The position numbers and the translations under genes were made by a program. The notes beneath the pieces were generated by a model. It worked only from the letters and a program-made list of their open reading frames with translations, did no database searches and had not been told where the DNA came from. Positions 1 to 64,000 of a DNA stretch of 64,000 nucleotides are shown piece after piece. Position 1 is the first letter of the stretch; every line of letters starts with the position of its first letter. The DNA is from Bacteroidia bacterium (GTDB taxonomy: Bacteria; Bacteroidota; Bacteroidia; CAIKAF01), in the NCBI GenBank assembly GCA_030427255.1, contig JAUHWY010000007.1, positions 62,001 through 126,000 on the forward strand. The letters are read 5' to 3'.

Positions 1-787
1 AAAGATCATTTGCTTGGGCAATTAATTCGGCGAGGTCAAGCACCGAAGTTTGGGTTTCTTTTTCGTAATGTTTTACTCCGTCGGTCATCATGGTATTGCA
101 AAAGGGGCACCCCACGGCAATCACATCGGGTTTTAGCTCTAAGGCCTCTTCGGCGCGGGCATGGTTCACTTCTCTATCGCCGGGCTCTGCTTCTTTAAAC
201 ATCTGCGCCCCACCGGCACCACAACAAAGTCCTTTAGCGCGGCTTCGTTTCATTTCGAGCATTTCTGCATCGAGCTTTTGAATAAGGGCTCTGGGGGCTT
301 CATACTCCTCGTTTGCCCGCCCTAAGTAGCAGGGGTCGTGAAAAGTAATTCGCTTGCCTTTAAAAGAGCCTCCTTCAATGCGGAGTTTGCCTTCGTTGAG
401 CAATTGTTGGAGCAATTGGCTGTGATGCACCACTTCAAAATGTCCACCCAGCTCAGGATACTCGTTTCGGAGCGTGTTAAAACAATGAGGACAGGCGGTT
501 ACTATTCGTTTTACCCCATAGCCATTCAACACCTGGATGTTTTGAAAAGCCATCATTTGAAATAGAAATTCATTTCCGGCCCTTTTGGCCGGATCGCCGG
601 TACAAGATTCTTCGGAGCCTAGAATAGCAAATGAAAGGCCGATGGAGTGAAGAATTTTGGCTAGGCTTTTGGTTACTCGTTTGGCACGGTCGTCGAAACT
701 ACCGGCGCAACCTACCCAAAAGAGCACATCGGGGCTTTTACCTTCGGCGGCCATTTCGGCCATAGTTGCTACTTTAAAATCACTCAT
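1..787 (-). CDS. (Fe-S)-binding CCG-domain protein, HdrB-like (partial, 3' end outside window)
   Basis: 262 codons are visible; the C-terminus runs off the left edge. Cysteines form two CCG-type cluster motifs: C99-x2-C102 with C153 in HDPC, and C188-C189-G followed by C227-x2-C230 (GCPFC). This is the heterodisulfide reductase subunit B / glycolate oxidase iron-sulfur subunit fold. The start ATG overlaps the stop of the upstream Fe-S gene (ATGA), so the two are translationally coupled and probably form one cytoplasmic/membrane redox complex. The electron donor and acceptor cannot be read from sequence. This pair beside mlaD and an amidase is, from memory, a recurrent Bacteroidota arrangement. 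Confidence 0.88.
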   Translation of the reverse strand, partial: MSDFKVATMAEMAAEGKSPDVLFWVGCAGSFDDRAKRVTKSLAKILHSIGLSFAILGSEESCTGDPAKRAGNEFLFQMMAFQNIQVLNGYGVKRIVTACPHCFNTLRNEYPELGGHFEVVHHSQLLQQLLNEGKLRIEGGSFKGKRITFHDPCYLGRANEEYEAPRALIQKLDAEMLEMKRSRAKGLCCGAGGAQMFKEAEPGDREVNHARAEEALELKPDVIAVGCPFCNTMMTDGVKHYEKETQTSVLDLAELIAQANDL

Positions 788-2103
788 GATTGGGATAATT
801 CTTCGGCCCATTTTCCTCGGTCTTGCGGCGAAAACTGCCAAGGGGCGCCGTTATTTTCTACATTCGTAAACATTGCATTGAGCGAAGCCGGAGCCTTGGA
901 TTGCTCCATTACCAAATCTCTACGCAAATCAATGATAATGCTAAGGGGGTCTAAATTAACAGGGCAAGCCTCTGTGCAGGCATTGCAGGTAGTGCATGCC
1001 CATAGCTCTTCTTCGCTGATATAATCGCCAAGCAGCTGCTTCTCGTCCTTAAAGTCAGGTCCCTGCGCGTCTATCCCCTTTCCAACTTCTTCGAGCCTGT
1101 CGCGGGTATCCATCATGATTTTGCGCGGAGAAAGCAGTTTTCCGGTTTGGTTTGCCGGACATTCGGAGGTACATCTGCCGCATTCCGTGCAGCTGTAGGC
1201 GTCCAGCAATTGCTTCCATGACAAATCGCGCACATCTTTGGCCCCAAATTTCACGGGCTCGGCGGAGGCATCAGGGGCAGGTGCTGCATACGGATCTGCA
1301 TTGGGATCCATCATGAGCTCTACCTCTTTTTTTACGGCCTCTAAATTATCGAAGGCTCCCTTGGGCTTGAGCTTGCTGTACCATACCGTAGGAAATGCCA
1401 AAATAATGTGAAAGTGCTTGGAGAAGGGTAAGTAATTCAAAAATGCCAAGATGCCTAAAATGTGTCCCCACCAACAAATGCGTTCTAAAATATGCAGGCT
1501 TTCGTAGCTCCATCCGGCAAATATTGGACTTAACAGACCGCTAACAAGAAAAGGAGCCGGTGTTTGGTAAGGTTCAGGGAATGCACCTTCTGCTGCGTTC
1601 ATCACCAGTAGAGCAAGCATCAATACGATTTCAATGACCAATATATTGGTAGCATCTTTTTGCGGCCAACCTTTCATTTCACGCAAATTCAGGCGGCGCA
1701 CCTTACTAATATGCCTTCGGTAGAGAAAAACCACGCAGGCCAATAAAACGGCCACTGCTAAAACCTCAAAAAAGCCAATAACAATGGGGTAAAAACCTCC
1801 TAAGGGAGCGGAAAACAGTCGATGGGTTCCTAAAAGTCCATCCAAGACGATTTCCAAAACCTCAATATTAATGAGTACAAAACCCGCATAAATAAGGAAG
1901 TGAAAAAAGCCCGCCACAGGACGTTTCACCATTTTGGACTGCCCCATGGCCACCATGGCCATGAGTTTCCAACGTTCTGATTTCCTGTCGTTCAGAGGCA
2001 GTGGTCGGCCTAGGAAAATATTCCTACGAATTCTCTTTATGCTTTTCACAAAAAGGAATGTGGCAAGGCCTAGGGCTAAAGCAAAAGCTATTTGTTCAAT
2101 CAT
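784..2103 (-). CDS. membrane-bound 4Fe-4S dicluster protein (HdrC/HdrE-like)
   Basis: 439 aa. The N-terminal 240 residues hold about five hydrophobic helices. The C-terminal domain carries two 4Fe-4S motifs, CTECGRCTSECP (C305, C308, C311, C315) and CTTCNACTEACP (C370, C373, C376, C380). This matches a fusion of an HdrE-like membrane anchor with an HdrC-like ferredoxin domain, probably passing electrons between quinone and the CCG partner encoded downstream. I chose the ATG at 2103 because an AGGA-like ribosome site precedes it; a TTG ten codons upstream keeps the frame but is weaker. It lies 79 bp after mlaD. Confidence 0.87.
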   Translation of the reverse strand: MIEQIAFALALGLATFLFVKSIKRIRRNIFLGRPLPLNDRKSERWKLMAMVAMGQSKMVKRPVAGFFHFLIYAGFVLINIEVLEIVLDGLLGTHRLFSAPLGGFYPIVIGFFEVLAVAVLLACVVFLYRRHISKVRRLNLREMKGWPQKDATNILVIEIVLMLALLVMNAAEGAFPEPYQTPAPFLVSGLLSPIFAGWSYESLHILERICWWGHILGILAFLNYLPFSKHFHIILAFPTVWYSKLKPKGAFDNLEAVKKEVELMMDPNADPYAAPAPDASAEPVKFGAKDVRDLSWKQLLDAYSCTECGRCTSECPANQTGKLLSPRKIMMDTRDRLEEVGKGIDAQGPDFKDEKQLLGDYISEEELWACTTCNACTEACPVNLDPLSIIIDLRRDLVMEQSKAPASLNAMFTNVENNGAPWQFSPQDRGKWAEELSQS

Positions 2104-2182
2104 CCAATCCTCATTATTTAGCAATACAAGCAAGGCTCTTATACGAAACTACAAAAAGGCAAGGAAAGTTTGCGTGCCGGGT

Positions 2183-3142
2183 TTAGTCCTTTGTTTGGAC
2201 CGGCTCCTTCTTTTTCTTGGCCTTGTTGATATGAATCAAAGAAAAGTGCAAGTAGCGTTCGGGATGGTGCTCTAAGTCGTAGAGCAGATTCGAAAGATTT
2301 AAGGAAGCGCTATCCAGCTTATTGTACAAACTGCGGTCCTTTACTAAAGCGCCAAGACTGCCTTCTCCTTCTTGAATCCCTGCCAATAGTGTTTCCACTC
2401 CTTGAACTGCCTTAGAAACCCGGTCAAGCGTGTTTCTAAGCGGCATAGCGGCAAGTGTGTCGGTAAAGCGATCGGCTTGAGCAAATATGGAATCCAGTTT
2501 TCCTTTATTGGACTCCAAGGTAGCCATTACTTCGCGCAAGCTTTTGAGGGAGGATTTAAGGTTTTGCTGATTCTCGGCCAGCATTTCATCCACTTGGTTG
2601 CTGGTACTTTCTAAGTTCTCCAGGATTCCGGGAAGGTGTTTATTTACAGGCTGCATGGCTGAATCCAGGCTTGCAAGTAAGCGGTTGGCCTTTTCAGAAA
2701 TAGGAGCTACCATGTTCATAACGGTGGCTTCAAGGCCTACGGATTCTCCTGCCGTGAGGGTATCTCCCTCCTCAGCGGCCACCCCGCTCCTGCCCAATTC
2801 AAGGTCAATAACGTTGGAAGAAATAAGACCGGGAGAGGTAATGGTTGCCGTGGTGGCCTTATCAATAAACAAATCGTCTTCGTTGATGCGCAACTTTACC
2901 AAAATGGTTCCCATAGAACCATCAAGCAGTTCTGTTTCAGCTACCATGCCCACTTGGTATCCGTTTACGACCACCGGAGTTGCAGGTTCTATAAAACCGG
3001 CATGCGGGTACACCACAAAATAGGAACGAGAACTAATGAACAAATCAATGCCTTTGAGGTAATAAAAACCCCAAATGCTACCTGCCAAGGTGAGGGTAAC
3101 CAACAATCCGATCCGTGCTTCTCTGCTTATTTTAATTTTCAC
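2183..3142 (-). CDS. mlaD: MlaD family (MCE domain) lipid-transport protein
   Basis: 319 aa. One N-terminal membrane helix (about residues 10-29) is followed by an MCE domain (about 38-120, with the VVVNGYQVGMV strand) and then a long helical, low-complexity tail. MCE proteins are the periplasmic lipid-binding part of phospholipid (Mla-type) ABC transporters, here anchored in the inner membrane. No MlaE permease or MlaF ATPase gene is nearby, as is often the case in Bacteroidota. It lies 33 bp after the amidase gene and is probably co-transcribed with it and the Fe-S pair. Confidence 0.86.
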   Translation of the reverse strand: MKIKISREARIGLLVTLTLAGSIWGFYYLKGIDLFISSRSYFVVYPHAGFIEPATPVVVNGYQVGMVAETELLDGSMGTILVKLRINEDDLFIDKATTATITSPGLISSNVIDLELGRSGVAAEEGDTLTAGESVGLEATVMNMVAPISEKANRLLASLDSAMQPVNKHLPGILENLESTSNQVDEMLAENQQNLKSSLKSLREVMATLESNKGKLDSIFAQADRFTDTLAAMPLRNTLDRVSKAVQGVETLLAGIQEGEGSLGALVKDRSLYNKLDSASLNLSNLLYDLEHHPERYLHFSLIHINKAKKKKEPVQTKD

Positions 3143-3175
3143 GTTATGCGTTTAAAAATGCATAAGGACACAAAC

Positions 3176-4315
3176 TTAGTCCTTTTTGCCGACTATGCTT
3201 AAAGCTTCGCTAATTCCAATTTTCTGTCCATTGTTGTAGGCCACCAAAAAAGCATCGGTATACCCCAAGCTATGCACTTTATCTTTAATGCTTAAGATTT
3301 CATTGTAATCTGAAGTCCAACCACTTAAATACCTGTACCACCCGTCGTTTTGGTCGTACACATGTACTTCAGGAATCTTTTTCAACCTAGGGTCACTTAG
3401 GGGAATTTGATCTTTTGAGGACATAAATTGCACAGCAAAGTGGACACCTTCCTTAGACTTGGCGGAGGGAGCCTCAGGATTTTCTGAGGAAGGAGCATTG
3501 CTTCCGGGGTTGTGATGCTCTTTTAAATGAGGAAAAGCCTTAGCCATACCGGCATATTTGGCTCCTTCGCGCGACTTTTTATAGCGAGCAAAAGCCATAA
3601 ACAAGGACTCGGCCATTTTTTGCACCCCTTGTTTGGAAGCCAGGAACTTTTCTTCGGCCGGATTGGTAGCAAAACCGGTTTCAATGAGCACAGAGGGCAT
3701 GGCGGTTTTGACCAAAACCAAAAAACCGGCTTGACGAACGCCCCGGTCGTGTCGTCCTGCATGCTCCACAAAATAATGTTGCACATGGCCGGCAAACTCC
3801 AAGCTCTGATTTAGGTAGGCCGATTGATACAAGGAAAAAATGATGTTTCCTTCGTCCGAATTGGGGTCAAAACCCTCGTAATTTTCTTCGTAATTATCTT
3901 CCAAAACGACCGCTGCGTTTTCACGCTTGGCCACGGCCAAATTGTCGTCGGTTCGGTGAAGTCCCAGTACATAAGTTTCGGCGCCATGTGCGGCAGCACT
4001 TCCGGCAGCATTTACATGGATGCATATAAACAAATCTGCTTTGGCTTTATTGGCAATAGAAGCACGTTTATAAAGCTCAACAAATACATCGGTTTTGCGG
4101 GTATATACAACCTTTACATCAGGAAAGTACTCTTCTATGAGTGCACCTAGGGCAAGCGATATGTTGAGACAGACCTCCTTTTCATTGATCATGCTTCCAT
4201 GGCAACCGGGGTCCTTCCCCCCATGCCCGGCATCAATAACCACAGTTTTTACCCCTTGCGCGAATACAAAAGAGCCAATCAACCACAAGCCGACCGCTAA
4301 GCTTCGCTTGCTCAT
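3176..4315 (-). CDS. N-acetylmuramoyl-L-alanine amidase with SPOR-like C-terminus
   Basis: 379 aa from the ATG at 4315, which begins a clear signal peptide (MSKRSLAVGL...FAQ); an in-frame ATG 13 codons upstream (4354) would hide it. The Amidase_3 zinc site is complete: H31 in DAGHGGKDPG, E45 in NEKE, H100 in CIHVNAAG, and catalytic E212 in IETGF. The enzyme cleaves the bond between MurNAc and the stem peptide in the periplasm, for cell separation. The last 80 residues look like a divergent SPOR domain (repeating YRYLSGW / LGYTDAFLVAYNNG pattern). Between the two lies a Pro/Ser-rich linker. Confidence 0.92.
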   Translation of the reverse strand: MSKRSLAVGLWLIGSFVFAQGVKTVVIDAGHGGKDPGCHGSMINEKEVCLNISLALGALIEEYFPDVKVVYTRKTDVFVELYKRASIANKAKADLFICIHVNAAGSAAAHGAETYVLGLHRTDDNLAVAKRENAAVVLEDNYEENYEGFDPNSDEGNIIFSLYQSAYLNQSLEFAGHVQHYFVEHAGRHDRGVRQAGFLVLVKTAMPSVLIETGFATNPAEEKFLASKQGVQKMAESLFMAFARYKKSREGAKYAGMAKAFPHLKEHHNPGSNAPSSENPEAPSAKSKEGVHFAVQFMSSKDQIPLSDPRLKKIPEVHVYDQNDGWYRYLSGWTSDYNEILSIKDKVHSLGYTDAFLVAYNNGQKIGISEALSIVGKKD

Positions 4316-4384
4316 GAATTGCACCTGCCTTTTAATTAGCTTTGCCCACATCATAGTTGAGTTAGTGCAAATTTAAGGCCAGAC
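4316..4384. promoter_or_regulatory. divergent promoter region, amidase / lptD
   Basis: 69 bp separate two outward-facing genes. On the minus strand TAAATTTG (4375 to 4368) fits the Bacteroidota -7 consensus TAnnTTTG for the amidase gene. On the plus strand TAGCTTTG (4337-4344) fits it for lptD. The two core promoters overlap back to back. The -33 elements are not clear by eye. Confidence 0.5.
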
Positions 4385-7024
4385 TTGAAGGGCTTCCGCT
4401 ACATATCCATTTTTTTCTTCACAGGGTTAATAACAATTCTGGTAGCTTGTCGTGGTCAAAAAGGGGCTAATAATGCCCCCGATGGACGACAAGGCAAAGG
4501 AGGTGCAGATAGTACAGCACTTGCAAGCCCAAGCCCAAGCCCCACCCAACCAAGCAACAGTACAACTTTGGGAGCCCCACCCCTCCAAAATCCAAACAGT
4601 ACTGCGGCACCGCCTGACTCCGGAAAGCCTGCCAAAGCAAGTCCCTTAGATGCCCCCGTAGAGTATGAGGCAGGCGATTCCATCGTGTTTGATGTAAAAA
4701 ACCGGAGGTTGTTCTTTTACGACAGCGTTAAAGTAAATTACGAAAACATAGCCTTAGATGCCGGCTACATGGAAATTGACATGGAAACCACCAGACTCCA
4801 TGCCGAACCACGAAGGGACAGCTCCGGAAACCCTCATGGAAGGCCCTATTTTGCCGAAGGGCAAGATGCCTTTGATGCCATAGAAATGGATTATAATTTT
4901 AAAACCAAACGAGGTTTAATCCGCGATGCCGTAACCCAAGATGGCGAAACCTATTTGCATGGCGATTTGGCCAAAAAAGAAGCAAACGACGTTTTATACA
5001 TCAAAAACGCCCGTTTCACCACCTGTTCAGATAAAGAACACCCCCATTTTGATATAGCCACCGGGAAAGCCAAAGTAATACCGGACGACAAAGTGGTTAC
5101 CGGTCCTGCTGTGTTAAGAATCTCCGAAGTCCCTACTCCATTAGCCCTTCCCTTTGGTTTTTTTCCAAGCCAAGAAACACGTAGCTCCGGCATTATTTTC
5201 CCGGAATATGGCGAGCAAGAAGGCTTTGGCTTTTTCCTTAGGAATTTTGGCTATTACTTTTCTTTAAGCGACAAGCTGGACCTTATGGTTACCGGCGATA
5301 TTTTTACCAGCCTTAGTTTTGGCGCAAGAACCCAGCTTCGCTACAAAAACAGATACAAAAACCAAGGAGAAGTAAGCCTGAAATTTTCTCAGTTTCAATC
5401 CGGTGACCCCCAAATTTTGGAGGATTTTAGTTTGAGTCGAGATTTTAGTTTCCATTGGAATCACCAACAGGATCCAAAATCTCATCCCACCTTTACCTTT
5501 AAAGCCGACGTTAATGTTCAAACGCAGGGCTTTAACCGACTCAACAGCGGGAACGTACAGGGTATCGTGCAAAATCAATTCAATTCAAACATTAACTTTT
5601 CAAAATCTTTTAGAGGCAGCCCATTTAACCTAAGCGGAGGTTTGCGGCATTTTCAAAACACACAAACCGGAGCAGTTACCTTTACCTTACCTGAGCTGGT
5701 ATTAAATATGAGCCGAATAAATCCATTTAAACGCGCTCAGGCCCTAGGAAAAGCTCGATGGTACGAGAATATTGGACTTACCTACCGATTACAAACGGCC
5801 AATCAAATCAATACCCTCGATAGTTTGTTTTCGGTTGACCCCTTGCGCGAAATTGGAAATGCAAATGCGGGCATGCGCCATGAATTGAACCTGAACACCA
5901 ACCTAACCTTGCTGAAATACTTTTTCTTAACCCCCCAAGTCAGGTACGATGAACGCTGGCACTTATGGGCCCTTGAACGGGAATTCGACCCAAGTTCTCA
6001 AACTGTAGTTGACGATACCCTACGCAAATTCAGTACCGCTAGGCAATTGGATATTTCTGCCAACCTTTCTACCAACGTTTTTTCAACCCTACGCTTTAAA
6101 AGCTCGCGCCTAAAGGGAATACGACATACCCTTTCGCCTGCCATAAACTTTACCTACCGCCCCGATTTGGGCGATTTTAGAACAGGCTTTTATGGACCAA
6201 ACGGCTCAGTGGCCAGCTACAGTCCAAATCAAATTGGTTTGTATGGGGCCGGTTCCCAAGGCCAAGCAGGCATTGTAAGTTTGGGCATAAACAACCGTTT
6301 GGAAGCTAAAATGGGGCCCTCCGCAAGAGACTCCGTAATGGAAGACAAACGCATTCCGTTGATTGAGCAACTCCGGCTAAACATCAGCTATGATTTGGCA
6401 CGTGACTCCCTAAACCTTAGCCCCTTAACCATTGGTGGACGTACAACTCTGTTCGACCTAATTGGCATTAACCTGAATATGGCTTTTGACCCCTATCAGT
6501 TCCAGTACATCAATAATGCTCCTAGAAGAATCAATCAGTTCGAATGGGAAAACGGACGTCTGTTTCGCCTCACCAATATGAATTTGGCCTTGAATTTTAC
6601 CCTACGAGGCCAAAGAAAGCAGGACCAAAGCCAACTTAACGAACAAGAAAAGGCAGTACTTAACGACCCCATGTACGACCGATATTTTGTAGATTTTAAT
6701 GTGCCTTACAGTTTGGGGCTGAATTACAATATCGTGTACAATCGTCCCTTTGACCGAAGCACACTAACCCATACCATTGGGGTGCGAGGAGAACTTAACC
6801 TAACGCCCAAGTGGAAAGTCGTTGCCGACGTAAATTACGATTTGGCCAACGATCAAATTACCACCTCCAGCTTTGAAATTTACCGGGACATGCACTGCTG
6901 GGAAATGCGGTTTAGCGTTATTCCCTTTGGATTTAGAAAAAGCTACAACTTTACCATCAACGTAAAAAGCACGCTGCTACAGGCCCTTAAACTCAATCGT
7001 CAGCAAGGTTGGTTTAATAACTAA
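4385..7024 (+). CDS. lptD: LPS assembly outer-membrane protein LptD-like
   Basis: 879 aa. An N-terminal hydrophobic stretch ends in LVAC, a possible lipobox, then comes a Pro/Ser-rich linker, an OstA-like beta-jellyroll (about 85-260, with D-x-V-x-Y-x-N strands) and a large outer-membrane beta-barrel to the C-terminus. This is the Bacteroidota form of LptD, which inserts lipopolysaccharide into the outer leaflet. The start is a TTG preceded by an AAGG-type site; no ATG is available before the signal sequence. A lipid-modified N-terminus would be unusual compared with proteobacterial LptD, so the lipobox is only a possibility. It stands alone, convergent with the peptide-binding lipoprotein gene 8 bp away. 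Confidence 0.85.
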   Translation: MKGFRYISIFFFTGLITILVACRGQKGANNAPDGRQGKGGADSTALASPSPSPTQPSNSTTLGAPPLQNPNSTAAPPDSGKPAKASPLDAPVEYEAGDSIVFDVKNRRLFFYDSVKVNYENIALDAGYMEIDMETTRLHAEPRRDSSGNPHGRPYFAEGQDAFDAIEMDYNFKTKRGLIRDAVTQDGETYLHGDLAKKEANDVLYIKNARFTTCSDKEHPHFDIATGKAKVIPDDKVVTGPAVLRISEVPTPLALPFGFFPSQETRSSGIIFPEYGEQEGFGFFLRNFGYYFSLSDKLDLMVTGDIFTSLSFGARTQLRYKNRYKNQGEVSLKFSQFQSGDPQILEDFSLSRDFSFHWNHQQDPKSHPTFTFKADVNVQTQGFNRLNSGNVQGIVQNQFNSNINFSKSFRGSPFNLSGGLRHFQNTQTGAVTFTLPELVLNMSRINPFKRAQALGKARWYENIGLTYRLQTANQINTLDSLFSVDPLREIGNANAGMRHELNLNTNLTLLKYFFLTPQVRYDERWHLWALEREFDPSSQTVVDDTLRKFSTARQLDISANLSTNVFSTLRFKSSRLKGIRHTLSPAINFTYRPDLGDFRTGFYGPNGSVASYSPNQIGLYGAGSQGQAGIVSLGINNRLEAKMGPSARDSVMEDKRIPLIEQLRLNISYDLARDSLNLSPLTIGGRTTLFDLIGINLNMAFDPYQFQYINNAPRRINQFEWENGRLFRLTNMNLALNFTLRGQRKQDQSQLNEQEKAVLNDPMYDRYFVDFNVPYSLGLNYNIVYNRPFDRSTLTHTIGVRGELNLTPKWKVVADVNYDLANDQITTSSFEIYRDMHCWEMRFSVIPFGFRKSYNFTINVKSTLLQALKLNRQQGWFNN

Positions 7025-7032
7025 TAAAGGCT

Positions 7033-8583
7033 CTAGGGAGCTTCTAAGCGTACCTTCCGTAAATCCAGATGGTTCATTGGATTGGGCTCCATGCCTGTTA
7101 CATTCGGCCCGATAAAACGTTGAGAAACGTCGTAATACACAGGTATAACGGGCATTTCTTGCCTTAACAGCCATTCAATTTGCCGCACCAATGCCTGCCT
7201 GTCGGGCCCGGGAGCCAGCCGAGTAGCTTTATGCAACAATTCTTGAACCTCCGGGTGGGCAAACTGCGTATAGTTAGGGCCATGGGGTGCTTTTAAATCC
7301 GCATCGAACAAAGAAAGTACGTTTAATGGATCGGGATAATCTGCAATCCACGAAGCTCTAAAACAATCCAACTGCCCTTGAGCCACAGCGGCTTTTAGGC
7401 TGCTTCTATCCATAATTTCTGACCGCACTTGAAAGCCTGCAGCCCTCCATTGACCTACAATGGCCGTAGTAAATGCAGCATAAGCAGGGTCTGTGTGCAA
7501 CACAAATTCAGGAACTTGCGAGGGATTCTCAAAACCGGCTTCCTGCACCCAGAAAGCGATGGAATCGGGATATACTTTTTCCTCAGGAATTCCGCCGGAG
7601 CTAAGCACCGGAGGGCAAAACCCTCGATTTGCAGGCTCACCCAAGCCGGCCCGCACTTCTCGAATGAGTTCCTCCTTGTTTAAAGCGGCAGCTAAGGCCT
7701 TTCGAAGCAATGGTTTTTGACAAACAGGATGCTTGGAACCCAGGCGGAAGCCTATGTACTCTATGTTTAAGTAAATCCCATTAACCTCCTTAAAATCAGC
7801 ACCTTTCTCCATCTCCTGACGGAGATTCTCCTGCAAAGCCGGTTCAGCTCCTTGAAGCATGTGCAAACGCCCCAACAAAAAGTCCAATTTGGCTGTTTGC
7901 AAGTCTTTCACAAAGGAAATGCTTATGCCATCTAAATACGGCAGTTGCTTGCCCTGTTCTTGCATCCAATAGTCTTCAAATCGTCGCAACACCATCTTTT
8001 CTTGCTCGTGCCAAGCCACCAAATGAAAAGGGCCGGTACCGGAAGGTTTGCTTCTCAACTGCTCATTTTTCAAAATTTCTTTTGGTAAAAGCGCCAAGGT
8101 AGGCATGGAAAGCAAGGCCGGTAATTGAGGCTTTGGCCCACTAAAAGCTAAAGAAAGTCGGTGATTATCGGGTACCCAAATGCTGTCCAAATCGCTTAAG
8201 AGCCATTGGGTAAAGGGATGTTGAGCAGCCCTTTCTAAGGAAGCTTTGGCATCCTCGGGACAAAATGTAGCCCCCGGTTTAAGCTGGGGATGCGGATGCC
8301 AATACACTTCCTTTCGTAAAACAAAAGTCCAGTTTTGGGCTAAGGAATCGCAAGACCAAGAAAGCGCAAGAGCCGGCACAACTTTTCCATCGGAATCCAA
8401 GCGAGTAAGGCCCTCATAGATTTGACTTACCGCCCAAATATTGGCCAAATTTCGGGCATAGATCGGGTCAAGCGAGGTTATACCCGAATGCTCGTTGTAC
8501 TTAAATATCCTTTTGTCTGCATGTTCCTTTCGTCCGCAACTTGCAATACAAAATGCCAGCAAAATCCATGCAATTGACCGCAT
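7033..8583 (-). CDS. ABC transporter substrate-binding lipoprotein, peptide type (SBP_bac_5)
   Basis: 516 aa from the ATG at 8583, which begins a short lipoprotein signal (MRSIAWILLAFCIASC, lipobox IASC). The rest is a full-length OppA/DppA-like binding protein, with the N-terminal family pattern LDPIYARNLANIWAVSQIYE and the typical C-terminal YYDVSQRF. It should be anchored in the periplasm or outer membrane and bind oligopeptides. No permease or ATPase genes lie beside it, so its transporter must be encoded elsewhere. An in-frame ATG eight codons upstream would place charged residues before the signal and is less likely. Confidence 0.88.
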   Translation of the reverse strand: MRSIAWILLAFCIASCGRKEHADKRIFKYNEHSGITSLDPIYARNLANIWAVSQIYEGLTRLDSDGKVVPALALSWSCDSLAQNWTFVLRKEVYWHPHPQLKPGATFCPEDAKASLERAAQHPFTQWLLSDLDSIWVPDNHRLSLAFSGPKPQLPALLSMPTLALLPKEILKNEQLRSKPSGTGPFHLVAWHEQEKMVLRRFEDYWMQEQGKQLPYLDGISISFVKDLQTAKLDFLLGRLHMLQGAEPALQENLRQEMEKGADFKEVNGIYLNIEYIGFRLGSKHPVCQKPLLRKALAAALNKEELIREVRAGLGEPANRGFCPPVLSSGGIPEEKVYPDSIAFWVQEAGFENPSQVPEFVLHTDPAYAAFTTAIVGQWRAAGFQVRSEIMDRSSLKAAVAQGQLDCFRASWIADYPDPLNVLSLFDADLKAPHGPNYTQFAHPEVQELLHKATRLAPGPDRQALVRQIEWLLRQEMPVIPVYYDVSQRFIGPNVTGMEPNPMNHLDLRKVRLEAP

Positions 8584-8664
8584 GCCACGAAAATACACAA
8601 AATGCACAGCGCCTTGCCATAGGGGAAACCATCGCTTAGCTTTTAAAAATTACGAGATTTGCAT

Positions 8665-9300
8665 ATGACTTCAGAGGCTTTAAAGCAACGGTTGGAACGT
8701 TGCGCCCAAATCCCAAGTCCCGGTTTTGGAGAGAACCCTTATTTAGTGGGTGGGCGCCCTTTGTCGCCTCCAAGAGGTATAAAACCTAAAGAAAGCGAGG
8801 TCCTTATTTTACTCTACCCCAATGCTCAAGGTCAGTGGCATATTCCTTTAATCAAACGGAGTTCAGGCGGTGGAGTTCATGACCATCAAATGGGACTTCC
8901 GGGCGGAAAAATTGAGCCCTTGGATACGCACAAGGGAGCGGCTGCCCAAAGAGAAATGATGGAAGAGCTAGGGGTTAAATCGAATGCCTACCACATGATT
9001 GCCGCTTTAAGCCCTTTATACATTCCCCCAAGCAATTTTTGGGTACAAGCCTTTGTGGCCCTAAGTGAGCGTCCATTAGAATTCGTTAGAGAAGTTAAAG
9101 AAGTGGCTTCGGTGCATCCCATGCCTTTGTCTAAAGTATTTCCTGAGCCTGAGATAGGTCAGCGTCGGCTGTCCCTTGCCTCAGGAATGTCCTTGAATAC
9201 TAAGGGATTTTGGTTGGAGCAAGAATGGGTATGGGGAGCAACAGCTATTATGTTGGGAGAGTTTAGTGCGTGGATTTCGGCCCCTGATGGAAGCAGGTAG
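8665..9300 (+). CDS. CoA pyrophosphatase (Nudix hydrolase)
   Basis: 211 aa. The Nudix box GGKIEPLD...REMMEELGV has the extra residue spacing typical of CoA diphosphatases rather than MutT. These enzymes split CoA or acyl-CoA to 4'-phosphopantetheine and 3',5'-ADP. The start is the ATG at 8665 (a TTG two codons upstream also fits). The last codons (PDGSR) and the TAG stop lie inside the structured repeat element that begins at 9278, so the C-terminus is repeat-derived. Confidence 0.87.
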   Translation: MTSEALKQRLERCAQIPSPGFGENPYLVGGRPLSPPRGIKPKESEVLILLYPNAQGQWHIPLIKRSSGGGVHDHQMGLPGGKIEPLDTHKGAAAQREMMEELGVKSNAYHMIAALSPLYIPPSNFWVQAFVALSERPLEFVREVKEVASVHPMPLSKVFPEPEIGQRRLSLASGMSLNTKGFWLEQEWVWGATAIMLGEFSAWISAPDGSR

Positions 9301-9424
9301 CTTTCCCTTAAGGCGCTTTGGCGGGGCGTGCAGCGAGGAGGCCCCCGAAACTTCGGGGGACCCCGGAGCGCCGCCCCGCCTAAGCGGCTTGAGGGGAACT
9401 ACCGCAGACAGCAGGAAAAGGCCG
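9278..9424 (+). repeat. structured 3'-UTR repeat element, copy A
   Basis: One of six related elements in this window. Closing stem CGGCC (9278-9282) / GGCCG (9420-9424) and CCTG / CAGG enclose the shared motifs GATGGA (9286-9291) and GACAGC (9407-9412). Inside are a GGTAG / CTACC helix and a long hairpin (GGCGGGGC / GCCCCGCC) with an apical GCGAGGAGG followed by a CCCCCGA...TCGGGGG stem-loop. It overlaps the 3' end of the Nudix gene and has the same orientation. The rest of the gap to rpsP holds only the rpsP leader. Confidence 0.8.
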
Positions 9425-9517
9425 CCAAAAAAAGAAAAGAGGAAAAAAGAGGCATAATCCAAAAATAATACAGATATTTGCCGGCTCAAATTACAGTAAC
9501 ACTTAATCTTAAGGACC

Positions 9518-10162
9518 ATGGCTGTACGTATTCGCCTAAGAAGGCAAGGCCGCAAAGGCAAGCCCTTTTACCACATTATTGCCGCCGATGCGCGCGCTCC
9601 AAGAGACGGACGCTACATCGAACGTTTGGGAAGCTACAACCCCAACACGCAGCCGGCTACCATTGAATTGGACATTGAAAAAGCCGTAAAATGGCTGCAA
9701 AACGGAGCCGAAACCAGCGACACGGCACGTGCTATTCTTTCCTACAAAGGAGCTTTGTACAAAAACCACCTATTGAACGGTGTGCGCAAAGGTGCTTTTG
9801 ATGAAGCAGAAGCCGAAAAACGCTACGAAGCTTGGAAAGCCGATAAAGAATCGCGTATTTCCGGTCATTCCGACAGCTTGCGTAAAGCCGAAGAAGCCGA
9901 CAAAGCCAAGCGTTTGGCCGCAGAAAAAGAGGTGAACGAAGCTAGAGAAGCTGCCGTTAAAGCCGCCGAGGCCGAAGCTATGGCTGCTCAAAAAGCGGAA
10001 GAAGACGCCGCTGCTGCTGCTGCCGCCGCTGAAACTGCTAGCGAAGAAGCAACAGAAGCTGCCGAAGCCGAAGCTCCGAAAGCAGAGGCCGAAGCCGAAA
10101 CGCCTGAAGCCGCCGCTGAAGAAAGCAAAGCCGAGGAAGAAGGCGAGGAAAAAGCAGAATAA
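9518..10162 (+). CDS. rpsP: 30S ribosomal protein S16 with acidic C-terminal extension
   Basis: 214 aa. Residues 1-80 are canonical S16 (MAVRIRLRRQGRKGKPFYHI, then GSYNP), a 30S assembly protein. Residues from about 100 to the end are an Ala/Glu/Lys-rich extension, a common Bacteroidota trait, here unusually long. rimM follows after 2 bp, so the two are co-transcribed. The start has upstream sequence CTTAAGGACC with an AAGG site. Confidence 0.95.
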   Translation: MAVRIRLRRQGRKGKPFYHIIAADARAPRDGRYIERLGSYNPNTQPATIELDIEKAVKWLQNGAETSDTARAILSYKGALYKNHLLNGVRKGAFDEAEAEKRYEAWKADKESRISGHSDSLRKAEEADKAKRLAAEKEVNEAREAAVKAAEAEAMAAQKAEEDAAAAAAAAETASEEATEAAEAEAPKAEAEAETPEAAAEESKAEEEGEEKAE

Positions 10163-10164
10163 AC

Positions 10165-10695
10165 ATGGATAAATCGTCCTGTTTTTTAGTAGGTTATGTT
10201 AGAAAACCACATGGCCTAAAGGGCGCTTTGGAATTGTTTTTAGACGTAGACGACCCACAATCTTATGCCTCGAAAGAGGCATTTTTTTTGGATATAGCCG
10301 GGCAATTGGTCCCCTATAAAATGGTCTCGTTTCATTGGCAAAACCAAAAAGCCGTGGTGCATTTTGAGGGGATTTCCAATACCGAGCAGGCCTCTGCACT
10401 TGCCGGTGCTGCATTGTATTTGCCTTTGGAACATCTTCCCTCACTAGCGCATGATTCCCAACGGTTTTACTATTTTGAAATCATTGGTTTTGAAGTAATT
10501 GGAGCCGAAGAGCGCTCCGGGGGAATCATAGAAGATGTGCTCGAATATGGCCCCAATACCCTACTTAAAACCAAACTAAGCGATTCCGGAAAGGAAGTGT
10601 TGCTGCCCTTTATTGACGAAAAGTTTGATCGGATTGACCGAGAAGCCAAACGGCTTTATCTGGATTTTCATCCTGAGCTTTTGCATTTGGAATAA
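10165..10695 (+). CDS. rimM: 16S rRNA processing protein RimM
   Basis: 176 aa. The N-terminal RimM domain (FLVGYVRKPHGLKGALEL) is followed by a PRC-barrel (about 95-170, VIGAEERSGGIIEDVLEYGP). It helps mature the 30S head and interacts with S19. It is 2 bp downstream of rpsP. The usual partners trmD and rplS are not adjacent; they lie about 34 kb and 5 kb away. Confidence 0.94.
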   Translation: MDKSSCFLVGYVRKPHGLKGALELFLDVDDPQSYASKEAFFLDIAGQLVPYKMVSFHWQNQKAVVHFEGISNTEQASALAGAALYLPLEHLPSLAHDSQRFYYFEIIGFEVIGAEERSGGIIEDVLEYGPNTLLKTKLSDSGKEVLLPFIDEKFDRIDREAKRLYLDFHPELLHLE

Positions 10696-10703
10696 GCCGG
10701 GAG

Positions 10704-11330
10704 TCAGCCCTTTTGGTCCCCTCCCAAATGTTTGGGCGGCAGGGTGCCAAATACTTTATCCCAAAGCAAAGTACTTACGCCAAAGCCCTTGTTGGGGTAC
10801 CTGAAATGGTGCAGATTATGGTTGCGCCACAAGGGTTTTAGCCATGGGAAAAAGGGTTTGTAGCGGTGTATGGAATAGTGAATAAAGGCATAGGTCAAAT
10901 AGCCCAATATAACCCCGGGCATAAAGAGAAACACCAAATTCCCCATAAACAGCGCAAAGAATCCGGTTAAACTTGCGGCAATGGCCAGATTTACAAAAGG
11001 TGGCATGAGCAAACGATCGGCATCGTGCGGGTAATGGTGGTGAATCCCATGCATGATATACAATCTTTTTTTGTCGGCCTCCGACCTTGGCCTGCGATGA
11101 AATGCAAAGCGATGCAAGCTGTATTCAATAAAGGTCCAAACAAAAAGCCCTAAGAAAAACAACCAAACGTAGTTCAAAAGCTCGGCTCCCAACAGCTGCC
11201 AAGCATAAAAAGCCATGCCAAAGGCAAGCAACAGGTCCATGGGAAAGATGACCCATGGGGAAGTTCGGGTTAAGGCTTCAAGCCTAGGATGCGTAAAAAG
11301 ATTTCCACTGCCTTTTTCCGGTTGTTTCAT
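10704..11330 (-). CDS. membrane fatty acid hydroxylase (sterol desaturase superfamily)
   Basis: 208 aa with four or five hydrophobic segments. Histidine clusters HRFAFH, HGIHHHYPHD, HYSIH and HNLHH form the di-iron site of the fatty acid hydroxylase superfamily; the spacing resembles fatty acid 2-hydroxylases. Such an enzyme would hydroxylate acyl chains of membrane lipids, possibly sphingolipids or ornithine lipids; the substrate is inferred, not shown. The gene is alone on its strand, with about 430 bp of non-coding DNA upstream. Confidence 0.82.
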   Translation of the reverse strand: MKQPEKGSGNLFTHPRLEALTRTSPWVIFPMDLLLAFGMAFYAWQLLGAELLNYVWLFFLGLFVWTFIEYSLHRFAFHRRPRSEADKKRLYIMHGIHHHYPHDADRLLMPPFVNLAIAASLTGFFALFMGNLVFLFMPGVILGYLTYAFIHYSIHRYKPFFPWLKPLWRNHNLHHFRYPNKGFGVSTLLWDKVFGTLPPKHLGGDQKG

Positions 11331-11761
11331 AGCCGCTAAGAAGGTAATTAAACCTTGTAAATTTCAAAATACGAGAAATTTTGAGAGATGTTGCATTTTG
11401 TGCCATCCTGAGTTTTTGTGTCCCTAAAGAAATAATCGGTGTGGGCTTTACTTGCGGGCGTGCCGAAATATGGAGCCCTCTTCCCCACTCAGTGTCTCTA
11501 TTGTATTTCTTGGCTTGCTGTGTTGCCCTGCAGCACTGCAAACCGGAATGAAAAGAAGAAGTACCTAAATGAAAGCCTATGCTGTGGTGGCCCTGATTCT
11601 GCGAATTCAAACGCTCATAAAAAGCCCTCAAAGTGGTAATAAGCGCTACAATTGTAGCCATTTTTGCTACAATTGTAGCAAAACCTACTTTTTTTTAGCC
11701 CAAACGGATGCAAGGCAAGGCCAAGGGTGAAGCTCAAAGGATTACAAGACCTAAATAAGTC
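11331..11761. other. 431-bp gap without a recognisable gene
   Basis: No reading frame here looks protein-like on either strand. The only clear structure is the pair of 14-bp palindromes described separately at 11645-11679. The rest is AT-rich near 11341-11400 and mixed afterwards; it may be a decayed gene or a long leader of the hydroxylase gene. Confidence 0.5.
11645..11679. promoter_or_regulatory. tandem palindromic operator-like sites
   Basis: GCTACAATTGTAGC occurs twice (11645-11658 and 11666-11679). Both copies are perfect palindromes, and their centres are 21 bp apart, two helical turns. The core TACANNTGTA resembles BlaI/MecI-family operators. No such regulator gene lies in the window. 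The sites are about 315 bp upstream of the fatty acid hydroxylase start. Confidence 0.5.
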
Positions 11762-12292
11762 TCAAGCCTGCATCTCAGCAAGGATTTTTCTCACCCTCGA
11801 TTTGATGGCCGCAGTTTCGGTCTCCAAGGCTTTTTCGCAAATAAACAGCACTTCTGCGGTCAATTCGGGCACATATCGCGTCAATGCATACAGTCCGTTT
11901 ATGGCCCAAGCCCGCACAAAGGTGTTTGAATCCTTTAAACATGAACGTACCAAGTCTTCTGCCCGGAGAAGGGATTGGCTGCTCAGGTCCATTTGGGGTA
12001 TGAGTTGCAGTAAGTAAATCTTAGCGGGCCAAGCTTCTAGGGTATGACAACAGGCCATTAAGGCCTCGGTAAGATGTTTGGGCAAACGGTGGCCTTGGGT
12101 GTAATGGTGCTTTACCAGCCAAGCTACAGGTGTTTGGAATTCTTGCCCTGAGGAGTAAATACGCACCAATGCTTCAAAAAAGAAAGGGTCAGAAGCATGC
12201 GCTCCGTACATTTTGGCCAGATTTTCTACGGGTCCTCCACCCCATTGTTGGAGCTGGCGCTTGAGCTCATCCTCATGGATTTTTTTTGTCAT
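11762..12292 (-). CDS. HEAT-repeat-like helical protein
   Basis: 176 aa from the ATG at 12292 (AGGG site just upstream); the longer frame to 12358 adds a non-conserved tail. The sequence is all-helical with paired-helix repeats such as DSNTFVRAWAINGLYALTRY and a terminal KSRVRKILAEM, typical of HEAT-like repeats in protein scaffolds. No catalytic motif is visible. It follows the EVE-domain gene on the same strand by about 115 bp, so may belong to the holA transcript. Confidence 0.65.
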   Translation of the reverse strand: MTKKIHEDELKRQLQQWGGGPVENLAKMYGAHASDPFFFEALVRIYSSGQEFQTPVAWLVKHHYTQGHRLPKHLTEALMACCHTLEAWPAKIYLLQLIPQMDLSSQSLLRAEDLVRSCLKDSNTFVRAWAINGLYALTRYVPELTAEVLFICEKALETETAAIKSRVRKILAEMQA

Positions 12293-12406
12293 TTGCCCTG
12301 GACTAATTTCAAATTTTAGGCACGAAAAACCGCTCAAACTTTCGGTTTGGGAATTCAAATAAGATTAACCCTAAAAGCCGGCTATTTCCATCTTGCGGTA
12401 AGCGTC

Positions 12407-12832
12407 TCAAAAGGCTTGGGAATCTACCCCTGCCAACTCCATTATTCGTGCAAATTCCGGATCAGTTACCGGACACACCGAAAGCCTTCCTTGGCGAACC
12501 AAGGCCATGTTTTGAAGCAGCGGATCTTCTTTTATTTGAGCCAGACCAACCGGTTTAGGCAATTCCAAAACCGGAGCAACATCTACGGCTACCCAGCGCT
12601 CGTCGTCAATAGTAGGGTCCGGATAAGCTTCTTTTACAATGCGGGCAATGCCCACTATTTCCTTTCCTTCGTTGGAATGATAATACAAAGCTAAATCTCC
12701 GGCCTTCATGGCCTTTAAATTGTTTCTGGCCTGATAGTTTCGAACGCCGTCCCAAAAGGTTTGCTTGTCTTGCACCAATTGGCTCCAAGGATATTTAAAG
12801 GGTTCCGATTTAATAAGCCACAGTTGTTTCAT
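12407..12832 (-). CDS. EVE domain-containing protein
   Basis: 141 aa, the length of a single EVE domain (PUA-like fold). It starts MKQLWLIKSEPFKYPW and has WDGVRNYQARNNLKAMKAGD and YYHSNEGKEIVGIA, the family signatures. EVE domains bind modified bases in nucleic acids; the cellular role of standalone ones is unclear. The start lies 4 bp after the holA stop, so the genes are co-transcribed. Confidence 0.9.
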   Translation of the reverse strand: MKQLWLIKSEPFKYPWSQLVQDKQTFWDGVRNYQARNNLKAMKAGDLALYYHSNEGKEIVGIARIVKEAYPDPTIDDERWVAVDVAPVLELPKPVGLAQIKEDPLLQNMALVRQGRLSVCPVTDPEFARIMELAGVDSQAF

Positions 12833-12836
12833 CCAT

Positions 12837-13883
12837 TCAAACGTTCAGTAGTTTCCACAAAAATTCTTTAAGCAGCTCTCCGTCAGGGGTTGGAGCCGCT
12901 TTTCCCATACCCTTGCTTCGATGGTCAAATTCCCGAATTACGTGAAGCGCTTTGGCCGTGCGCCCCATGTCGTACACTTTCAAAGCAGATTGTATGACCC
13001 TTGGCTCATAAAACATCCGCACCATACGCAATGGATCCTGCGGGGCTTCGCCGCGTTTTTGCCTTCGGTGGTTGTCAAAGTAAATGCTGTGCATAGCAAA
13101 CAACTTGCTAAAGAAGTTGTAAAAGGTGCCAACCATCATGGGCAGCGGATACATATTTGGGTTTTTGGCCATATAAAATGCCATCCTCAGCACCCGGATA
13201 TGGTTTCCTTCGGCCAGCAGACCGGGCAAATCAAAAATGTTAAACTCTCGGCTCATGCCTACCCTATCGGCCACCTCTTGCAGCTGAATTTCGGCATGGG
13301 CAGGAACGGCCAGGGCAATTTTATCGATTTCCGAAACCACTCGGCTTAGGTTGGTGCCCAGCAATTCTTTTAAAGCAAAAGCCGCCCTAGGATGAAAACG
13401 GAGCTCCTTTTCGGCGGCATAACGCACAATAAAATCCACCAAGGCCTCTTCGCTCAGTGGCTGGCAATCCACCACCTGAACTGTTTGACTTTTGTTGGCC
13501 AACTGGGTGATTTTGCTGCGCCCGTCCAAGGCTTTGTTTCGATGCAATAAAGCCAGTACCGTAGTTTGCGCCGGTTGCTGCAAATAGGCCGCCAGCTTTG
13601 CCCATTCGGGCTTTTTAAGTCCCTGAGCCTCACGCACCAACACCAAACGCCGTTCGGCCATAAGAGGATAACTCCGTGCCGCGGACAGAATGGCCTCAGC
13701 CGTGGTTTCCGGCCCATACAAAATATCCAAATTAAAGGCCTTTTCCTCCTCCCTAAGCAAGCCCTCCCGAAGTATGGCATCGGCTTTATCCATAAAATAC
13801 CCTTCTCCTCCGGCAAAAATATACACCGGCGAAAATGAGCCTTTTTGCAGGGCCGCCAATACCTCTGTTGGTTTCTTTTTCAT
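12837..13883 (-). CDS. holA: DNA polymerase III delta subunit
   Basis: 348 aa from the ATG at 13883 (MKKKPTEVLAALQKG); a longer frame to 13949 adds an unlikely leader. The sequence fits HolA: PVYIFAGGEGYFMDKADAI near the N-terminus, then AAA+-like core and C-terminal helical collar. The protein opens the sliding clamp within the clamp loader at the replication fork. It is followed at once by the EVE-domain gene. Confidence 0.91.
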   Translation of the reverse strand: MKKKPTEVLAALQKGSFSPVYIFAGGEGYFMDKADAILREGLLREEEKAFNLDILYGPETTAEAILSAARSYPLMAERRLVLVREAQGLKKPEWAKLAAYLQQPAQTTVLALLHRNKALDGRSKITQLANKSQTVQVVDCQPLSEEALVDFIVRYAAEKELRFHPRAAFALKELLGTNLSRVVSEIDKIALAVPAHAEIQLQEVADRVGMSREFNIFDLPGLLAEGNHIRVLRMAFYMAKNPNMYPLPMMVGTFYNFFSKLFAMHSIYFDNHRRQKRGEAPQDPLRMVRMFYEPRVIQSALKVYDMGRTAKALHVIREFDHRSKGMGKAAPTPDGELLKEFLWKLLNV

Positions 13884-13968
13884 GTTTGCATGCCAAAAAT
13901 ACGATTTATCGAGGAAGCACCGCCCCATGTGGGGACCTATGCATAGCATCTTGATTTTTGTGATTTGG

Positions 13969-14122
13969 CCACCCCCGGCCGAAGCCGGGCCGGGCTGTCT
14001 CAGCTAACACTTTGTTTGTACCTAAGCGCACCATGGCTTGCGGTGGCTTCGTTCCTTCGCCTCCTCAGCTTTGGTGCGCTAAGGCACAAACTTCAGTGGC
14101 TAGCTTGTTCCATCCCTGGTGG
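13969..14122 (-). repeat. structured 3'-UTR repeat element, copy B
   Basis: Minus-strand copy. Closing stem CCACC (14122-14118) / GGTGG (13973-13969) with GGG / CCC, shared motifs GGGATGGA and GACAGCCC. The interior is a near-perfect long hairpin (AGCTA...TTAGCT, GTTTGT / ACAAAC, GCGCACCA / TGGTGCGC) with a GAGGAGG apical loop. It begins 4 bp after the stop of the DadA-type oxidase gene, in the same orientation. An extra hairpin GGCCGGGCTTCGGCCGG sits near its 3' end. Confidence 0.75.
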
Positions 14123-14125
14123 GGT

Positions 14126-15271
14126 TTAATCTTCCAAACAAAGTGCAGCGGCTCTTTGGCCAATTTCGGTGCCCAAGGCCACCCCCATGCCGCCCAAACG
14201 CACCGCCCAAACCCTACCTTCCGTATCTTTTTCGAGCTTGGGCATTTTGGCTTTTCCTACGCCCATAAATCCGGACCAACGGTGGGCTACCTGAAGTCCA
14301 TCAATTCCCAACTTTTCTTGGGCAAAGGTTTGCAGGTAATGCTGAATTTCTTCGCTGGTGTTGGCCTCTAGCTTTGCTTCCGCTTGCGGATTCAGGTGCC
14401 TTCCTCCTCCCAGCAATAAACGTCCTTCCACAAAACGAAAATAGTTGTAGCCTTTGTGGTGATGAAAAGTTCCTCTAGGCAAATCCATAGCCAAAGGTGC
14501 ACTAACCAATACTTGAGCACGGGCAGGCTGAACCTGATTTGGCAAAAAGTAATGGGCAAAGGCATTGGTGGCCATAACCAAACGCCGGGTCCTAAATTCA
14601 ACGCCGGAACAGGAACACAAATACCCCTTCCCATCTTCGGCTTCGGGTAGCGCAGTTAAGGCCACACCCGGCTGATAACGGACTCCGAGACTAAGGCATT
14701 TATGCAAGAGAGATTGCCACAAATGCACCGGATTTAGTGCCGCTTCCTCCGCATGAAAAATGGCCAAATGAAGTCCTTTGAATGAATTTTGTGGCAAATT
14801 GGAGGGCCTAACTATGCGGTAAAGCTCCTTTGTAAATACTCCGGCTTCCAATAAGCTTTGATTGAGCTTGGGCAGCAAATCCAAGGCCTGCTCTGCGGCT
14901 TCTTTTTCTTCCGAAAAAAACAGCTCATAGCCTCCGCAGGCATCGAAAGAAAGGGCTTTATCGCCTTGAACCTTCCTCAAAAGCGCTAAGCCTTGCCTTC
15001 TTGCGGCAATAAGTGCTATGGTTGCCTCAAGGCTGCTGTGCTTTAGGTCATCGGCAATTTCGCCGACGGAACCAAAACAAGCAAAACCGGCATTTCTAAG
15101 GCTTGCGCCGGAGGGACGGTTGCCGGACTCAAGTACTACAATTTTTGCTTTGGGACGCTGTTGAGCATAAAAAAGCGCCGTGCTCAGGCCTACAATGCCT
15201 GCACCAACAATGCAAAGTTCGGAATTATGGTAGGCATCTTGGTATTCCCACCAAGAAAGAGGCATGCTCAT
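14126..15271 (-). CDS. FAD-dependent oxidoreductase, DadA / glycine-oxidase type
   Basis: 381 aa. The FAD-binding Rossmann motif is at the N-terminus (ELCIVGAGIVGLSTALFYA), followed by the DAO-family SGASLRNAGFACFGS segment. The C-terminus has RWSGFMGVG and GGMGVALGTEIG, also typical. The protein probably oxidises an amino acid or imino acid with FAD; the substrate is not predictable. The start overlaps the stop of the DUF6580-like membrane gene by 4 nt, so they are coupled. Confidence 0.85.
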   Translation of the reverse strand: MSMPLSWWEYQDAYHNSELCIVGAGIVGLSTALFYAQQRPKAKIVVLESGNRPSGASLRNAGFACFGSVGEIADDLKHSSLEATIALIAARRQGLALLRKVQGDKALSFDACGGYELFFSEEKEAAEQALDLLPKLNQSLLEAGVFTKELYRIVRPSNLPQNSFKGLHLAIFHAEEAALNPVHLWQSLLHKCLSLGVRYQPGVALTALPEAEDGKGYLCSCSGVEFRTRRLVMATNAFAHYFLPNQVQPARAQVLVSAPLAMDLPRGTFHHHKGYNYFRFVEGRLLLGGGRHLNPQAEAKLEANTSEEIQHYLQTFAQEKLGIDGLQVAHRWSGFMGVGKAKMPKLEKDTEGRVWAVRLGGMGVALGTEIGQRAAALCLED

Positions 15272-15867
15272 GAACCAATCCGTGCCGGCTTTAAGCTGCC
15301 CTTATTAACTAAGGCATATGCGCCAAAGAGCAGGCCGGTAAAAAACAAATCCCCTAAGATTTGATTCAAGAAAAAAGAGGACAACACATCGTTGGCTTGG
15401 TAAAAGGGAATACCGGCATACATAGCGGTTAACCAACCGGTAAAGCTTTTGGCATAAAAAGCAGAGCCTAACCAAACCGCAGTATTGGAGACCAGGTAAA
15501 ACACAAAAGATCCGGAAATACTGCCGGCCATTAGAAGAGAAGCCTTGAGGGTTTTGCCTTTTAAAGCGAAACCTAAACCGGAAACCAAAAGCATGGCTAA
15601 ATAGACCCCAAGCGCCGTTGGAGATACAAAATAAGCCCATGAGGATGCTTCGGGATGCAAAAATGCATTTACCAAGGCATCGCTAAGCAAATAACTCAAC
15701 AAAGTAAGTGCAATGGCTTGCCAGGCTTTTGGCATATAAGCCATGGCAAAAAGAGCCATACCTACCAATGGAGTGAAGTTATGGGGATGAGGAAGCAGGC
15801 GAGACAAAGCGGCGAGTACTACAGCTCCTCCAACAAATGCTAAGTAATTTGTACGATTCCAGTGCAT
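15268..15867 (-). CDS. DUF6580-like integral membrane protein
   Basis: 199 aa with about five or six transmembrane helices. Family features are RLLPHPHNFTPLVGMALF near the N-terminus and a late NTAVWLGSAFYAKS. This resembles the DUF6580 putative transport family, distantly like ECF transporter S-components; a substrate-capture function is an inference. It overlaps the DadA-type gene (ATGA), which suggests joint expression. Confidence 0.72.
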   Translation of the reverse strand: MHWNRTNYLAFVGGAVVLAALSRLLPHPHNFTPLVGMALFAMAYMPKAWQAIALTLLSYLLSDALVNAFLHPEASSWAYFVSPTALGVYLAMLLVSGLGFALKGKTLKASLLMAGSISGSFVFYLVSNTAVWLGSAFYAKSFTGWLTAMYAGIPFYQANDVLSSFFLNQILGDLFFTGLLFGAYALVNKGSLKPARIGS

Positions 15868-16002
15868 AGATGCGAATTATGCCACAAAAATAGCACTTTT
15901 GACCACGCTTTTCAAAAATCATATCAAAAGGAGCTTGGCATGAAACCTTTTTTCTTCAACAACAGACCATGGAAAAAAATAAGGAATGGGATGAGTTAAA
16001 GA

Positions 16003-16032
16003 TTGATATTTAAGGAAAAAAGCGTATGTTTG
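16003..16032 (+). promoter_or_regulatory. rplS promoter
   Basis: TATGTTTG (16025-16032) matches TAnnTTTG, with TTG (16003-16005) 19 bp upstream, the usual Bacteroidota spacing. It lies 31 bp before the rplS ATG. The 195-bp gap before rplS otherwise shows nothing. Confidence 0.6.
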
Positions 16033-16062
16033 CACCCCAATTTCAGGTAATCCTAAGAAGCG

Positions 16063-16422
16063 ATGTCAGAGTTGATTCAGTTTGTAGAAAAACAGTTTGT
16101 AGAGAAAAACGAACTGCCCGAATTCAAAGCCGGAGATACCGTAGCTGTGAATTACAAGATTAAAGAAGGCAATAAGGAGCGTATTCAGCAATATACCGGT
16201 GTGGTTATTCAGCGAAACGGTTCCGGAATTACAGCCACATTTACCGTTAGAAAAATTTCCAGTGGTGTAGGTGTGGAAAGAGTATTCCCGGAAAACTCTC
16301 CCTTCCTTGATAGTTTGACTGTTTTGAAGCGCGGTAAAGTACGTCGCGCCAAACTGTATTACCTCAGAGGCCTATCCGGCAAGTCTGCTCGGATCAAAGA
16401 AAAAGTATACGTCAAAAACTAA
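16063..16422 (+). CDS. rplS: 50S ribosomal protein L19
   Basis: 119 aa, full length. It has the L19 signatures [20 protein letters not shown] and [19 protein letters not shown], ending [10 protein letters not shown]. The protein sits at the 30S-50S interface. The gene is a single-gene unit with its own promoter and a strong terminator, rather than following trmD as in many bacteria. Confidence 0.96.
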
Positions 16423-16425
16423 GGA

Positions 16426-16449
16426 AAGCCCCGGAAGGGGCTTTTTTTT
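16426..16449 (+). terminator. rho-independent terminator of rplS
   Basis: AGCCCC-GGAA-GGGGCT hairpin followed by a run of nine T, 4 bp after the rplS stop. Confidence 0.9.
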
Positions 16450-16462
16450 TGCTCCTTTGCCT

Positions 16463-18094
16463 TTATTCGCCCTTCGGCGCTTTGTCTACCAAAACCTTCA
16501 AACCCGGTTTTGTGGGGTCGGCATACTTAAGCAATTGTGAAAAAGTAAAACTAGGATCAGCCCCCAAACTTAACACGTGGTTGTAGCGCTCTTGAAGATG
16601 GTGACTTGGAAAAACAGTATGTTCTAAGTCCTGAAGCCATGACAGGCTATGGGCATGCCTCTTTTTAAGTGCTGCCAAACGTTTCTTATTCAAATTTTCC
16701 AGCCGCTTATGGTATTTATGCCAAGCCGCTTTAGCTGCTTTGTGCACGCCGGGGTCAACATCGGCAAACCACCGGTCAACAGCATGTTCGGTGTTCTCCA
16801 GTTGAGCTATTAGCGCTTCAGGAAAATCAACCCCCTGCCCTCCCTCTTCTACGGCTTCCATTTTACGAACCAAAGCCTCTTTTACAGCTCCTGGACTTTT
16901 TAAAAAGTCTGCAAGCTCAATTTTTTCAGCCCGAATATGCTTTAGATGACGCTCTTTAATCACCAAAAAGGAATCTCGTGCCAGAATTAAAGGAAAAGGA
17001 ATTTGGTAGGCCTCAAATACTTTTTTGTATTGAAGCCAATAATGCACCTCTGCGGGACCTCCCACATAGGCCAAATTGGGGAGAATCGTTTCTTGGTACA
17101 AAGGGCGCGTAACCACATTGGGCGAAAAACGCTCGGGATGCTGTCGAAACTCCTCTTGCAATGCCTCCGTAGTAAAGTGCAGGTTCGTATCCAAAACGGC
17201 AAAACCACCGGCATCACGGACAATCCGTCTGCGGCCTTGATCGCAATGGTAAAAGAAGTTGATTTCACGGGGCATTACTTGACCCTTAAATCCCATGTGC
17301 TCTAGATTCACGGTGGTTTCGGCTACCAAAGAACCGCTTTGCTCGCTTACTATATCTTGAAAAGCAATGGGTGCAAAAGCTGCCTTAAGTTGGGCATCGT
17401 CCTGATCCAGCACCAACAAACCCGAACCCTTGGTCCAGGAAACCACCAATCTTCGTATGGCTTCGGCGAGCGTGGAAGAGCTTTGGTAGCAATGCTTTAT
17501 TTCTTCTATTCCCTTTTGGAGTTCCGGGAATTTGGGCAATAGGCTTTCTAATTCTTTCCATACCGATTCCAACTCCTTCGTTCCATAAATGCCTGTTGCC
17601 TGGCCCAAATCCTCATGAGGCATGGTAAAGGTCTTGCCTGCCAAATGAAGTGGACGAATCTCTTCTAAATCATGATCTTCTGTATTCATCCAATAGATGG
17701 GAACGAAATGATATTCGTTATACATTTCCTTAAGCATGGCCGCAAGCCGAACCACGGAAACCAATTTGTAAATGAAGAAGAGTGGACCGGTTCCAAAGCT
17801 CAGCTGGTGTCCGGTGGTAAGGCTAAAAGTTTTTGGGGATGCCAAACTTTTGATTTGAGCTAAAGTAGCCTTATCCGCCAAATCTCCATATTGCGCTTGT
17901 AAAGCCTGCACCAAGTTGTTGCGCATGGAATCACTAAAATGCTTGCTTTTGATTTCCATTAACCGAGACCAGTCCGGATTCAGCGGAGAAACGCTAAAAA
18001 GAGAGCTAAGAGATTCCGGCTCAGACACATACTGACGAACCAAAGCACTTCCCAAGCCGGCTTGGTCTAAAGGTAAATGACAAAAAGACTCCAT
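16463..18094 (-). CDS. bshC: bacillithiol biosynthesis cysteine-adding enzyme
   Basis: 543 aa, the usual BshC length. Family features are FSLTTGHQLSFGTGPLFFIYK, YWMNTEDHDLEEI (HIGH-like core) and GGPAEVHYWLQYK, with a C-terminal coiled-coil (about 410-490). It adds cysteine to GlcN-malate to form bacillithiol, a cytoplasmic low-molecular-weight thiol. bshA and bshB are not in the window. It is convergent with rplS and stands alone. Confidence 0.93.
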   Translation of the reverse strand: MESFCHLPLDQAGLGSALVRQYVSEPESLSSLFSVSPLNPDWSRLMEIKSKHFSDSMRNNLVQALQAQYGDLADKATLAQIKSLASPKTFSLTTGHQLSFGTGPLFFIYKLVSVVRLAAMLKEMYNEYHFVPIYWMNTEDHDLEEIRPLHLAGKTFTMPHEDLGQATGIYGTKELESVWKELESLLPKFPELQKGIEEIKHCYQSSSTLAEAIRRLVVSWTKGSGLLVLDQDDAQLKAAFAPIAFQDIVSEQSGSLVAETTVNLEHMGFKGQVMPREINFFYHCDQGRRRIVRDAGGFAVLDTNLHFTTEALQEEFRQHPERFSPNVVTRPLYQETILPNLAYVGGPAEVHYWLQYKKVFEAYQIPFPLILARDSFLVIKERHLKHIRAEKIELADFLKSPGAVKEALVRKMEAVEEGGQGVDFPEALIAQLENTEHAVDRWFADVDPGVHKAAKAAWHKYHKRLENLNKKRLAALKKRHAHSLSWLQDLEHTVFPSHHLQERYNHVLSLGADPSFTFSQLLKYADPTKPGLKVLVDKAPKGE

Positions 18095-18229
18095 TACCGT
18101 AAAACAAGGAAAAAGAAGTGAGAGTGAAAACTAAAAAATGTTGTAATAACAAACTTTTTAAAATTATGATATTTGACTACTAAAGTATTTCCAAGCAAAC
18201 CTTAGTTTCGTAGTATAGCAATTCCTCCT

Positions 18230-19444
18230 ATGAAAGAAGCCCCATTGCCATTAAATGAGTTTGAGCGATTAAGACAGCTCAAAGACCTGCGCATACTAGA
18301 CAGCCCTCCTGAGCTATGCTTTGACGAAATCGTTAAGCTAGCCGCTGATATTTGCCAAACGCCCATGGCATTGATAAGTCTGATAGATGAAGATCGTCAA
18401 TGGTTTAAAGCCAAAGTAGGAGTTAGTGTCAAGGAAACTCCGCGAAAAATCTCCTTTTGTTCCCATGCGATTCAAAAGGAATCTTTGTTCTACATACCCA
18501 ATACCCATAAAGACAAGCGCTTTGCGGACAACCCTTTAGTTACAGACAAGCCTCACATACAATTCTACGCAGGCTATCCCATCAAAAGTCCCGGAGGCAT
18601 GCTATTGGGTACTTTGTGCGTATTAGATCAGAGACCCAGAAGGTTAAATAAAGGGCAAAAACATGCGCTAAAAGTATTGGCCGGGCAAGTGAGTACGGAA
18701 ATACGCATTCGGTCCTTGCTTCATCGCCAAGAGGAATTGATAAAATACCTTGAAAAAAGAGAAAGTCGCTTAAATGAATTGCACCAGTTCCTTTTTCATT
18801 TTCTGGGGATTTTAGGACACGATTTACGCAGCCCCATTGCCGCATTAAAGCAGGTGGTAGACAGTTGTGCAAACCACGATATGCCCCAAGCCATGCTGAA
18901 AGATCATGCCAGAATGCTGAATATTCAGTTGGAGGACTTGCTCGAACTGCTTTCAGCTTTGATGCAATGGTCGCTTCACCACTACCAGGCCGGAGCAATT
19001 GAAAAACAAAGAATTCCTTTAGCCCCGCTCATAGAAGAAAAGGTAGATTATTGGCAACCGGCATTAGAAGCCAAAAAGCTAAATATGGCTATTGAGACCA
19101 CCCAAGATTTTGCCATTAGCGCTCCGGGAGTGGTAGAAATTGTACTCAGCAACCTTTTGCATAATGCCATTAAATTTTCTCCGGAAGGTGCTACTATACA
19201 TCTTGAAGCCAATAGCTCCATAATAAGCATAGAAGACGAGGGGCCGGGAATGACCGAAGAGCAAATGCAAAGCGTGTTTGTTTGGTCACAATCCGGCACC
19301 AGCAACAAGCGCGGAAAGGTAGGAATGGGCCTCGGGCTCAAGATTTGTAGAGAATTGATGCGTCATTTGGGAGGGGATTTGGTCTTGAAGCACCGAGAAA
19401 ACGGAAAGCAAGGGATTCGGGCAGAGATGATTTTCTTTACCTAA
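18230..19444 (+). CDS. GAF-domain sensor histidine kinase
   Basis: 404 aa. The GAF domain covers about 25-165 (ALISLIDEDRQWFKAKVG and SFCSHAIQ), a coiled linker follows, then HisKA with the phospho-acceptor in GHDLRSPIAAL (about 199) and an HATPase domain with N box (LSNLLHNAIKFSP), G1 (EDEGPGM) and G2 (GMGLGLKI). No transmembrane helix is seen, so it senses a cytoplasmic signal. No response regulator gene is adjacent, so its partner is an orphan or encoded elsewhere. The start ATG is supported by the conserved NEFERLRQLKDLRILDSPPE segment that precedes such GAF domains. Confidence 0.9.
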   Translation: MKEAPLPLNEFERLRQLKDLRILDSPPELCFDEIVKLAADICQTPMALISLIDEDRQWFKAKVGVSVKETPRKISFCSHAIQKESLFYIPNTHKDKRFADNPLVTDKPHIQFYAGYPIKSPGGMLLGTLCVLDQRPRRLNKGQKHALKVLAGQVSTEIRIRSLLHRQEELIKYLEKRESRLNELHQFLFHFLGILGHDLRSPIAALKQVVDSCANHDMPQAMLKDHARMLNIQLEDLLELLSALMQWSLHHYQAGAIEKQRIPLAPLIEEKVDYWQPALEAKKLNMAIETTQDFAISAPGVVEIVLSNLLHNAIKFSPEGATIHLEANSSIISIEDEGPGMTEEQMQSVFVWSQSGTSNKRGKVGMGLGLKICRELMRHLGGDLVLKHRENGKQGIRAEMIFFT

Positions 19445-19446
19445 AT

Positions 19447-19582
19447 CCGGGCAAGGGATGGAACGGAAAGCCTGTTGAAGCTGAGCCCCTGCAACTGCAG
19501 CCGGGCCGCGGTGGCGCGCAGCAAACCCCGGCACGGCTTGCAGGTGCGGGGCAAAGCAAAACAGCTTGCAGGGACAGCCCGG
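19447..19582 (+). repeat. structured 3'-UTR repeat element, copy C
   Basis: Closing stem CCGGGC (19447-19452) / GCCCGG (19577-19582), shared motifs GGGATGGA (19455-19462) and GACAGC (19573-19578). The interior includes a GC-rich GGCGCGCAGCAA segment that is nearly identical in copy F. It begins 2 bp after the histidine kinase stop in the same orientation and fills the gap to the MBOAT gene. Confidence 0.75.
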
Positions 19583-19600
19583 GCGAAGCTGCCCCCAAAA

Positions 19601-21328
19601 TTAAAACTGAAAATAAATAAAGGTTTGCCCTTCTTCGTCGATGAGTTGGTACAAAACAAAGACCACCAATAAGGCTGCCAGCGCTTGAACCGGTAAGGGT
19701 AAGTTTATCCAGCTACGGCGCAAGAAATCTTTCCATATTTTTGGTAACCAATGCAGTACCATGCCACCCAAGAACACCAGAAAAGCGTTTCGGTAGGTCT
19801 CGGAAACTAAAAAAATGTGGCTTAGGTTCCAGCCGCCCGGGTTAAATAACTGCGCCCATAGCGCTTCTGCCGTTTCCCAGTTGTCGTTGGGATTGCGCTG
19901 GTCGCCCGCCCTAAAAAATAGTCTTGTAAAAGAAATGAACACAAAAGTAAAGAGGACTTTCCAGGCGTGGACAACAGGGTGATTGCTGGCTTCGTAAGGC
20001 GATATTTTGCGCCATCCTTTGTAGACCAAAAGTCCCAAACCATTAAGTCCGCCCCAGATCAAAAAATTCCAGCTGGCGCCGTGCCAAAGTCCACCAATTA
20101 GCATGGTAAGCAACATGTTGATATTGGTGGTAAAAGCACTCCAAAGTCCGGGAATCCAAAGGCGCAGGAGCCAAAGCACTAAAACCAGCAAAGGAAAAAT
20201 AGCCATAATCCACCACGAACCCGAAATCGCAGCCGCCACTCCGGACAGCACCAAACTCCAAAAGAAGGTACCGATGCTGCTTTTTCGATTGCCTCCTAAA
20301 GGAATGTACAAATAGTCTTTTAGCCAGGTGCTGAGTGAAATGTGCCAGCGCTTCCAAAATTCGGCCACATTCTTTGCCTTGTAGGGCGAATTGAAATTAT
20401 CGGGCAATCTAAAGCCCATCAATAAGGCCACTCCAATGGCGATGTCGGTGTATCCTGAAAAATCGGCATAGACTTGAAGCGAGTAAACAAACAAGCCCAT
20501 CAACACATCAAAACCCATGTACATGTGGGGCATGTCAAATACCTTGTCCACATAATTTAAAGCCAAAAAATCGGCAAGCAACAGCTTTTTGACCAAGCCA
20601 TTCACAATCATAAAGGTGGCCATTCCCCAAGCGGCTTTGGTGAGCGAAAACTTTTTGTGAATTTGCGGCACAAATTCGGCAGCACGCACAATGGGACCGG
20701 CAACCAATTGAGGAAAGAAACTCACGTAAAAGCCAAAATCCAGAAGGCTTCGAAGGGGTTTCACCTGACCTCGATAAATGTCGGCAGCGTAGCTAATGGT
20801 TTGAAAAGTAAAAAAAGAAACCCCCACCGGAAGAATGATTTGGTCGGCACTAAAACTCCAACCGGTAGTTTCCTGAAACTGATTGGCCCACACCGCCAAC
20901 CAATTCACCACCTCAAAAGGCGTATTGGGATGCCAAATTTTGTTGGCTGCATCCGCGAAAAAATAAGCGTACTTAAAGTAGGAAAGACTACCTAGGTTTA
21001 CTAAGACACTTAAGCTCAACCAAAGGGTTTTCTGCCATTTTTTGGGACTTCTATAAATAGCGTGCCCCAGTACATAGTCCGTTAGGGTAGAAAAAAGCAA
21101 CAGCAAGAAAAACAGGCCACTGGTTTTGAAGTAAAAGAATAGGCTTACTCCAAACAAAAAGGCATTGCGGAGGGACTTGCGCTTATGAATAAGCGAAAAG
21201 AGCACCATAACCGCCAAGAAAAACAACCAAAAGCTAAATCCGGTAAAGCTTAGCGGCTGCTCCTTATTGAATATGGAGCACCAGTCCCAAAGGACTTTTG
21301 GAATATCGGCCAGATTTATTGCTTCCAT
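19601..21328 (-). CDS. MBOAT family O-acyltransferase (AlgI/PatA-like)
   Basis: 575 aa with about 11-13 transmembrane helices. MBOAT hallmarks are present: FISYFKYAYFF-like N-terminal pattern, NFNSPYKAKNVAEFWKRWHI, LSTWLKDYLYIPLGG and the catalytic histidine in GLWHGASWNF. It would carry acyl (probably acetyl) groups across the inner membrane for transfer by an SGNH partner onto a polysaccharide or peptidoglycan. It is the last gene of a four-gene operon; its start overlaps the preceding SGNH gene by 13 nt. The acceptor polymer is unknown. Confidence 0.9.
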   Translation of the reverse strand: MEAINLADIPKVLWDWCSIFNKEQPLSFTGFSFWLFFLAVMVLFSLIHKRKSLRNAFLFGVSLFFYFKTSGLFFLLLLFSTLTDYVLGHAIYRSPKKWQKTLWLSLSVLVNLGSLSYFKYAYFFADAANKIWHPNTPFEVVNWLAVWANQFQETTGWSFSADQIILPVGVSFFTFQTISYAADIYRGQVKPLRSLLDFGFYVSFFPQLVAGPIVRAAEFVPQIHKKFSLTKAAWGMATFMIVNGLVKKLLLADFLALNYVDKVFDMPHMYMGFDVLMGLFVYSLQVYADFSGYTDIAIGVALLMGFRLPDNFNSPYKAKNVAEFWKRWHISLSTWLKDYLYIPLGGNRKSSIGTFFWSLVLSGVAAAISGSWWIMAIFPLLVLVLWLLRLWIPGLWSAFTTNINMLLTMLIGGLWHGASWNFLIWGGLNGLGLLVYKGWRKISPYEASNHPVVHAWKVLFTFVFISFTRLFFRAGDQRNPNDNWETAEALWAQLFNPGGWNLSHIFLVSETYRNAFLVFLGGMVLHWLPKIWKDFLRRSWINLPLPVQALAALLVVFVLYQLIDEEGQTFIYFQF

Positions 21329-22578
21329 TGTTGCTTTAAATGAGCTTTGTAGCCTTCCAATAGGGCTGCAAACAGCAAATCGCCCGTCAATCGATAGCCT
21401 TTAAAGGTAAAATGAATCTTGTCGCGTTTTGCCAATCCCTCATTTTCCCAAAGCTTCATAGACTCTAAGCCTCCCATTATGGAAAATAAGTCCCAAACGG
21501 CTACTCCCTCTTCCCTACTAAGCTTGAGCATGCTTTGCCTTACCACTTCCCCATTCGGATTTACATAATAACGCCTTCTAGACCTGCGGTAACTATCGTT
21601 ATTGGTGAGTAAAAGTATGCAGGCATTGGGGTTTACGGCACGTACTTTGGCAAATAGCCTCTTGTATCGGTATTCAAAAGCCGAAGGATCGAATCCCCGT
21701 GCCGCTGCATCATTGATACCTATCCCAAAAATCACCAAATCGGGTTGCAGCTGAGCCAAGTCCTCCTGAAGGTAGGCACAGCCTAAATAGGAGTAGGTGC
21801 CGGCGCCATTCACCCCAATGCTATGGTAGGTAATGCCGGGATCCTCATTTTCCAATTGAATGCCCAAAAGTTCGTAATGGGTTTGGCTGCTGTCTTTGGG
21901 ATACCACTCCAACAATACTTCCCCGTGGTAATTTTCTAAAAAGATCTCGGTGTAGCCGCTGCCGGGTTTTCTAAAGATTCGGTAAGCTTCTTCGGCGCTA
22001 TCCAATTCAGGCAAACGCACCGAGAAAAGATTGGTATCTCTGCCTTCAAACAGCCGAATAAAATTAAAATCATTGGCAGGAGCGCTTTCCGAGGCCAACC
22101 GAATGCGAATGGTGGCAGCACTGTCGCGCGTGGTAACTGCCATTCCGGTAAGTCCGAGTTCAACCGATGGGCTGCGCTGCACATTTTTTGCGTAATCCCA
22201 ATCCCCGGAATAGCTTACATAATAATTGTAGGGATTGTTGGTGCGGGCTACTTTATAGGGAAACAAAAGACCTCTGCTTCCTTTGTTTCCCGGGTAAAAG
22301 GTCTGCAAACGCTCCCTTATTCTACCCGAAATAACATCGGCTTGCACATGACTACCTCCCATGTGCACTATGCTTATTTTGCCATGTCCACTGAACATTA
22401 GGGCGTCGAGCTTGTCGTAAAATGCATCCATGCTGCTGCTGTCCGGCCCTTCTAAAATTCGATTGAGTTCGTAACGAATAAAAGGGTACTCCAGTACCTC
22501 TTCCGGAAACACCGATTGCCCCGATAGCATGCCTAAACCTAAGATCCAATGGCTAATTATGTACTTCAAATTCCTCAA
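21316..22578 (-). CDS. SGNH/GDSL-like exported protein (acyltransferase partner)
   Basis: 420 aa with an N-terminal hydrophobic leader, possibly a signal peptide. SGNH blocks are recognisable: HMGGSHVQAD (nucleophile Ser; Asp replaced by Gly in GDS), GVNGAG, GIGIND, and DKIHFTFKGY (catalytic Asp/His). Between blocks I and II is a beta-rich insert of about 170 residues, like that of the next upstream gene. The start is a TTG overlapping the previous gene by 26 nt; start choice is uncertain. It probably accepts acyl groups from the MBOAT and transfers them in the periplasm. Confidence 0.78.
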   Translation of the reverse strand: MRNLKYIISHWILGLGMLSGQSVFPEEVLEYPFIRYELNRILEGPDSSSMDAFYDKLDALMFSGHGKISIVHMGGSHVQADVISGRIRERLQTFYPGNKGSRGLLFPYKVARTNNPYNYYVSYSGDWDYAKNVQRSPSVELGLTGMAVTTRDSAATIRIRLASESAPANDFNFIRLFEGRDTNLFSVRLPELDSAEEAYRIFRKPGSGYTEIFLENYHGEVLLEWYPKDSSQTHYELLGIQLENEDPGITYHSIGVNGAGTYSYLGCAYLQEDLAQLQPDLVIFGIGINDAAARGFDPSAFEYRYKRLFAKVRAVNPNACILLLTNNDSYRRSRRRYYVNPNGEVVRQSMLKLSREEGVAVWDLFSIMGGLESMKLWENEGLAKRDKIHFTFKGYRLTGDLLFAALLEGYKAHLKQQWKQ

Positions 22579-24055
22579 TGGCTTGGTCTCTTTCTTTCAA
22601 CATCCGTTGTTTCAATCCGTATAGGGTATATTCCCTTAGTAGGGATTCGGTAATCATTTCTCCCATTTTTTGCGCACCTAATCGCGTAAAATGGATGTAA
22701 TCGCTTACGGCCAAGGCGGGTTCAGCATCCACCCACGAAGGCATGGATTGCAAGCCTCCCATAGCATTGAGCTGATCAAAATAAGCCACTCCATGTGCCA
22801 GCATGCTGTCTCTCAATGCATCTCGAAGTGGACCTAGCATAGGAAAAGACACCCGTTTCCCCTCTTCGAGGGTACTCATATCGGAGGGGCCTACAAACAG
22901 AATGGGAACCTCAGGGGCCACGGATTGCAGGTAGGAAATTTGGCTCAACAATTGGCCAACGTAACGGCTTTTCACTTTATCATCGGTCAAATAGGGCATA
23001 ATATTGCCGCCAAAAGCAAGCATAATTAAATCCGGATCAAGCATAGAAAACAAGCGTCTGTTTTGGCTCGCATCCGCCTGCGAAAAAATGGTACCCGAGC
23101 AACCCCGCATTCCCAAATTATCTACAACCACCCCCCTCCTACTCTCCAGGCTGATTCCAAGCACCTCTAAGCCCTGAACGCCTTCAAAACTTAGTTCGGC
23201 ACGCTGTGCCGGATAGCTAAGGTCCCAATGGAGTATTTCCGGGCCGGAGCCTGCAGCTAGCTCTTTGGTGCCTCCACCTGTGGAACAACTAAGCCGCACC
23301 ACTCCCGAGCTGTCGTTTTGACCAATCAAAAGCCTAATTCTTGAAAAACGGTCGGCACTATCGGGTGCATCGTACCCTTTGGAAGCTCTCCAAACCACCA
23401 AACTGCTATCAATCACCCCCAAAGAAAGCATGGGTCCATAGCGCCTATGTTCCGCTCTAAATTCAGGATTGCTGCCCCATAGAATATACCTGTAGGCTTT
23501 TCCTTCCAAACTTTGAGAAACGGTAGCAGAGCCAATAGGCTGCTCCAAGGGGAGCAAACCCGGACCTAAGCCACCAAACCGTGCCTGAAGACCGCGGCGC
23601 AGTTCGTTGCTTATTCTATCTCCTTCGATTTGAGAATCGCCATAATGCATAATGCGCACCTGCAAAGAAGAATCCACACCCGACTCCAATAATTTCCACC
23701 GGTCAAACAGCCCAAACAACAAGTCTTTTCGACTCTGTGGCAAGTATATGCGGGCCGGATGGCTGTCGCACAAAGCCTGATATGCATCCAAACTGTCCTT
23801 TAGACCAAACAATGAGCTCAGGCGAATGGAATCTTGCCGCTCTTTTTCGGCCTGTGCTTCCAAATCCACATATTCTATGGAATCACCATACACAAAGGTT
23901 TCAGGATTTGGCAATTCCCAATGGATACCGGCAAGCCTAAGTCCATCTTTAGGCCAAAAAAGAACCGCAGCCACCAATGGCCCCACCACCAAAAGCAACA
24001 ATACAACCGACCGCCAAGGGCTAACCGATGCATCAGAGGGCTCCGGCTTAGCCAT
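22553..24055 (-). CDS. SGNH/GDSL-like membrane-anchored protein
   Basis: 500 aa. One transmembrane helix (about 15-35) anchors a periplasmic domain. SGNH blocks: HYGDSQIEGDR (nucleophile Ser), GMRGCSG, FGGN, and DYIHFTRLGAQ (Asp/His). As in its neighbour, a beta-rich insert sits between block I and block II, so the pair probably arose by duplication. The start overlaps the stop of the LysM gene by one base. A role as acyltransferase or esterase on an envelope polymer is inferred from the MBOAT neighbour. Confidence 0.78.
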   Translation of the reverse strand: MAKPEPSDASVSPWRSVVLLLLVVGPLVAAVLFWPKDGLRLAGIHWELPNPETFVYGDSIEYVDLEAQAEKERQDSIRLSSLFGLKDSLDAYQALCDSHPARIYLPQSRKDLLFGLFDRWKLLESGVDSSLQVRIMHYGDSQIEGDRISNELRRGLQARFGGLGPGLLPLEQPIGSATVSQSLEGKAYRYILWGSNPEFRAEHRRYGPMLSLGVIDSSLVVWRASKGYDAPDSADRFSRIRLLIGQNDSSGVVRLSCSTGGGTKELAAGSGPEILHWDLSYPAQRAELSFEGVQGLEVLGISLESRRGVVVDNLGMRGCSGTIFSQADASQNRRLFSMLDPDLIMLAFGGNIMPYLTDDKVKSRYVGQLLSQISYLQSVAPEVPILFVGPSDMSTLEEGKRVSFPMLGPLRDALRDSMLAHGVAYFDQLNAMGGLQSMPSWVDAEPALAVSDYIHFTRLGAQKMGEMITESLLREYTLYGLKQRMLKERDQAIEEFEVHN

Positions 24056-25320
24056 CAGCTGCCGCTAAAAATTTTTAATCGCTGGCCAATTTGAATTCGG
24101 TCAGAACGCAAATTATTCCAATCCATGATGTTTTCCGGACTCACCCCCGGGTATTTGCCGGCAATGCGCCACAGGGTATCGCCACTGCGTACCTTGTACC
24201 ATTGAACGGAAGACTCTTTATCTTGGGAAGTAGAAACCATGGGTTCTTCAATCACTTCTAAGGCTATGCCCTCTTTGGGGAAAAGCAAGGTTTTGGCCCC
24301 TTCATTCCAATCTTTGGGGTTTATACCATTTAGCGCATACACCTGATTTAAGTGTAAACCATGTGCCCTAATGATCCGTTCAAAAGAGGCATGGTCTTGA
24401 ATCACCAAACTACTCCCATTTTTATGCAAAGGCCCTTGCAGTGTATCATTAAGCTCTTTCCAGCGATTATGACTGGAAAGAGGCAAAAACAAGGCTTCAC
24501 CTGCGGGCAGCCAAGAGGATTTAAGGCTGGGATTGAGGGACAAAAAATGGGTTTGGGAAATCCCAAGACTTGTAACCAAGCCGGGAACGTCCATAGCATA
24601 GCGGGCATAAACACGCTTTTTTTCCACATCCACTACTTCCTTGGGAGTTCCCATTACCTCTTGCGTCAAAGGTTTAGGCCCAAAACGACATAAGTAAGAG
24701 AAGGCAGCAAACTCCGAAAACTGCATTTGCACATGGCTAGGTAAAGCCTTAACCCAGGCTCCGGAGGCATCGCCGCTGCATGAACGATTCCGAGCGGCTA
24801 CCACTTCCGCCGGTGACCCCATAAATGCCAAAACAGCCGAAGTCCAATCGCCCATTTGCCTATGCAAATCCTCTAAATAGAGCAGCGCCGCCTCACTTGA
24901 CTTTACCCAATCCCTGCGCTCATCTACAAAATGTTCGACCTTTAAACCATACCTAAATGCGGTGAGGTAATGCATTTGCCACCAACCGCCGCGACCTTCT
25001 CCTAAAGTTTCTGCAGGATTCAAATGCGACATAGCCAGAGGCAAAAATGCCAACTCTCCGGGCAAGCCTTTGTCCGAAATCCAAGCTTGCACCATGGGCA
25101 CATGCCTTTGTGCCGCATCAAACCATTTCGCAGACTGCTGACTCGATTCCGTTAAGTGCGCAGAAACATGTCCTCTCACCTCCGTGGCCAGTGAAAAGTC
25201 TACCGCCTCCGGAATGGAAAGCAATTGCCGCCGAAAGGTTGTATCCTCCGGCAGCCGATACTCCGCACGAAGCTGCAGTCCCACAAAAAACACCAACAAA
25301 AATCCAACAACACGTTTCAT
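24055..25320 (-). CDS. LysM protein with degenerate MltD-like lytic transglycosylase domain
   Basis: 421 aa. The ATG at 25320 has an AGGAG site 5 bp upstream and starts a signal peptide (MKRVVGFLLVFFVGLQLRA). Residues about 75-200 align with MltD-type lytic transglycosylases (GLPGELAFLPLAMSHLNP, GGWWQM, VDERRDWVKSSEAALLYL). However, the catalytic Glu of LP-x-x-ES is Met here (LPLAMS) and the AAYNSG motif is LAFMGS. Two degenerate LysM-like segments and one good C-terminal LysM (YKVRSGDTLWRIAGKYP) follow. It is probably an inactive peptidoglycan-binding protein, first gene of the O-acylation operon. Confidence 0.82.
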   Translation of the reverse strand: MKRVVGFLLVFFVGLQLRAEYRLPEDTTFRRQLLSIPEAVDFSLATEVRGHVSAHLTESSQQSAKWFDAAQRHVPMVQAWISDKGLPGELAFLPLAMSHLNPAETLGEGRGGWWQMHYLTAFRYGLKVEHFVDERRDWVKSSEAALLYLEDLHRQMGDWTSAVLAFMGSPAEVVAARNRSCSGDASGAWVKALPSHVQMQFSEFAAFSYLCRFGPKPLTQEVMGTPKEVVDVEKKRVYARYAMDVPGLVTSLGISQTHFLSLNPSLKSSWLPAGEALFLPLSSHNRWKELNDTLQGPLHKNGSSLVIQDHASFERIIRAHGLHLNQVYALNGINPKDWNEGAKTLLFPKEGIALEVIEEPMVSTSQDKESSVQWYKVRSGDTLWRIAGKYPGVSPENIMDWNNLRSDRIQIGQRLKIFSGS

Positions 25321-25405
25321 ACTCCTAATTTCAGCAAATAATTTCTTAAACGGCAAACGCACGATTTAATTTTTCAACCGGCTAAAGTGAACATCTATTT
25401 GGGGG

Positions 25406-25551
25406 GGGCTAATCCGGCTGTCCCAAGTAGTGCCCTCTCCTAGCTTTGCGGGCTTTGGGCTCCGGGGTCCCCCGATGCTTCGGGGGCCTCCTCGCACCAA
25501 TGCCCGCCAAAAAGCTAGGCTTCGGTCAGCTACTTTGCTCCATCCGGGCCC
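25406..25551 (-). repeat. structured 3'-UTR repeat element, copy D
   Basis: Minus-strand copy, closely similar to copy A. Closing stem GGGC-CCGG (25551-25544) / CCGG-ATTA-GCCC (25417-25406), shared motifs GGATGGA and GACAGC, inner helices AAGTAG / CTACTT, CCTAGCTTT / AAAGCTAGG and GCGGGC / GCCCGC, then the apical GCGAGGAGG with CCCCCGA...TCGGGGG. It overlaps the 3' end of the SGNH gene and provides its TAG stop, at the same position in the element as in copy A. A G8 run ends it. Confidence 0.8.
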
Positions 25552-26288
25552 TGTAATTCTTTGTACATCCTCTCCAGCTTTGGCCTCAAAAACATAGTCC
25601 ATTTTTGATAACCACTTTTGTTCAAATGCAATCCATCCCGAATAAATAATGCAGGATCAGGCTCCCCAGCGTCGTTTAAAAGCAAATGCCCCATCCGGAC
25701 AAATTGAAATTCCGGCCAGTCTACCCAAGCATCAAAAAGCTCCACCATCCGGTTGAACTGCTGTTGCTTTTCCCAGTAATTCCAAGAATAAATGGAAGGC
25801 TTTACGCTTAAAAAAACCACCGGTGTCCCTTTTTTAAGCGCTTGCTTCAATAAACCGGCAAGCTCTAAAAAGGACCCAAACACTTCCTGCGGTCGGGAAT
25901 AAGCTAAAGTCAAATCATTTTCCCCGCAATACACCACCACCATCGATGGTTTTTTATCCAAAACCAATTCTTTGAGGTAAAAGCTAAGCTCAGGTAAGGT
26001 ACTCCCCCCAAACCCACTGTTGGACACCGGGAAATTGGGGAAATCCTCCTCCAAACTACGCCAGGCCCGTACGGAGCTACTTCCAACAAAAACAACAGGT
26101 TCCTTGGGAACAGGAGCTTTGGCAATATCTCTTACTTGATTCGAAAAGCGTCCTATGGCATCTCCCACAGAATCACGGTAAGGAGCCCGCCAAGCTTCGG
26201 TTCCCCAGTCAGGCGCAGGCAGGGTATCTTGACTCCAAGCCAGGGCCAAGCTGCACCAAAACACACACAACAATCTACACCTCATCAT
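25530..26288 (-). CDS. SGNH/GDSL hydrolase, secreted
   Basis: 252 aa from the ATG at 26288, which gives a signal peptide MMRCRLLCVFWCSLALAWSQ. Classical SGNH blocks: FVGSSSVRAW (Ser), NSGFGGST (Gly), GENDLT (Asn) and DGLHLNKSGY (Asp/His). It resembles small bacterial lipases/acetyl-esterases rather than the large pair downstream, and could remove acetyl groups. It lies upstream of the MBOAT operon, separated from it by the repeat element; co-transcription is possible. The last residues (GPDGAK) come from the repeat. Confidence 0.85.
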   Translation of the reverse strand: MMRCRLLCVFWCSLALAWSQDTLPAPDWGTEAWRAPYRDSVGDAIGRFSNQVRDIAKAPVPKEPVVFVGSSSVRAWRSLEEDFPNFPVSNSGFGGSTLPELSFYLKELVLDKKPSMVVVYCGENDLTLAYSRPQEVFGSFLELAGLLKQALKKGTPVVFLSVKPSIYSWNYWEKQQQFNRMVELFDAWVDWPEFQFVRMGHLLLNDAGEPDPALFIRDGLHLNKSGYQKWTMFLRPKLERMYKELQGPDGAK

Positions 26289-26325
26289 AGGTGCAAAATA
26301 CAAATTTCATGCCAGCGGCCCTGTT

Positions 26326-29300
26326 TTAGGGACGTTTCACCAAACGTAGGCTCTGCTCGGCTCCGGATTCTTTATGTCTTAAGCGCAACAAATAGGTGCC
26401 GGGAGCTAAACCCTGCAATGGCTTTAAAGCATACGATACTTGCTCACCGGTACTTTCCAATGCTTGCTCACTCAAAAGCCTTCCTCGCAGGTCAAGCAGC
26501 TGTACTTCCCAAACACCATGCATCAATGCCCCTTTAATCCATACTTGGTCGGTAAATGGATTGGGATACAATTGCACATGCAGGGCAGTTAAGGCATTTT
26601 CTATTCCGGAAACTTGCACCGTTACCACATCTGTTACTGTATCGCTACAGCTTGGGTTACCGGAAATCAACTGTACAGTGTAAGTTCCTGCTTGTGTGTA
26701 GGTGTGCAATGGATTGGCCAAAGTGCTGGATTGTCCATCTCCAAAGTCCCACTGGTAAAAACTTGCATTGCTGCTGGTGGCCGTAAATTGAACCGATAAG
26801 CCTGTTGTTTGCTTAGAAAATCCACTAATTACAGGTCCTTGCTCCACGCGTATGGGAACCCGAGGACTTATGCAGGGATCTCCTTGAAGTTCCCAGTCGT
26901 ATAAATAGTAATAAAAAGCGGCTCCTGCCGAAGAACCGGTAATTTCTACATGACCTCCCGGGTTGTAGGGGTAATTCACCCCACTATTGTTTCGGTAAAG
27001 GTCCATGTCGCTGCCTCCAAGTCTATAGTTCACTCCCGGTTGCAAATGAAAATTCAAGGCCACACGGCTAGTGCCTGCGGGCACTAATACAAAGCGCGAG
27101 TCCAGTTGATTGCCACTTCCATCCCATAAGATAAAGCTTCGATTACCGGAACTATTGGCGTTTACCCACGCACTAACCAAGGTTGTAGGTTGATCTACAT
27201 TAAAAACCAAGTATTGAGTGGAACTGTTGTTGTGAAATCCACCTCCCCCGAAAGAGTTATCCAAAGGACCCACAAAGAAGGGCAATTGTGCTTCTTGGTT
27301 TTCGACCCAAAAAGTATCTGTAGAATTTACATAGGGTGAAAAATTTGGACCGCTTGCCACCGGGTTGCCGCCACCAAATTGGGTATACCAAAAAATAGTA
27401 CCAACAGCACTTGCACTCAAATGCGCGGTATCCGGTTGACATAAATACACATCGCTTCCCTGGGGAGCGTCAGGTCTATCTATAGTGATGTATGCAGGTT
27501 TAACAATGGAGTCACTACCTACTAAGTTTGATGCTACAAGCTTCACCGAATAGGTGCCATCTTGCTGATACTGGTGCTGAGGGTTTTGTTGGGTGGAGCT
27601 TTGCCCGTCTCCAAAATCCCATAACCAAGATACGGCCCCGTTGGTGGTCATATCCTGAAACTGAATATTTCCGTCACATGAGGCCAAGGCAGTAGCTGAA
27701 AAATCAGGTACCGGAGGAGTACTTGGCAGTTGACAGCTCCAATCCAAAACAAAGCCCGCTTCGTTTACATACACATCGGAAAAGATCCGCAAGGTTATTG
27801 CACCTGCCGTACTTGTGATGGTTCCACCATTTGGCAAGGTATTTCCGGTATATTGGCCAATCAAGGGACTGTTGATGGAAGGGCCATCAAATACGTATAA
27901 ATAGTCGTAATTGTTTTCCAGATTAAACTGACTAAACTGCAAGCTTACGGTTGCCGCTCCGGTAGGAGCAATGGTAATCACTGAGTTCAGGTTGTCTTGG
28001 TAATTGCCTGATGGACCGCCCGGATCAAACAGTGTACCTGTACAAGAAAATTGCGTTTGATTGGTACCATTGGGATTCATGGTAATGTTGCAGGGCAAAT
28101 TAGGATCTACAATAATGTAGCTGTTTTGGATAATGGAATCCATGCCGCAAGCTCCTCCATCGGCTACCAATTTCACATGGTAAGTGCCGGGTTGCATATA
28201 GGTATGGGTTGGATTTACTTGGTTCGAAGTAGATCCATCTCCAAAATCCCAAATGAAATTCCCGGCATTAACGCTGGTGTTGGTAAAGGAGACCATAGCC
28301 GGCGCTTGGCAAAAAGACTGAAAAGGAGTTGAAAAATTGGCCGTAACGGTTGCAGAAAAAGGACCTCCCACCCCAACGGCGTGCCAAGCATTAGTGGTTG
28401 CGATCACCTCAGGTGTGCAAGCCCCATACAAATCAATGGCCGATTGGATGGCATAAAAACGAGCATCCTGGTGATTGGAACTAGGTCCCAAATACACGGT
28501 CAAATTTCTAAAAGCAATTTCAGCGGCCTTAATTACTCCTTGAGCATTTACCGAATAGGTATTTCCTAAATCATTGGTACCTGTTCCCCCAACGGTCATT
28601 AAATAGAACCAGTAATTTTGTACTCCGCTATTGGTGTGTACTCCTCCATTGTCTTGACTTCCTGTGTAGTAAAAGCTACCTCCATAGCAGTCCGGATCGC
28701 CGTATGCGTTTGGATTACTCATTGAACGAATTCCATTTCCGTTCGGAGTGGCATCTTCCCCAATTTTCCATTCCAAGGTATTATTGGCAAAGGCGGTAAC
28801 TGCCATCCCGAAAATGTCCGAAAAAGATTCATTCAGAGCTCCACTTTCGTTTTGGTAAATAAGGTTTGCCGTATTTGAAGTAAGTCCATGGGCTATTTCA
28901 TGACCGGTTATGTCTAATGCGGTGAGTGGAGTAAATACTGAACCGTCACCATCGCCATAGGTCATGCGTTGTCCATCCCAGAAAGCATTGTTGTAATTGT
29001 TGCTGTAGTGAACGTAACTTCTTAACATAAACCCATTTCCGTCAATGCTGTTTCGGTTATGCACTTGGAGGAAATAGTCGTAGGTCATTTCAGCTCCCCA
29101 ATGTGCATCACCGGCATATTGATTTAAGCTGGCATTTACATTATTCCAAATATTATCGGCATCAAAAAAATCTGTAGCATTTCCATAGGAAGTTCCGTTA
29201 TTCAAGTCATAGGTTTGAATACCATTACCTCTTCCGGTTTCCCTCAACCTAAACTGCCCGTTAAAGAAATCTGCCGTCATGGGATGCGTTCCTGTGTAGG

Positions 29301-30039
29301 CCGTCACTACAGATCCAAGGGAATCGGCAGTATGAATTTTATCTTTAAGCCACAACACCTCGCCACTTTGGGCATCCACAAAAACATCAAATCTTGCTAA
29401 GGGTTGATGGGCATAAATGTCCATTTTCCAAGCCAACCGAAGCTTTTGACCATGAAAATCGCCTTGAGGAGCAACCCAACACAGGGAGGGGCTAGGATAA
29501 TAAGAAGCGCCTAAGTGGTTGGTCCAAAACTTCAAATCAGCTTCCTCTTCAGGTACTTCCCATTTGTAAACCTGAGCAGGGACTGCATGTAAAGCCTCTT
29601 GAATAGCCACACCGGCATCAATAGAAGCCTGTGCGCCTACATTTTGATCGATAGCAAATAGATTTCCATGCGCGCTGTGCCAGATGTAGTCTTTAAGGTG
29701 CACTTTGTATATTCCTGCTTCTACAGGTACATTATTTACGTAGTGCTGAAAGCTTAGATGGATAAAGCCATGCGCATCTTCTTCCTTGGATACCAACCGG
29801 AGGTCTGCGCTGACTCCTTTCTTTTGAATCAAGCTTTTTAAAAAATGATTAAGTCTGTCGCCATCCAAACGCAAAGAAGGTCCTGGCTTTAAAAATTCGG
29901 GGAAAGCCAAACCGGGCTTTTCACGCACCACTTCCATTCCCGGATATTTCCGTTGGGCATCTATTCCAAAAAATGCTTGCTGTGCTTGGCTTAAAATAGA
30001 GAAACCTAGTCCACACAACAACAAAAAGAACTTATTCAT
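26326..30039 (-). CDS. secreted M4 (thermolysin-type) metallopeptidase with CUB, PKD and T9SS sorting domains
   Basis: 1237 aa from the ATG at 30039 (signal peptide MNKFFLLLCGLGFSILSQAQ). Order: FTP-type propeptide (to about 200), M4 catalytic domain with HEIAH (380-384) and the third zinc ligand E404 in NESGALNESFSD, a PKD domain, a CUB-like domain, a second PKD, an Ig-like region, a third PKD (YQWDFGDGQSS), and a type A T9SS C-terminal domain (QLYPNPFTDQVWIKG). It should be exported by type IX secretion to the surface or medium as a general protease for nutrient use. Confidence 0.93.
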   Translation of the reverse strand: MNKFFLLLCGLGFSILSQAQQAFFGIDAQRKYPGMEVVREKPGLAFPEFLKPGPSLRLDGDRLNHFLKSLIQKKGVSADLRLVSKEEDAHGFIHLSFQHYVNNVPVEAGIYKVHLKDYIWHSAHGNLFAIDQNVGAQASIDAGVAIQEALHAVPAQVYKWEVPEEEADLKFWTNHLGASYYPSPSLCWVAPQGDFHGQKLRLAWKMDIYAHQPLARFDVFVDAQSGEVLWLKDKIHTADSLGSVVTAYTGTHPMTADFFNGQFRLRETGRGNGIQTYDLNNGTSYGNATDFFDADNIWNNVNASLNQYAGDAHWGAEMTYDYFLQVHNRNSIDGNGFMLRSYVHYSNNYNNAFWDGQRMTYGDGDGSVFTPLTALDITGHEIAHGLTSNTANLIYQNESGALNESFSDIFGMAVTAFANNTLEWKIGEDATPNGNGIRSMSNPNAYGDPDCYGGSFYYTGSQDNGGVHTNSGVQNYWFYLMTVGGTGTNDLGNTYSVNAQGVIKAAEIAFRNLTVYLGPSSNHQDARFYAIQSAIDLYGACTPEVIATTNAWHAVGVGGPFSATVTANFSTPFQSFCQAPAMVSFTNTSVNAGNFIWDFGDGSTSNQVNPTHTYMQPGTYHVKLVADGGACGMDSIIQNSYIIVDPNLPCNITMNPNGTNQTQFSCTGTLFDPGGPSGNYQDNLNSVITIAPTGAATVSLQFSQFNLENNYDYLYVFDGPSINSPLIGQYTGNTLPNGGTITSTAGAITLRIFSDVYVNEAGFVLDWSCQLPSTPPVPDFSATALASCDGNIQFQDMTTNGAVSWLWDFGDGQSSTQQNPQHQYQQDGTYSVKLVASNLVGSDSIVKPAYITIDRPDAPQGSDVYLCQPDTAHLSASAVGTIFWYTQFGGGNPVASGPNFSPYVNSTDTFWVENQEAQLPFFVGPLDNSFGGGGFHNNSSTQYLVFNVDQPTTLVSAWVNANSSGNRSFILWDGSGNQLDSRFVLVPAGTSRVALNFHLQPGVNYRLGGSDMDLYRNNSGVNYPYNPGGHVEITGSSAGAAFYYYLYDWELQGDPCISPRVPIRVEQGPVISGFSKQTTGLSVQFTATSSNASFYQWDFGDGQSSTLANPLHTYTQAGTYTVQLISGNPSCSDTVTDVVTVQVSGIENALTALHVQLYPNPFTDQVWIKGALMHGVWEVQLLDLRGRLLSEQALESTGEQVSYALKPLQGLAPGTYLLRLRHKESGAEQSLRLVKRP

Positions 30040-30140
30040 AAGCAAATTGTTGCGGGAAAGGTACAAAGCCTTGCAATAGAATCAAAGGCCCAATAAAACA
30101 ACTTGGTCTCTGATTAACCTAAGGTCTGTAAGGCAGCTAG

Positions 30141-30818
30141 TTAAACCTCCGAAATGTAACCGTTGGCACAAATCAAGGTACGCTCCGGATAATCCTTTAA
30201 AAAGGAATGGTCGTGGGTTGCCATCAATACGCCGGTACCTGAAGCCCGAATTTGCCTCAAAAGCTCCATAATATCCTTAGAGGTTTCAGGATCCAGATTC
30301 CCTGTTGGCTCGTCGGCCAATATTAGTTTGGGATGGTTGAGTAGAGCTCTGGCAACAACCATACGCTGCTGCTCCCCACCGGAAAGCTCATGAGGATATT
30401 TAAAGCCTTTGGTCTTTTGCCCCACTGCATCCAAAACCTCTTGGATTCGGTACTCCATTTTTCGCTTGTCTTTCCAACCGGTGGCTTTAAGCACAAAGGT
30501 CATATTATCGAAAATGGTTCGGTCGGGCAACAATTGAAAATCTTGAAAAACAATGCCCAATTGTCGACGCAACAAAGGAAGCTTGGAGCGTTTTAGCTTG
30601 GACAAATCAAAGCCGGCCACCTTAGCTTGACCATCGGCAATTGGAACTTCTCCATACATAGCCTTCATGAGCGAAGACTTACCGCTTCCTGTTTTTCCAA
30701 TAAGATAAACAAACTCGCCTTCACTCATAGAGAATGTAACATCACGCAGCACCATCAGGTTTCCCTGGTGCACACTCACCTTGTTCATTTCTATTAAGGC
30801 TCCAGAAGGCTCGTTCAT
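30141..30818 (-). CDS. ftsE: cell division ABC ATPase FtsE-like
   Basis: 225 aa, a single ABC ATPase. Walker A is GKTGSGKSS, the signature is LSGGEQQRMVVARAL, Walker B is LILADEPTGNLD and the switch histidine is in MATHDHSF. Length and the FDLSKLKRSKLPLLRRQLGI segment fit FtsE, which with FtsX controls cell-wall hydrolases at the septum. FtsX is not adjacent here, as is usual in many Bacteroidota. A LolD-type ATPase is the main alternative. Confidence 0.82.
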   Translation of the reverse strand: MNEPSGALIEMNKVSVHQGNLMVLRDVTFSMSEGEFVYLIGKTGSGKSSLMKAMYGEVPIADGQAKVAGFDLSKLKRSKLPLLRRQLGIVFQDFQLLPDRTIFDNMTFVLKATGWKDKRKMEYRIQEVLDAVGQKTKGFKYPHELSGGEQQRMVVARALLNHPKLILADEPTGNLDPETSKDIMELLRQIRASGTGVLMATHDHSFLKDYPERTLICANGYISEV

Positions 30819-30930
30819 AGGTCAAAAGTCTTCATTATTACCATCCCACCCATCCGACTTAAAAATAATTATTAAAAGAAGTACGTTGAAAAAACTAAAG
30901 ACAGGTAAGAGGATGGCATATAGCTGTAGC

Positions 30931-30938
30931 TAACTTTG
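30931..30938 (+). promoter_or_regulatory. -7 box upstream of the TPR gene
   Basis: TAACTTTG, a perfect TAnnTTTG match, 28 bp before the ATG. No clear -33 element is seen at the expected distance. Confidence 0.35.
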
Positions 30939-30966
30939 TAAGCGTCTATCTCTGTAAAACAATAAA

Positions 30967-33900
30967 ATGAAGCAATTAGCGGCAATTTTCGGATGTATTT
31001 TATTGTCAGCCGGTCTCATGGCTCAGAGGACGCCGAACGAACTAGATCCGGAAAAACTGTACAGAGAAGGATATCAACAATACCAACAATCGCTCTACGG
31101 AGCTGCACAGGCTTTATTTAGGCGTTATCAGGAAACCGCTAACTCCTCAGCGCACCATAATTTACCAGACGCCTATTATTATGAAGCGGCATGCGCCACA
31201 GAGCTTTTTCAAAACAATGCGCTGTATCTGTTGGACCGATTCCGGAACCGATATCCCGAAAGCCCAAAAATCTCTATGAGTTGGCTACAAACCGGACGAA
31301 TCCATTTTAGGGATAAAGATTATCAGGAGGCAGAAATGGCCTTAAGTAAAGCCGACCCTTACCTGTTAAATAAGGAGGATTTTTCTGAGTATTATTTCAA
31401 ATTAGGGTATAGCCGGTATATGCAAGGAAATTCCAAAGATGCCTTGCTTGCTTTTGACCAAATGAACGAAAGGGAATCCAAGTGGCAAATTCCTGCCTTG
31501 TATTATACCGGGCATATCTACTATGAAAATGAGGACTTTGAAAAAGCCCTTCAATATTTTAAACGAGTTGAGCATTCTAAAGCATTTGCACGCCTTGTGC
31601 CCCTGTATATTGTTCAAATATACTACCGACAGGGACGCTATGAGGAAGCCACCGCTTATGGCAGCCCGCTGGCAGACACCTTAAAGGGGCGCCACAGGGA
31701 TCCTGTACGACGTATCTTGGCCGAATCTTGGTTTAGGCTTAAAAACTACGATAAGGCTTTGGAAGTCTATCAGTTGTTTCAAAGAGATGGGGGGCAACTA
31801 GATCGTGAAGGAAGGTATAACTTAGGGCTTTCTTACTTCTATACCGACCAATGGAAAAATGCGGCGGAATCCTTAGCTAAAGCCACAGATAAGGACGATA
31901 GCCTTAGTCAAACGGCCTACTATTTTCTTGCCTCCTCCTTAATGGAATTAAACCAAAAAAAGCTGGCCCTAGATGCCCTGCGCATGGTTCATGCTTTAAA
32001 TTTTGATGACCAACTTTCTCAGGAGGCCTTATTTAACTTTGCCAAACTTAGCTTTGAGCTAGGATACAATCCATATAATGAAGCCGTTGGAGCTTTGGAG
32101 CGGTATTTAGAGCTATACCCAAACGCTCTTTATAAAGAAGAAGCCAGAAAACTGATGGTGGAAATTCATGTTTCCGCCAAAAATTACAGACTTGCCATCG
32201 AGGCTTTAGAAAAAATGGATAAGCTTTCCCCTGAATTAAGCAGAGCCTTTCAACGCGTGCTTTATTTTAGGGCGGTAGAGCTGTTCAACAACCTCGAATT
32301 GGAAGATGCCATCCCTTTATTTCAACGGGCTATTCGAATGAACAAAAGCCCCGAAATTACCGCCTCAGCAAGGTATTGGCTTGGCGAAACTTTTTATCAA
32401 CTCAAGAGCTACCCCGACGCTATTGGTCAATGGGAGTCTTTTCTGTCTTCTCCATCGGCTTCTTCCTTGGAAGAATATGCACATGTCTATTATCATTTGG
32501 GTTATGCCCGACTAAAACTCAAAGATTATGCAGGTGCTCTTACCGAATTCAGAACCTATTTAACTGAAAACAAGGGGCCTAAAGATGCCAAGGCCAACGA
32601 TGCCCTTCTTCGAACCGCTGATTGTTTCTTTATTTTAAAGCGCTTTAACCAAGCCTTAGATGCCTACAAATCCTCTGCCAATCACCCGGATTTCGGAACA
32701 GACTATGCCTTATTTCAATTGGGTATGCTGCAAGGTCTCACAGGAGACCAGGCCGGAAAAGAGGAAACAATGGGACGTTTAGCCGAAAATTTTCCGAGCT
32801 CTCCTCTAAATGAAGAAGCCCTTTACGAAAAAGGACTAGCAGCAGTTCGCCAAGACAAGCCAAATCAGGCCTTAACCACGTTTGATCAATTGAGGTCGCG
32901 CTTCCCAAAAGGCTTCTATTTTGGGAAATCCTTGTTGCAATCCGGCCTGGTACATCGCAACAATGGGCAAAATCCGGAAGCGCTTGGTTGGTTTCGAAGG
33001 GTGGTTGACGAATATCCCGGTACCGAAGAAGCCAATTTGGCTATGGGTTACGCAAAAAGTATTTATACCGAAACCGGACAAGTTGAGGCTTGGCTTCAAT
33101 TTGTGAAGGAAAAGGGAGGCAATCGATACAGCGAAGCCAGCCTCGACTCCAGTGCTTTTGACGGTCTCCAAAATGCCGTAATTTCCGGAGATTGTCAAAA
33201 AATTGCTTCCGCAGGACAAGCATATCTAAAAGCTTTCCCTCAAGGTATTTTTGCATTAAAAGCTGCCCACTACGCCGCAGAATGTCTTTTTGAAGAGAAA
33301 AGCGATTCGGCAGCCTTGGTTCTTTTTGAACGTGTATTGGAAGCACCCAATGGAAGTTTCACCGAAAATGCATTGGTAAAGGCGGGTTACTTGTACAGCT
33401 CCATGAACGATACCCTCAAGGCCATGCGTACTTACGAACGTTTGATTGAAGTTACCGGTAGCTCAGAGCATTTAAAAACTTCAAGAATCGCCCTCATGGA
33501 ATACCATTTTGCATTAAAACAATGGTCTGAAGCCATTCACTATGCAGATTTGGTTCAAAGCTTTGAGTCCCTCGCCCCATCCGAATTGGAGCGCAGTCTA
33601 TTTGTGTTGACACGGTCTAACTACCGCTTAGAGCAGTGGGAAATGGCCTTGGCTTCGGCTAGGAAACTGGAAAAAAATAAAAGTTCGGGGTACTATGCTG
33701 AAGTGGCCTTTATTATGGGCGACGTACTGTATAAAAAAGAAGAATACCGCCAGGCCGAAAGGGAATTACGTAAGGCGATTAAACATATGGGAGGCCAGAA
33801 AGACTGGATGGCCCGTTCCTTTATTTTGCTTAGTGACATTTACCTTAAGCTCGACGATTTAGTCCAAGCAAAATCAGTACTAAAAACGGTAATTGATAAT

Positions 33901-34026
33901 CACCAAGGAGTCGATTTGGTGCAAATTGCCCAAGAAAAGTACGATGCAATCTTAGACTTGGAGCAAGAACGAAACCGTCCCGAGATAAACGAACCTGAGG
34001 AATTTGAAATCGCACCCAATGAATAA
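30967..34026 (+). CDS. large secreted tetratricopeptide-repeat protein
   Basis: 1019 aa. A signal peptide (MKQLAAIFGCILLSAGLMAQ) is followed by tandem TPR-like repeats across the whole length (for example EGRYNLGLSYFYTDQWKNAAE and EITASARYWLGETFYQLKSYPDA). The last residues are acidic. It would act as a periplasmic scaffold. The next gene, an outer-membrane barrel, overlaps its end by 8 nt, so the two probably form one complex. No enzyme motif is seen. Such TPR/barrel pairs recur in Bacteroidota, but their role is not settled to my knowledge. Confidence 0.85.
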   Translation: MKQLAAIFGCILLSAGLMAQRTPNELDPEKLYREGYQQYQQSLYGAAQALFRRYQETANSSAHHNLPDAYYYEAACATELFQNNALYLLDRFRNRYPESPKISMSWLQTGRIHFRDKDYQEAEMALSKADPYLLNKEDFSEYYFKLGYSRYMQGNSKDALLAFDQMNERESKWQIPALYYTGHIYYENEDFEKALQYFKRVEHSKAFARLVPLYIVQIYYRQGRYEEATAYGSPLADTLKGRHRDPVRRILAESWFRLKNYDKALEVYQLFQRDGGQLDREGRYNLGLSYFYTDQWKNAAESLAKATDKDDSLSQTAYYFLASSLMELNQKKLALDALRMVHALNFDDQLSQEALFNFAKLSFELGYNPYNEAVGALERYLELYPNALYKEEARKLMVEIHVSAKNYRLAIEALEKMDKLSPELSRAFQRVLYFRAVELFNNLELEDAIPLFQRAIRMNKSPEITASARYWLGETFYQLKSYPDAIGQWESFLSSPSASSLEEYAHVYYHLGYARLKLKDYAGALTEFRTYLTENKGPKDAKANDALLRTADCFFILKRFNQALDAYKSSANHPDFGTDYALFQLGMLQGLTGDQAGKEETMGRLAENFPSSPLNEEALYEKGLAAVRQDKPNQALTTFDQLRSRFPKGFYFGKSLLQSGLVHRNNGQNPEALGWFRRVVDEYPGTEEANLAMGYAKSIYTETGQVEAWLQFVKEKGGNRYSEASLDSSAFDGLQNAVISGDCQKIASAGQAYLKAFPQGIFALKAAHYAAECLFEEKSDSAALVLFERVLEAPNGSFTENALVKAGYLYSSMNDTLKAMRTYERLIEVTGSSEHLKTSRIALMEYHFALKQWSEAIHYADLVQSFESLAPSELERSLFVLTRSNYRLEQWEMALASARKLEKNKSSGYYAEVAFIMGDVLYKKEEYRQAERELRKAIKHMGGQKDWMARSFILLSDIYLKLDDLVQAKSVLKTVIDNHQGVDLVQIAQEKYDAILDLEQERNRPEINEPEEFEIAPNE

Positions 34027-35692
34027 GTTTTTAAGGTTAATATGGGTAGGGTTTGCGTGTTTGCTTCCCTTTGGAACAATTCAGGCTCAACAACTTGAGA
34101 ATAATCGAGTGGTTTATACCGGTTTTGAGCCCAAACTTGCAGAAGTGGAGAAAATCACCAACAATCCACAAATATTAGACACCATTCGTCTGCAAGCGGA
34201 TACCAACTATGCTTTTAATGTTAAGTCTATACCTACTTATTATAATCCCGACACGCTAGCCGCAGCACGCATGCGCAAAGAACCTATTTCAAGGTTGCAA
34301 CGTGCTATGCTTAAATTAGGCTTTGGCAACTACACTACCCCACTGGTTGATTTTCATTTAAACTCCTTAAGGGCTAGAAATAATGGCTATTTTGTTAGGT
34401 TCAATCACCTCTCCTCCACAGGAAGTATTTCAGGTAGAGGCTTCCCAGGAACCAGCAGCAATACCGCTGAAGCAGGATACCGTCATATCTTTAAACCCCT
34501 TACCCTGGGAATTGAAGCAGGCTATGACCGCCAAGCCGTCCACTATTACGGGTACCCCCAAACTTTGGACAGCCTCTTCCCCTCCGACTCCACTCGCCAA
34601 CGTTACTCGCTCGGACAGGGAAGATTTTACCTCAACAGTACCCATAGAACAGACTCCATTCGACTGAACTATTCCACTTCTCTAGATTTTTACCACGTAT
34701 CTAACCTTTATAGAACCAGAGAAAACACCTTTCGCCTCAAATCAAACTTCAATAAGTTTACTGATCTTTTTGCCGGTGAATTTATGGGAGTCAATGCCTC
34801 CCTCGATTTGTTAGACTTTAGCTCAGACTCCATAAGTTTGGGCTTGGGATGGATTACCGATGTTAACCCCTACATGAAACTTGGCCGCAAAAGCTGGGAC
34901 GTAGAACTGGGAGCTGGCTTGGTTTTTGGAAATAGCGACAGTAGTTTTTTCAGGATTTACCCTCGGATTCAGGCCAATTGGAAGATTTTTAAGCAATACG
35001 TGCAATTGTTTGGAGGTGTATCAGGGGATTTTGAACGCATTACCTTTCGAGAGTTGTATACCCAAAACCCTTTTATTCAATCCAACATAAACCTTACCAA
35101 TCAAAACACGCCTTACCTGCTTCACGCAGGAATAAAGGGCGCCTTTTCGGATCTAATCTCCTATCGTTCAGAAATCTCTTATGCCAGAATAAACGGCATG
35201 CCCTTTTTTGTTAACGACACCTTAGGTGCCCCCAGAACCGGCTTTGAGGCGATTTACGACCAAGTAAACCTTACCACCATTTCCGCCGGGCTGAATTTTC
35301 ATTACGGCGAAAAAATTGAAGTGGACCTCCATGGACGGTATCGATTGGTTGCTATGGATAACTTAACAGAAGCTTGGCACTTCCCTCCCTTAGACATTCG
35401 ATTGGCCGCACGTTACCAATTGGGTGAAAAAATGCTCTTTAGAGCCGATATGGCTTTTATAAGTGGACAAAGGGCACGAATCTTTAACCAAGACTCTACA
35501 GGAACCAAAAAGGAAGGTTTTATTGACCTGAACCCAACCCTGGATTTTCGCTTAGGTGCCACGTATCGCCTCACGGAAAAACTTGGCTTCTTTTTGGATA
35601 TGAATAATATTGCTGCCTTCCGTTACAACAGGTTCTACGGCTACCCCACCTTTGGCTTAACTGTAATCGGAGGTTTAAGACTCTCCCTTTGA
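34019..35692 (+). CDS. outer-membrane beta-barrel protein
   Basis: 557 aa from the ATG at 34019 (signal peptide MNKFLRLIWVGFACLLPFGTIQAQ); a TTG at 34004 is an alternative with a better-placed GAGGA site. The body is alternating amphipathic strands, and the end IGGLRLSL fits an outer-membrane barrel. The N-terminal stretch (LGFGNYTTPLVDFHLNSLRA) is like TonB-receptor-related Bacteroidota barrels without a plug. Overlap with the TPR gene suggests joint function. The substrate or client is unknown. Confidence 0.78.
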   Translation: MNKFLRLIWVGFACLLPFGTIQAQQLENNRVVYTGFEPKLAEVEKITNNPQILDTIRLQADTNYAFNVKSIPTYYNPDTLAAARMRKEPISRLQRAMLKLGFGNYTTPLVDFHLNSLRARNNGYFVRFNHLSSTGSISGRGFPGTSSNTAEAGYRHIFKPLTLGIEAGYDRQAVHYYGYPQTLDSLFPSDSTRQRYSLGQGRFYLNSTHRTDSIRLNYSTSLDFYHVSNLYRTRENTFRLKSNFNKFTDLFAGEFMGVNASLDLLDFSSDSISLGLGWITDVNPYMKLGRKSWDVELGAGLVFGNSDSSFFRIYPRIQANWKIFKQYVQLFGGVSGDFERITFRELYTQNPFIQSNINLTNQNTPYLLHAGIKGAFSDLISYRSEISYARINGMPFFVNDTLGAPRTGFEAIYDQVNLTTISAGLNFHYGEKIEVDLHGRYRLVAMDNLTEAWHFPPLDIRLAARYQLGEKMLFRADMAFISGQRARIFNQDSTGTKKEGFIDLNPTLDFRLGATYRLTEKLGFFLDMNNIAAFRYNRFYGYPTFGLTVIGGLRLSL

Positions 35693-35694
35693 GC

Positions 35695-36147
35695 ATGGAA
35701 TGGCCAAAAATCAATATTCCTTTGCATCCCCTAAAGTCTAGAACAAATCCCGGCAATGGAACAGAAATTTGGGACCATTGGAGAAAAAAATATGTGGCCG
35801 CTACTCCTGAGGAATGGGTAAGGCAACATGTGCTCCACTGGTTAGTGCGCGATTTTAACTATCCTAGCGGAAGAATTATGGTGGAAGCAGAAGTAAAAGG
35901 CCTCCAAAGAAAACGAAGGTTGGACGCTCTGGTCTTAGATGCTCAAGGTGGTCCATACCTGCTTATAGAAATTAAAGCGCCATCGGTGACTCTATCCAAT
36001 CAAACCTTTTTACAAGCAGCCCACTACAATAGCCAAGTAAAAGCTCCCTATCTGCTCATAAGTAACGGTGTGCAAACCTTTGTTGCAAAAACCTTTGGAG
36101 GTCAATTTGAATTCTGTCAAGAAATACCGGAAGCTCCTAGAACATGA
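35695..36147 (+). CDS. HsdR_N-type nuclease-fold protein (standalone)
   Basis: 150 aa. A PD-(D/E)XK core is visible: RRLDALVLDAQGGPYLLIEIKAP gives Asp, Glu and Lys of the active site, as in the N-terminal domain of type I restriction HsdR. Here it stands alone with no HsdM, HsdS or helicase part. Bacteroidota genomes commonly carry this small gene, and its role is unknown. The ATG at 35695 lies 2 bp after the preceding stop. The glycosyltransferase gene overlaps its end by 4 nt. Confidence 0.82.
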   Translation: MEWPKINIPLHPLKSRTNPGNGTEIWDHWRKKYVAATPEEWVRQHVLHWLVRDFNYPSGRIMVEAEVKGLQRKRRLDALVLDAQGGPYLLIEIKAPSVTLSNQTFLQAAHYNSQVKAPYLLISNGVQTFVAKTFGGQFEFCQEIPEAPRT

Positions 36148-37196
36148 AGGTGGTACTTGTCCATTATCGCTTGTTGAAATTTGGGGGTTTGGAAAAACGA
36201 CTCCACAATTATATTGAGGCGTTTCAAAAGGATGGGCATGAGGTTACTTTGCTGACCGCCTACGTGAAACCGGGATATACACCCCCTAAAAACCTTCGCT
36301 TAGTTATCCTTAAGCCCGGCTTTCACCTTAAACCCTTTCGGCAGTGGTTTTTTGGGCAAAAAGTTATGCGCTGGCTTAAACAAAACCCCTGCGATTTTTC
36401 GCTTTCGCTTGGCCGAACTCCCGGAGCCGACCTAACTCTTTGCCCGGGCAATCATTTGGGATATTTGGCGGCGCATGCAAAAAAACCATCCTCAATAAGC
36501 GATTTTATGCAAATCAAAGCCGATAAATTTGCATTTAACCATACCAAAGGTATACTTGCGGCAAGCCCTCAAATTAAAGAAGAATTGGAGCTACATTATC
36601 AAATCCCCTCTTCTAAAATCAGGGTTCTTCCTCCTCCTATTTCTACTAAAGCCCTTGAAAAAGCCAACACACATTCCAAAAGTTACTGGCGAAACAAGCT
36701 CGGTCTTGATCCCGAACTGCTCTACTTTCTCTTTATCAGTACCGGTCATGCCAACAAAGGCCTACCCTATTTGATGGAATGGTTCGGCCAAGCGCACAAA
36801 ACCCAACAGCATTTGCTGGTGGCAGGCCATCCGCCGGTTTACCCAAAAGCTCAAAACATAACAGGTCTAGGTTACTTAGATGACCCCGCTCCTTGGCTCA
36901 AAGCCGTGGATTTTTTAATCCATCCTTCAAAATACGAAGCCTTTGGACAAGTTATTGCCGAAGCACTGGGAACTCAAACGCCTGTTATTGTTAGTGCGAA
37001 TACAGGCGCATCGGCCTATTTGAAACCCACCGATGGCTTAGTGCTTCCCTTAAACCAAGCAAACGCTTGGAAACAGGCAATACAACTATTAAAACCAAAT
37101 CAATTTTCTATCTCCGAATCAAGAATCCGGGAGGAAGGCTGGACACTAGAACAACACTACGCTTCCCTTTGGAAATTTCATAAAGAGTTTGCCTGA
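36144..37196 (+). CDS. glycosyltransferase family 4 (GT-B)
   Basis: 350 aa. N-terminal MKVVLVHYRLLKFGGLEKR (glycine-rich acceptor loop) and C-terminal nucleotide-sugar motif HPSKYEAFGQVIAEAL (E-x7-E) define a retaining GT4. It resembles WaaG-like LPS core glucosyltransferases; the acceptor is not known. It overlaps the HsdR_N-like gene (ATGA). Confidence 0.9.
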   Translation: MKVVLVHYRLLKFGGLEKRLHNYIEAFQKDGHEVTLLTAYVKPGYTPPKNLRLVILKPGFHLKPFRQWFFGQKVMRWLKQNPCDFSLSLGRTPGADLTLCPGNHLGYLAAHAKKPSSISDFMQIKADKFAFNHTKGILAASPQIKEELELHYQIPSSKIRVLPPPISTKALEKANTHSKSYWRNKLGLDPELLYFLFISTGHANKGLPYLMEWFGQAHKTQQHLLVAGHPPVYPKAQNITGLGYLDDPAPWLKAVDFLIHPSKYEAFGQVIAEALGTQTPVIVSANTGASAYLKPTDGLVLPLNQANAWKQAIQLLKPNQFSISESRIREEGWTLEQHYASLWKFHKEFA

Positions 37197-37254
37197 TTCG
37201 GCAAAGCTTACACAATACACCAAACCAATAAAACAGATAATCAACGGATAAGTT

Positions 37255-37262
37255 TAACTTTG
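37255..37262 (+). promoter_or_regulatory. -7 box of the repeat-protein gene
   Basis: TAACTTTG matches TAnnTTTG, 5 bp before the ATG, so the transcript would be almost leaderless. Confidence 0.4.
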
Positions 37263-37267
37263 CGCTC

Positions 37268-39667
37268 ATGAATCTGACCAAAGGATTTGTATTTCTCCTA
37301 TGCTATGTGGCGCTGGCCAACCTTTTTTCTCCCCTGAAAGCCCAAAACTTTTTAGAAGTAGAAGGCCGTGTTGAAGCCGAAGATGGCCCTATTGAATTGT
37401 TCATCTCCATAGGTGAGGAAGGAAAGCGTAAAAAAGGCATTAAACTTAAGCCTGACGGCACTTTCCTTATTGAGCTAGATCTCAGCCAATCCTTTGAATT
37501 CTACATTACCGCAGAAGGTTACAAACCTCAATTGGTTAAAATCAATACCACCGTAAGCGATGAGGCGATTGAAGCCGGCCTTATGCCTTTATACCTTGAT
37601 TTTTACCTGTTTAAACTTCCCGAAGAAGTAAAAGAAGAGGAAGAACTGGTAGACGAACTCCCCATTGAAACCACCATTGCCTTTAATAACCAAGACTTTA
37701 CCTTTAATTTCGATAACCCCATGATGGCCACAATGGAGGGACAAAAAAATATGGCCCAACAAATCAAAGACTCCCTAATAACCCAAGTAGAGAAAAAAGA
37801 CTCCCTGGCGCAAGCCGATTCCTTGGCACAAATACAAAGACAACAGTTTATTCAAGATTCCATAGCTCAAGCTAGAGCTCGACAACTTTTCATCGAAGAT
37901 TCCATAGCACAAGCCAAAGAAAGGGAACGTTTTATTCGCGACTCCACTGCTCAAGCCAAAGAAAGACAAGCTTTTATTGCCGATTCTACTGCAAAAGCCT
38001 TAGAACGCCAAAAGGAAATTCAAGATTCTTTAGCTTTTGCCCAGCGAAAACAGCTTATGCAAGACTCTCTGGCTCAAGTGCAAAGGCAGCAGTTTATAGC
38101 TGACTCTATCGCCCAAGTCGAACGACAGCAATTTGTTGCAGACTCTTTGGCGAAGGTGCAACGAAAACAGTTTGTAGCAGATTCTATAGCACAAGCCGAA
38201 CGACAGCAATTTATTGCTGACTCTACCGCACAAGCCGAACGACAACAATTTATCGCAGACTCTACCGCGCAAGCCGAACGGAACCAATTCATCGCCGATT
38301 CCATTGCCCAAGCCGAACGCCAAGCGTTTATAGCCGACTCTACCGCCAAAGCCGAACAGGCAAAAGCCGAAGCAGAGGCTCAAGCAAAGGCCGAAGCAGA
38401 GGCCAGACAACAGTTCATCGCTGATTCTATAGCTCAGGCCGAACGCCAAGCATTTATCGCCGATTCTACCGCCAAAGCCGAACAAGCAAAAGCCGAAGCA
38501 GAGGCTCAAGCAAAGGCCGAAGCGGAAGCCAGACAACAGTTCATAGCCGATTCCATTGCTCAGGCCGAACGCCAAGCATTTATTGCCGACTCTACCGCCA
38601 AAGCCGAACAAGCAAAAGCCGAGGCCGAAGCTCAAGCCAAAGCCGAAGCGGAAGCCAGACAACAGTTCATCGCCGATTCCATTGCTCAGGCCGAACGCCA
38701 AGTATTTATTGCCGACTCTACCGCCAAAGCCGAACAAGCAAAAGCCGAGGCCGAAGCACAAGCCAAGGCCGAAGCGGAAGCCAGACAACAGTTCATAGCC
38801 GATTCTATAGCCCAGGCCGAACGTAAAGCATTTATTGCCGACTCTACCGCCAAAGCCGAACAAGCAAAAGCCGAGGCCGAAGCTCAAGCCAAGGCCGAAG
38901 CGGAAGCCAGACAACAGTTCATGGCCGATTCTATAGCCCAGGCCGAACGCCAAGCATTTATCGCCGACTCTACCGCCAAAGCCGAACAAGCAAAAGCAGA
39001 AGCAGAGGCTCAAGCCAAGGCCGAAGCAGAGGCCAGGCAACAATTCATTGCCGATTCTATCGCCCAAGCAAAACGACAAGCCTTTATTGCCGATTCAACA
39101 GCAAAGGTGGAGGCGCGCAAACAATTCATTGCCGATTCCATAGCTTTGGAAAAACGCAAAGCCTTTATTGCCGATTCCACGGCCAAAGCTGAGCAAGCCA
39201 AGGCCGAGGCAGAAGCAGCAGCCAAAGAGAAAGCCCGCCAACAGTTTATTGCCGATTCCACGGCCAAAGCCAAAGACCGATTGGCATTTATTGCCGACTC
39301 TACCGCCAAAGCAAAGGCCCGTTGGGAGTTTATTCAAGACTCTACCGCCAAGGCAAAAGAATGGGCACGCATTCAGGACAGCACCGCAAAAGCCGAAGCC
39401 CTTTGGAGGCAGCAGCAAGAGCTGCGCGAAATGCGCCGAAACAACAACATCCGTATTTTTGAAACCGAAGAAGAACGGAACCGGGTGGTGGCCGCCAGCG
39501 AAAGAGGGGCAATTTTGAGCAAAACTTACGTAACCCTCAAAAAATACGATGTAGTTGAACTCGAAAGCTCCGATGCTTATGGCTTCATAAACTTTGGAGA
39601 TGGCGAAGGCAATATTGAGGTGAATAAAGAAGAATTCTTCCGGTTTAAGCGCATATTTAATAAGTAA
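37268..39667 (+). CDS. secreted repeat protein with FIADS-type coiled-coil repeats
   Basis: 799 aa. A signal peptide (ending PLKAQ) is followed by a beta-sandwich-like N-terminal domain (about 28-120), then more than 500 residues of charged repeats. The smallest unit is 13 residues around AERQQFIADSTAQ. From about 38313 six copies of a 42-residue unit (126 bp) with an added AEQAKAEAEAQAKAEAEA arm lie in tandem, differing by few residues. A compact C-terminal domain (GAILSKTYVTLKKYDVVEL...RIFNK) closes the protein. I do not recognise the family. It is probably a long helical rod in the periplasm or on the outer membrane. Confidence 0.8.
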   Translation: MNLTKGFVFLLCYVALANLFSPLKAQNFLEVEGRVEAEDGPIELFISIGEEGKRKKGIKLKPDGTFLIELDLSQSFEFYITAEGYKPQLVKINTTVSDEAIEAGLMPLYLDFYLFKLPEEVKEEEELVDELPIETTIAFNNQDFTFNFDNPMMATMEGQKNMAQQIKDSLITQVEKKDSLAQADSLAQIQRQQFIQDSIAQARARQLFIEDSIAQAKERERFIRDSTAQAKERQAFIADSTAKALERQKEIQDSLAFAQRKQLMQDSLAQVQRQQFIADSIAQVERQQFVADSLAKVQRKQFVADSIAQAERQQFIADSTAQAERQQFIADSTAQAERNQFIADSIAQAERQAFIADSTAKAEQAKAEAEAQAKAEAEARQQFIADSIAQAERQAFIADSTAKAEQAKAEAEAQAKAEAEARQQFIADSIAQAERQAFIADSTAKAEQAKAEAEAQAKAEAEARQQFIADSIAQAERQVFIADSTAKAEQAKAEAEAQAKAEAEARQQFIADSIAQAERKAFIADSTAKAEQAKAEAEAQAKAEAEARQQFMADSIAQAERQAFIADSTAKAEQAKAEAEAQAKAEAEARQQFIADSIAQAKRQAFIADSTAKVEARKQFIADSIALEKRKAFIADSTAKAEQAKAEAEAAAKEKARQQFIADSTAKAKDRLAFIADSTAKAKARWEFIQDSTAKAKEWARIQDSTAKAEALWRQQQELREMRRNNNIRIFETEEERNRVVAASERGAILSKTYVTLKKYDVVELESSDAYGFINFGDGEGNIEVNKEEFFRFKRIFNK
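38313..39068 (+). repeat. tandem 126-bp coding repeats (six copies)
   Basis: Six in-frame units of 126 bp inside the repeat protein, each coding a 42-residue helix-forming block. The copies are nearly identical at both DNA and protein level, so recombination or slippage should change copy number without losing the frame. Boundaries are approximate. Confidence 0.8.
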
Positions 39668-39996
39668 ACTCCCTACGGAGCTTAAGCGGCCCTGACCGCA
39701 CGGATACCCTGCAGCACAGCCGGCCCTTGGGCTTGGTGGGCGGAGACCTACCCTTTTAGGTAGGGCCACGCACCACCTAGCCGTAGGAAGCCAATAACGA
39801 GATGCGTTTTTAAGGTCCTTAGATGCCGACCACAGCGTCGGTACGAATTAAGGCGCGTACATATTTAAAGTACGTAGTTTACCTGCTGTAAATGAGGAAA
39901 TAAAATTTGGCCTAACGCAAAGCTGCCGCCAGAATAGCTTCTTGTGAATGGCCTCCCAAGGAGCCGGGTGTGCGAAGCGTAGCAGTAAGGGCAGGA
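39668..39996. other. 329-bp gap with inverted repeats, no gene
   Basis: No protein-like frame. The segment near 39690-39720 (GCACGGATACCCTGCAGCAC, AGCCGGCCC) and the end near 39970-40000 (AGGGCAGGATTAG) are weakly like parts of the structured repeat family. A small hairpin CTACCCTTTTAGGTAG lies near 39750. The region may be a decayed repeat copy. Confidence 0.35.
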
Positions 39997-42057
39997 TTAG
40001 CCGCCCAAATCACCTTCCTTAGGAAAAGCGTGCTCCTTTAAATAGGCATAAATGGCTTCTTGAGCCCTAAGCTCAGGCTCTTGATTTTCAACAGGATGCA
40101 TATTGAGCGAAGCATCCAGTTTGCGGGCTGCCCGATTGTCGCGCCACTGCAACTCATACATGTGCAGCAGTTGTTGCCGCCAAGGCTCCGCCTTTATCTC
40201 CAAACCAAGCTCAATGCGGTGGTACAGGTTGCGTGTCATCCAATCTGCGCTCGAAAGAAACACTCGATCCTCGCCCTGGTTGTGAAACATCACTACCCGT
40301 GCATGCTCCAAAAATTTGTCCACTAAGCGGCGCACTTGCACCTTTCCGGGCACCAAACAACAAATGGACCGCACCATAATGCGCACAGGTACTCCGGCTT
40401 CTGCCGCCTCATACAGCGCTTGAATCATCCCAGGCTCTTCCAGGTTATTGACTTTCAAAAAAATACCGGAAGGCTTGCCGGCCTTCGCGGCCGCAATCTC
40501 CTTTTTTATGGCCTTGCGGTAGGTGTCCACCATGTTAAAGCGCGCCACCTGAATTTTCTTAAACTGGCTTTGCTGCTTCCAAAAATCCAGTTCCACAAAA
40601 AGCTGTCCCAGTTCCCGACAAATATCGGTCCGGCTGGTAAAATATCCGTGGTCGCAATACAAGCGTGCTGTTTTCTCATTAAAATTGCCGGTAGAAATAA
40701 AGGCATATTGTCTAAGCCCCTGAGAATTCCGGCTTTTTCGGGTAACCAAGCAAGCCTTAGCATGCACCTTTAGACCGGGAACAGAGTACATAATCCGCAC
40801 TCCGGCTTGTTCCATTCGGTCGGCAAAATAGAGATTGGTCTCCTCGTCGAAACGGGCCTTTAACTCCACAAAAACAGTCACTTTCTTGCCGTTTCGTGCG
40901 GCCGAAATCAAGGCGTTTACCACGGCACTATCGCTGGCCACTCGGTACTGTGTGGCTTGAATTTCTGTAACTTTTGGATCAATCGCGGCCTGATTCAAAA
41001 AGCGCAATACATAGTCGTAAGATTGGTAAGGAAAGCTAAGGAGCCAGTCTTGACGCTTAATGGCCTCAAACATGCTGGGGAAGGCATCTAATGCTGCCAC
41101 ATGCAAAGGCGGGGGCAAAGGCCGCTCCAATTTTGGCGAAAAAGGATTGGGAAAAGAAAAAAAGTCCGAAAAATTATGGTAGCGCCCTCCGGGAACCATA
41201 TCGTTTTGGTCCAAATCAAAAGAGGCCTTAAAAAAGTCCAACATGGCGTCAGGCATGCGCTGATCGTATAAAAAACGGCTAGGTGCTCCTGTTTTTCTTC
41301 GAATCAAACTTTCCCTCAGCTTTTCTATTAAATTTCCGGTAAACTCATCTTCAATGCGCAAATCGGCATCGCGACTCAGTTTAAAGGAATGAGAAGCCAC
41401 AATTTCATAGCCCGGAAACAATTGATCTAAACCATTACGAATCACATCGTCCATAAACAGCACCAAATGCCGCTGCTCTTGGCCGGGTATGGACAGGAAC
41501 CGAGGCAATTGGCCCGGAATCTGCACCATGGCATAGCGCAGGCGACGCTTGGATGGGTCTTTTACCTTACTCTTTCGCGACACCAAAGCCACGGCCAAAT
41601 AGAGCGCCCCATTTTGCAGGAAAGGAACCACCTTAGATTTAACCAGCAAAATGGGCTGTAATTGATGCAGCACTTCCCGCATAAAATAGTTCCTCACAAA
41701 GTCCTGACAGCTCGGAGGAAGCTCGCTACTCAACATTAAATCAATGCCTTCTGACTTGAGTACCGGGATTATCTCTTCAAAAAATACGCTCCCAAAAAAA
41801 CGTTGTTGTTGATCAACTCTTTCAGAAATTTCGGCCAGCAAGGACTGAGCCGATTTAGCCTCCGAAGAAATATGCAGCAATTGTCGAATGGCCGCCACGC
41901 GCACCCGAAAGAACTCTTCCAAATTGGAACTGTAAATGGCCAAAAACTTAATGCGCTCAAAGAGTGGCAAATGGCTGTCGGCAGCCTCCTCCAACACCCG
42001 CTGATTAAAGCCCAGCCAAGATAAATCACGCTGATGAAGCTCCTTAGGTTGTGCCAT
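39997..42057 (-). CDS. ppk1: polyphosphate kinase 1
   Basis: 686 aa. All PPK1 features: N-terminal RDLSWLGFNQRVLEEA, LEEFFRVRVA, SFPYQSYD, the autophosphorylated histidine region GLKVHAKACLV, and the second HKD-like GEDRVFLSSADWMTRNL. It reversibly makes polyphosphate from ATP. The ATG at 42057 follows a near-leaderless promoter; a TTG two codons upstream is less likely. It is monocistronic. Confidence 0.95.
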   Translation of the reverse strand: MAQPKELHQRDLSWLGFNQRVLEEAADSHLPLFERIKFLAIYSSNLEEFFRVRVAAIRQLLHISSEAKSAQSLLAEISERVDQQQRFFGSVFFEEIIPVLKSEGIDLMLSSELPPSCQDFVRNYFMREVLHQLQPILLVKSKVVPFLQNGALYLAVALVSRKSKVKDPSKRRLRYAMVQIPGQLPRFLSIPGQEQRHLVLFMDDVIRNGLDQLFPGYEIVASHSFKLSRDADLRIEDEFTGNLIEKLRESLIRRKTGAPSRFLYDQRMPDAMLDFFKASFDLDQNDMVPGGRYHNFSDFFSFPNPFSPKLERPLPPPLHVAALDAFPSMFEAIKRQDWLLSFPYQSYDYVLRFLNQAAIDPKVTEIQATQYRVASDSAVVNALISAARNGKKVTVFVELKARFDEETNLYFADRMEQAGVRIMYSVPGLKVHAKACLVTRKSRNSQGLRQYAFISTGNFNEKTARLYCDHGYFTSRTDICRELGQLFVELDFWKQQSQFKKIQVARFNMVDTYRKAIKKEIAAAKAGKPSGIFLKVNNLEEPGMIQALYEAAEAGVPVRIMVRSICCLVPGKVQVRRLVDKFLEHARVVMFHNQGEDRVFLSSADWMTRNLYHRIELGLEIKAEPWRQQLLHMYELQWRDNRAARKLDASLNMHPVENQEPELRAQEAIYAYLKEHAFPKEGDLGG

Positions 42058-42060
42058 GTG

Positions 42061-42068
42061 CAAAAGTA
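42061..42068 (-). promoter_or_regulatory. -7 box of ppk1
   Basis: On the minus strand TACTTTTG matches TAnnTTTG, 3 bp before the ATG, implying a very short or absent leader. Confidence 0.4.
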
Positions 42069-42104
42069 CACAATTGCCTCAGGGAACGAAAGGGCTTTTT
42101 TTGG

Positions 42105-42246
42105 GGCGCTAACGGGCTTTCGGCCTTCGGCTTTTCGGCCTAGGCTTAGGCGGCTAAGGCTGTGGGCGTTCCGCTAAGCTCCACGTCCGCGCCTAAGCCG
42201 CCTATAGCCTCTGCCAAAAAGCGCTCCCGGCCTCTATCCCTGCGCC
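42105..42246 (-). repeat. structured repeat element, copy E
   Basis: Minus-strand copy. Closing stem GGCGC (42246-42242) / GCGCC (42109-42105) with GGG / CCC, shared motifs GGGATAGA and GAAAGCCC. The interior has GGCGGCTTAGGC / GCCTTAGCCGCC, GCTTTTTGGC / GCCGAAAAGC and an apical GAGCTTAGCGGAACGCC. It lies between the lipoprotein gene terminator and ppk1, same orientation as both. It is the most diverged of the six. Confidence 0.65.
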
Positions 42247-42269
42247 TTAAGCTCCGTGTGTAAAGCACA

Positions 42270-42302
42270 AAAAAAGCCGAACCCCTAAGGATTCGGCCTT
42301 TC
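42270..42302 (-). terminator. rho-independent terminator of the lipoprotein gene
   Basis: On the minus strand GGCCGAATCC-TTAGG-GGTTCGGC is followed by TTTTTTT, about 20 bp after the stop codon at 42323. Confidence 0.85.
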
Positions 42303-42322
42303 TGTCCAAACCGGTCACAGGA

Positions 42323-43072
42323 TTACTCCAAAGTGACGCTTTCGGAAACCACGGTTTCCTTAATGAAATAGTAATCTTCCCCATTGATGTTTTCAATGTT
42401 CACATTGTAGGGTGCAATTTGAATGTAGCCCTGACCTGCGCCCAGGGTAGTCATTTCTGCTTGAGTAAAGGTGTGGGAATTGGTTCCTCCGGGTGCGGTA
42501 TACAACAAATTACCGGAGGGTCCGGCCACGGAAAATATTACCGAGTCGGCACTGGTAATGGAAGTGGTAGCTTGCAATGTAAAATCACCTCCGGTAGATA
42601 CCGGCCCCGAGTGATCGATAGCACCGATAGAAGGCCAAGCTTGGGAATCGGAAAAAGTAAAGGCAGAAACACTGCCCGATCCTGCTACATCCCAGTCGGC
42701 ATCTCCATTATTAAAGTCTATACCTGTAGCGGAAGTTGGTCCGGGCATGTAGGTGTAGCTGTTGTTGGATTGCTTGTCTAAGCTTGTGTTATTAACGCTA
42801 ACGGCTCCGGCATCTAAAAATGCTCCGGTAGGACCAAATACAGCCACCGCGGTTCCAAACAAGATATCCATTTCACCAATAGGAGTAGATTGGGTGGTTT
42901 TAGTTTGAATGGAAATTAAGCCACCACCGGCTCCCGCTGGAATGGTTGGAGAAGGAGTGGTTTCCTGAGTCGTTTGGTTGTTGTTGTTGTTGTCGTCGTC
43001 TGTGTCGTCCGAGCAAGAACTAATAACAAAAAGTGAAGCGAGGCCCAATAGGGCAAGTGCACGTGGTTTCAT
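42323..43072 (-). CDS. lipoprotein of unknown function
   Basis: 249 aa. A lipoprotein signal (MKPRALALLGLASLFVISSC) precedes an Asp/Asn-rich linker (DDTDDDNNNNN), then a beta-rich, Gly/Ser/Thr-rich body without known motifs. The linker after the lipid-bearing Cys fits the Bacteroidota surface lipoprotein export signal only loosely (SDDTDDD). I do not recognise the family. It has its own terminator and no operon partner. Confidence 0.75.
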   Translation of the reverse strand: MKPRALALLGLASLFVISSCSDDTDDDNNNNNQTTQETTPSPTIPAGAGGGLISIQTKTTQSTPIGEMDILFGTAVAVFGPTGAFLDAGAVSVNNTSLDKQSNNSYTYMPGPTSATGIDFNNGDADWDVAGSGSVSAFTFSDSQAWPSIGAIDHSGPVSTGGDFTLQATTSITSADSVIFSVAGPSGNLLYTAPGGTNSHTFTQAEMTTLGAGQGYIQIAPYNVNIENINGEDYYFIKETVVSESVTLE

Positions 43073-43238
43073 GCGATTATAATTTGGTTTGGGACAAATA
43101 TCTGATGAATAGCGCTCTAGTCCTATACGATGTTTGTCCCATTTTGCACTTTTTGGCTCCTTCTATCCTATTTTAGGGCTTATCTTATATTATTTCGGAC
43201 CAGAACCTCATTTTTCCACGAGCTCGGCACGAGAATTG

Positions 43239-43246
43239 TACCTTTG
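43239..43246 (+). promoter_or_regulatory. -7 box upstream of the secreted protein gene
   Basis: TACCTTTG matches TAnnTTTG, 4 bp before the ATG at 43251. Confidence 0.35.
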
Positions 43247-43250
43247 AAGT

Positions 43251-44198
43251 ATGAGACTTTTTATCCATATCCGTTCCCTAGTGTTGCTTTGTGTAGCTTT
43301 TCAAGGCCTAGGTCTTTTTGCTCAGCAAAGACTAGAGCCGCATTATGTGCAATTGAAGGTTCCACAAGAATGGCAATTCCAACGCACCGGCCAAAGGTCT
43401 TGGATTGTTACAGATACAAAAACAGAATTTAATGTGATTCTGTACAAGGTGCACCCGGCATTTAATGCCGATAGCCTAAGGTATTTGGCATTGGACCTGT
43501 ACCAAGACCCCAATCTCCAAAACGTGCAAGCCATGGAGGTAAACTCGGGAACCTTAAATGGTATTCCTGCCGATAGGGTGGTTATTTCTTTTATCTACGG
43601 GGACGCTCGTTATTTAAGTACCATTTATTTGGCACACTTTCATATCAATCACCAATACAACTCTGTGCTTTTTTACTTTGAAATAGGTGAAGGGAACGCC
43701 GTATCTTATGTAGGCATTCAAGACCAATTGCTTAGCAGTCTATCCTACCTGCCTTTTGAATTTGGACCACGAAAAGGAGAAGGCTACAGTCTGGATATAG
43801 CCTACCATTGGTTGGTTAAAAAGACCGAAGGCGATAGCTTAATGGCATGGTTTACCGATGGCAGGTCCGAAATTAAGTTGTATAGAAGCGAACTAACCGA
43901 CAGCCTAAGTAGTGCCACCATGGCAGACTTGGCAAAAGATGCCGCCAAAAAAGCCTCAGATCACAAGGTTTCTAAAGAGCGGGAAAAATCCGGATGGAAG
44001 GGGCAAGATTTAGAAGGACTTTCCATTACTACCGACAAAATGGAAACCCAGCGCTGGTATTACTTAATGCAAAAAGACAGTAGTTTGCACGCTTACGTTT
44101 TGGAGGGTGCTTGGCCTTTGGCCCAAAAAGAGTTTTATGCTTCAGCTTGGCAAAAGGCTTGGCAGAGCTTAAGCTTGGAGGGTAAGTACCTGCCTTAA
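43251..44198 (+). CDS. secreted protein of unknown function
   Basis: 315 aa with a signal peptide (MRLFIHIRSLVLLCVAFQGLGLFAQ). The mature part looks like two related alpha/beta halves (about 30-165 and 175-315), each with an amphipathic strand pattern followed by a helix. No catalytic motif is evident and I do not recognise the family. It ends 2 bp before the convergent trmD stop. Confidence 0.7.
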   Translation: MRLFIHIRSLVLLCVAFQGLGLFAQQRLEPHYVQLKVPQEWQFQRTGQRSWIVTDTKTEFNVILYKVHPAFNADSLRYLALDLYQDPNLQNVQAMEVNSGTLNGIPADRVVISFIYGDARYLSTIYLAHFHINHQYNSVLFYFEIGEGNAVSYVGIQDQLLSSLSYLPFEFGPRKGEGYSLDIAYHWLVKKTEGDSLMAWFTDGRSEIKLYRSELTDSLSSATMADLAKDAAKKASDHKVSKEREKSGWKGQDLEGLSITTDKMETQRWYYLMQKDSSLHAYVLEGAWPLAQKEFYASAWQKAWQSLSLEGKYLP

Positions 44199-44200
44199 AC

Positions 44201-44887
44201 TCACTCCTCCTCAGGCTTCAATAAATCGGGCCGTAGTTTTTTGGTGCGTTCTATACTTTGCTCCAATCGCCATTCTGCAATCGCTTTATCGTTGCCTGAA
44301 AGCAGTATGGAAGGAACTTGTTTACCTCTCCAAACCTCCGGACGCGTATAGACCGGAGGGGCCAACAAACCGTCTTGATGACTATCGCTTAGGGCTGACA
44401 TTTCATCGCCTATAGCGCCCGGTATTATCCGAATAATAGCATCGGCCAATACTGCGGCAGCCAACTCTCCCCCACTCAACACATAATCTCCGATCGAAAT
44501 CTCCTTGGTTATGTAACTTTCTCTAATGCGCTGATCGATTCCTTTATAGTGCCCACAAACCAATAAAATATTTTGTCGAGTACTTAATCGGTTCACCTCC
44601 TTTTGCTTAAGTTGCTCTCCATCAGGACTCAAGTAAATAATTTCGTCGTAGTGGGTTTCTTTCATAAGCTCGTCTAGGCATTCGGACAAGGGCCCGCAAG
44701 CAAGCACCATCCCACCGCCCCCTCCATAAGGATAGTCGTCAATGGATTTATAATTCCCGGTACCATGGTTTCTTAAAGCAATGATTTTTAGCTCCACCTT
44801 GCCTTGCGCTACAGCCCTACCCGGAATGGAATGCTTTAGAAAGCTCTCCAACAATTCAGGAACCACTGCCAGAATATGCAATTTCAT
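44201..44887 (-). CDS. trmD: tRNA (guanine-N1)-methyltransferase
   Basis: 228 aa. TrmD features: DDYPYGGGGGMV (knot, SAM site), VCGHYKGIDQRI, EISIGDYVLSGGE, HQDGLLAPPVYTRPEVW. It methylates G37 next to the anticodon to prevent frameshifts. It is a single-gene unit here, 34 kb from rpsP-rimM and 28 kb from rplS, its usual partners. Confidence 0.96.
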   Translation of the reverse strand: MKLHILAVVPELLESFLKHSIPGRAVAQGKVELKIIALRNHGTGNYKSIDDYPYGGGGGMVLACGPLSECLDELMKETHYDEIIYLSPDGEQLKQKEVNRLSTRQNILLVCGHYKGIDQRIRESYITKEISIGDYVLSGGELAAAVLADAIIRIIPGAIGDEMSALSDSHQDGLLAPPVYTRPEVWRGKQVPSILLSGNDKAIAEWRLEQSIERTKKLRPDLLKPEEE

Positions 44888-44956
44888 ACCGCAAAAATAC
44901 CCAAATTATACAGGTTTGATGTACTTGGGCCAATTTAGCGAACCGGGCCAAATAGC

Positions 44957-44964
44957 TATCTTTG
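44957..44964 (+). promoter_or_regulatory. -7 box of the 45004-47027 operon
   Basis: TATCTTTG matches TAnnTTTG, 39 bp before the ATG at 45004. Confidence 0.45.
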
Positions 44965-45003
44965 CTAAAACCTATACGCTCCTGTTGCGTTGAATAGATA
45001 CCT

Positions 45004-45561
45004 ATGAAATTGTTGAGCGAACGCATTGCCTACCAAGTCTCCGAAGAGGGTCTAACGGTTCGTATTAAAGGAGCCGGAAAGCAAGACGTCAAGCGTATTG
45101 GCTATATGAAAGCATGGCTTATTGCTTGGTATTTGTGCGGTTTAATTTTGGCTTCAGGTCTTTTTTTGGACTACGAAAGAGACGTCAAGCTGTTTTTGAT
45201 TGTTTTTCTTGCCTTTTGGGGCTATTTTTCTTTCATCATAACCAAAGCCTATTATTTTAAAAAATACGGCATGGAAACCCTCTTCCTAAATGGGAATCAG
45301 TTTATGATGCGCCGAGATATTCATGGAAAAAAAGGCAAGCCTCAATACTTCCGTCTAAAGCACGACAGACCTTTTAGAGTATTAAAGGACAAACAAAAAC
45401 TCGACCAGTTTTTTTACAGTTCTTGGTGGGTCATTGCCGGAGGAAAAGTAGAATTGGGTGAGCCCGGAGCAGCCTATCGCCTAGGTCAACACCTTAGCGA
45501 AAATGAGGCACTCAAATTGGTGCAACTGCTCAATAAACACGTGGACTTAAGCCCATCATGA
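45004..45561 (+). CDS. small membrane protein of unknown function
   Basis: 185 aa with two transmembrane helices (about 36-56 and 62-82) and a soluble C-terminal domain (FLNGNQFMMRRDIHGKKG...). It resembles PH-like membrane domains in outline, but I cannot assign a family. It overlaps glpD by 4 nt and shares its transcript. Confidence 0.7.
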   Translation: MKLLSERIAYQVSEEGLTVRIKGAGKQDVKRIGYMKAWLIAWYLCGLILASGLFLDYERDVKLFLIVFLAFWGYFSFIITKAYYFKKYGMETLFLNGNQFMMRRDIHGKKGKPQYFRLKHDRPFRVLKDKQKLDQFFYSSWWVIAGGKVELGEPGAAYRLGQHLSENEALKLVQLLNKHVDLSPS

Positions 45562-47027
45562 ACGGAGTAGAACTCCGAAAACAGCGGATAAGGGGGTTTG
45601 AACAAGAGCCCCCAAGGCAATTGTGCATAATAGGTGGAGGTGCTACAGGAGCCGGAGCAGCTTTGGAAGCTTGGGTGCGAGGGATTTCGTTCTATTGGAT
45701 TAGCTCCGGCGACATTGGCGAAGGCACCTCAAGTAGGTCCACCAAGTTGTTGCATGGGGGCATTCGCTACTTGGCGCAAGGTGAGTTTTCGCTCGTAAAG
45801 GAAGCATTACAAGAACGCCAGTGGATGCTCAAAACCTATCCTAAGTTTTGCACCAAACAACGTTTCATTCTTCCTGCTCAAAACCACTGGCAGGCCATCA
45901 CGTATCGGTTGGGGCTTTGGTGGTACGACCAAAAAGCCGGACTTCCCAAAAATGAACGCCATAGCTACTTAAACAAAGGACGCTTTTTGGATGCCTTGCC
46001 TGGTTTTAATGGAAAGGCTACCAAAGGACTAAGTTATTTGGATGCAACCTTTGCCGACCAAGGGTTTTTATCGGCTTTGTGGATGGAGATGGACGCCCAT
46101 TCGCCACATGTGCTCAACCATACACGTGTGTGTGGACTCAAGGCTTCAGGAAATACTTGGGAAATCCGGGGAATAGATGAGTTTGATGGAGCGCCATTTT
46201 GCTTAACTGCCAACCATGTGCTCAATGCAACCGGTCCTGAGTCCATCAAAAATATGGAAGAGTGGGGTTTTACTTGCCCTCATCGTATGGTATGGAGTCA
46301 AGGAAGTCATCTACTGCTCAAAGGCAATTTTGTGGATTGGAAACAGGCCTTGGTGGTTCCGGTACGTCAAGGCAGAGTTTTTTTCATGGTTCCTTGGCAA
46401 AACAAATGGTTGGCAGGCACTACCGAAGCCGTCTTAAATGAATTTCCAAAAATTCCGGAACCTAAAAAGGAGGAAGTTCAAGAAATTTTGGACTCCATTG
46501 AGGAATTTGTAGGAAAAAGGCCAAATAAGCAGGAGGTGTTGGGGCAATTCTCCGGCATACGCCCCTTGGTATCTTTAGGTGGAAAGTCCGGTAAAAAAGC
46601 TTCTTTCCTTAGCCGAAAACATTTGGTCATAAATCATGCCCCGGGTTTGGTAAGCCTCTTAGGCGGCAAGTGGACCATTTTTAGAAAAATGGGTGAGGAC
46701 GGTCTTAAAGCCTTGTTCAAAGAAAAATTGCCACCGCTGGTAAAAGATTACCCTGTCCTTGAGCCTTTGACCGGAATCCCGGACGATAGATCCAAAATAG
46801 ATGCACATTATTATAAAACCCGTGGTGCAGCCCTATTTCCGGACGACCTTGTATTTCGGCGCTTTTCCTCAGGACTTGAAGATATTCCGGACTATTTAAA
46901 CCACCGCGAGGAATGGTGGAGCTGGTGGTGGGCGCAAGCACCGGATGCGGAAAAGCAAAAGGAAAAAAAACGGCTTACTTCTTACCTTTTTAAAGCATCA
47001 GTCGACCAAGAACCGCAGCAAGACTGA
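45558..47027 (+). CDS. glpD: glycerol-3-phosphate dehydrogenase/oxidase, FAD-dependent
   Basis: 489 aa. FAD motif IIGGGATGAGAALEA near residue 25, GDIGEGTSSRSTKLLHGGIRYL and RQGRVFFMVPW are GlpD signatures. It oxidises glycerol 3-phosphate to dihydroxyacetone phosphate and passes electrons to quinone. The start overlaps the upstream small membrane gene (ATGA). Its 3' end overlaps the convergent RNA methyltransferase gene by 38 nt. Confidence 0.92.
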   Translation: MNGVELRKQRIRGFEQEPPRQLCIIGGGATGAGAALEAWVRGISFYWISSGDIGEGTSSRSTKLLHGGIRYLAQGEFSLVKEALQERQWMLKTYPKFCTKQRFILPAQNHWQAITYRLGLWWYDQKAGLPKNERHSYLNKGRFLDALPGFNGKATKGLSYLDATFADQGFLSALWMEMDAHSPHVLNHTRVCGLKASGNTWEIRGIDEFDGAPFCLTANHVLNATGPESIKNMEEWGFTCPHRMVWSQGSHLLLKGNFVDWKQALVVPVRQGRVFFMVPWQNKWLAGTTEAVLNEFPKIPEPKKEEVQEILDSIEEFVGKRPNKQEVLGQFSGIRPLVSLGGKSGKKASFLSRKHLVINHAPGLVSLLGGKWTIFRKMGEDGLKALFKEKLPPLVKDYPVLEPLTGIPDDRSKIDAHYYKTRGAALFPDDLVFRRFSSGLEDIPDYLNHREEWWSWWWAQAPDAEKQKEKKRLTSYLFKASVDQEPQQD

Positions 47028-47745
47028 CCGCCGCATTCAAAGATTCAGGTGCGTTTTGTGGATGGACCGAGGGCAAATACCATGCTTCGGAAACCCGGAG
47101 CAGCTCGGGACATACCCCATGAGATTCACTGCCAACAATCAATGCCTTGGACTCAATCTTAGCATCTGTTGGTAAGGGTATACCCTCAAGACTTAAGGCT
47201 ATTGGCTTAAGACCCAAATTGGGCAAAAGATCTACCAGTTCATCCGTAGCAAATCGAAACAAGGATAAGGCCACCAAACTTCCCATGGTGGATTGCACGG
47301 TTTTGGGGTTGTATGGATCTACACAACCTTTGGTAAGAATAACTTGGTTGAGGCCAAACCAATGTGCCGTGCGCAACATGGTCCCTAAATTTCCGGGATC
47401 CTTTATGCCATCTAAAATAAGCGTAGGCACGTGCTTTAGCTCATGTGAAGCGCCAAAGGGCTTCTGATAAAAAATCCCAAAGAGCCCGGCAGGGGTAGCC
47501 AAATGACTAAGCTTAGGGTAGGCCTGAGCGTCAAATACCGGAGTTTGTTTGGCGCTTTCAGGCAGCTCGAATCTACTCCAAAGCTCAGGTTTGGAATAGG
47601 CCAACCATTTGGCTTTAGCCCCAAATTTCATTAAATCCTGAATGCACTTAAGCCCTTCCGCAGCAAACAAAGCGTTCTTTTTCCGAATCTTTGCTTCTTG
47701 CAAACGCTCAAAAATTTGCTTCTGTGCCTTGGAAATTTCTTCCAT
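46990..47745 (-). CDS. SpoU/TrmH-family RNA 2'-O-methyltransferase
   Basis: 251 aa from the ATG at 47745. An N-terminal substrate-binding domain (AAEGLKCIQDL) is followed by the SpoU knot: LILDGIKDPGNLGTMLRTAHWFG, LIVGSESHGV and PQNAPESLNAAVSLAAVL (the usual I/H-P-x-x-G-x-x-ESLNVAVA motif). It modifies rRNA or tRNA; which target is not known. It is convergent with glpD and divergent from tamL, a neighbourhood I recognise in other Bacteroidota. Confidence 0.9.
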   Translation of the reverse strand: MEEISKAQKQIFERLQEAKIRKKNALFAAEGLKCIQDLMKFGAKAKWLAYSKPELWSRFELPESAKQTPVFDAQAYPKLSHLATPAGLFGIFYQKPFGASHELKHVPTLILDGIKDPGNLGTMLRTAHWFGLNQVILTKGCVDPYNPKTVQSTMGSLVALSLFRFATDELVDLLPNLGLKPIALSLEGIPLPTDAKIESKALIVGSESHGVCPELLRVSEAWYLPSVHPQNAPESLNAAVSLAAVLGRLML

Positions 47746-47813
47746 AGTACAAAGGTAGTGTAAGCGGCAAGGAATTTGTAGAATCAAGCATCAATAAGAT
47801 GTAACTTCGCAAC

Positions 47814-50300
47814 GTGAAGCCGGGCCATTTTTTTTCTATATCGGTTTGGGCAGTGTTTTTTGCCATGGTATTTCTTGCCTGCAGTCCCACAAGGAGACTA
47901 AAGGAAGGCGAATACCTTTTGGTAAATCAGCAGGTGGTAGAAACCGATGCCAGCTACAAAGGCAGCGATGATATAGAGTCTTTTTACACCCAAAAAGTCA
48001 ACCGTAAATGGTTTGGATTTTGGAGGTTTTACTTGCAAATATACAACCTCCCCAACCCTGAAAAACTAGCTCAAAAGAAGCAAAAGCAATTGGCGAAGTT
48101 GGATTCATTAAACTCGGCCATACAGGAAGCGAACGAAGCGCGCATAGCCCAAGGCAAAAAGCCCAAAAAACTTAAAAAGGAAAAACTCCTTTTCGGAGAG
48201 TGGCTCCAAAAAATTGGGGAGCCTCCTACCCTATTGGATTCAGGAAGGATTGAGCGGACCAAAAGCCAAATGCTGCAATACGTTCAAAACAAAGGGTATT
48301 TTCATGCTACCATTGACGACTCGGTAGCCCTTAAGACCGGAAAGAAAAAAGCCGAAGTCTTTTTCTTTGTTCACCGAGGTCCGGCTTATTTTATTGACAG
48401 CCTCTTTTTCTCCGTAGAAGACCCTACGCTAGACTGGTTTACCGAAAAAAACAAGTTCAAAAACAAAATTCTTCCCTTTAAGCAGGACTCTGCGCAATTC
48501 GATCTTCAATTGCTCGATGAAGAAAGGGAACGCATGGCCGCCATCTTTAGAGACCAAGGTTTTTATTTGTTCGATAAAAACAAGGTGGAGTTTTTGGCAG
48601 ACACCACCATGGGCAACCACACCGTTCATGTGGAAATGAAAATTCCCAACCCTAATTACACCACCGTATACCGTGGTGATACGCTAAAAATAGACCACCA
48701 TAACCGGTTTAGGATTGGCCGCATTATTGTCATTCCTGAATACGACCCCGGCTTAAGCTTAACCGATTATTCGGACTCTTTATATTTCGAAGGTATTTGG
48801 ATTAAATACAATGGCAAGAGCAAATTAAGACCCAAGGTGCTATCTCGTGCTCTTTTTATGAGGCCCGGAGATTTGTACGAACCAAGGGCAGAGGCATTAA
48901 CAAGAAAAGCCCTAGGTGACCTAAGGTTGTTTCGTTACATCAACCTTCGGTTTATTCCCCGAATCACAGGAAATCGAATAGATAGTTTGGATTGCATTGT
49001 GGAGCTTTCTCCGGGAGCCCGCCAAGGGATTTCCGCAGACATTCAAGGCACCAATACCGACGGTAACCTTGGGGTTAGTCTGGGAGCCGGATACACCAAT
49101 CGAAACATTTTCAGAGGTGCAGAAATCTTAGAAATCAGCGCCAATGGAGGTGCAGAAGTTCAAGTAATTCAAGGAGATAGTGCCGATATTTCAACCGATG
49201 GTTTACCCTTCAACACCCTAGAAATCGGAGGCCAAATCAGCCTTAGTACGCCTAAATTTTTAGCGCCTTTTAGAATCTCTAAATGGGCACGTCCCAGAAG
49301 CCGTGTTCTGGCTTCTATAAACTATCAAAGACGTCCCGACTACGATAGAACCGTATCTACCATTTTGTTTGGCTACGAATGGACCCAACCACCTCCCAAA
49401 CGTTCATGGGTTCGACGTAGGCATGAACTGTTTTATCAGGTGAACGTGGCCGAAGTGAGCCTCATTAACATCAATAAAACCCCGGAGTTCGAAGCATTTT
49501 TGCAAGAAACCGGAGACTTATTTGTCCAAAACTCTTTTAGGCAGCACTACATTCAAAGCAGCTCGGGTACCATTACCATGACCAATGGCTCCACCAACCC
49601 AAACAACAAACCCTATTATTTTGCCCGGCTAAATGCCCAAATTGGTGGAAACTTACTTGCCTTGGGGCATCACTTATTTGCTCCTAACCAGACCAATGAG
49701 AATGGCAAATTTGAGGTGTTTGGCATTCAGTTTGCTCAATTTGTGCGTACGGAATTTGATTTTAGGTATTACTATCCCTTTGGCAAAAAAACGGTAATGG
49801 CCTTTAGAAGTATTGTGGGCTTAGGCCGTGCCTATGGCAATACCGAGGTTTTGCCCTTTGAAAAAAGCTTTTTTGCCGGAGGAGCAAATGATTTGAGGGC
49901 TTGGTTGCCCCGAAGTCTTGGACCGGGTTCTTATCAGCAAGAAGGAGCCGGACGGGTAGATCAGGTAGGTGATATTAAATTATTGGGACAAGCCGAATTT
50001 CGCTTTCCCATGTATGGCTTTTTAGAAGGTGCCTTATTTGCGGATTTTGGAAACATATGGCTGAGTAGATCGGATAACGATCGTCCCAACGGCCAGTTTG
50101 AATGGAACCGTTTTATGGATGAATTTGCCCTAGGAACAGGACTAGGACTAAGGGTGAATCTTGGATTCTTTATTTTCCGCCTAGACTTTGCCATTCCCTT
50201 GAGAGACCCTACCATGTCCCCTGGCGAACGTTGGGTAATTGAGCGCTTTAAGCTATCTAATGATCTGCGGGTAAACATTGGTATTGGCTACCCTTTCTAA
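47814..50300 (+). CDS. tamL: TamL-like lipoprotein barrel (BamA/TamA family)
   Basis: 828 aa starting at GTG 47814. The signal ends in a lipobox (FFAMVFLAC), then come POTRA-like domains and a C-terminal 16-strand Omp85-type barrel (RGAEILEISANGG, FGYEWTQP, and the VRGF-like segment GGANDLRAWLPR). TamL is the lipid-modified Bacteroidota form of TamA, working with TamB in outer-membrane assembly. TamB is not next to it here, since the next gene is on the opposite strand. A possible weak terminator hairpin GGCTG...CAGCC follows at 50313-50336. Confidence 0.88.
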   Translation: MKPGHFFSISVWAVFFAMVFLACSPTRRLKEGEYLLVNQQVVETDASYKGSDDIESFYTQKVNRKWFGFWRFYLQIYNLPNPEKLAQKKQKQLAKLDSLNSAIQEANEARIAQGKKPKKLKKEKLLFGEWLQKIGEPPTLLDSGRIERTKSQMLQYVQNKGYFHATIDDSVALKTGKKKAEVFFFVHRGPAYFIDSLFFSVEDPTLDWFTEKNKFKNKILPFKQDSAQFDLQLLDEERERMAAIFRDQGFYLFDKNKVEFLADTTMGNHTVHVEMKIPNPNYTTVYRGDTLKIDHHNRFRIGRIIVIPEYDPGLSLTDYSDSLYFEGIWIKYNGKSKLRPKVLSRALFMRPGDLYEPRAEALTRKALGDLRLFRYINLRFIPRITGNRIDSLDCIVELSPGARQGISADIQGTNTDGNLGVSLGAGYTNRNIFRGAEILEISANGGAEVQVIQGDSADISTDGLPFNTLEIGGQISLSTPKFLAPFRISKWARPRSRVLASINYQRRPDYDRTVSTILFGYEWTQPPPKRSWVRRRHELFYQVNVAEVSLININKTPEFEAFLQETGDLFVQNSFRQHYIQSSSGTITMTNGSTNPNNKPYYFARLNAQIGGNLLALGHHLFAPNQTNENGKFEVFGIQFAQFVRTEFDFRYYYPFGKKTVMAFRSIVGLGRAYGNTEVLPFEKSFFAGGANDLRAWLPRSLGPGSYQQEGAGRVDQVGDIKLLGQAEFRFPMYGFLEGALFADFGNIWLSRSDNDRPNGQFEWNRFMDEFALGTGLGLRVNLGFFIFRLDFAIPLRDPTMSPGERWVIERFKLSNDLRVNIGIGYPF

Positions 50301-50396
50301 GTGCGTAATAAAGCGGCTGTAGGCATTTTCCAGCCGACAGCTTCTATTCTATGCCCAATGAAGCAGCTGGGAATTGCCCTACATGTAAATCATTTA

Positions 50397-50576
50397 GAGA
50401 GGGTAGGCAGCCCGTCTTTACCTCATCATTGAGAGACGGGAGGCATCCCGTCTTTACTTCATCATGGAGAGACGGGAGGCATCCCGTCTTTACTTCATCA
50501 TTGAGAGACGGAAGATATCCCGTCTTTACCTCATCATGGAGAGACGGGAGGCATCCCGTCTTTACTTCATCATTCA
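50397..50576 (+). repeat. array of 36-bp hairpin repeats, locus 1
   Basis: Four full units of 36 bp (50431-50466, 50467-50502, 50503-50538, 50539-50574), preceded by a degenerate unit from about 50397. Each has the stem GACGGGAGGCATCCCGTC followed by TTTACTTCATCAT. The units abut without spacers. An ATTCATC heptamer run starts the tail, within which the neighbouring minus-strand gene ends. Confidence 0.9.
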
Positions 50577-52079
50577 TCATTCATCCCTCACCATCAACTT
50601 CCCGCTTTCCTTGCCGCTTTGCCAAAAATACAAGCCCGAAGGCCAGTCCATGGGTACTTCAAAGCCCGATTTCAATGCCTCAGGAGCTATACCTAAAAGC
50701 AAACGCCCGTCCATGGAATAAATCTTTAGTGGAGATTCTATTGACCTATGGTACAGAACACCTCCAGGGCTTACGGGATTCGGATACAAAGGACCGGAAG
50801 GGAGTTTCTCCTCCTCCAATCCTGCCGGAGACCATTTAAACCGCAATACCGGAGGTACGTCCTCGCCCATGTACTGCAAAAATGTGCCTCCCACATACAC
50901 CATGCCGTCGGGACCTTTCACAATGCTATTTACTGCGGATAGAGAGGATTCCCATACGCCATTATGCCAATGCCTAGAGCTATCTATTCCCGGTTCCGGA
51001 AAATACTCCGGCAGCAAAAAGCCGTTGGAATCTACCGCCACTAAATCCCCTCTTAGGCTGTTCTGAAAACTGTCAATTGCGCCCCCTACTAAAAACAAAT
51101 TAGGCTGGATGCGCTCAATAACTGAAACGGAATTTAAGCCCAAAATCCCCGGTGTTTTCACCCGCACATTATTGAAATTGTTGAAGCTGGAATCCAAGCT
51201 GCCGTCCGGCAGAAGGCGGAACATCCCATACACAATGCTATCGCCCATCAATTGCAGAAAGCCACTTACCCAAAGCCGCCCTCTTTCATCTAAGTACTCG
51301 GGTTTAACCCGTATGATAGAATCGGAGAAAATGGAACGAAAGCTGGTATCCAGGCTCCCATCGGAGCGGCGAAGTCGTGCAATCCCCGCTTGAGGTCTGC
51401 CTTGAACGTAGGTAAATTGCCCGCCAATATAAATCATAGAATCGGCGGATAAATGATAATTAGGGTATTTACCGATGGGCACTACAAAGCTGCTGTCCCA
51501 GGTGGCGTCCGGATAAAGACGGGTATAATGGAAATTCGGCAATACCACCGAGCCGGCAGCATTGCAGTTGAAAGTCCCAATGTAAATCATGGAATCGGCA
51601 GGGTCTACAAAGGCTCTAGGCATACCACAAGCAAATTGACTGTGCAGGTGATTCTTCCATACGGTGTCCAATTGCCCCTCAGAGTCCAAACGAAAAAAAC
51701 CAAAACCAGAGGAAAAGATAAAACCACCGGAGGAACCATATATCCTTCTGTTTACTCCTCCCCCCCCCCCTGAATTCAATTTAAAATCCGGATTCCAATT
51801 CCCCTCCATATCAAACAGCATCCATGAGCTAGAGCCCATATAGGCGCTACCCGATCCAAAGGTTACGTATTGCTGCCCAATACCTCCCACCAGCATCATT
51901 TGATTGCCCCAAGGAAAACTGATTTGGGCAATCCTAGAAATACTATCATAAGTGTCGTTCAACTCCCAAGCCAAGTGCGTCATAAAGCCCTCGTCTCGAA
52001 AAAAGGTTTGAGCATGACCGGAGGAATAAAAAAGGCCAAAAGAAATCGTATAAGCAGTAAGCCTTTTAAGTAGAAGCAT
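50577..52079 (-). CDS. T9SS-exported protein with delta-60-type repeats
   Basis: 500 aa from the ATG at 52079 (signal peptide MLLLKRLTAYTISFGLFYSSGHAQ). The body has repeats such as GSLDTSFRS / GSLDSSFNN with MIYIGGQFTYVQG, the delta-60 propeller-like repeat family, and the C-terminus is a type A T9SS domain (YPNPVSPGGVLY...DGRLL). The coding strand has 11 consecutive G at codons about 104-107. The stop codon and last residues lie in the tail of the downstream repeat array. It is probably a surface or secreted protein whose expression may be phase-variable. Confidence 0.82.
   Translation of the reverse strand: MLLLKRLTAYTISFGLFYSSGHAQTFFRDEGFMTHLAWELNDTYDSISRIAQISFPWGNQMMLVGGIGQQYVTFGSGSAYMGSSSWMLFDMEGNWNPDFKLNSGGGGGVNRRIYGSSGGFIFSSGFGFFRLDSEGQLDTVWKNHLHSQFACGMPRAFVDPADSMIYIGTFNCNAAGSVVLPNFHYTRLYPDATWDSSFVVPIGKYPNYHLSADSMIYIGGQFTYVQGRPQAGIARLRRSDGSLDTSFRSIFSDSIIRVKPEYLDERGRLWVSGFLQLMGDSIVYGMFRLLPDGSLDSSFNNFNNVRVKTPGILGLNSVSVIERIQPNLFLVGGAIDSFQNSLRGDLVAVDSNGFLLPEYFPEPGIDSSRHWHNGVWESSLSAVNSIVKGPDGMVYVGGTFLQYMGEDVPPVLRFKWSPAGLEEEKLPSGPLYPNPVSPGGVLYHRSIESPLKIYSMDGRLLLGIAPEALKSGFEVPMDWPSGLYFWQSGKESGKLMVRDE
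51760..51770 (-). repeat. G11 homopolymer tract in coding sequence
   Basis: Eleven consecutive C on the plus strand, G on the coding strand, at codons about 104-107 of the T9SS protein. The frame is open in this sequence. A gain or loss of one base would truncate the protein. Confidence 0.9.
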
Positions 52080-52315
52080 GCTAAAACGATGGCTGAGATT
52101 TAATGTCATGCTTAATAGAAAAATAGTTACTCAGCTAAAAAACTGTAAATGCGTCAAATCCATCTCAATTTGGGAAATTTATATCAACAATCAAAATAAT
52201 GGGCTGGTTTTTACTTTAAGGAATAGCAGAAAGAGCCTTTGCTAGAAACCGTATCGCCCTCCCCTTTTGCTGCCTCAGGACCTTGCATGAAAACTTTTGC
52301 ATCATAAAGACCATG
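52080..52315. other. non-coding gap upstream of the T9SS gene
   Basis: No clear gene. It holds the presumed promoter of the minus-strand T9SS gene and an AT-rich stretch at 52110-52200. A short minus-strand frame near 52210-52310 is not recognisable. Confidence 0.4.
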
Positions 52316-52420
52316 CAGAGACGGGAGGCACCCCGTCTTTACCTCATTATGGAGAGACGGGAGATCTCCCGTGTTTACCTCATCATGGAGAGACGGGAGG
52401 CATCCCGTCTTTACTTCACC
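52316..52420 (+). repeat. array of 36-bp hairpin repeats, locus 2
   Basis: Three units with the same 36-bp period (starts 52316, 52352, 52388), in the same orientation as locus 1. The middle unit has a full palindrome ACGGGAGATCTCCCGT, changed on both sides of the stem compared with its neighbours. Confidence 0.88.
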
Positions 52421-52560
52421 ATTCACCATTCACCATTCACCATTCATCATTCACCTTTCACCATTCATCATTCACCATTCATCATTCACCATTCACCATT
52501 CACCATTCATCATTCATCATTCACCATTCACCATTCATCATTCACCATTCACCATTCATC
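52421..52560 (+). repeat. heptamer tandem array (20 x ATTCAYC)
   Basis: Exactly 20 units of 7 bp, ATTCACC or ATTCATC (one TTTCACC). The array ends 77 bp before the aldolase ATG, so it lies close to that gene's promoter. The same heptamer follows repeat locus 1 for only a few units. Confidence 0.92.
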
Positions 52561-52637
52561 ATTCTAGTGGCCTTTTAAAAAAACAAAAACACAGGCCTCA
52601 AAAAATACGTAACTTCACGGCCTCAAAAAATGAGGAC

Positions 52638-53696
52638 ATGGGAAATACCAAACTTACTTCGTTACTTGGCGACAAGGCCGAGCACCTGCTAAATCACCAA
52701 TGCACCGGAATCAGCAAAGACCAATTGCACTTACCCGGTTCTGATTTTGTAGATAGAATTTTTGGTCAGAGCAACCGCTCTCCTCAAGTATTGCGTTCCT
52801 TGCAAAGCTTGTATGGAAATGGCCGTCTTGCCAATACCGGCTATATGTCTATTTTACCTGTAGACCAAGGCATTGAGCATAGCGCCGGGGCTTCTTTTGC
52901 GCCCAACCCCATGTATTTTGACCCGGAAAACATTGTAAAACTAGCCATAGAAGGAGGCTGCAATGCAGTGGCATCCACCTTTGGCGTATTGGCCTCTTGC
53001 TCCAGGAAGTATGCCCATAAAATACCTTTTGTGGTCAAAATCAACCACAATGAGTTCATTTCTTACCCCAACAGCTACGACCAAATCATGTTTGGCTCCG
53101 TTGAGGAAGCTTGGAACCTTGGAGCAGTTGCCGTTGGAGCAACCATCTATTTTGGAAGCCCGGAAAGCGATCGGCAAATCATTGAAGTTGCTCAAGCCTT
53201 TGAACGGGCGCACGAATTAGGCATGGCCACCATTTTGTGGTGCTATTTACGCAACAGCGGATTCAAAAAGGATGGCGTAGATTACCACACTGCCGCCGAC
53301 CTTACCGCCCAAGCCAACCATTTGGGGGTAACCATTCAGGCCGATATCATCAAACAAAAGCTGCCTACCAATAACGGTGGTTACAAAGCCATTGACTTTG
53401 GAAAAACCCACCCAAAGGTATACGACACCTTGAGTTCGGATCACCCGATTGACCTAACCCGTTACCAGGTAGCCAATAACTATATGGGGCGCATGGGCTT
53501 AATCAATTCAGGAGGTGCTTCTTCCGGAAGTTCCGACATGGCTGAGGCTGTAGAAACTGCGGTTATCAATAAAAGAGCCGGTGGACATGGCCTCATTTCG
53601 GGAAGAAAGGCTTTCCAAAGACCAATGAATGAAGGCGTGGAGCTTTTAAACGCCATTCAAGATGTGTATCTTGACGATTCAATTACAATAGCATAA
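52638..53696 (+). CDS. fbaB: class I fructose-bisphosphate aldolase (archaeal/DhnA type)
   Basis: 352 aa. The ATG at 52638 has a GAGGA site two bases upstream; the frame stays open upstream through repeats, which are not coding. Family features: [21 protein letters not shown], and the probable Schiff-base Lys in [11 protein letters not shown]. It cleaves fructose 1,6-bisphosphate in glycolysis or makes it in gluconeogenesis. accD follows 22 bp later. Confidence 0.92.
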
Positions 53697-53718
53697 TCCA
53701 AACCTAGCGGAAACGTGT

Positions 53719-54588
53719 ATGTGGTTTAAACGGACACGAGAAGGCATTTTAACCTCAACGGCCGAGAAGAAGGAAACCCCCGAAGGTCTTTGGTACAAAT
53801 GCCCAAGTTGTAAGGAAATTATTCCGGCAGAGGACCATGCTCGAGATTTATGGGTCTGCCATAATTGTAGTTTTCATGAACGCATAGGTTCTGAAGCCTA
53901 TTTTAGTATTCTCTTTGACGAGGGAAAATGCAAGCGCTTCAACGAAAACCTTAGCAGTGCGGACCCTTTGGAGTTTGCAGATACCAAACCTTACCCCCAC
54001 AGGTTGGAACAAGCCCAAAAGAGCACCGGACTCAAAGATGCCATTCAAACGGCCTACGGAAAAATCGATGGACAAGATGCCGTCATTGCTTGCATGGACT
54101 TTAAGTTTATTGGAGGCTCTATGGGAACCGTGGTGGGTGAGAAAATTTCGCGTGCCATTGACCATTGCTTGAGGAACAAAAAGCCACTCATTATCATCAG
54201 CAAATCGGGAGGTGCCCGAATGATGGAAGGTGCCCTCTCCTTAATGCAAATGGCCAAAACTTCCGCCAAATTGTCCCTACTCAGTAAGGCCGGACTGCCC
54301 TATATTTCTCTATTGACCGACCCAACCACCGGAGGAGTCACGGCCTCTTATGCCATGTTGGGCGACATAAATATGGCAGAACCCAATGCACTCATTGGAT
54401 TTGCGGGACCACGGGTGGTCAAGGAAACCATTAAAGCCGAATTACCTCCCGGTTTTCAGCGCTCTGAGTTTTTGTTGGAAAAAGGCTTTTTGGACCTGAT
54501 TGTTCCGCGAGAAAAGCTCAAAGCAAACATCAGCCAGCTGCTCACCTTTTTATCCGGACCGGAGCTTGACAAATCCAAACGTAAATAA
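53719..54588 (+). CDS. accD: acetyl-CoA carboxylase carboxyltransferase beta subunit
   Basis: 289 aa. The N-terminal zinc ribbon has C28, C31, C47 and C50. The carboxyltransferase core includes SKSGGARMMEGALSLMQMAK and TDPTTGGVTASYAMLGD. With AccA, it transfers carboxyl from biotin to acetyl-CoA, making malonyl-CoA for fatty acids. accA is not adjacent. Confidence 0.96.
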   Translation: MWFKRTREGILTSTAEKKETPEGLWYKCPSCKEIIPAEDHARDLWVCHNCSFHERIGSEAYFSILFDEGKCKRFNENLSSADPLEFADTKPYPHRLEQAQKSTGLKDAIQTAYGKIDGQDAVIACMDFKFIGGSMGTVVGEKISRAIDHCLRNKKPLIIISKSGGARMMEGALSLMQMAKTSAKLSLLSKAGLPYISLLTDPTTGGVTASYAMLGDINMAEPNALIGFAGPRVVKETIKAELPPGFQRSEFLLEKGFLDLIVPREKLKANISQLLTFLSGPELDKSKRK

Positions 54589-54595
54589 AAAAAGG

Positions 54596-54991
54596 GTGTT
54601 GGTTTTGGGGGCGCACCCCAATCCCGATCGGTACGGCAACTTGGTACCGCGGAGGTTGATGTCCTTGGGGTATCCTGTGGTATTGGTAGGCAAACGAACC
54701 GGGAGCATTGAAGACGAAGAAATTAAGCAAAGCATACCCGAAGACACGGAGGTCCACACCGTAACCCTTTACCTGAATGCCGGCAACCAAAAAGGATGGG
54801 AAAGCCAACTGGAAGCTTTAAAACCTAAACGGATTATTTTTAATCCGGGGGCAGAAAACCCCGATTGGTATGAACGACTGAAGGCCAAAGGGATTGAAGC
54901 TGTAGAAGCCTGTACGCTAGTTCTATTAAGTACACATCAGTTTGACACGCCGCCCGGATGGACGCGGAAAGCCCGGACAGCAAAAGCTTAG
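54596..54991 (+). CDS. CoA-binding domain protein (CoA_binding_2)
   Basis: 131 aa from a GTG at 54596. VLVLGAHPNPDRYGN and IIFNPGAEN match the small YccU-like CoA-binding family. No ATG precedes this frame; GTG 54596 is a guess, and TTG 54500 inside accD would give 163 aa. The last residues (PGWTRKARTAKA) and the TAG stop come from structured element F, so the native end was probably about 12 residues earlier. Confidence 0.75.
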   Translation: MLVLGAHPNPDRYGNLVPRRLMSLGYPVVLVGKRTGSIEDEEIKQSIPEDTEVHTVTLYLNAGNQKGWESQLEALKPKRIIFNPGAENPDWYERLKAKGIEAVEACTLVLLSTHQFDTPPGWTRKARTAKA

Positions 54992-55093
54992 GCTTTTTGA
55001 GTATGCCCCGCGGCGGCGCGCAGCAAGCCCCGGGGCAAACCAAAAAGCCAAGCTTTTGGTGGAGGACTTGCAGCAAACAGCCGGATAAGCGGC
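54949..55093 (+). repeat. structured 3'-UTR repeat element, copy F
   Basis: Closing stem GCCGC (54949-54953) / GCGGC (55089-55093) with CCGG / CCGG, shared motifs GGATGGA and AACAGC. The interior hairpin pairs AAAAGCTTAGGCTTTTTG with CAAAAAGCCAAGCTTTT, inside which GCCCCG pairs with CGGGGC. The apical GGCGCGCAGCAA is shared with copy C. It overlaps the CoA-binding gene 3' end and has the same orientation, just before the tRNA promoter. Confidence 0.8.
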
Positions 55094-55106
55094 CCAAAAA
55101 ACCTTC

Positions 55107-55132
55107 TTGTTCTTTAAAAAACACTATATTTG
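55107..55132 (+). promoter_or_regulatory. tRNA-Cys promoter
   Basis: TATATTTG (55125-55132) matches TAnnTTTG; TTG (55107-55109) lies 15 bp upstream, a little short for the -33 element. It is 10 bp before the tRNA. Confidence 0.45.
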
Positions 55133-55142
55133 CCCTCCCAAT

Positions 55143-55213
55143 GGTCCTGTGGCCGAGTGGCTAGGCTCAGCTCTGCAAAAGCTGCTACAGCGGTTCGAAT
55201 CCGCTCGGGACCT
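55143..55213 (+). tRNA. tRNA-Cys (anticodon GCA)
   Basis: A complete cloverleaf of 71 nt: acceptor GGTCCTG / CGGGACC, anticodon stem CAGCT / AGCTG with loop CTGCAAA (GCA), T arm AGCGG-TTCGAAT-CCGCT. CCA is not encoded. Confidence 0.96.
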
Positions 55214-55222
55214 CTCTTTTCT

Positions 55223-55268
55223 ACCGCTAAGTTCCTGACTTTCAAATAGTAGGAAATTAGCGGTTTTT
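55223..55268 (+). terminator. terminator after tRNA-Cys
   Basis: ACCGCTAA / TTAGCGGT stem with an inner TTCCT / AGGAA helix, then TTTTT. It lies 9 bp after the tRNA. Confidence 0.75.
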
Positions 55269-55345
55269 GTTTGTAGACACATTTGTGCCGAATAACCTTT
55301 GCAAATTTCCTTTTTTGAACTACTGCCCTTTCTCAAAAGGGCTGC

Positions 55346-56347
55346 TTACACAAAATCCACATCCGTACTTAGGGGCAGTTTCATTAAGCGTTGAAGGGCG
55401 GTTTCTACCGGCAAATCCTCGTGTAGAACCTTGTACACCATTTTGGTTATCGGGGCTTTCCAGCCTTTTTCTTCGGCGAGTCGGTATACCCTTTCGGTGG
55501 TTGCAATGCCTTCGGCGGTCTCCTCCATTAAGCGAATGACCTCATCTAAGGTTTTGCCTTGAGCCAACCAAGCGCCCACAGTGAAATTTCGGCTGCTGGG
55601 GCTGCTGCAGGTAGCTATTAAATCGCCAAGTCCTGCCACTCCCAAAAATCCGGGAAGTTTTCCACCTAAATGCAAACCCAAATGCACCATTTCTACCATA
55701 GCTCGATTGATGAGCAAGGCCTTGGCATTTTCGCCCAACTCCAGTTGATGCAATGCCCCGGCGGCAATGGCCATAATGTTTTTTAATACACCACACAACT
55801 CTATGCCCCTAAGATCGTGTCCCAATAAGACCTGAAACCTAGGACTTTTGAGCAAGGGAGGAATTTCCTGTAAAACCCGGTCATCCAATGAGGCAACAAC
55901 AGTGGCGGCCGGCTTTCCAAGGGCAATTTCTCGTGCCAAATTGGGGCCGGCCAGGCAGCCAATATGTTTCCAAGCAGTCCGTACCTGAATGGCTTCGCTA
56001 ACCGTTACAAAACCAAAGGGGTCTTCGGCTAAGGGATACAAACCTTTGATGCCATGCACCAATACTTTGTCTTCTCCTGAAACCTTCTGCATGATGGGCC
56101 AAACCTCATCTAAAGCCTGAGAGGGTACCATTAAAAACCAGTAGGTGCAATCGTGCAAATCTTCAGGGTGTGCGCAAGGGGTAACCTTTGGGTGCAAGGC
56201 TTGACCGGCGCTCCTGCGGGTTTGCTGAGCCGTTAAAAATGCTTCCGGGTTTCTTATGTATAAACGCACCGGTAAATTTTCGGCCAACAAATTAGCTACT
56301 GCGGTGCCAAAACTACCGCTCCCTATAACTCCGGCTGTTGCGCTCAT
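55346..56347 (-). CDS. gpsA: glycerol-3-phosphate dehydrogenase [NAD(P)+]
   Basis: 333 aa. NAD-binding GSGSFGTAVANLL at the N-terminus, GIKGLYP, GPNLAREIALGKPAATVVAS and the GVAGLGDLIATC loop are GpsA signatures. It reduces dihydroxyacetone phosphate to glycerol 3-phosphate for phospholipids, the reverse direction of glpD. It is convergent with tRNA-Cys and monocistronic. Confidence 0.95.
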   Translation of the reverse strand: MSATAGVIGSGSFGTAVANLLAENLPVRLYIRNPEAFLTAQQTRRSAGQALHPKVTPCAHPEDLHDCTYWFLMVPSQALDEVWPIMQKVSGEDKVLVHGIKGLYPLAEDPFGFVTVSEAIQVRTAWKHIGCLAGPNLAREIALGKPAATVVASLDDRVLQEIPPLLKSPRFQVLLGHDLRGIELCGVLKNIMAIAAGALHQLELGENAKALLINRAMVEMVHLGLHLGGKLPGFLGVAGLGDLIATCSSPSSRNFTVGAWLAQGKTLDEVIRLMEETAEGIATTERVYRLAEEKGWKAPITKMVYKVLHEDLPVETALQRLMKLPLSTDVDFV

Positions 56348-56420
56348 AGCGCAATGATACGGAAAGTAGGCGAAAGCAGGAGGAAATGGAAGCCTCGAAA
56401 CCGCTGTGTATCTTTAGGCC

Positions 56421-58103
56421 ATGCGTAGATTTTGTGTAGTGCTTGCTATGTGCAGCTTGGGAACCTTATTGCAGGCGCAGCTTCCTGCCGATTTTGTTTT
56501 ATACAACGCCACCGTTTACAATGGCTTAGGCAAATCCTGTAAAGGCTGCGGAGTGGCCATTAAGGATGGAAAAATTCAACAAACGGGGCCGGACAAGTCC
56601 CTAAAGAAGCAAATTCAAAGCAGCTTTTGGGTAAACGTGCAGGGGGCGGTAATCACTCCCGGCATTTTAGATCCACATGGGCATTTTACGCAAGCGGCAG
56701 CAATGTTTCTAGAGCTTGATTTGCGTGGAATTGCCTCCGAAAAGGCTATGGTAGACAGTTTAGAGGCCTTCGCCGCCAAAAACCCCGAAGCCAAAGCTTT
56801 GGTGGGTAGAGGCTGGGATCAACATTTGTGGCCTGAAGCAAAAGCACCCAACAACCTAGCCATTAGCGCCGCATTTCCGGATATACCTGTTTGGCTGGTC
56901 CGCGTGGACGGGCATGCCGGGCTTGCCAATGCCAAAGCCTTAGAACTGGCAGGGATTAATGAAGACTCCGAAATTGCCGGAGGAAAAATTGAACGCTTAG
57001 GAGCAAAACCCTCAGGCATTTTGGTCGACAATGCCATGGAACCCGTTCAAGCCATTTTGCCCAAGCCAAAGGAGGAGCTACTGCAAAAGGCCATGATTCG
57101 TTTAGAAAGTCAGTTATTCGCTCAAGGATTAACCGGTGTGTCCGACTTGGGACTGGAGGCCAAAGACTTGGAAAGGCTCGAAGCTATGTACGCCCAAAGC
57201 ATGCTGAGCATTAGAATGTATGCCGTGGCCAAGCCAAGTCTTGAGAACCTGGTGCACTGGATTAACCGAGGACCTTTGGTGCAGGACCGTTTACACATCC
57301 GTAGCTTTAAATTTTATTGGGATGGGGCTTTGGGAAGCTATGGAGCACATTTAAATGATCCTTATACGGACGCACCCGCTCTACGTGGCCTGGCCTTACT
57401 GAACCCCGACAGCATTTGGCCGGTTCAAAAAGAACTAAGCCGGGCAGGGTTTCAGTTGATTAGCCATTGCATAGGCGATGCCGCCTTAGACGCTTGCCTT
57501 TTGGCTTATAGCCGCGCCTTAGAAGGTGTTCAAGACCATAGAGCCCGCATAGAACACCTGCAAGTAGCCTCCTCTTTAGAGCAAATGGCGGCTTTGGAAG
57601 TTTGGGCAAGCATTCAACCCCGACACGCCGTTTCCGATGCAAGCTGGGCCGTTCACCGGTTGGGAGCCGAAAGATTGCCAAGGGCTTACCCTCTTAAAAG
57701 TTTGAAAAACATGGGAATACCGGTATGCTTAGGCACCGATTTTCCGGTTGAACCAAGCGATCCCCTTGCCACCTTATCCTCGGCAAGTCGACGAAAGCTG
57801 CCGGGGGACAATAGTTCTGTGGAAGAATGGCTAAAGAAAGAAGCCATAACCGCCCAGGAAGCCTTGCAAGCCATGACCTATGAAGCTGCCAAAGCCCAAT
57901 TCTGGGAAGACTTTACCGGAAGCTTGCAAACCGGCTTGGCGGCTGATTTGGTGGTATGGAACAAAGACTGGGTGTTAGGTGCCGAGGCCCAAGCCTGGAT
58001 TACCCTATTGGAGGGCCAAGTGGTGTTTATGCATCCTAAATTGGAGAAAACCAAACCGGAGTTGGCAGATTTGTGCAAGTCAATAAATAGAGGGGTTTTT
58101 TAA
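56421..58103 (+). CDS. amidohydrolase, YtcJ-like, exported
   Basis: 560 aa with a signal peptide (MRRFCVVLAMCSLGTLLQAQ). Metal-site motifs: DPHGHFTQA (HxH), the SHCIGDAA histidine, IEHLQVAS, and the Asp in GTDFPVEPSDPL. It matches the amidohydrolase_3 (YtcJ) family, of unknown specificity, here likely periplasmic. Confidence 0.9.
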   Translation: MRRFCVVLAMCSLGTLLQAQLPADFVLYNATVYNGLGKSCKGCGVAIKDGKIQQTGPDKSLKKQIQSSFWVNVQGAVITPGILDPHGHFTQAAAMFLELDLRGIASEKAMVDSLEAFAAKNPEAKALVGRGWDQHLWPEAKAPNNLAISAAFPDIPVWLVRVDGHAGLANAKALELAGINEDSEIAGGKIERLGAKPSGILVDNAMEPVQAILPKPKEELLQKAMIRLESQLFAQGLTGVSDLGLEAKDLERLEAMYAQSMLSIRMYAVAKPSLENLVHWINRGPLVQDRLHIRSFKFYWDGALGSYGAHLNDPYTDAPALRGLALLNPDSIWPVQKELSRAGFQLISHCIGDAALDACLLAYSRALEGVQDHRARIEHLQVASSLEQMAALEVWASIQPRHAVSDASWAVHRLGAERLPRAYPLKSLKNMGIPVCLGTDFPVEPSDPLATLSSASRRKLPGDNSSVEEWLKKEAITAQEALQAMTYEAAKAQFWEDFTGSLQTGLAADLVVWNKDWVLGAEAQAWITLLEGQVVFMHPKLEKTKPELADLCKSINRGVF

Positions 58104-58202
58104 AATTCATATTAAATTTTTGAATTTAGCCCCAAAATTTCAAGGGGAAATTCAGTTAAGAACCATTATTCCTCTAATTTTACCCAAAATAATAAGGGTA
58201 AA

Positions 58203-60377
58203 ATGGCAAAACAACGATTTCATGCCTTAGCCATGCTAAGCCAGCACCAAGTAGCTCCCTTTAAAAGACCGGAGGCTCCTATCTCCTCTTATTTTGGCGC
58301 CTTGGTTTTTGATAAAAAGAACATGCGCAAATGGTTGGCGGCCGATGATGCAGCACAACTTGAATCCATCATGGAGCGAGGTGGAAAAATGGACCATACC
58401 CTTGCCGATGCAGTGGCTCAGGCCCTCAAATCATGGGCCTTATCGCATGGAGTTACCCACTACACCCACTGGTTTCATCCTTTAAGAGGAACTACTGCAG
58501 AAAAGCACGACACCTTTTTTGAAGTAAAGCAAGGACAAGCCATTGAGCAATTTAAGGGGAGCGCCTTGGTGCAACAAGAACCCGATGCCAGCTCCTTTCC
58601 CAGCGGAGGTCTCAGAAGTACCTTTGAAGCCAGAGGATATACTGCCTGGGATCCAACCAGCCCAGCGTTTATTTACGAAACGGCGCTTGCCAAAACCTTG
58701 TGCATCCCTACCGTATTTGTAGCCTATACCGGTGAAGCTTTAGACCACAAAGCCCCCTTGCTCAAAGCCTTAGATACCATTAATCAGGCCGCAACCCGGG
58801 TTTGCCAAATTTTTGACAAGCAAGTAAAATATGTTACCGCAAGCTTGGGCGTAGAACAAGAGTATTTTTTGGTGGATAGGAACCTCTTTTTGGCAAGGCC
58901 GGATTTAGTGATGTGCGGGCGAACCGTATTTGGCCACAGTCCGGCTCGAGGACAACAACTCTCGGACCATTACTTTGGAAGTATTCCAAGGCGGGTAAGC
59001 AACTTTATGGTGGAGTTTGAAACCGAAGCCCAACGCTTAGGTATTCCCGTGCGTACCCGCCATAACGAGGTAGCTCCGGGTCAATTTGAAGTTGCCCCTC
59101 AATTTGAGGAAGCCAATTTGGCCGTAGACCACAATATGCTGCTCATGGATATTATGGAGCGCATTGCCGAGAAACACCAGTTCAAGATACTTTTCCATGA
59201 AAAACCGTTTAAAGGAATCAATGGAAGCGGCAAACACAACAACTGGTCGCTCATAACCGATGGCGGCAAAAACCTCTTGGCACCTTCCGGAAAACCTAAG
59301 GAGAACCTAGTGTTTCTCACTTTTTTGGTGAGTACCATCAAGGCCGTTCATGCCTATTCCGATGTGCTACGCGCCAGCATTGCATCCGCCGCCAATGACC
59401 TCCGCCTTGGGGCTCATGAAGCTCCTCCCGCCATTATTTCTATTTTCTTGGGGCAACAACTCACTCGGTTTATCGAAGCACTGGAGAACAGCAAAAGCCT
59501 AAATTTAGAGAAAGGAGATAACGTGTACCTTAAGTTGGGGATTTCTAAACTCCCTGAAATACTTCTTGACAATACCGATCGAAACCGAACCTCACCTTTT
59601 GCCTTTACAGGCAACAAGTTTGAATTTAGGGCCGTGGGATCGACCGGCATTTGCTCCTCCCCCATGACCGTTTTAAATGTGGCCGTTGCCGACGTACTGG
59701 ATCAATTGGCCAATGAAGTGGAAGCAAAATTAGCCCAAGGAGTAAAAAGAGAGGTGGCTGTTATTGAGGCCTTGCGCCGCATGCTTAAAGAAAGCAAATC
59801 CATTTTATTCGAAGGCGACAATTACGGAGAGGCCTGGCTCAAAGAAGCTAAAAAAAGAGGGCTTGCTAATTTGCAAACCACTCCCGAAGCCTTGGAACAA
59901 ATGAACAGCGCAAAAGCCAAAGACCTGTTTGAGCGCCATGGAATTTTTAGTAGGGCAGAATTGGAGGCCAGAACCCAAATTTTGTTGGAAGAATATGTGC
60001 TTAAAGTCCAAATCGAGGCCCGTATAGCCGGAGATTTGGCCCAAAACCACGTAATTCCTACGGCAATTAAATACCAACATCAGCTGGTACAGCATCTCAA
60101 AGGTTTAAAAGAGTTGGAACTCGACGACGAAACCACCTTTGAGGCTGCTAGAAATTTAGGAGAGCATATTCAAGCCTGTCAGCGTAAAAACAAGGCCATG
60201 CTCCAAGCTCGAAAGGAGGCCAATCAATTAGAAGACCCGCTTGAAAAGGCCAAAGCATACCAAGGCATTCGATCTATGATCGAAGATATTCGCTACCACG
60301 TAGATAAATTGGAACTTTTGGTCGACGACGAGGATTGGCCCTTACCCAAATACCGCGAACTGCTCTTTTTGCGCTAA
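58203..60377 (+). CDS. glnN: glutamine synthetase type III
   Basis: 724 aa, the type III length rather than about 450 for type I. FKGSALVQQEPDASSFPSGG, ASLGVEQEYFLVDR, RHNEVAPGQFEVAP and KGINGSGKHNNWSL are signatures. It makes glutamine from glutamate and ammonium. Its stop overlaps the convergent crtY stop by 4 nt. Confidence 0.97.
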   Translation: MAKQRFHALAMLSQHQVAPFKRPEAPISSYFGALVFDKKNMRKWLAADDAAQLESIMERGGKMDHTLADAVAQALKSWALSHGVTHYTHWFHPLRGTTAEKHDTFFEVKQGQAIEQFKGSALVQQEPDASSFPSGGLRSTFEARGYTAWDPTSPAFIYETALAKTLCIPTVFVAYTGEALDHKAPLLKALDTINQAATRVCQIFDKQVKYVTASLGVEQEYFLVDRNLFLARPDLVMCGRTVFGHSPARGQQLSDHYFGSIPRRVSNFMVEFETEAQRLGIPVRTRHNEVAPGQFEVAPQFEEANLAVDHNMLLMDIMERIAEKHQFKILFHEKPFKGINGSGKHNNWSLITDGGKNLLAPSGKPKENLVFLTFLVSTIKAVHAYSDVLRASIASAANDLRLGAHEAPPAIISIFLGQQLTRFIEALENSKSLNLEKGDNVYLKLGISKLPEILLDNTDRNRTSPFAFTGNKFEFRAVGSTGICSSPMTVLNVAVADVLDQLANEVEAKLAQGVKREVAVIEALRRMLKESKSILFEGDNYGEAWLKEAKKRGLANLQTTPEALEQMNSAKAKDLFERHGIFSRAELEARTQILLEEYVLKVQIEARIAGDLAQNHVIPTAIKYQHQLVQHLKGLKELELDDETTFEAARNLGEHIQACQRKNKAMLQARKEANQLEDPLEKAKAYQGIRSMIEDIRYHVDKLELLVDDEDWPLPKYRELLFLR

Positions 60378-61060
60378 GCCTTTGCCTTGGCTTTTCCTTT
60401 TAGATACTCCATTACGCTCACCACAATCAACAACAGCAAAAAGGAATAAAAGGAATCCTCAAAGGGAACGGTGCCAATCCGTATGCCCAGGTTCTCAAAA
60501 TCATTGTAACGCACCACAGGTTCTGAGGTGAGCACTCCATTGATTAGAAACAGCGGCACTAGGTGAACCAACCACATAAAGGTGATTTTGCCCATAAGAC
60601 GGGTACCAAAAACGAAATAATGCCAGCCCATAGCAAAAGGTATAAGCCCAAAGGTTACCAAGGTGTAGGTTCGGTCGTACCAACCGGAAACCAGCACTGC
60701 CGACACCAGCGCCATGGCCACAAAAAACCAAGGACCTAGTTTGCGAAGCGGATCACCAAAATATGCATTAAGGCAGGCGTATATAAATACACAGGCATAC
60801 GGTACTACAATAAAAAAGAGCCACTCCTCCAGAGGCAAAGACCCTATATGGAAGCCCGTAAGGTAATCCGAATTGAAGGACCAAATGCCTGCTCTAGTAA
60901 ACCACTCGTCCCAGGGAATAAACACCAACATCCCTGCCAAAATGCCCGGAAACAAATACTTCCAATCTTTATAAAAAGCTACTTTTTTATCGAAAGAAAG
61001 CAACAAAGGGAACAATAAGCTCCCCAAGTCCAATACCAAATATGTCCAGTGACCAAACAC
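60374..61060 (-). CDS. crtY: lycopene cyclase, CrtY(cd)-type fused form
   Basis: 228 aa with about seven transmembrane helices. Two related halves each carry the acid motif of this family: LPLEEWLFF (about 76) and VPFEDSFYSF (about 199). In actinobacteria these are CrtYc and CrtYd; here they are fused, as in many Bacteroidota. It cyclises lycopene to beta-carotene. The start immediately follows the crtB stop. Confidence 0.9.
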   Translation of the reverse strand: MFGHWTYLVLDLGSLLFPLLLSFDKKVAFYKDWKYLFPGILAGMLVFIPWDEWFTRAGIWSFNSDYLTGFHIGSLPLEEWLFFIVVPYACVFIYACLNAYFGDPLRKLGPWFFVAMALVSAVLVSGWYDRTYTLVTFGLIPFAMGWHYFVFGTRLMGKITFMWLVHLVPLFLINGVLTSEPVVRYNDFENLGIRIGTVPFEDSFYSFLLLLIVVSVMEYLKGKAKAKA

Positions 61061-61900
61061 TTAGAGCATATTGATGGTATGCCTGGCAAAGGACCGAATG
61101 AGTATGCTCATTTTTCGGGCATTATTGATGCGCACGCGCTCGTGCATAATGATTTCTGCCTGCATGCGGCATATTTTTCTAAAGAGTTTGGTATAGTACC
61201 GATAGGCCAAATACACCCCTATCCTACTGCCCTTTGGCAACCGTCGAATCCCTTCTAGCGCATGCTTAAAATCAGCGGCTATGTCAGCTTCAATTTCTGC
61301 CTTTACGTCTCCACTGAACTGCTGAAAGTTCACGCCCGGGAAATAAACTCTGCCTCTTGTTTCAAAGTCGTCGCCCATGTCCCTTAAAAAATTCACCTTC
61401 TGAAAGGCAGCTCCTAAGCTTCGTGCATGGGGCACCAAACTCTCGTATAAGGAAGAGTTCCCCTCACAAAATACCTGCAAGCACATAAGCCCTACCACCT
61501 CGGCCGATCCATAAATGTATTCTTCGTAGCCTGCTTTATCGTACTTGGTATGGTCCAAATCCATTTCCATGCTATGCAAAAAGGCCTCAATCAAGGAGCG
61601 ATCAATGGCATAGTTATGCACCGTTTCTTGAAAGGCATGCAACACAGGATTTGTGCTTATTCCTCGATCCAGCGCCTTCCAGGTATCTTCTTTAAACTCC
61701 CTAAAAAGGGTCTCTTTGTCGTGGCCATGAAAAGTGTCTACGATTTCATCAGCAAAGCGCACAAAGCCATAAATGGCATAGACCGGACCTCTAAACCGGG
61801 CACCAAGCATACGTATGCCCAACGAAAAAGAAGTGCTGTAGCGTTTGGTGATTAAACGGCTGCAGGCTTGGTTGGTTTTATGATACAAGCTGATGCTCAT
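61061..61900 (-). CDS. crtB: phytoene synthase
   Basis: 279 aa. First Asp-rich motif in RFADEIVDTF, second in LRDMGDDFETRGR, with MLGARFRGPVYAIYGF near the N-terminus. It condenses two geranylgeranyl diphosphates to phytoene. The start overlaps crtI by 23 nt, and crtY follows at once. Confidence 0.95.
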   Translation of the reverse strand: MSISLYHKTNQACSRLITKRYSTSFSLGIRMLGARFRGPVYAIYGFVRFADEIVDTFHGHDKETLFREFKEDTWKALDRGISTNPVLHAFQETVHNYAIDRSLIEAFLHSMEMDLDHTKYDKAGYEEYIYGSAEVVGLMCLQVFCEGNSSLYESLVPHARSLGAAFQKVNFLRDMGDDFETRGRVYFPGVNFQQFSGDVKAEIEADIAADFKHALEGIRRLPKGSRIGVYLAYRYYTKLFRKICRMQAEIIMHERVRINNARKMSILIRSFARHTINML

Positions 61901-63362
61901 GGCAAATACGTTCGGTTACTAATTTAGAACTGATTACAACAATCGGCAAGCCTGTTCCCGGAATGGTACTGGCGCCTACGTAGTATAGGTTATTGAGCGA
62001 CTCGTCTTTGTTGGCCGGTCTAAAGGCGCCAATTTGATTTAAGCCATGGGCCAATCCCAAACCGCTGCCCCGGTAAAGGTTAAAGGTATCTCTCCACTCG
62101 TTGGGAGGCATTACTTTGCGCACCATGGTATTGCCCGCCAAATCAAAGCCGGTCCGCTCACTCAAGTCGGCAATAATATTGTCGGCCAAGGTCTCCGCAT
62201 CCTGCCAATGGGTCTTGTAGCGCATGTCGGGTACCGGACAAAGAATAAAAATATTCTCGCAGCCTTCCGGGGCACAAGCAGGATTCGATTTGCTCGATAC
62301 ATTAACGTAATAGTAGGGTTTTTCCGGATTTACGCTCAATTTAAAAATTTTATCGGCGTACTCCTTAAAATTGTTACCCAAAAAGTAGTTGTGGTGGTGC
62401 AGTCCTTCCACTTTGCCTTTCACTCCTAGGTAAATGGTAAACGGCGACAAAGTCCAGTCCATAGCGTCCAGTTTGGGCTCGGAATACTTTTCGCGACCCA
62501 GCACTTGACCTCTAAAAGCAGCGGCATCGGCATTGACAACGTACAAATCGCCTTTCCAAATGCGTCCGTTTTGATCTTCAAGTCCACTAACCTCTTTACC
62601 AACCTGATGCACTTTTTTGATTTCGGTGCCGTACTCAAACTCCACACCCCGCTTTTCCAGCTCTGCCACAATGGTTTCTACAATGCGGTACATGCCTCCT
62701 TCGACGCTCCAATAGCCATCATGTTCCAGCTCCGTGTAATTCAACAGCTTATACACCGCTGGCGTATCGAATGGGGTAGCCCCCAAGAAAAAGGCCACCA
62801 AACTAAAAATCACTTTAACCTCATGGGACTCAAAATGTCGATCCAACTCGTTCCACATGGACCGAAACATGGCCGGAGCATGTTTCCAAGGCACACCGGC
62901 CATGGAAAGCAGGTAATCGAACTTTCCGTTGAAGTTCTTCTTTACAATCCGGTACTCCGTATCATGAAATATGGTTTTGGCCCCGGCCAAATACTTACGG
63001 CATTTGGCTTCAAAGTCGGGCTCTAGGTCTTTGAACTCTTCCGCTAACTTTTTTAAGTCTCTAAAAATCTGAAACTTTCGATCGCTACCGGCAAAATTCA
63101 CGGTATACAAAGGAGCCAATTGCTGATACTTCAATGGATTTTCCATGCCGCAGCTCTGAAAAAGCTCGTCGAACTCATAGCTCATGGAAAAAAAGGAAGG
63201 GCCCAAATCAAAGGTAAATCCTTGCTCTTTATAGCTGTTCAGTCGTCCTCCCGGCTGGTGGTATTTCTCTAATATCTTTACTTTATATCCCTTGCTGCTG
63301 AGCCTAAGGGCCGTTGCCAGGCCTCCAAGACCCGCACCGGTAATAATTACTTGTTCTGCCAC
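61878..63362 (-). CDS. crtI: phytoene desaturase
   Basis: 494 aa. FAD motif ITGAGLGGLATALRLSSKGY and GGRLNSYKEQGFTFDLGPSFF at the N-terminus and the C-terminal GASTIPGTGLPIVVISSKL are CrtI signatures. It converts phytoene to lycopene. The operon order is crtZ, crtI, crtB, crtY, with overlaps; crtZ is 3 bp upstream. Confidence 0.95.
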   Translation of the reverse strand: MAEQVIITGAGLGGLATALRLSSKGYKVKILEKYHQPGGRLNSYKEQGFTFDLGPSFFSMSYEFDELFQSCGMENPLKYQQLAPLYTVNFAGSDRKFQIFRDLKKLAEEFKDLEPDFEAKCRKYLAGAKTIFHDTEYRIVKKNFNGKFDYLLSMAGVPWKHAPAMFRSMWNELDRHFESHEVKVIFSLVAFFLGATPFDTPAVYKLLNYTELEHDGYWSVEGGMYRIVETIVAELEKRGVEFEYGTEIKKVHQVGKEVSGLEDQNGRIWKGDLYVVNADAAAFRGQVLGREKYSEPKLDAMDWTLSPFTIYLGVKGKVEGLHHHNYFLGNNFKEYADKIFKLSVNPEKPYYYVNVSSKSNPACAPEGCENIFILCPVPDMRYKTHWQDAETLADNIIADLSERTGFDLAGNTMVRKVMPPNEWRDTFNLYRGSGLGLAHGLNQIGAFRPANKDESLNNLYYVGASTIPGTGLPIVVISSKLVTERICHEHQLVS

Positions 63363-63365
63363 TGC

Positions 63366-63824
63366 TTATACGTTATTTTTTTTAGGCCAATATTTTCGAT
63401 GGACAAACAAAAAGCCAAAGGCCTCCCCATCTTCTTTTCCCAATTTCTTGTGGTGTATTTTATGGGCTTTTCTTAAAGCCATTAAATAGCGATTGTTGGT
63501 ACGGGTGAACCACTTAACACGCTGATGCACAAATATGTCGTGCACAAAAAAATAGGCTGCGCCATAGGCGGCAATCCCCAATCCGCTCCAAAACCTCCAG
63601 TCCCACGACTCGGCACCCAATACAATCAACAGCACCGACAAAGCAGCAAATACCACCCCAAACAAATCGTTTTTCTCAAAGCGCTTGTAGCCGGGCTCGT
63701 GGTGGTCTTTATGCCAGCTCCACAAAAAACCATGCATGATGTATTTATGGGTGAACCAAGCCACACCTTCCCACAACAGAAAGAAACCAACAAAACAACC
63801 GGCATTAATGATCCAGTTTGGCAT
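63366..63824 (-). CDS. crtZ: beta-carotene hydroxylase
   Basis: 152 aa from the ATG at 63824 (MPNWIINAGC); the longer frame to 63893 is not conserved-looking. Histidine boxes HKYIMHG, HKDHH, HDIFVH and HKIHH are those of CrtZ. It adds 3-hydroxyl groups to beta-carotene, giving zeaxanthin. It is the first gene of the carotenoid operon. Confidence 0.92.
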   Translation of the reverse strand: MPNWIINAGCFVGFFLLWEGVAWFTHKYIMHGFLWSWHKDHHEPGYKRFEKNDLFGVVFAALSVLLIVLGAESWDWRFWSGLGIAAYGAAYFFVHDIFVHQRVKWFTRTNNRYLMALRKAHKIHHKKLGKEDGEAFGFLFVHRKYWPKKNNV

Positions 63825-64000
63825 ATACAGGATTTGATTATGTAAACACCCGTTAGGGGGAAATGTTTGTTTTGGGCGCCTTGCTGCCGGCACGTTTTAT
63901 GCTCTAAAATTCATTTTGAACAAAAAGCTGCTCTATACTCCTAAAGCCTTCAAATGAAGCGGCAGCCCGTCCTCCGCTGCTAGTTGCCACGCTGCAGGCC
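63825..64000. other. upstream region of the carotenoid operon, window edge
   Basis: No gene. The last 55 bp contain a small hairpin (GCGGCAG...CGCTGC) and CTGCAGGCC, which may be the start of another structured repeat copy cut by the window edge. Confidence 0.35.

Follow-up and report, generated by a model that had tools for sequence, protein, structure and literature searches.

A candidate slipped-strand G11 switch in a multi-copy, mosaic family of T9SS-exported propeller genes

In Neisseria, the opa surface-protein genes are scattered copies, each with a frame-shifting repeat near its 5′ end and few of them in frame (PMC3745409, PMC13183285), and in gonococci their variable blocks are reshuffled by recombination and gene conversion (PMC13183285). 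In Campylobacter, the length of G/C homopolymers within coding sequences sets the reading frame (PMC8355987, PMC6321876). For Bacteroides, a 2025 review describes, where it names the genus, phase variation of surface products by site-specific inversion, involving invertible promoters and SusC/D (PMC11868660). Here, we analyse a G11 tract within a 64-kb window (the whole stretch of DNA under study) and find that it is probably a contingency site of the slipped-strand kind, belonging to a multi-copy, recombining, phase-variable family of T9SS-exported propeller proteins. In the Bacteroidota, DNA inversion accounts for most of what is known of phase variation, and in the open-access literature that we searched we met no case of a T9SS cargo or surface protein varied by a homopolymer.

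The family resembles Neisseria opa in combining multi-copy surface proteins, a frame-shifting 5′ repeat and block shuffling, a likeness drawn from assembled genomes and not from observed switching. Opa proteins are outer-membrane barrels whose genes carry a pentamer repeat in the part encoding the signal peptide, whereas here the repeat is a mononucleotide run at codon 114, the product is an exported propeller from a T9SS bacterium, and there is no homology. By this comparison the family would work like Neisseria opa, and it is not a member. With the poly-G contingency genes of Campylobacter it shares a coding G/C homopolymer; those genes, however, are many per genome and have measured rates, whereas this genome has three G11 tracts. 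The Bacteroides inversion systems belong to the same phylum and also vary surface products, but act by inversion and not by tract length.

The gene and the elements within it are as follows.
50577–52109, minus strand: type I family gene encoding 510 amino acids, with a signal peptide, a DUF5122/delta-60 beta-propeller and a T9SS type A C-terminal signal
50589–50789, minus strand: T9SS type A sorting domain (residues 441–507), absent from OFF products
51760–51770, minus strand: G11 tract, codons 114–117, ON at G8, G11 and G14 only by frame arithmetic
51743–51771, minus strand: frame-change zone of 29 bases, flanked by the conserved anchors AATTC and TATATGG

The first-pass annotation had reported eleven G in a row within this coding sequence, and the run lies exactly where it was placed, reading CCCCCCCCCCC on the plus strand at 51760–51770. 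It encodes Gly 114–117 of the 510-residue protein; the position of about codon 104 given previously applies to an in-frame ATG ten codons after the first, from which the tract starts at codon 114. The frame of the window copy is open at G11, which agrees with the ON state assigned to it. Across computed lengths of 7–15 G, the gene is open at 8, 11 and 14 only, and all remaining lengths stop translation at 117–119 or 142–144 residues, which bears out the claim that any one-base change closes the frame. The tract is thus long, lies in a reading frame and comes early enough for slippage to abolish function. In the predicted model, which is beta-rich and propeller-like with Foldseek matches but of moderate confidence (pLDDT 61), it falls in a poorly ordered, low-confidence loop (residues 113–127) between predicted strands.

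The assignment of the product to surface proteins also holds, with one borderline element. DUF5122 (PF17164) matches in three stretches at 59.7 bits (cut-off 27), which places the protein among delta-60/DUF5122 propellers, although the delta-60 model (TIGR02608) scores below its own cut-off; the full-length Por_Secre_tail match falls just short (22.9 bits, cut-off 23). The genome encodes a T9SS (SprA, 2334 bits) and 85 type A tails over the cut-off, and the protein, with its signal peptide and borderline C-terminal domain, fits type A cargo of that system. A Pfam search of the protein returned DUF5122 and a weak Reg_prop match alone, with no homology to an Opa-type outer-membrane barrel.

No other C/G run within the window exceeds 8 bases, and its dinucleotides predict 0.06 C runs of 11 or longer. 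Because 7-G matches are fewer than in shuffled DNA (7 observed versus a mean of 16.5), G runs seem mostly avoided in the window, and the G11 stands out. Genome-wide, pattern searches of the 3.2-Mb assembly found 11 tracts of at least 9, three of them of length 11; GGNGGNGGNGG was found 857 times, three all-G. Two of the three G11 tracts occupy a homologous glycine site, in the type I copy of the window (contig C17) and in a type II copy on contig C6, two paralogues of only about 30% identity; an intergenic G11 lies on contig C5. The type II branch is 30–37% identical to type I and has the four glycines at the same place; the C6 copy spells them as G11, whereas its other members use mixed codons.

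This conservation raises the possibility of a codon accident, in which a conserved loop of four to five glycines happens to be spelt GGG and mutates slightly faster without being a selected switch. The four glycines are invariant across the aligned copies, several of which use mixed codons, and tracts of G9–G10 also occur in the same genus in what we take, from reading the translations, to be gyrA, murB and an arginase-like gene, as well as in many intergenic places. Under the window's codon usage, however, G11 has a probability of 0.7% for five glycines and 0.4% for four, yet it is present in three copies across the two branches, and three of the four copies in a sister genome (below) break at the tract site. 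We therefore consider such an accident rather unlikely.

Tracts of at least 9 were seen in every genome of the bacterial family, in ordinary genes as well, and the tract alone is therefore weak evidence; the credibility of the window tract comes from its gene family. Across the genus, most tracts lie between genes or within ordinary ones, and we therefore rejected the idea that a tract marks surface genes in general. Individual cases include a G9 in the gyrA-like gene of a same-genus genome (G005; L120, 2042–2050), adjoining codons for SRGGVGSRG, and intergenic C9–C10 runs (L027, 5509–5518; L028, 2117–2125) in a repeated terminator-like element (CCCCGATATACCTGAAAAAGGTATATGG). Separately, the window's own genome (G000) has an in-frame G10 in a 958-codon propeller-type (Reg_prop-like) sensor gene (L029, 4790–4799; G000:C53:181789–181798), a candidate switch with a response-regulator gene directly after it.

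What the earlier annotation overlooked is the multi-copy, mosaic, repeat-bounded family around the tract. A protein search located a second type I copy in the window's genome (contig C29), 88% identical and ON, whose run is interrupted (GGGGGTGGGGGG). The sister genome, the same-genus MAG Flavobacteriales M30B58 (G006), has four type I copies that are 88–91% identical to the window's and lie in two tandem pairs, A–B and C–D. Protein matches split at residues 117–119 in three of these four. Copy A, with G11, is ON. In B (G6) and C (G8) the frame is broken, and the lengths that would keep it open are 5 or 8 for B and 7 or 10 for C. D has G5 and loses its frame 6 nt beyond the run by a one-base insertion, so that it would be closed at every tract length. 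Measured from anchor to anchor, the interval falls short of the ON length by 5 bases in B, 8 in C and 2 in D. The two assemblies are draft MAGs, and a 100-N gap with duplicated flanks lies next to D. In-frame and out-of-frame alleles are thus seen among paralogues of two species, not at one locus in one species. Beyond these two genomes, searches of the order's 14 other genomes (E 1e-12) and of viral contigs gave no further relatives, and the GTDB contigs gave a single distant relative besides M30B58.

The three breaks cluster within about 25 of 1,530 bases, and B–D have no further frame break. Programmed frameshifting was put aside: the three breaks do share one class, yet chance alone would produce this about one time in four. 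Among 39 syntenic orthologues in G006 (window genes with counterparts in the fetched syntenic part; 15,983 codons), none is broken. Downstream of the break, dN/dS is 0.13–0.20 among the G006 copies and 0.11–0.21 over all pairs, OFF–OFF pairs included, compared with 0.07 for the 39 core genes. These codons look to be under purifying selection. Low dN/dS is no proof of present function, because the copies diverged before the breaks and the signal mostly accumulated by then; it shows instead that the frame breaks are recent or reversible.

The first-pass suggestion of phase variation therefore stands in part: slippage as a switch has good indirect support, sister copies being broken at the same site against a clean background, but similar tracts occur in relatives' housekeeping genes. 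It also counts against a switch that the run is largely eroded in B and D and that the other ON copy in the window's genome has an interrupted one. This erosion, with the D insertion outside the run, would fit one-way pseudogene decay of an accessory family in which the tract is simply the weakest point. Breaks off the tract are present too, in the type II copy on C14 and in the large T9SS gene that precedes copy A, so some decay is under way in G006. Set against a general decay of the family are the tight clustering of the breaks, the lack of other premature stops and the low dN/dS, and we judge it unlikely. The large T9SS gene itself (L054, 2–4439) loses its frame at a T5 run and seems to have another indel shortly beyond it.

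The copies are also mosaic. Identities along the gene jump between about 60% and 97%: over a few hundred bases the window copy matches C29 and C at 97–100%, after which it matches A at 92–98% and its identity to C29 drops to 61%. Local site incompatibility lies below that of all 1,000 permutations. Chimeric joins of similar copies during assembly could produce both mosaics and frame breaks; exact stretches as long as about 330 bases are common to G006 copies, D sits at the N gap, and contigs of the window's genome end inside the family. Contigs C29 and C21, however, overlap by exactly 127 bases, which points to an apparent assembler word of that length. The longest stretch shared by C17 and C29 is 116, so these two should not be confused in assembly, although an additional, unassembled copy is conceivable. 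With no break in the 39 control genes of G006 either, an artefact of assembly or sequencing is extremely improbable.

Strong mosaicism is equally what one would expect if the broken copies were silent cassettes that feed one expressed copy by gene conversion, the break keeping them silent. The pairing of an ON copy with a broken one (A–B) and the conserved codons of the broken copies would suit such an arrangement. Unlike promoterless donors, though, the broken copies retain their start, signal peptide and full 5′ part, and the window's genome carries two ON copies, each at its own locus, which makes silent donors very unlikely. Blocks shared across species have a dS of 0.16–0.24, against a core median of 0.42 (range 0.16–0.95), suggestive of recent cross-species transfer of blocks but not decisive.

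The gene is bordered by repeats.
50389–50574, plus strand: 36-bp palindromic repeat array of 5.2 units, the downstream border of the gene
52312–52422, plus strand: 36-bp palindromic repeat array of 3.1 units, the upstream border
52415–52564, plus strand: heptamer array (TTCACCA)21, upstream of the gene
50430–52534, no strand: segment absent from the syntenic place in G006, which has about one 36-bp unit there

At this place in G006, the neighbours, which we take from their translations by eye to be a BamA-like gene and a class I fructose-bisphosphate aldolase gene, are adjacent, with a single 36-bp unit between them. The repeats also follow C29/C21, A–B and C–D, where their orientation with respect to the gene is the same; they were looked for near the type II copies and are absent there. 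Because the repeat core has at least 142 matches in the window's genome, the association with the gene is suggestive, not exclusive. We infer that the gene was inserted by crossover between repeats, with loss in G006 equally possible. The wider element, a palindromic minisatellite of 36/43 bp with the core GACGGGAGGCATCCCGTC, is dispersed, is common to both genomes and often lies at contig ends. Elsewhere in the window, a 126-bp coding tandem repeat (38062–39093, 6.4 units) lies in the open reading frame 37268–39664.

For the preferred reading, a phase-variable contingency site, we propose the following mechanism. Replication slippage at the G11 would shift the frame, with G8, G11 or G14 giving the full-length protein and other lengths a stub of 117–144 residues that has neither propeller nor T9SS signal and so would be expected to stay off the surface. 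Copies in one genome would switch independently, yielding a population of cells that display different members, and variable blocks would be traded between copies by gene conversion; slippage switching would act on a short time scale and reshuffling on a longer one, in the manner described for gonococcal opa genes (PMC13183285). The flanking 36-bp repeats may allow entire gene segments to relocate. We infer that the frame breaks arise by slippage and reverse in living cells, with the repeats as crossover points. A full three-layer system of T9SS surface variation, in which tract switching and block exchange are joined by transport of copies via the 36-bp palindromic repeat, perhaps between species, is a tentative possibility that we hold to be doubtful. 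Selection might come, at a guess, from phage, grazers, competitors or a host. If the proposal is true, this is an Opa-like family in an uncultured flavobacterium, and such surface variation would be no speciality of animal pathogens.
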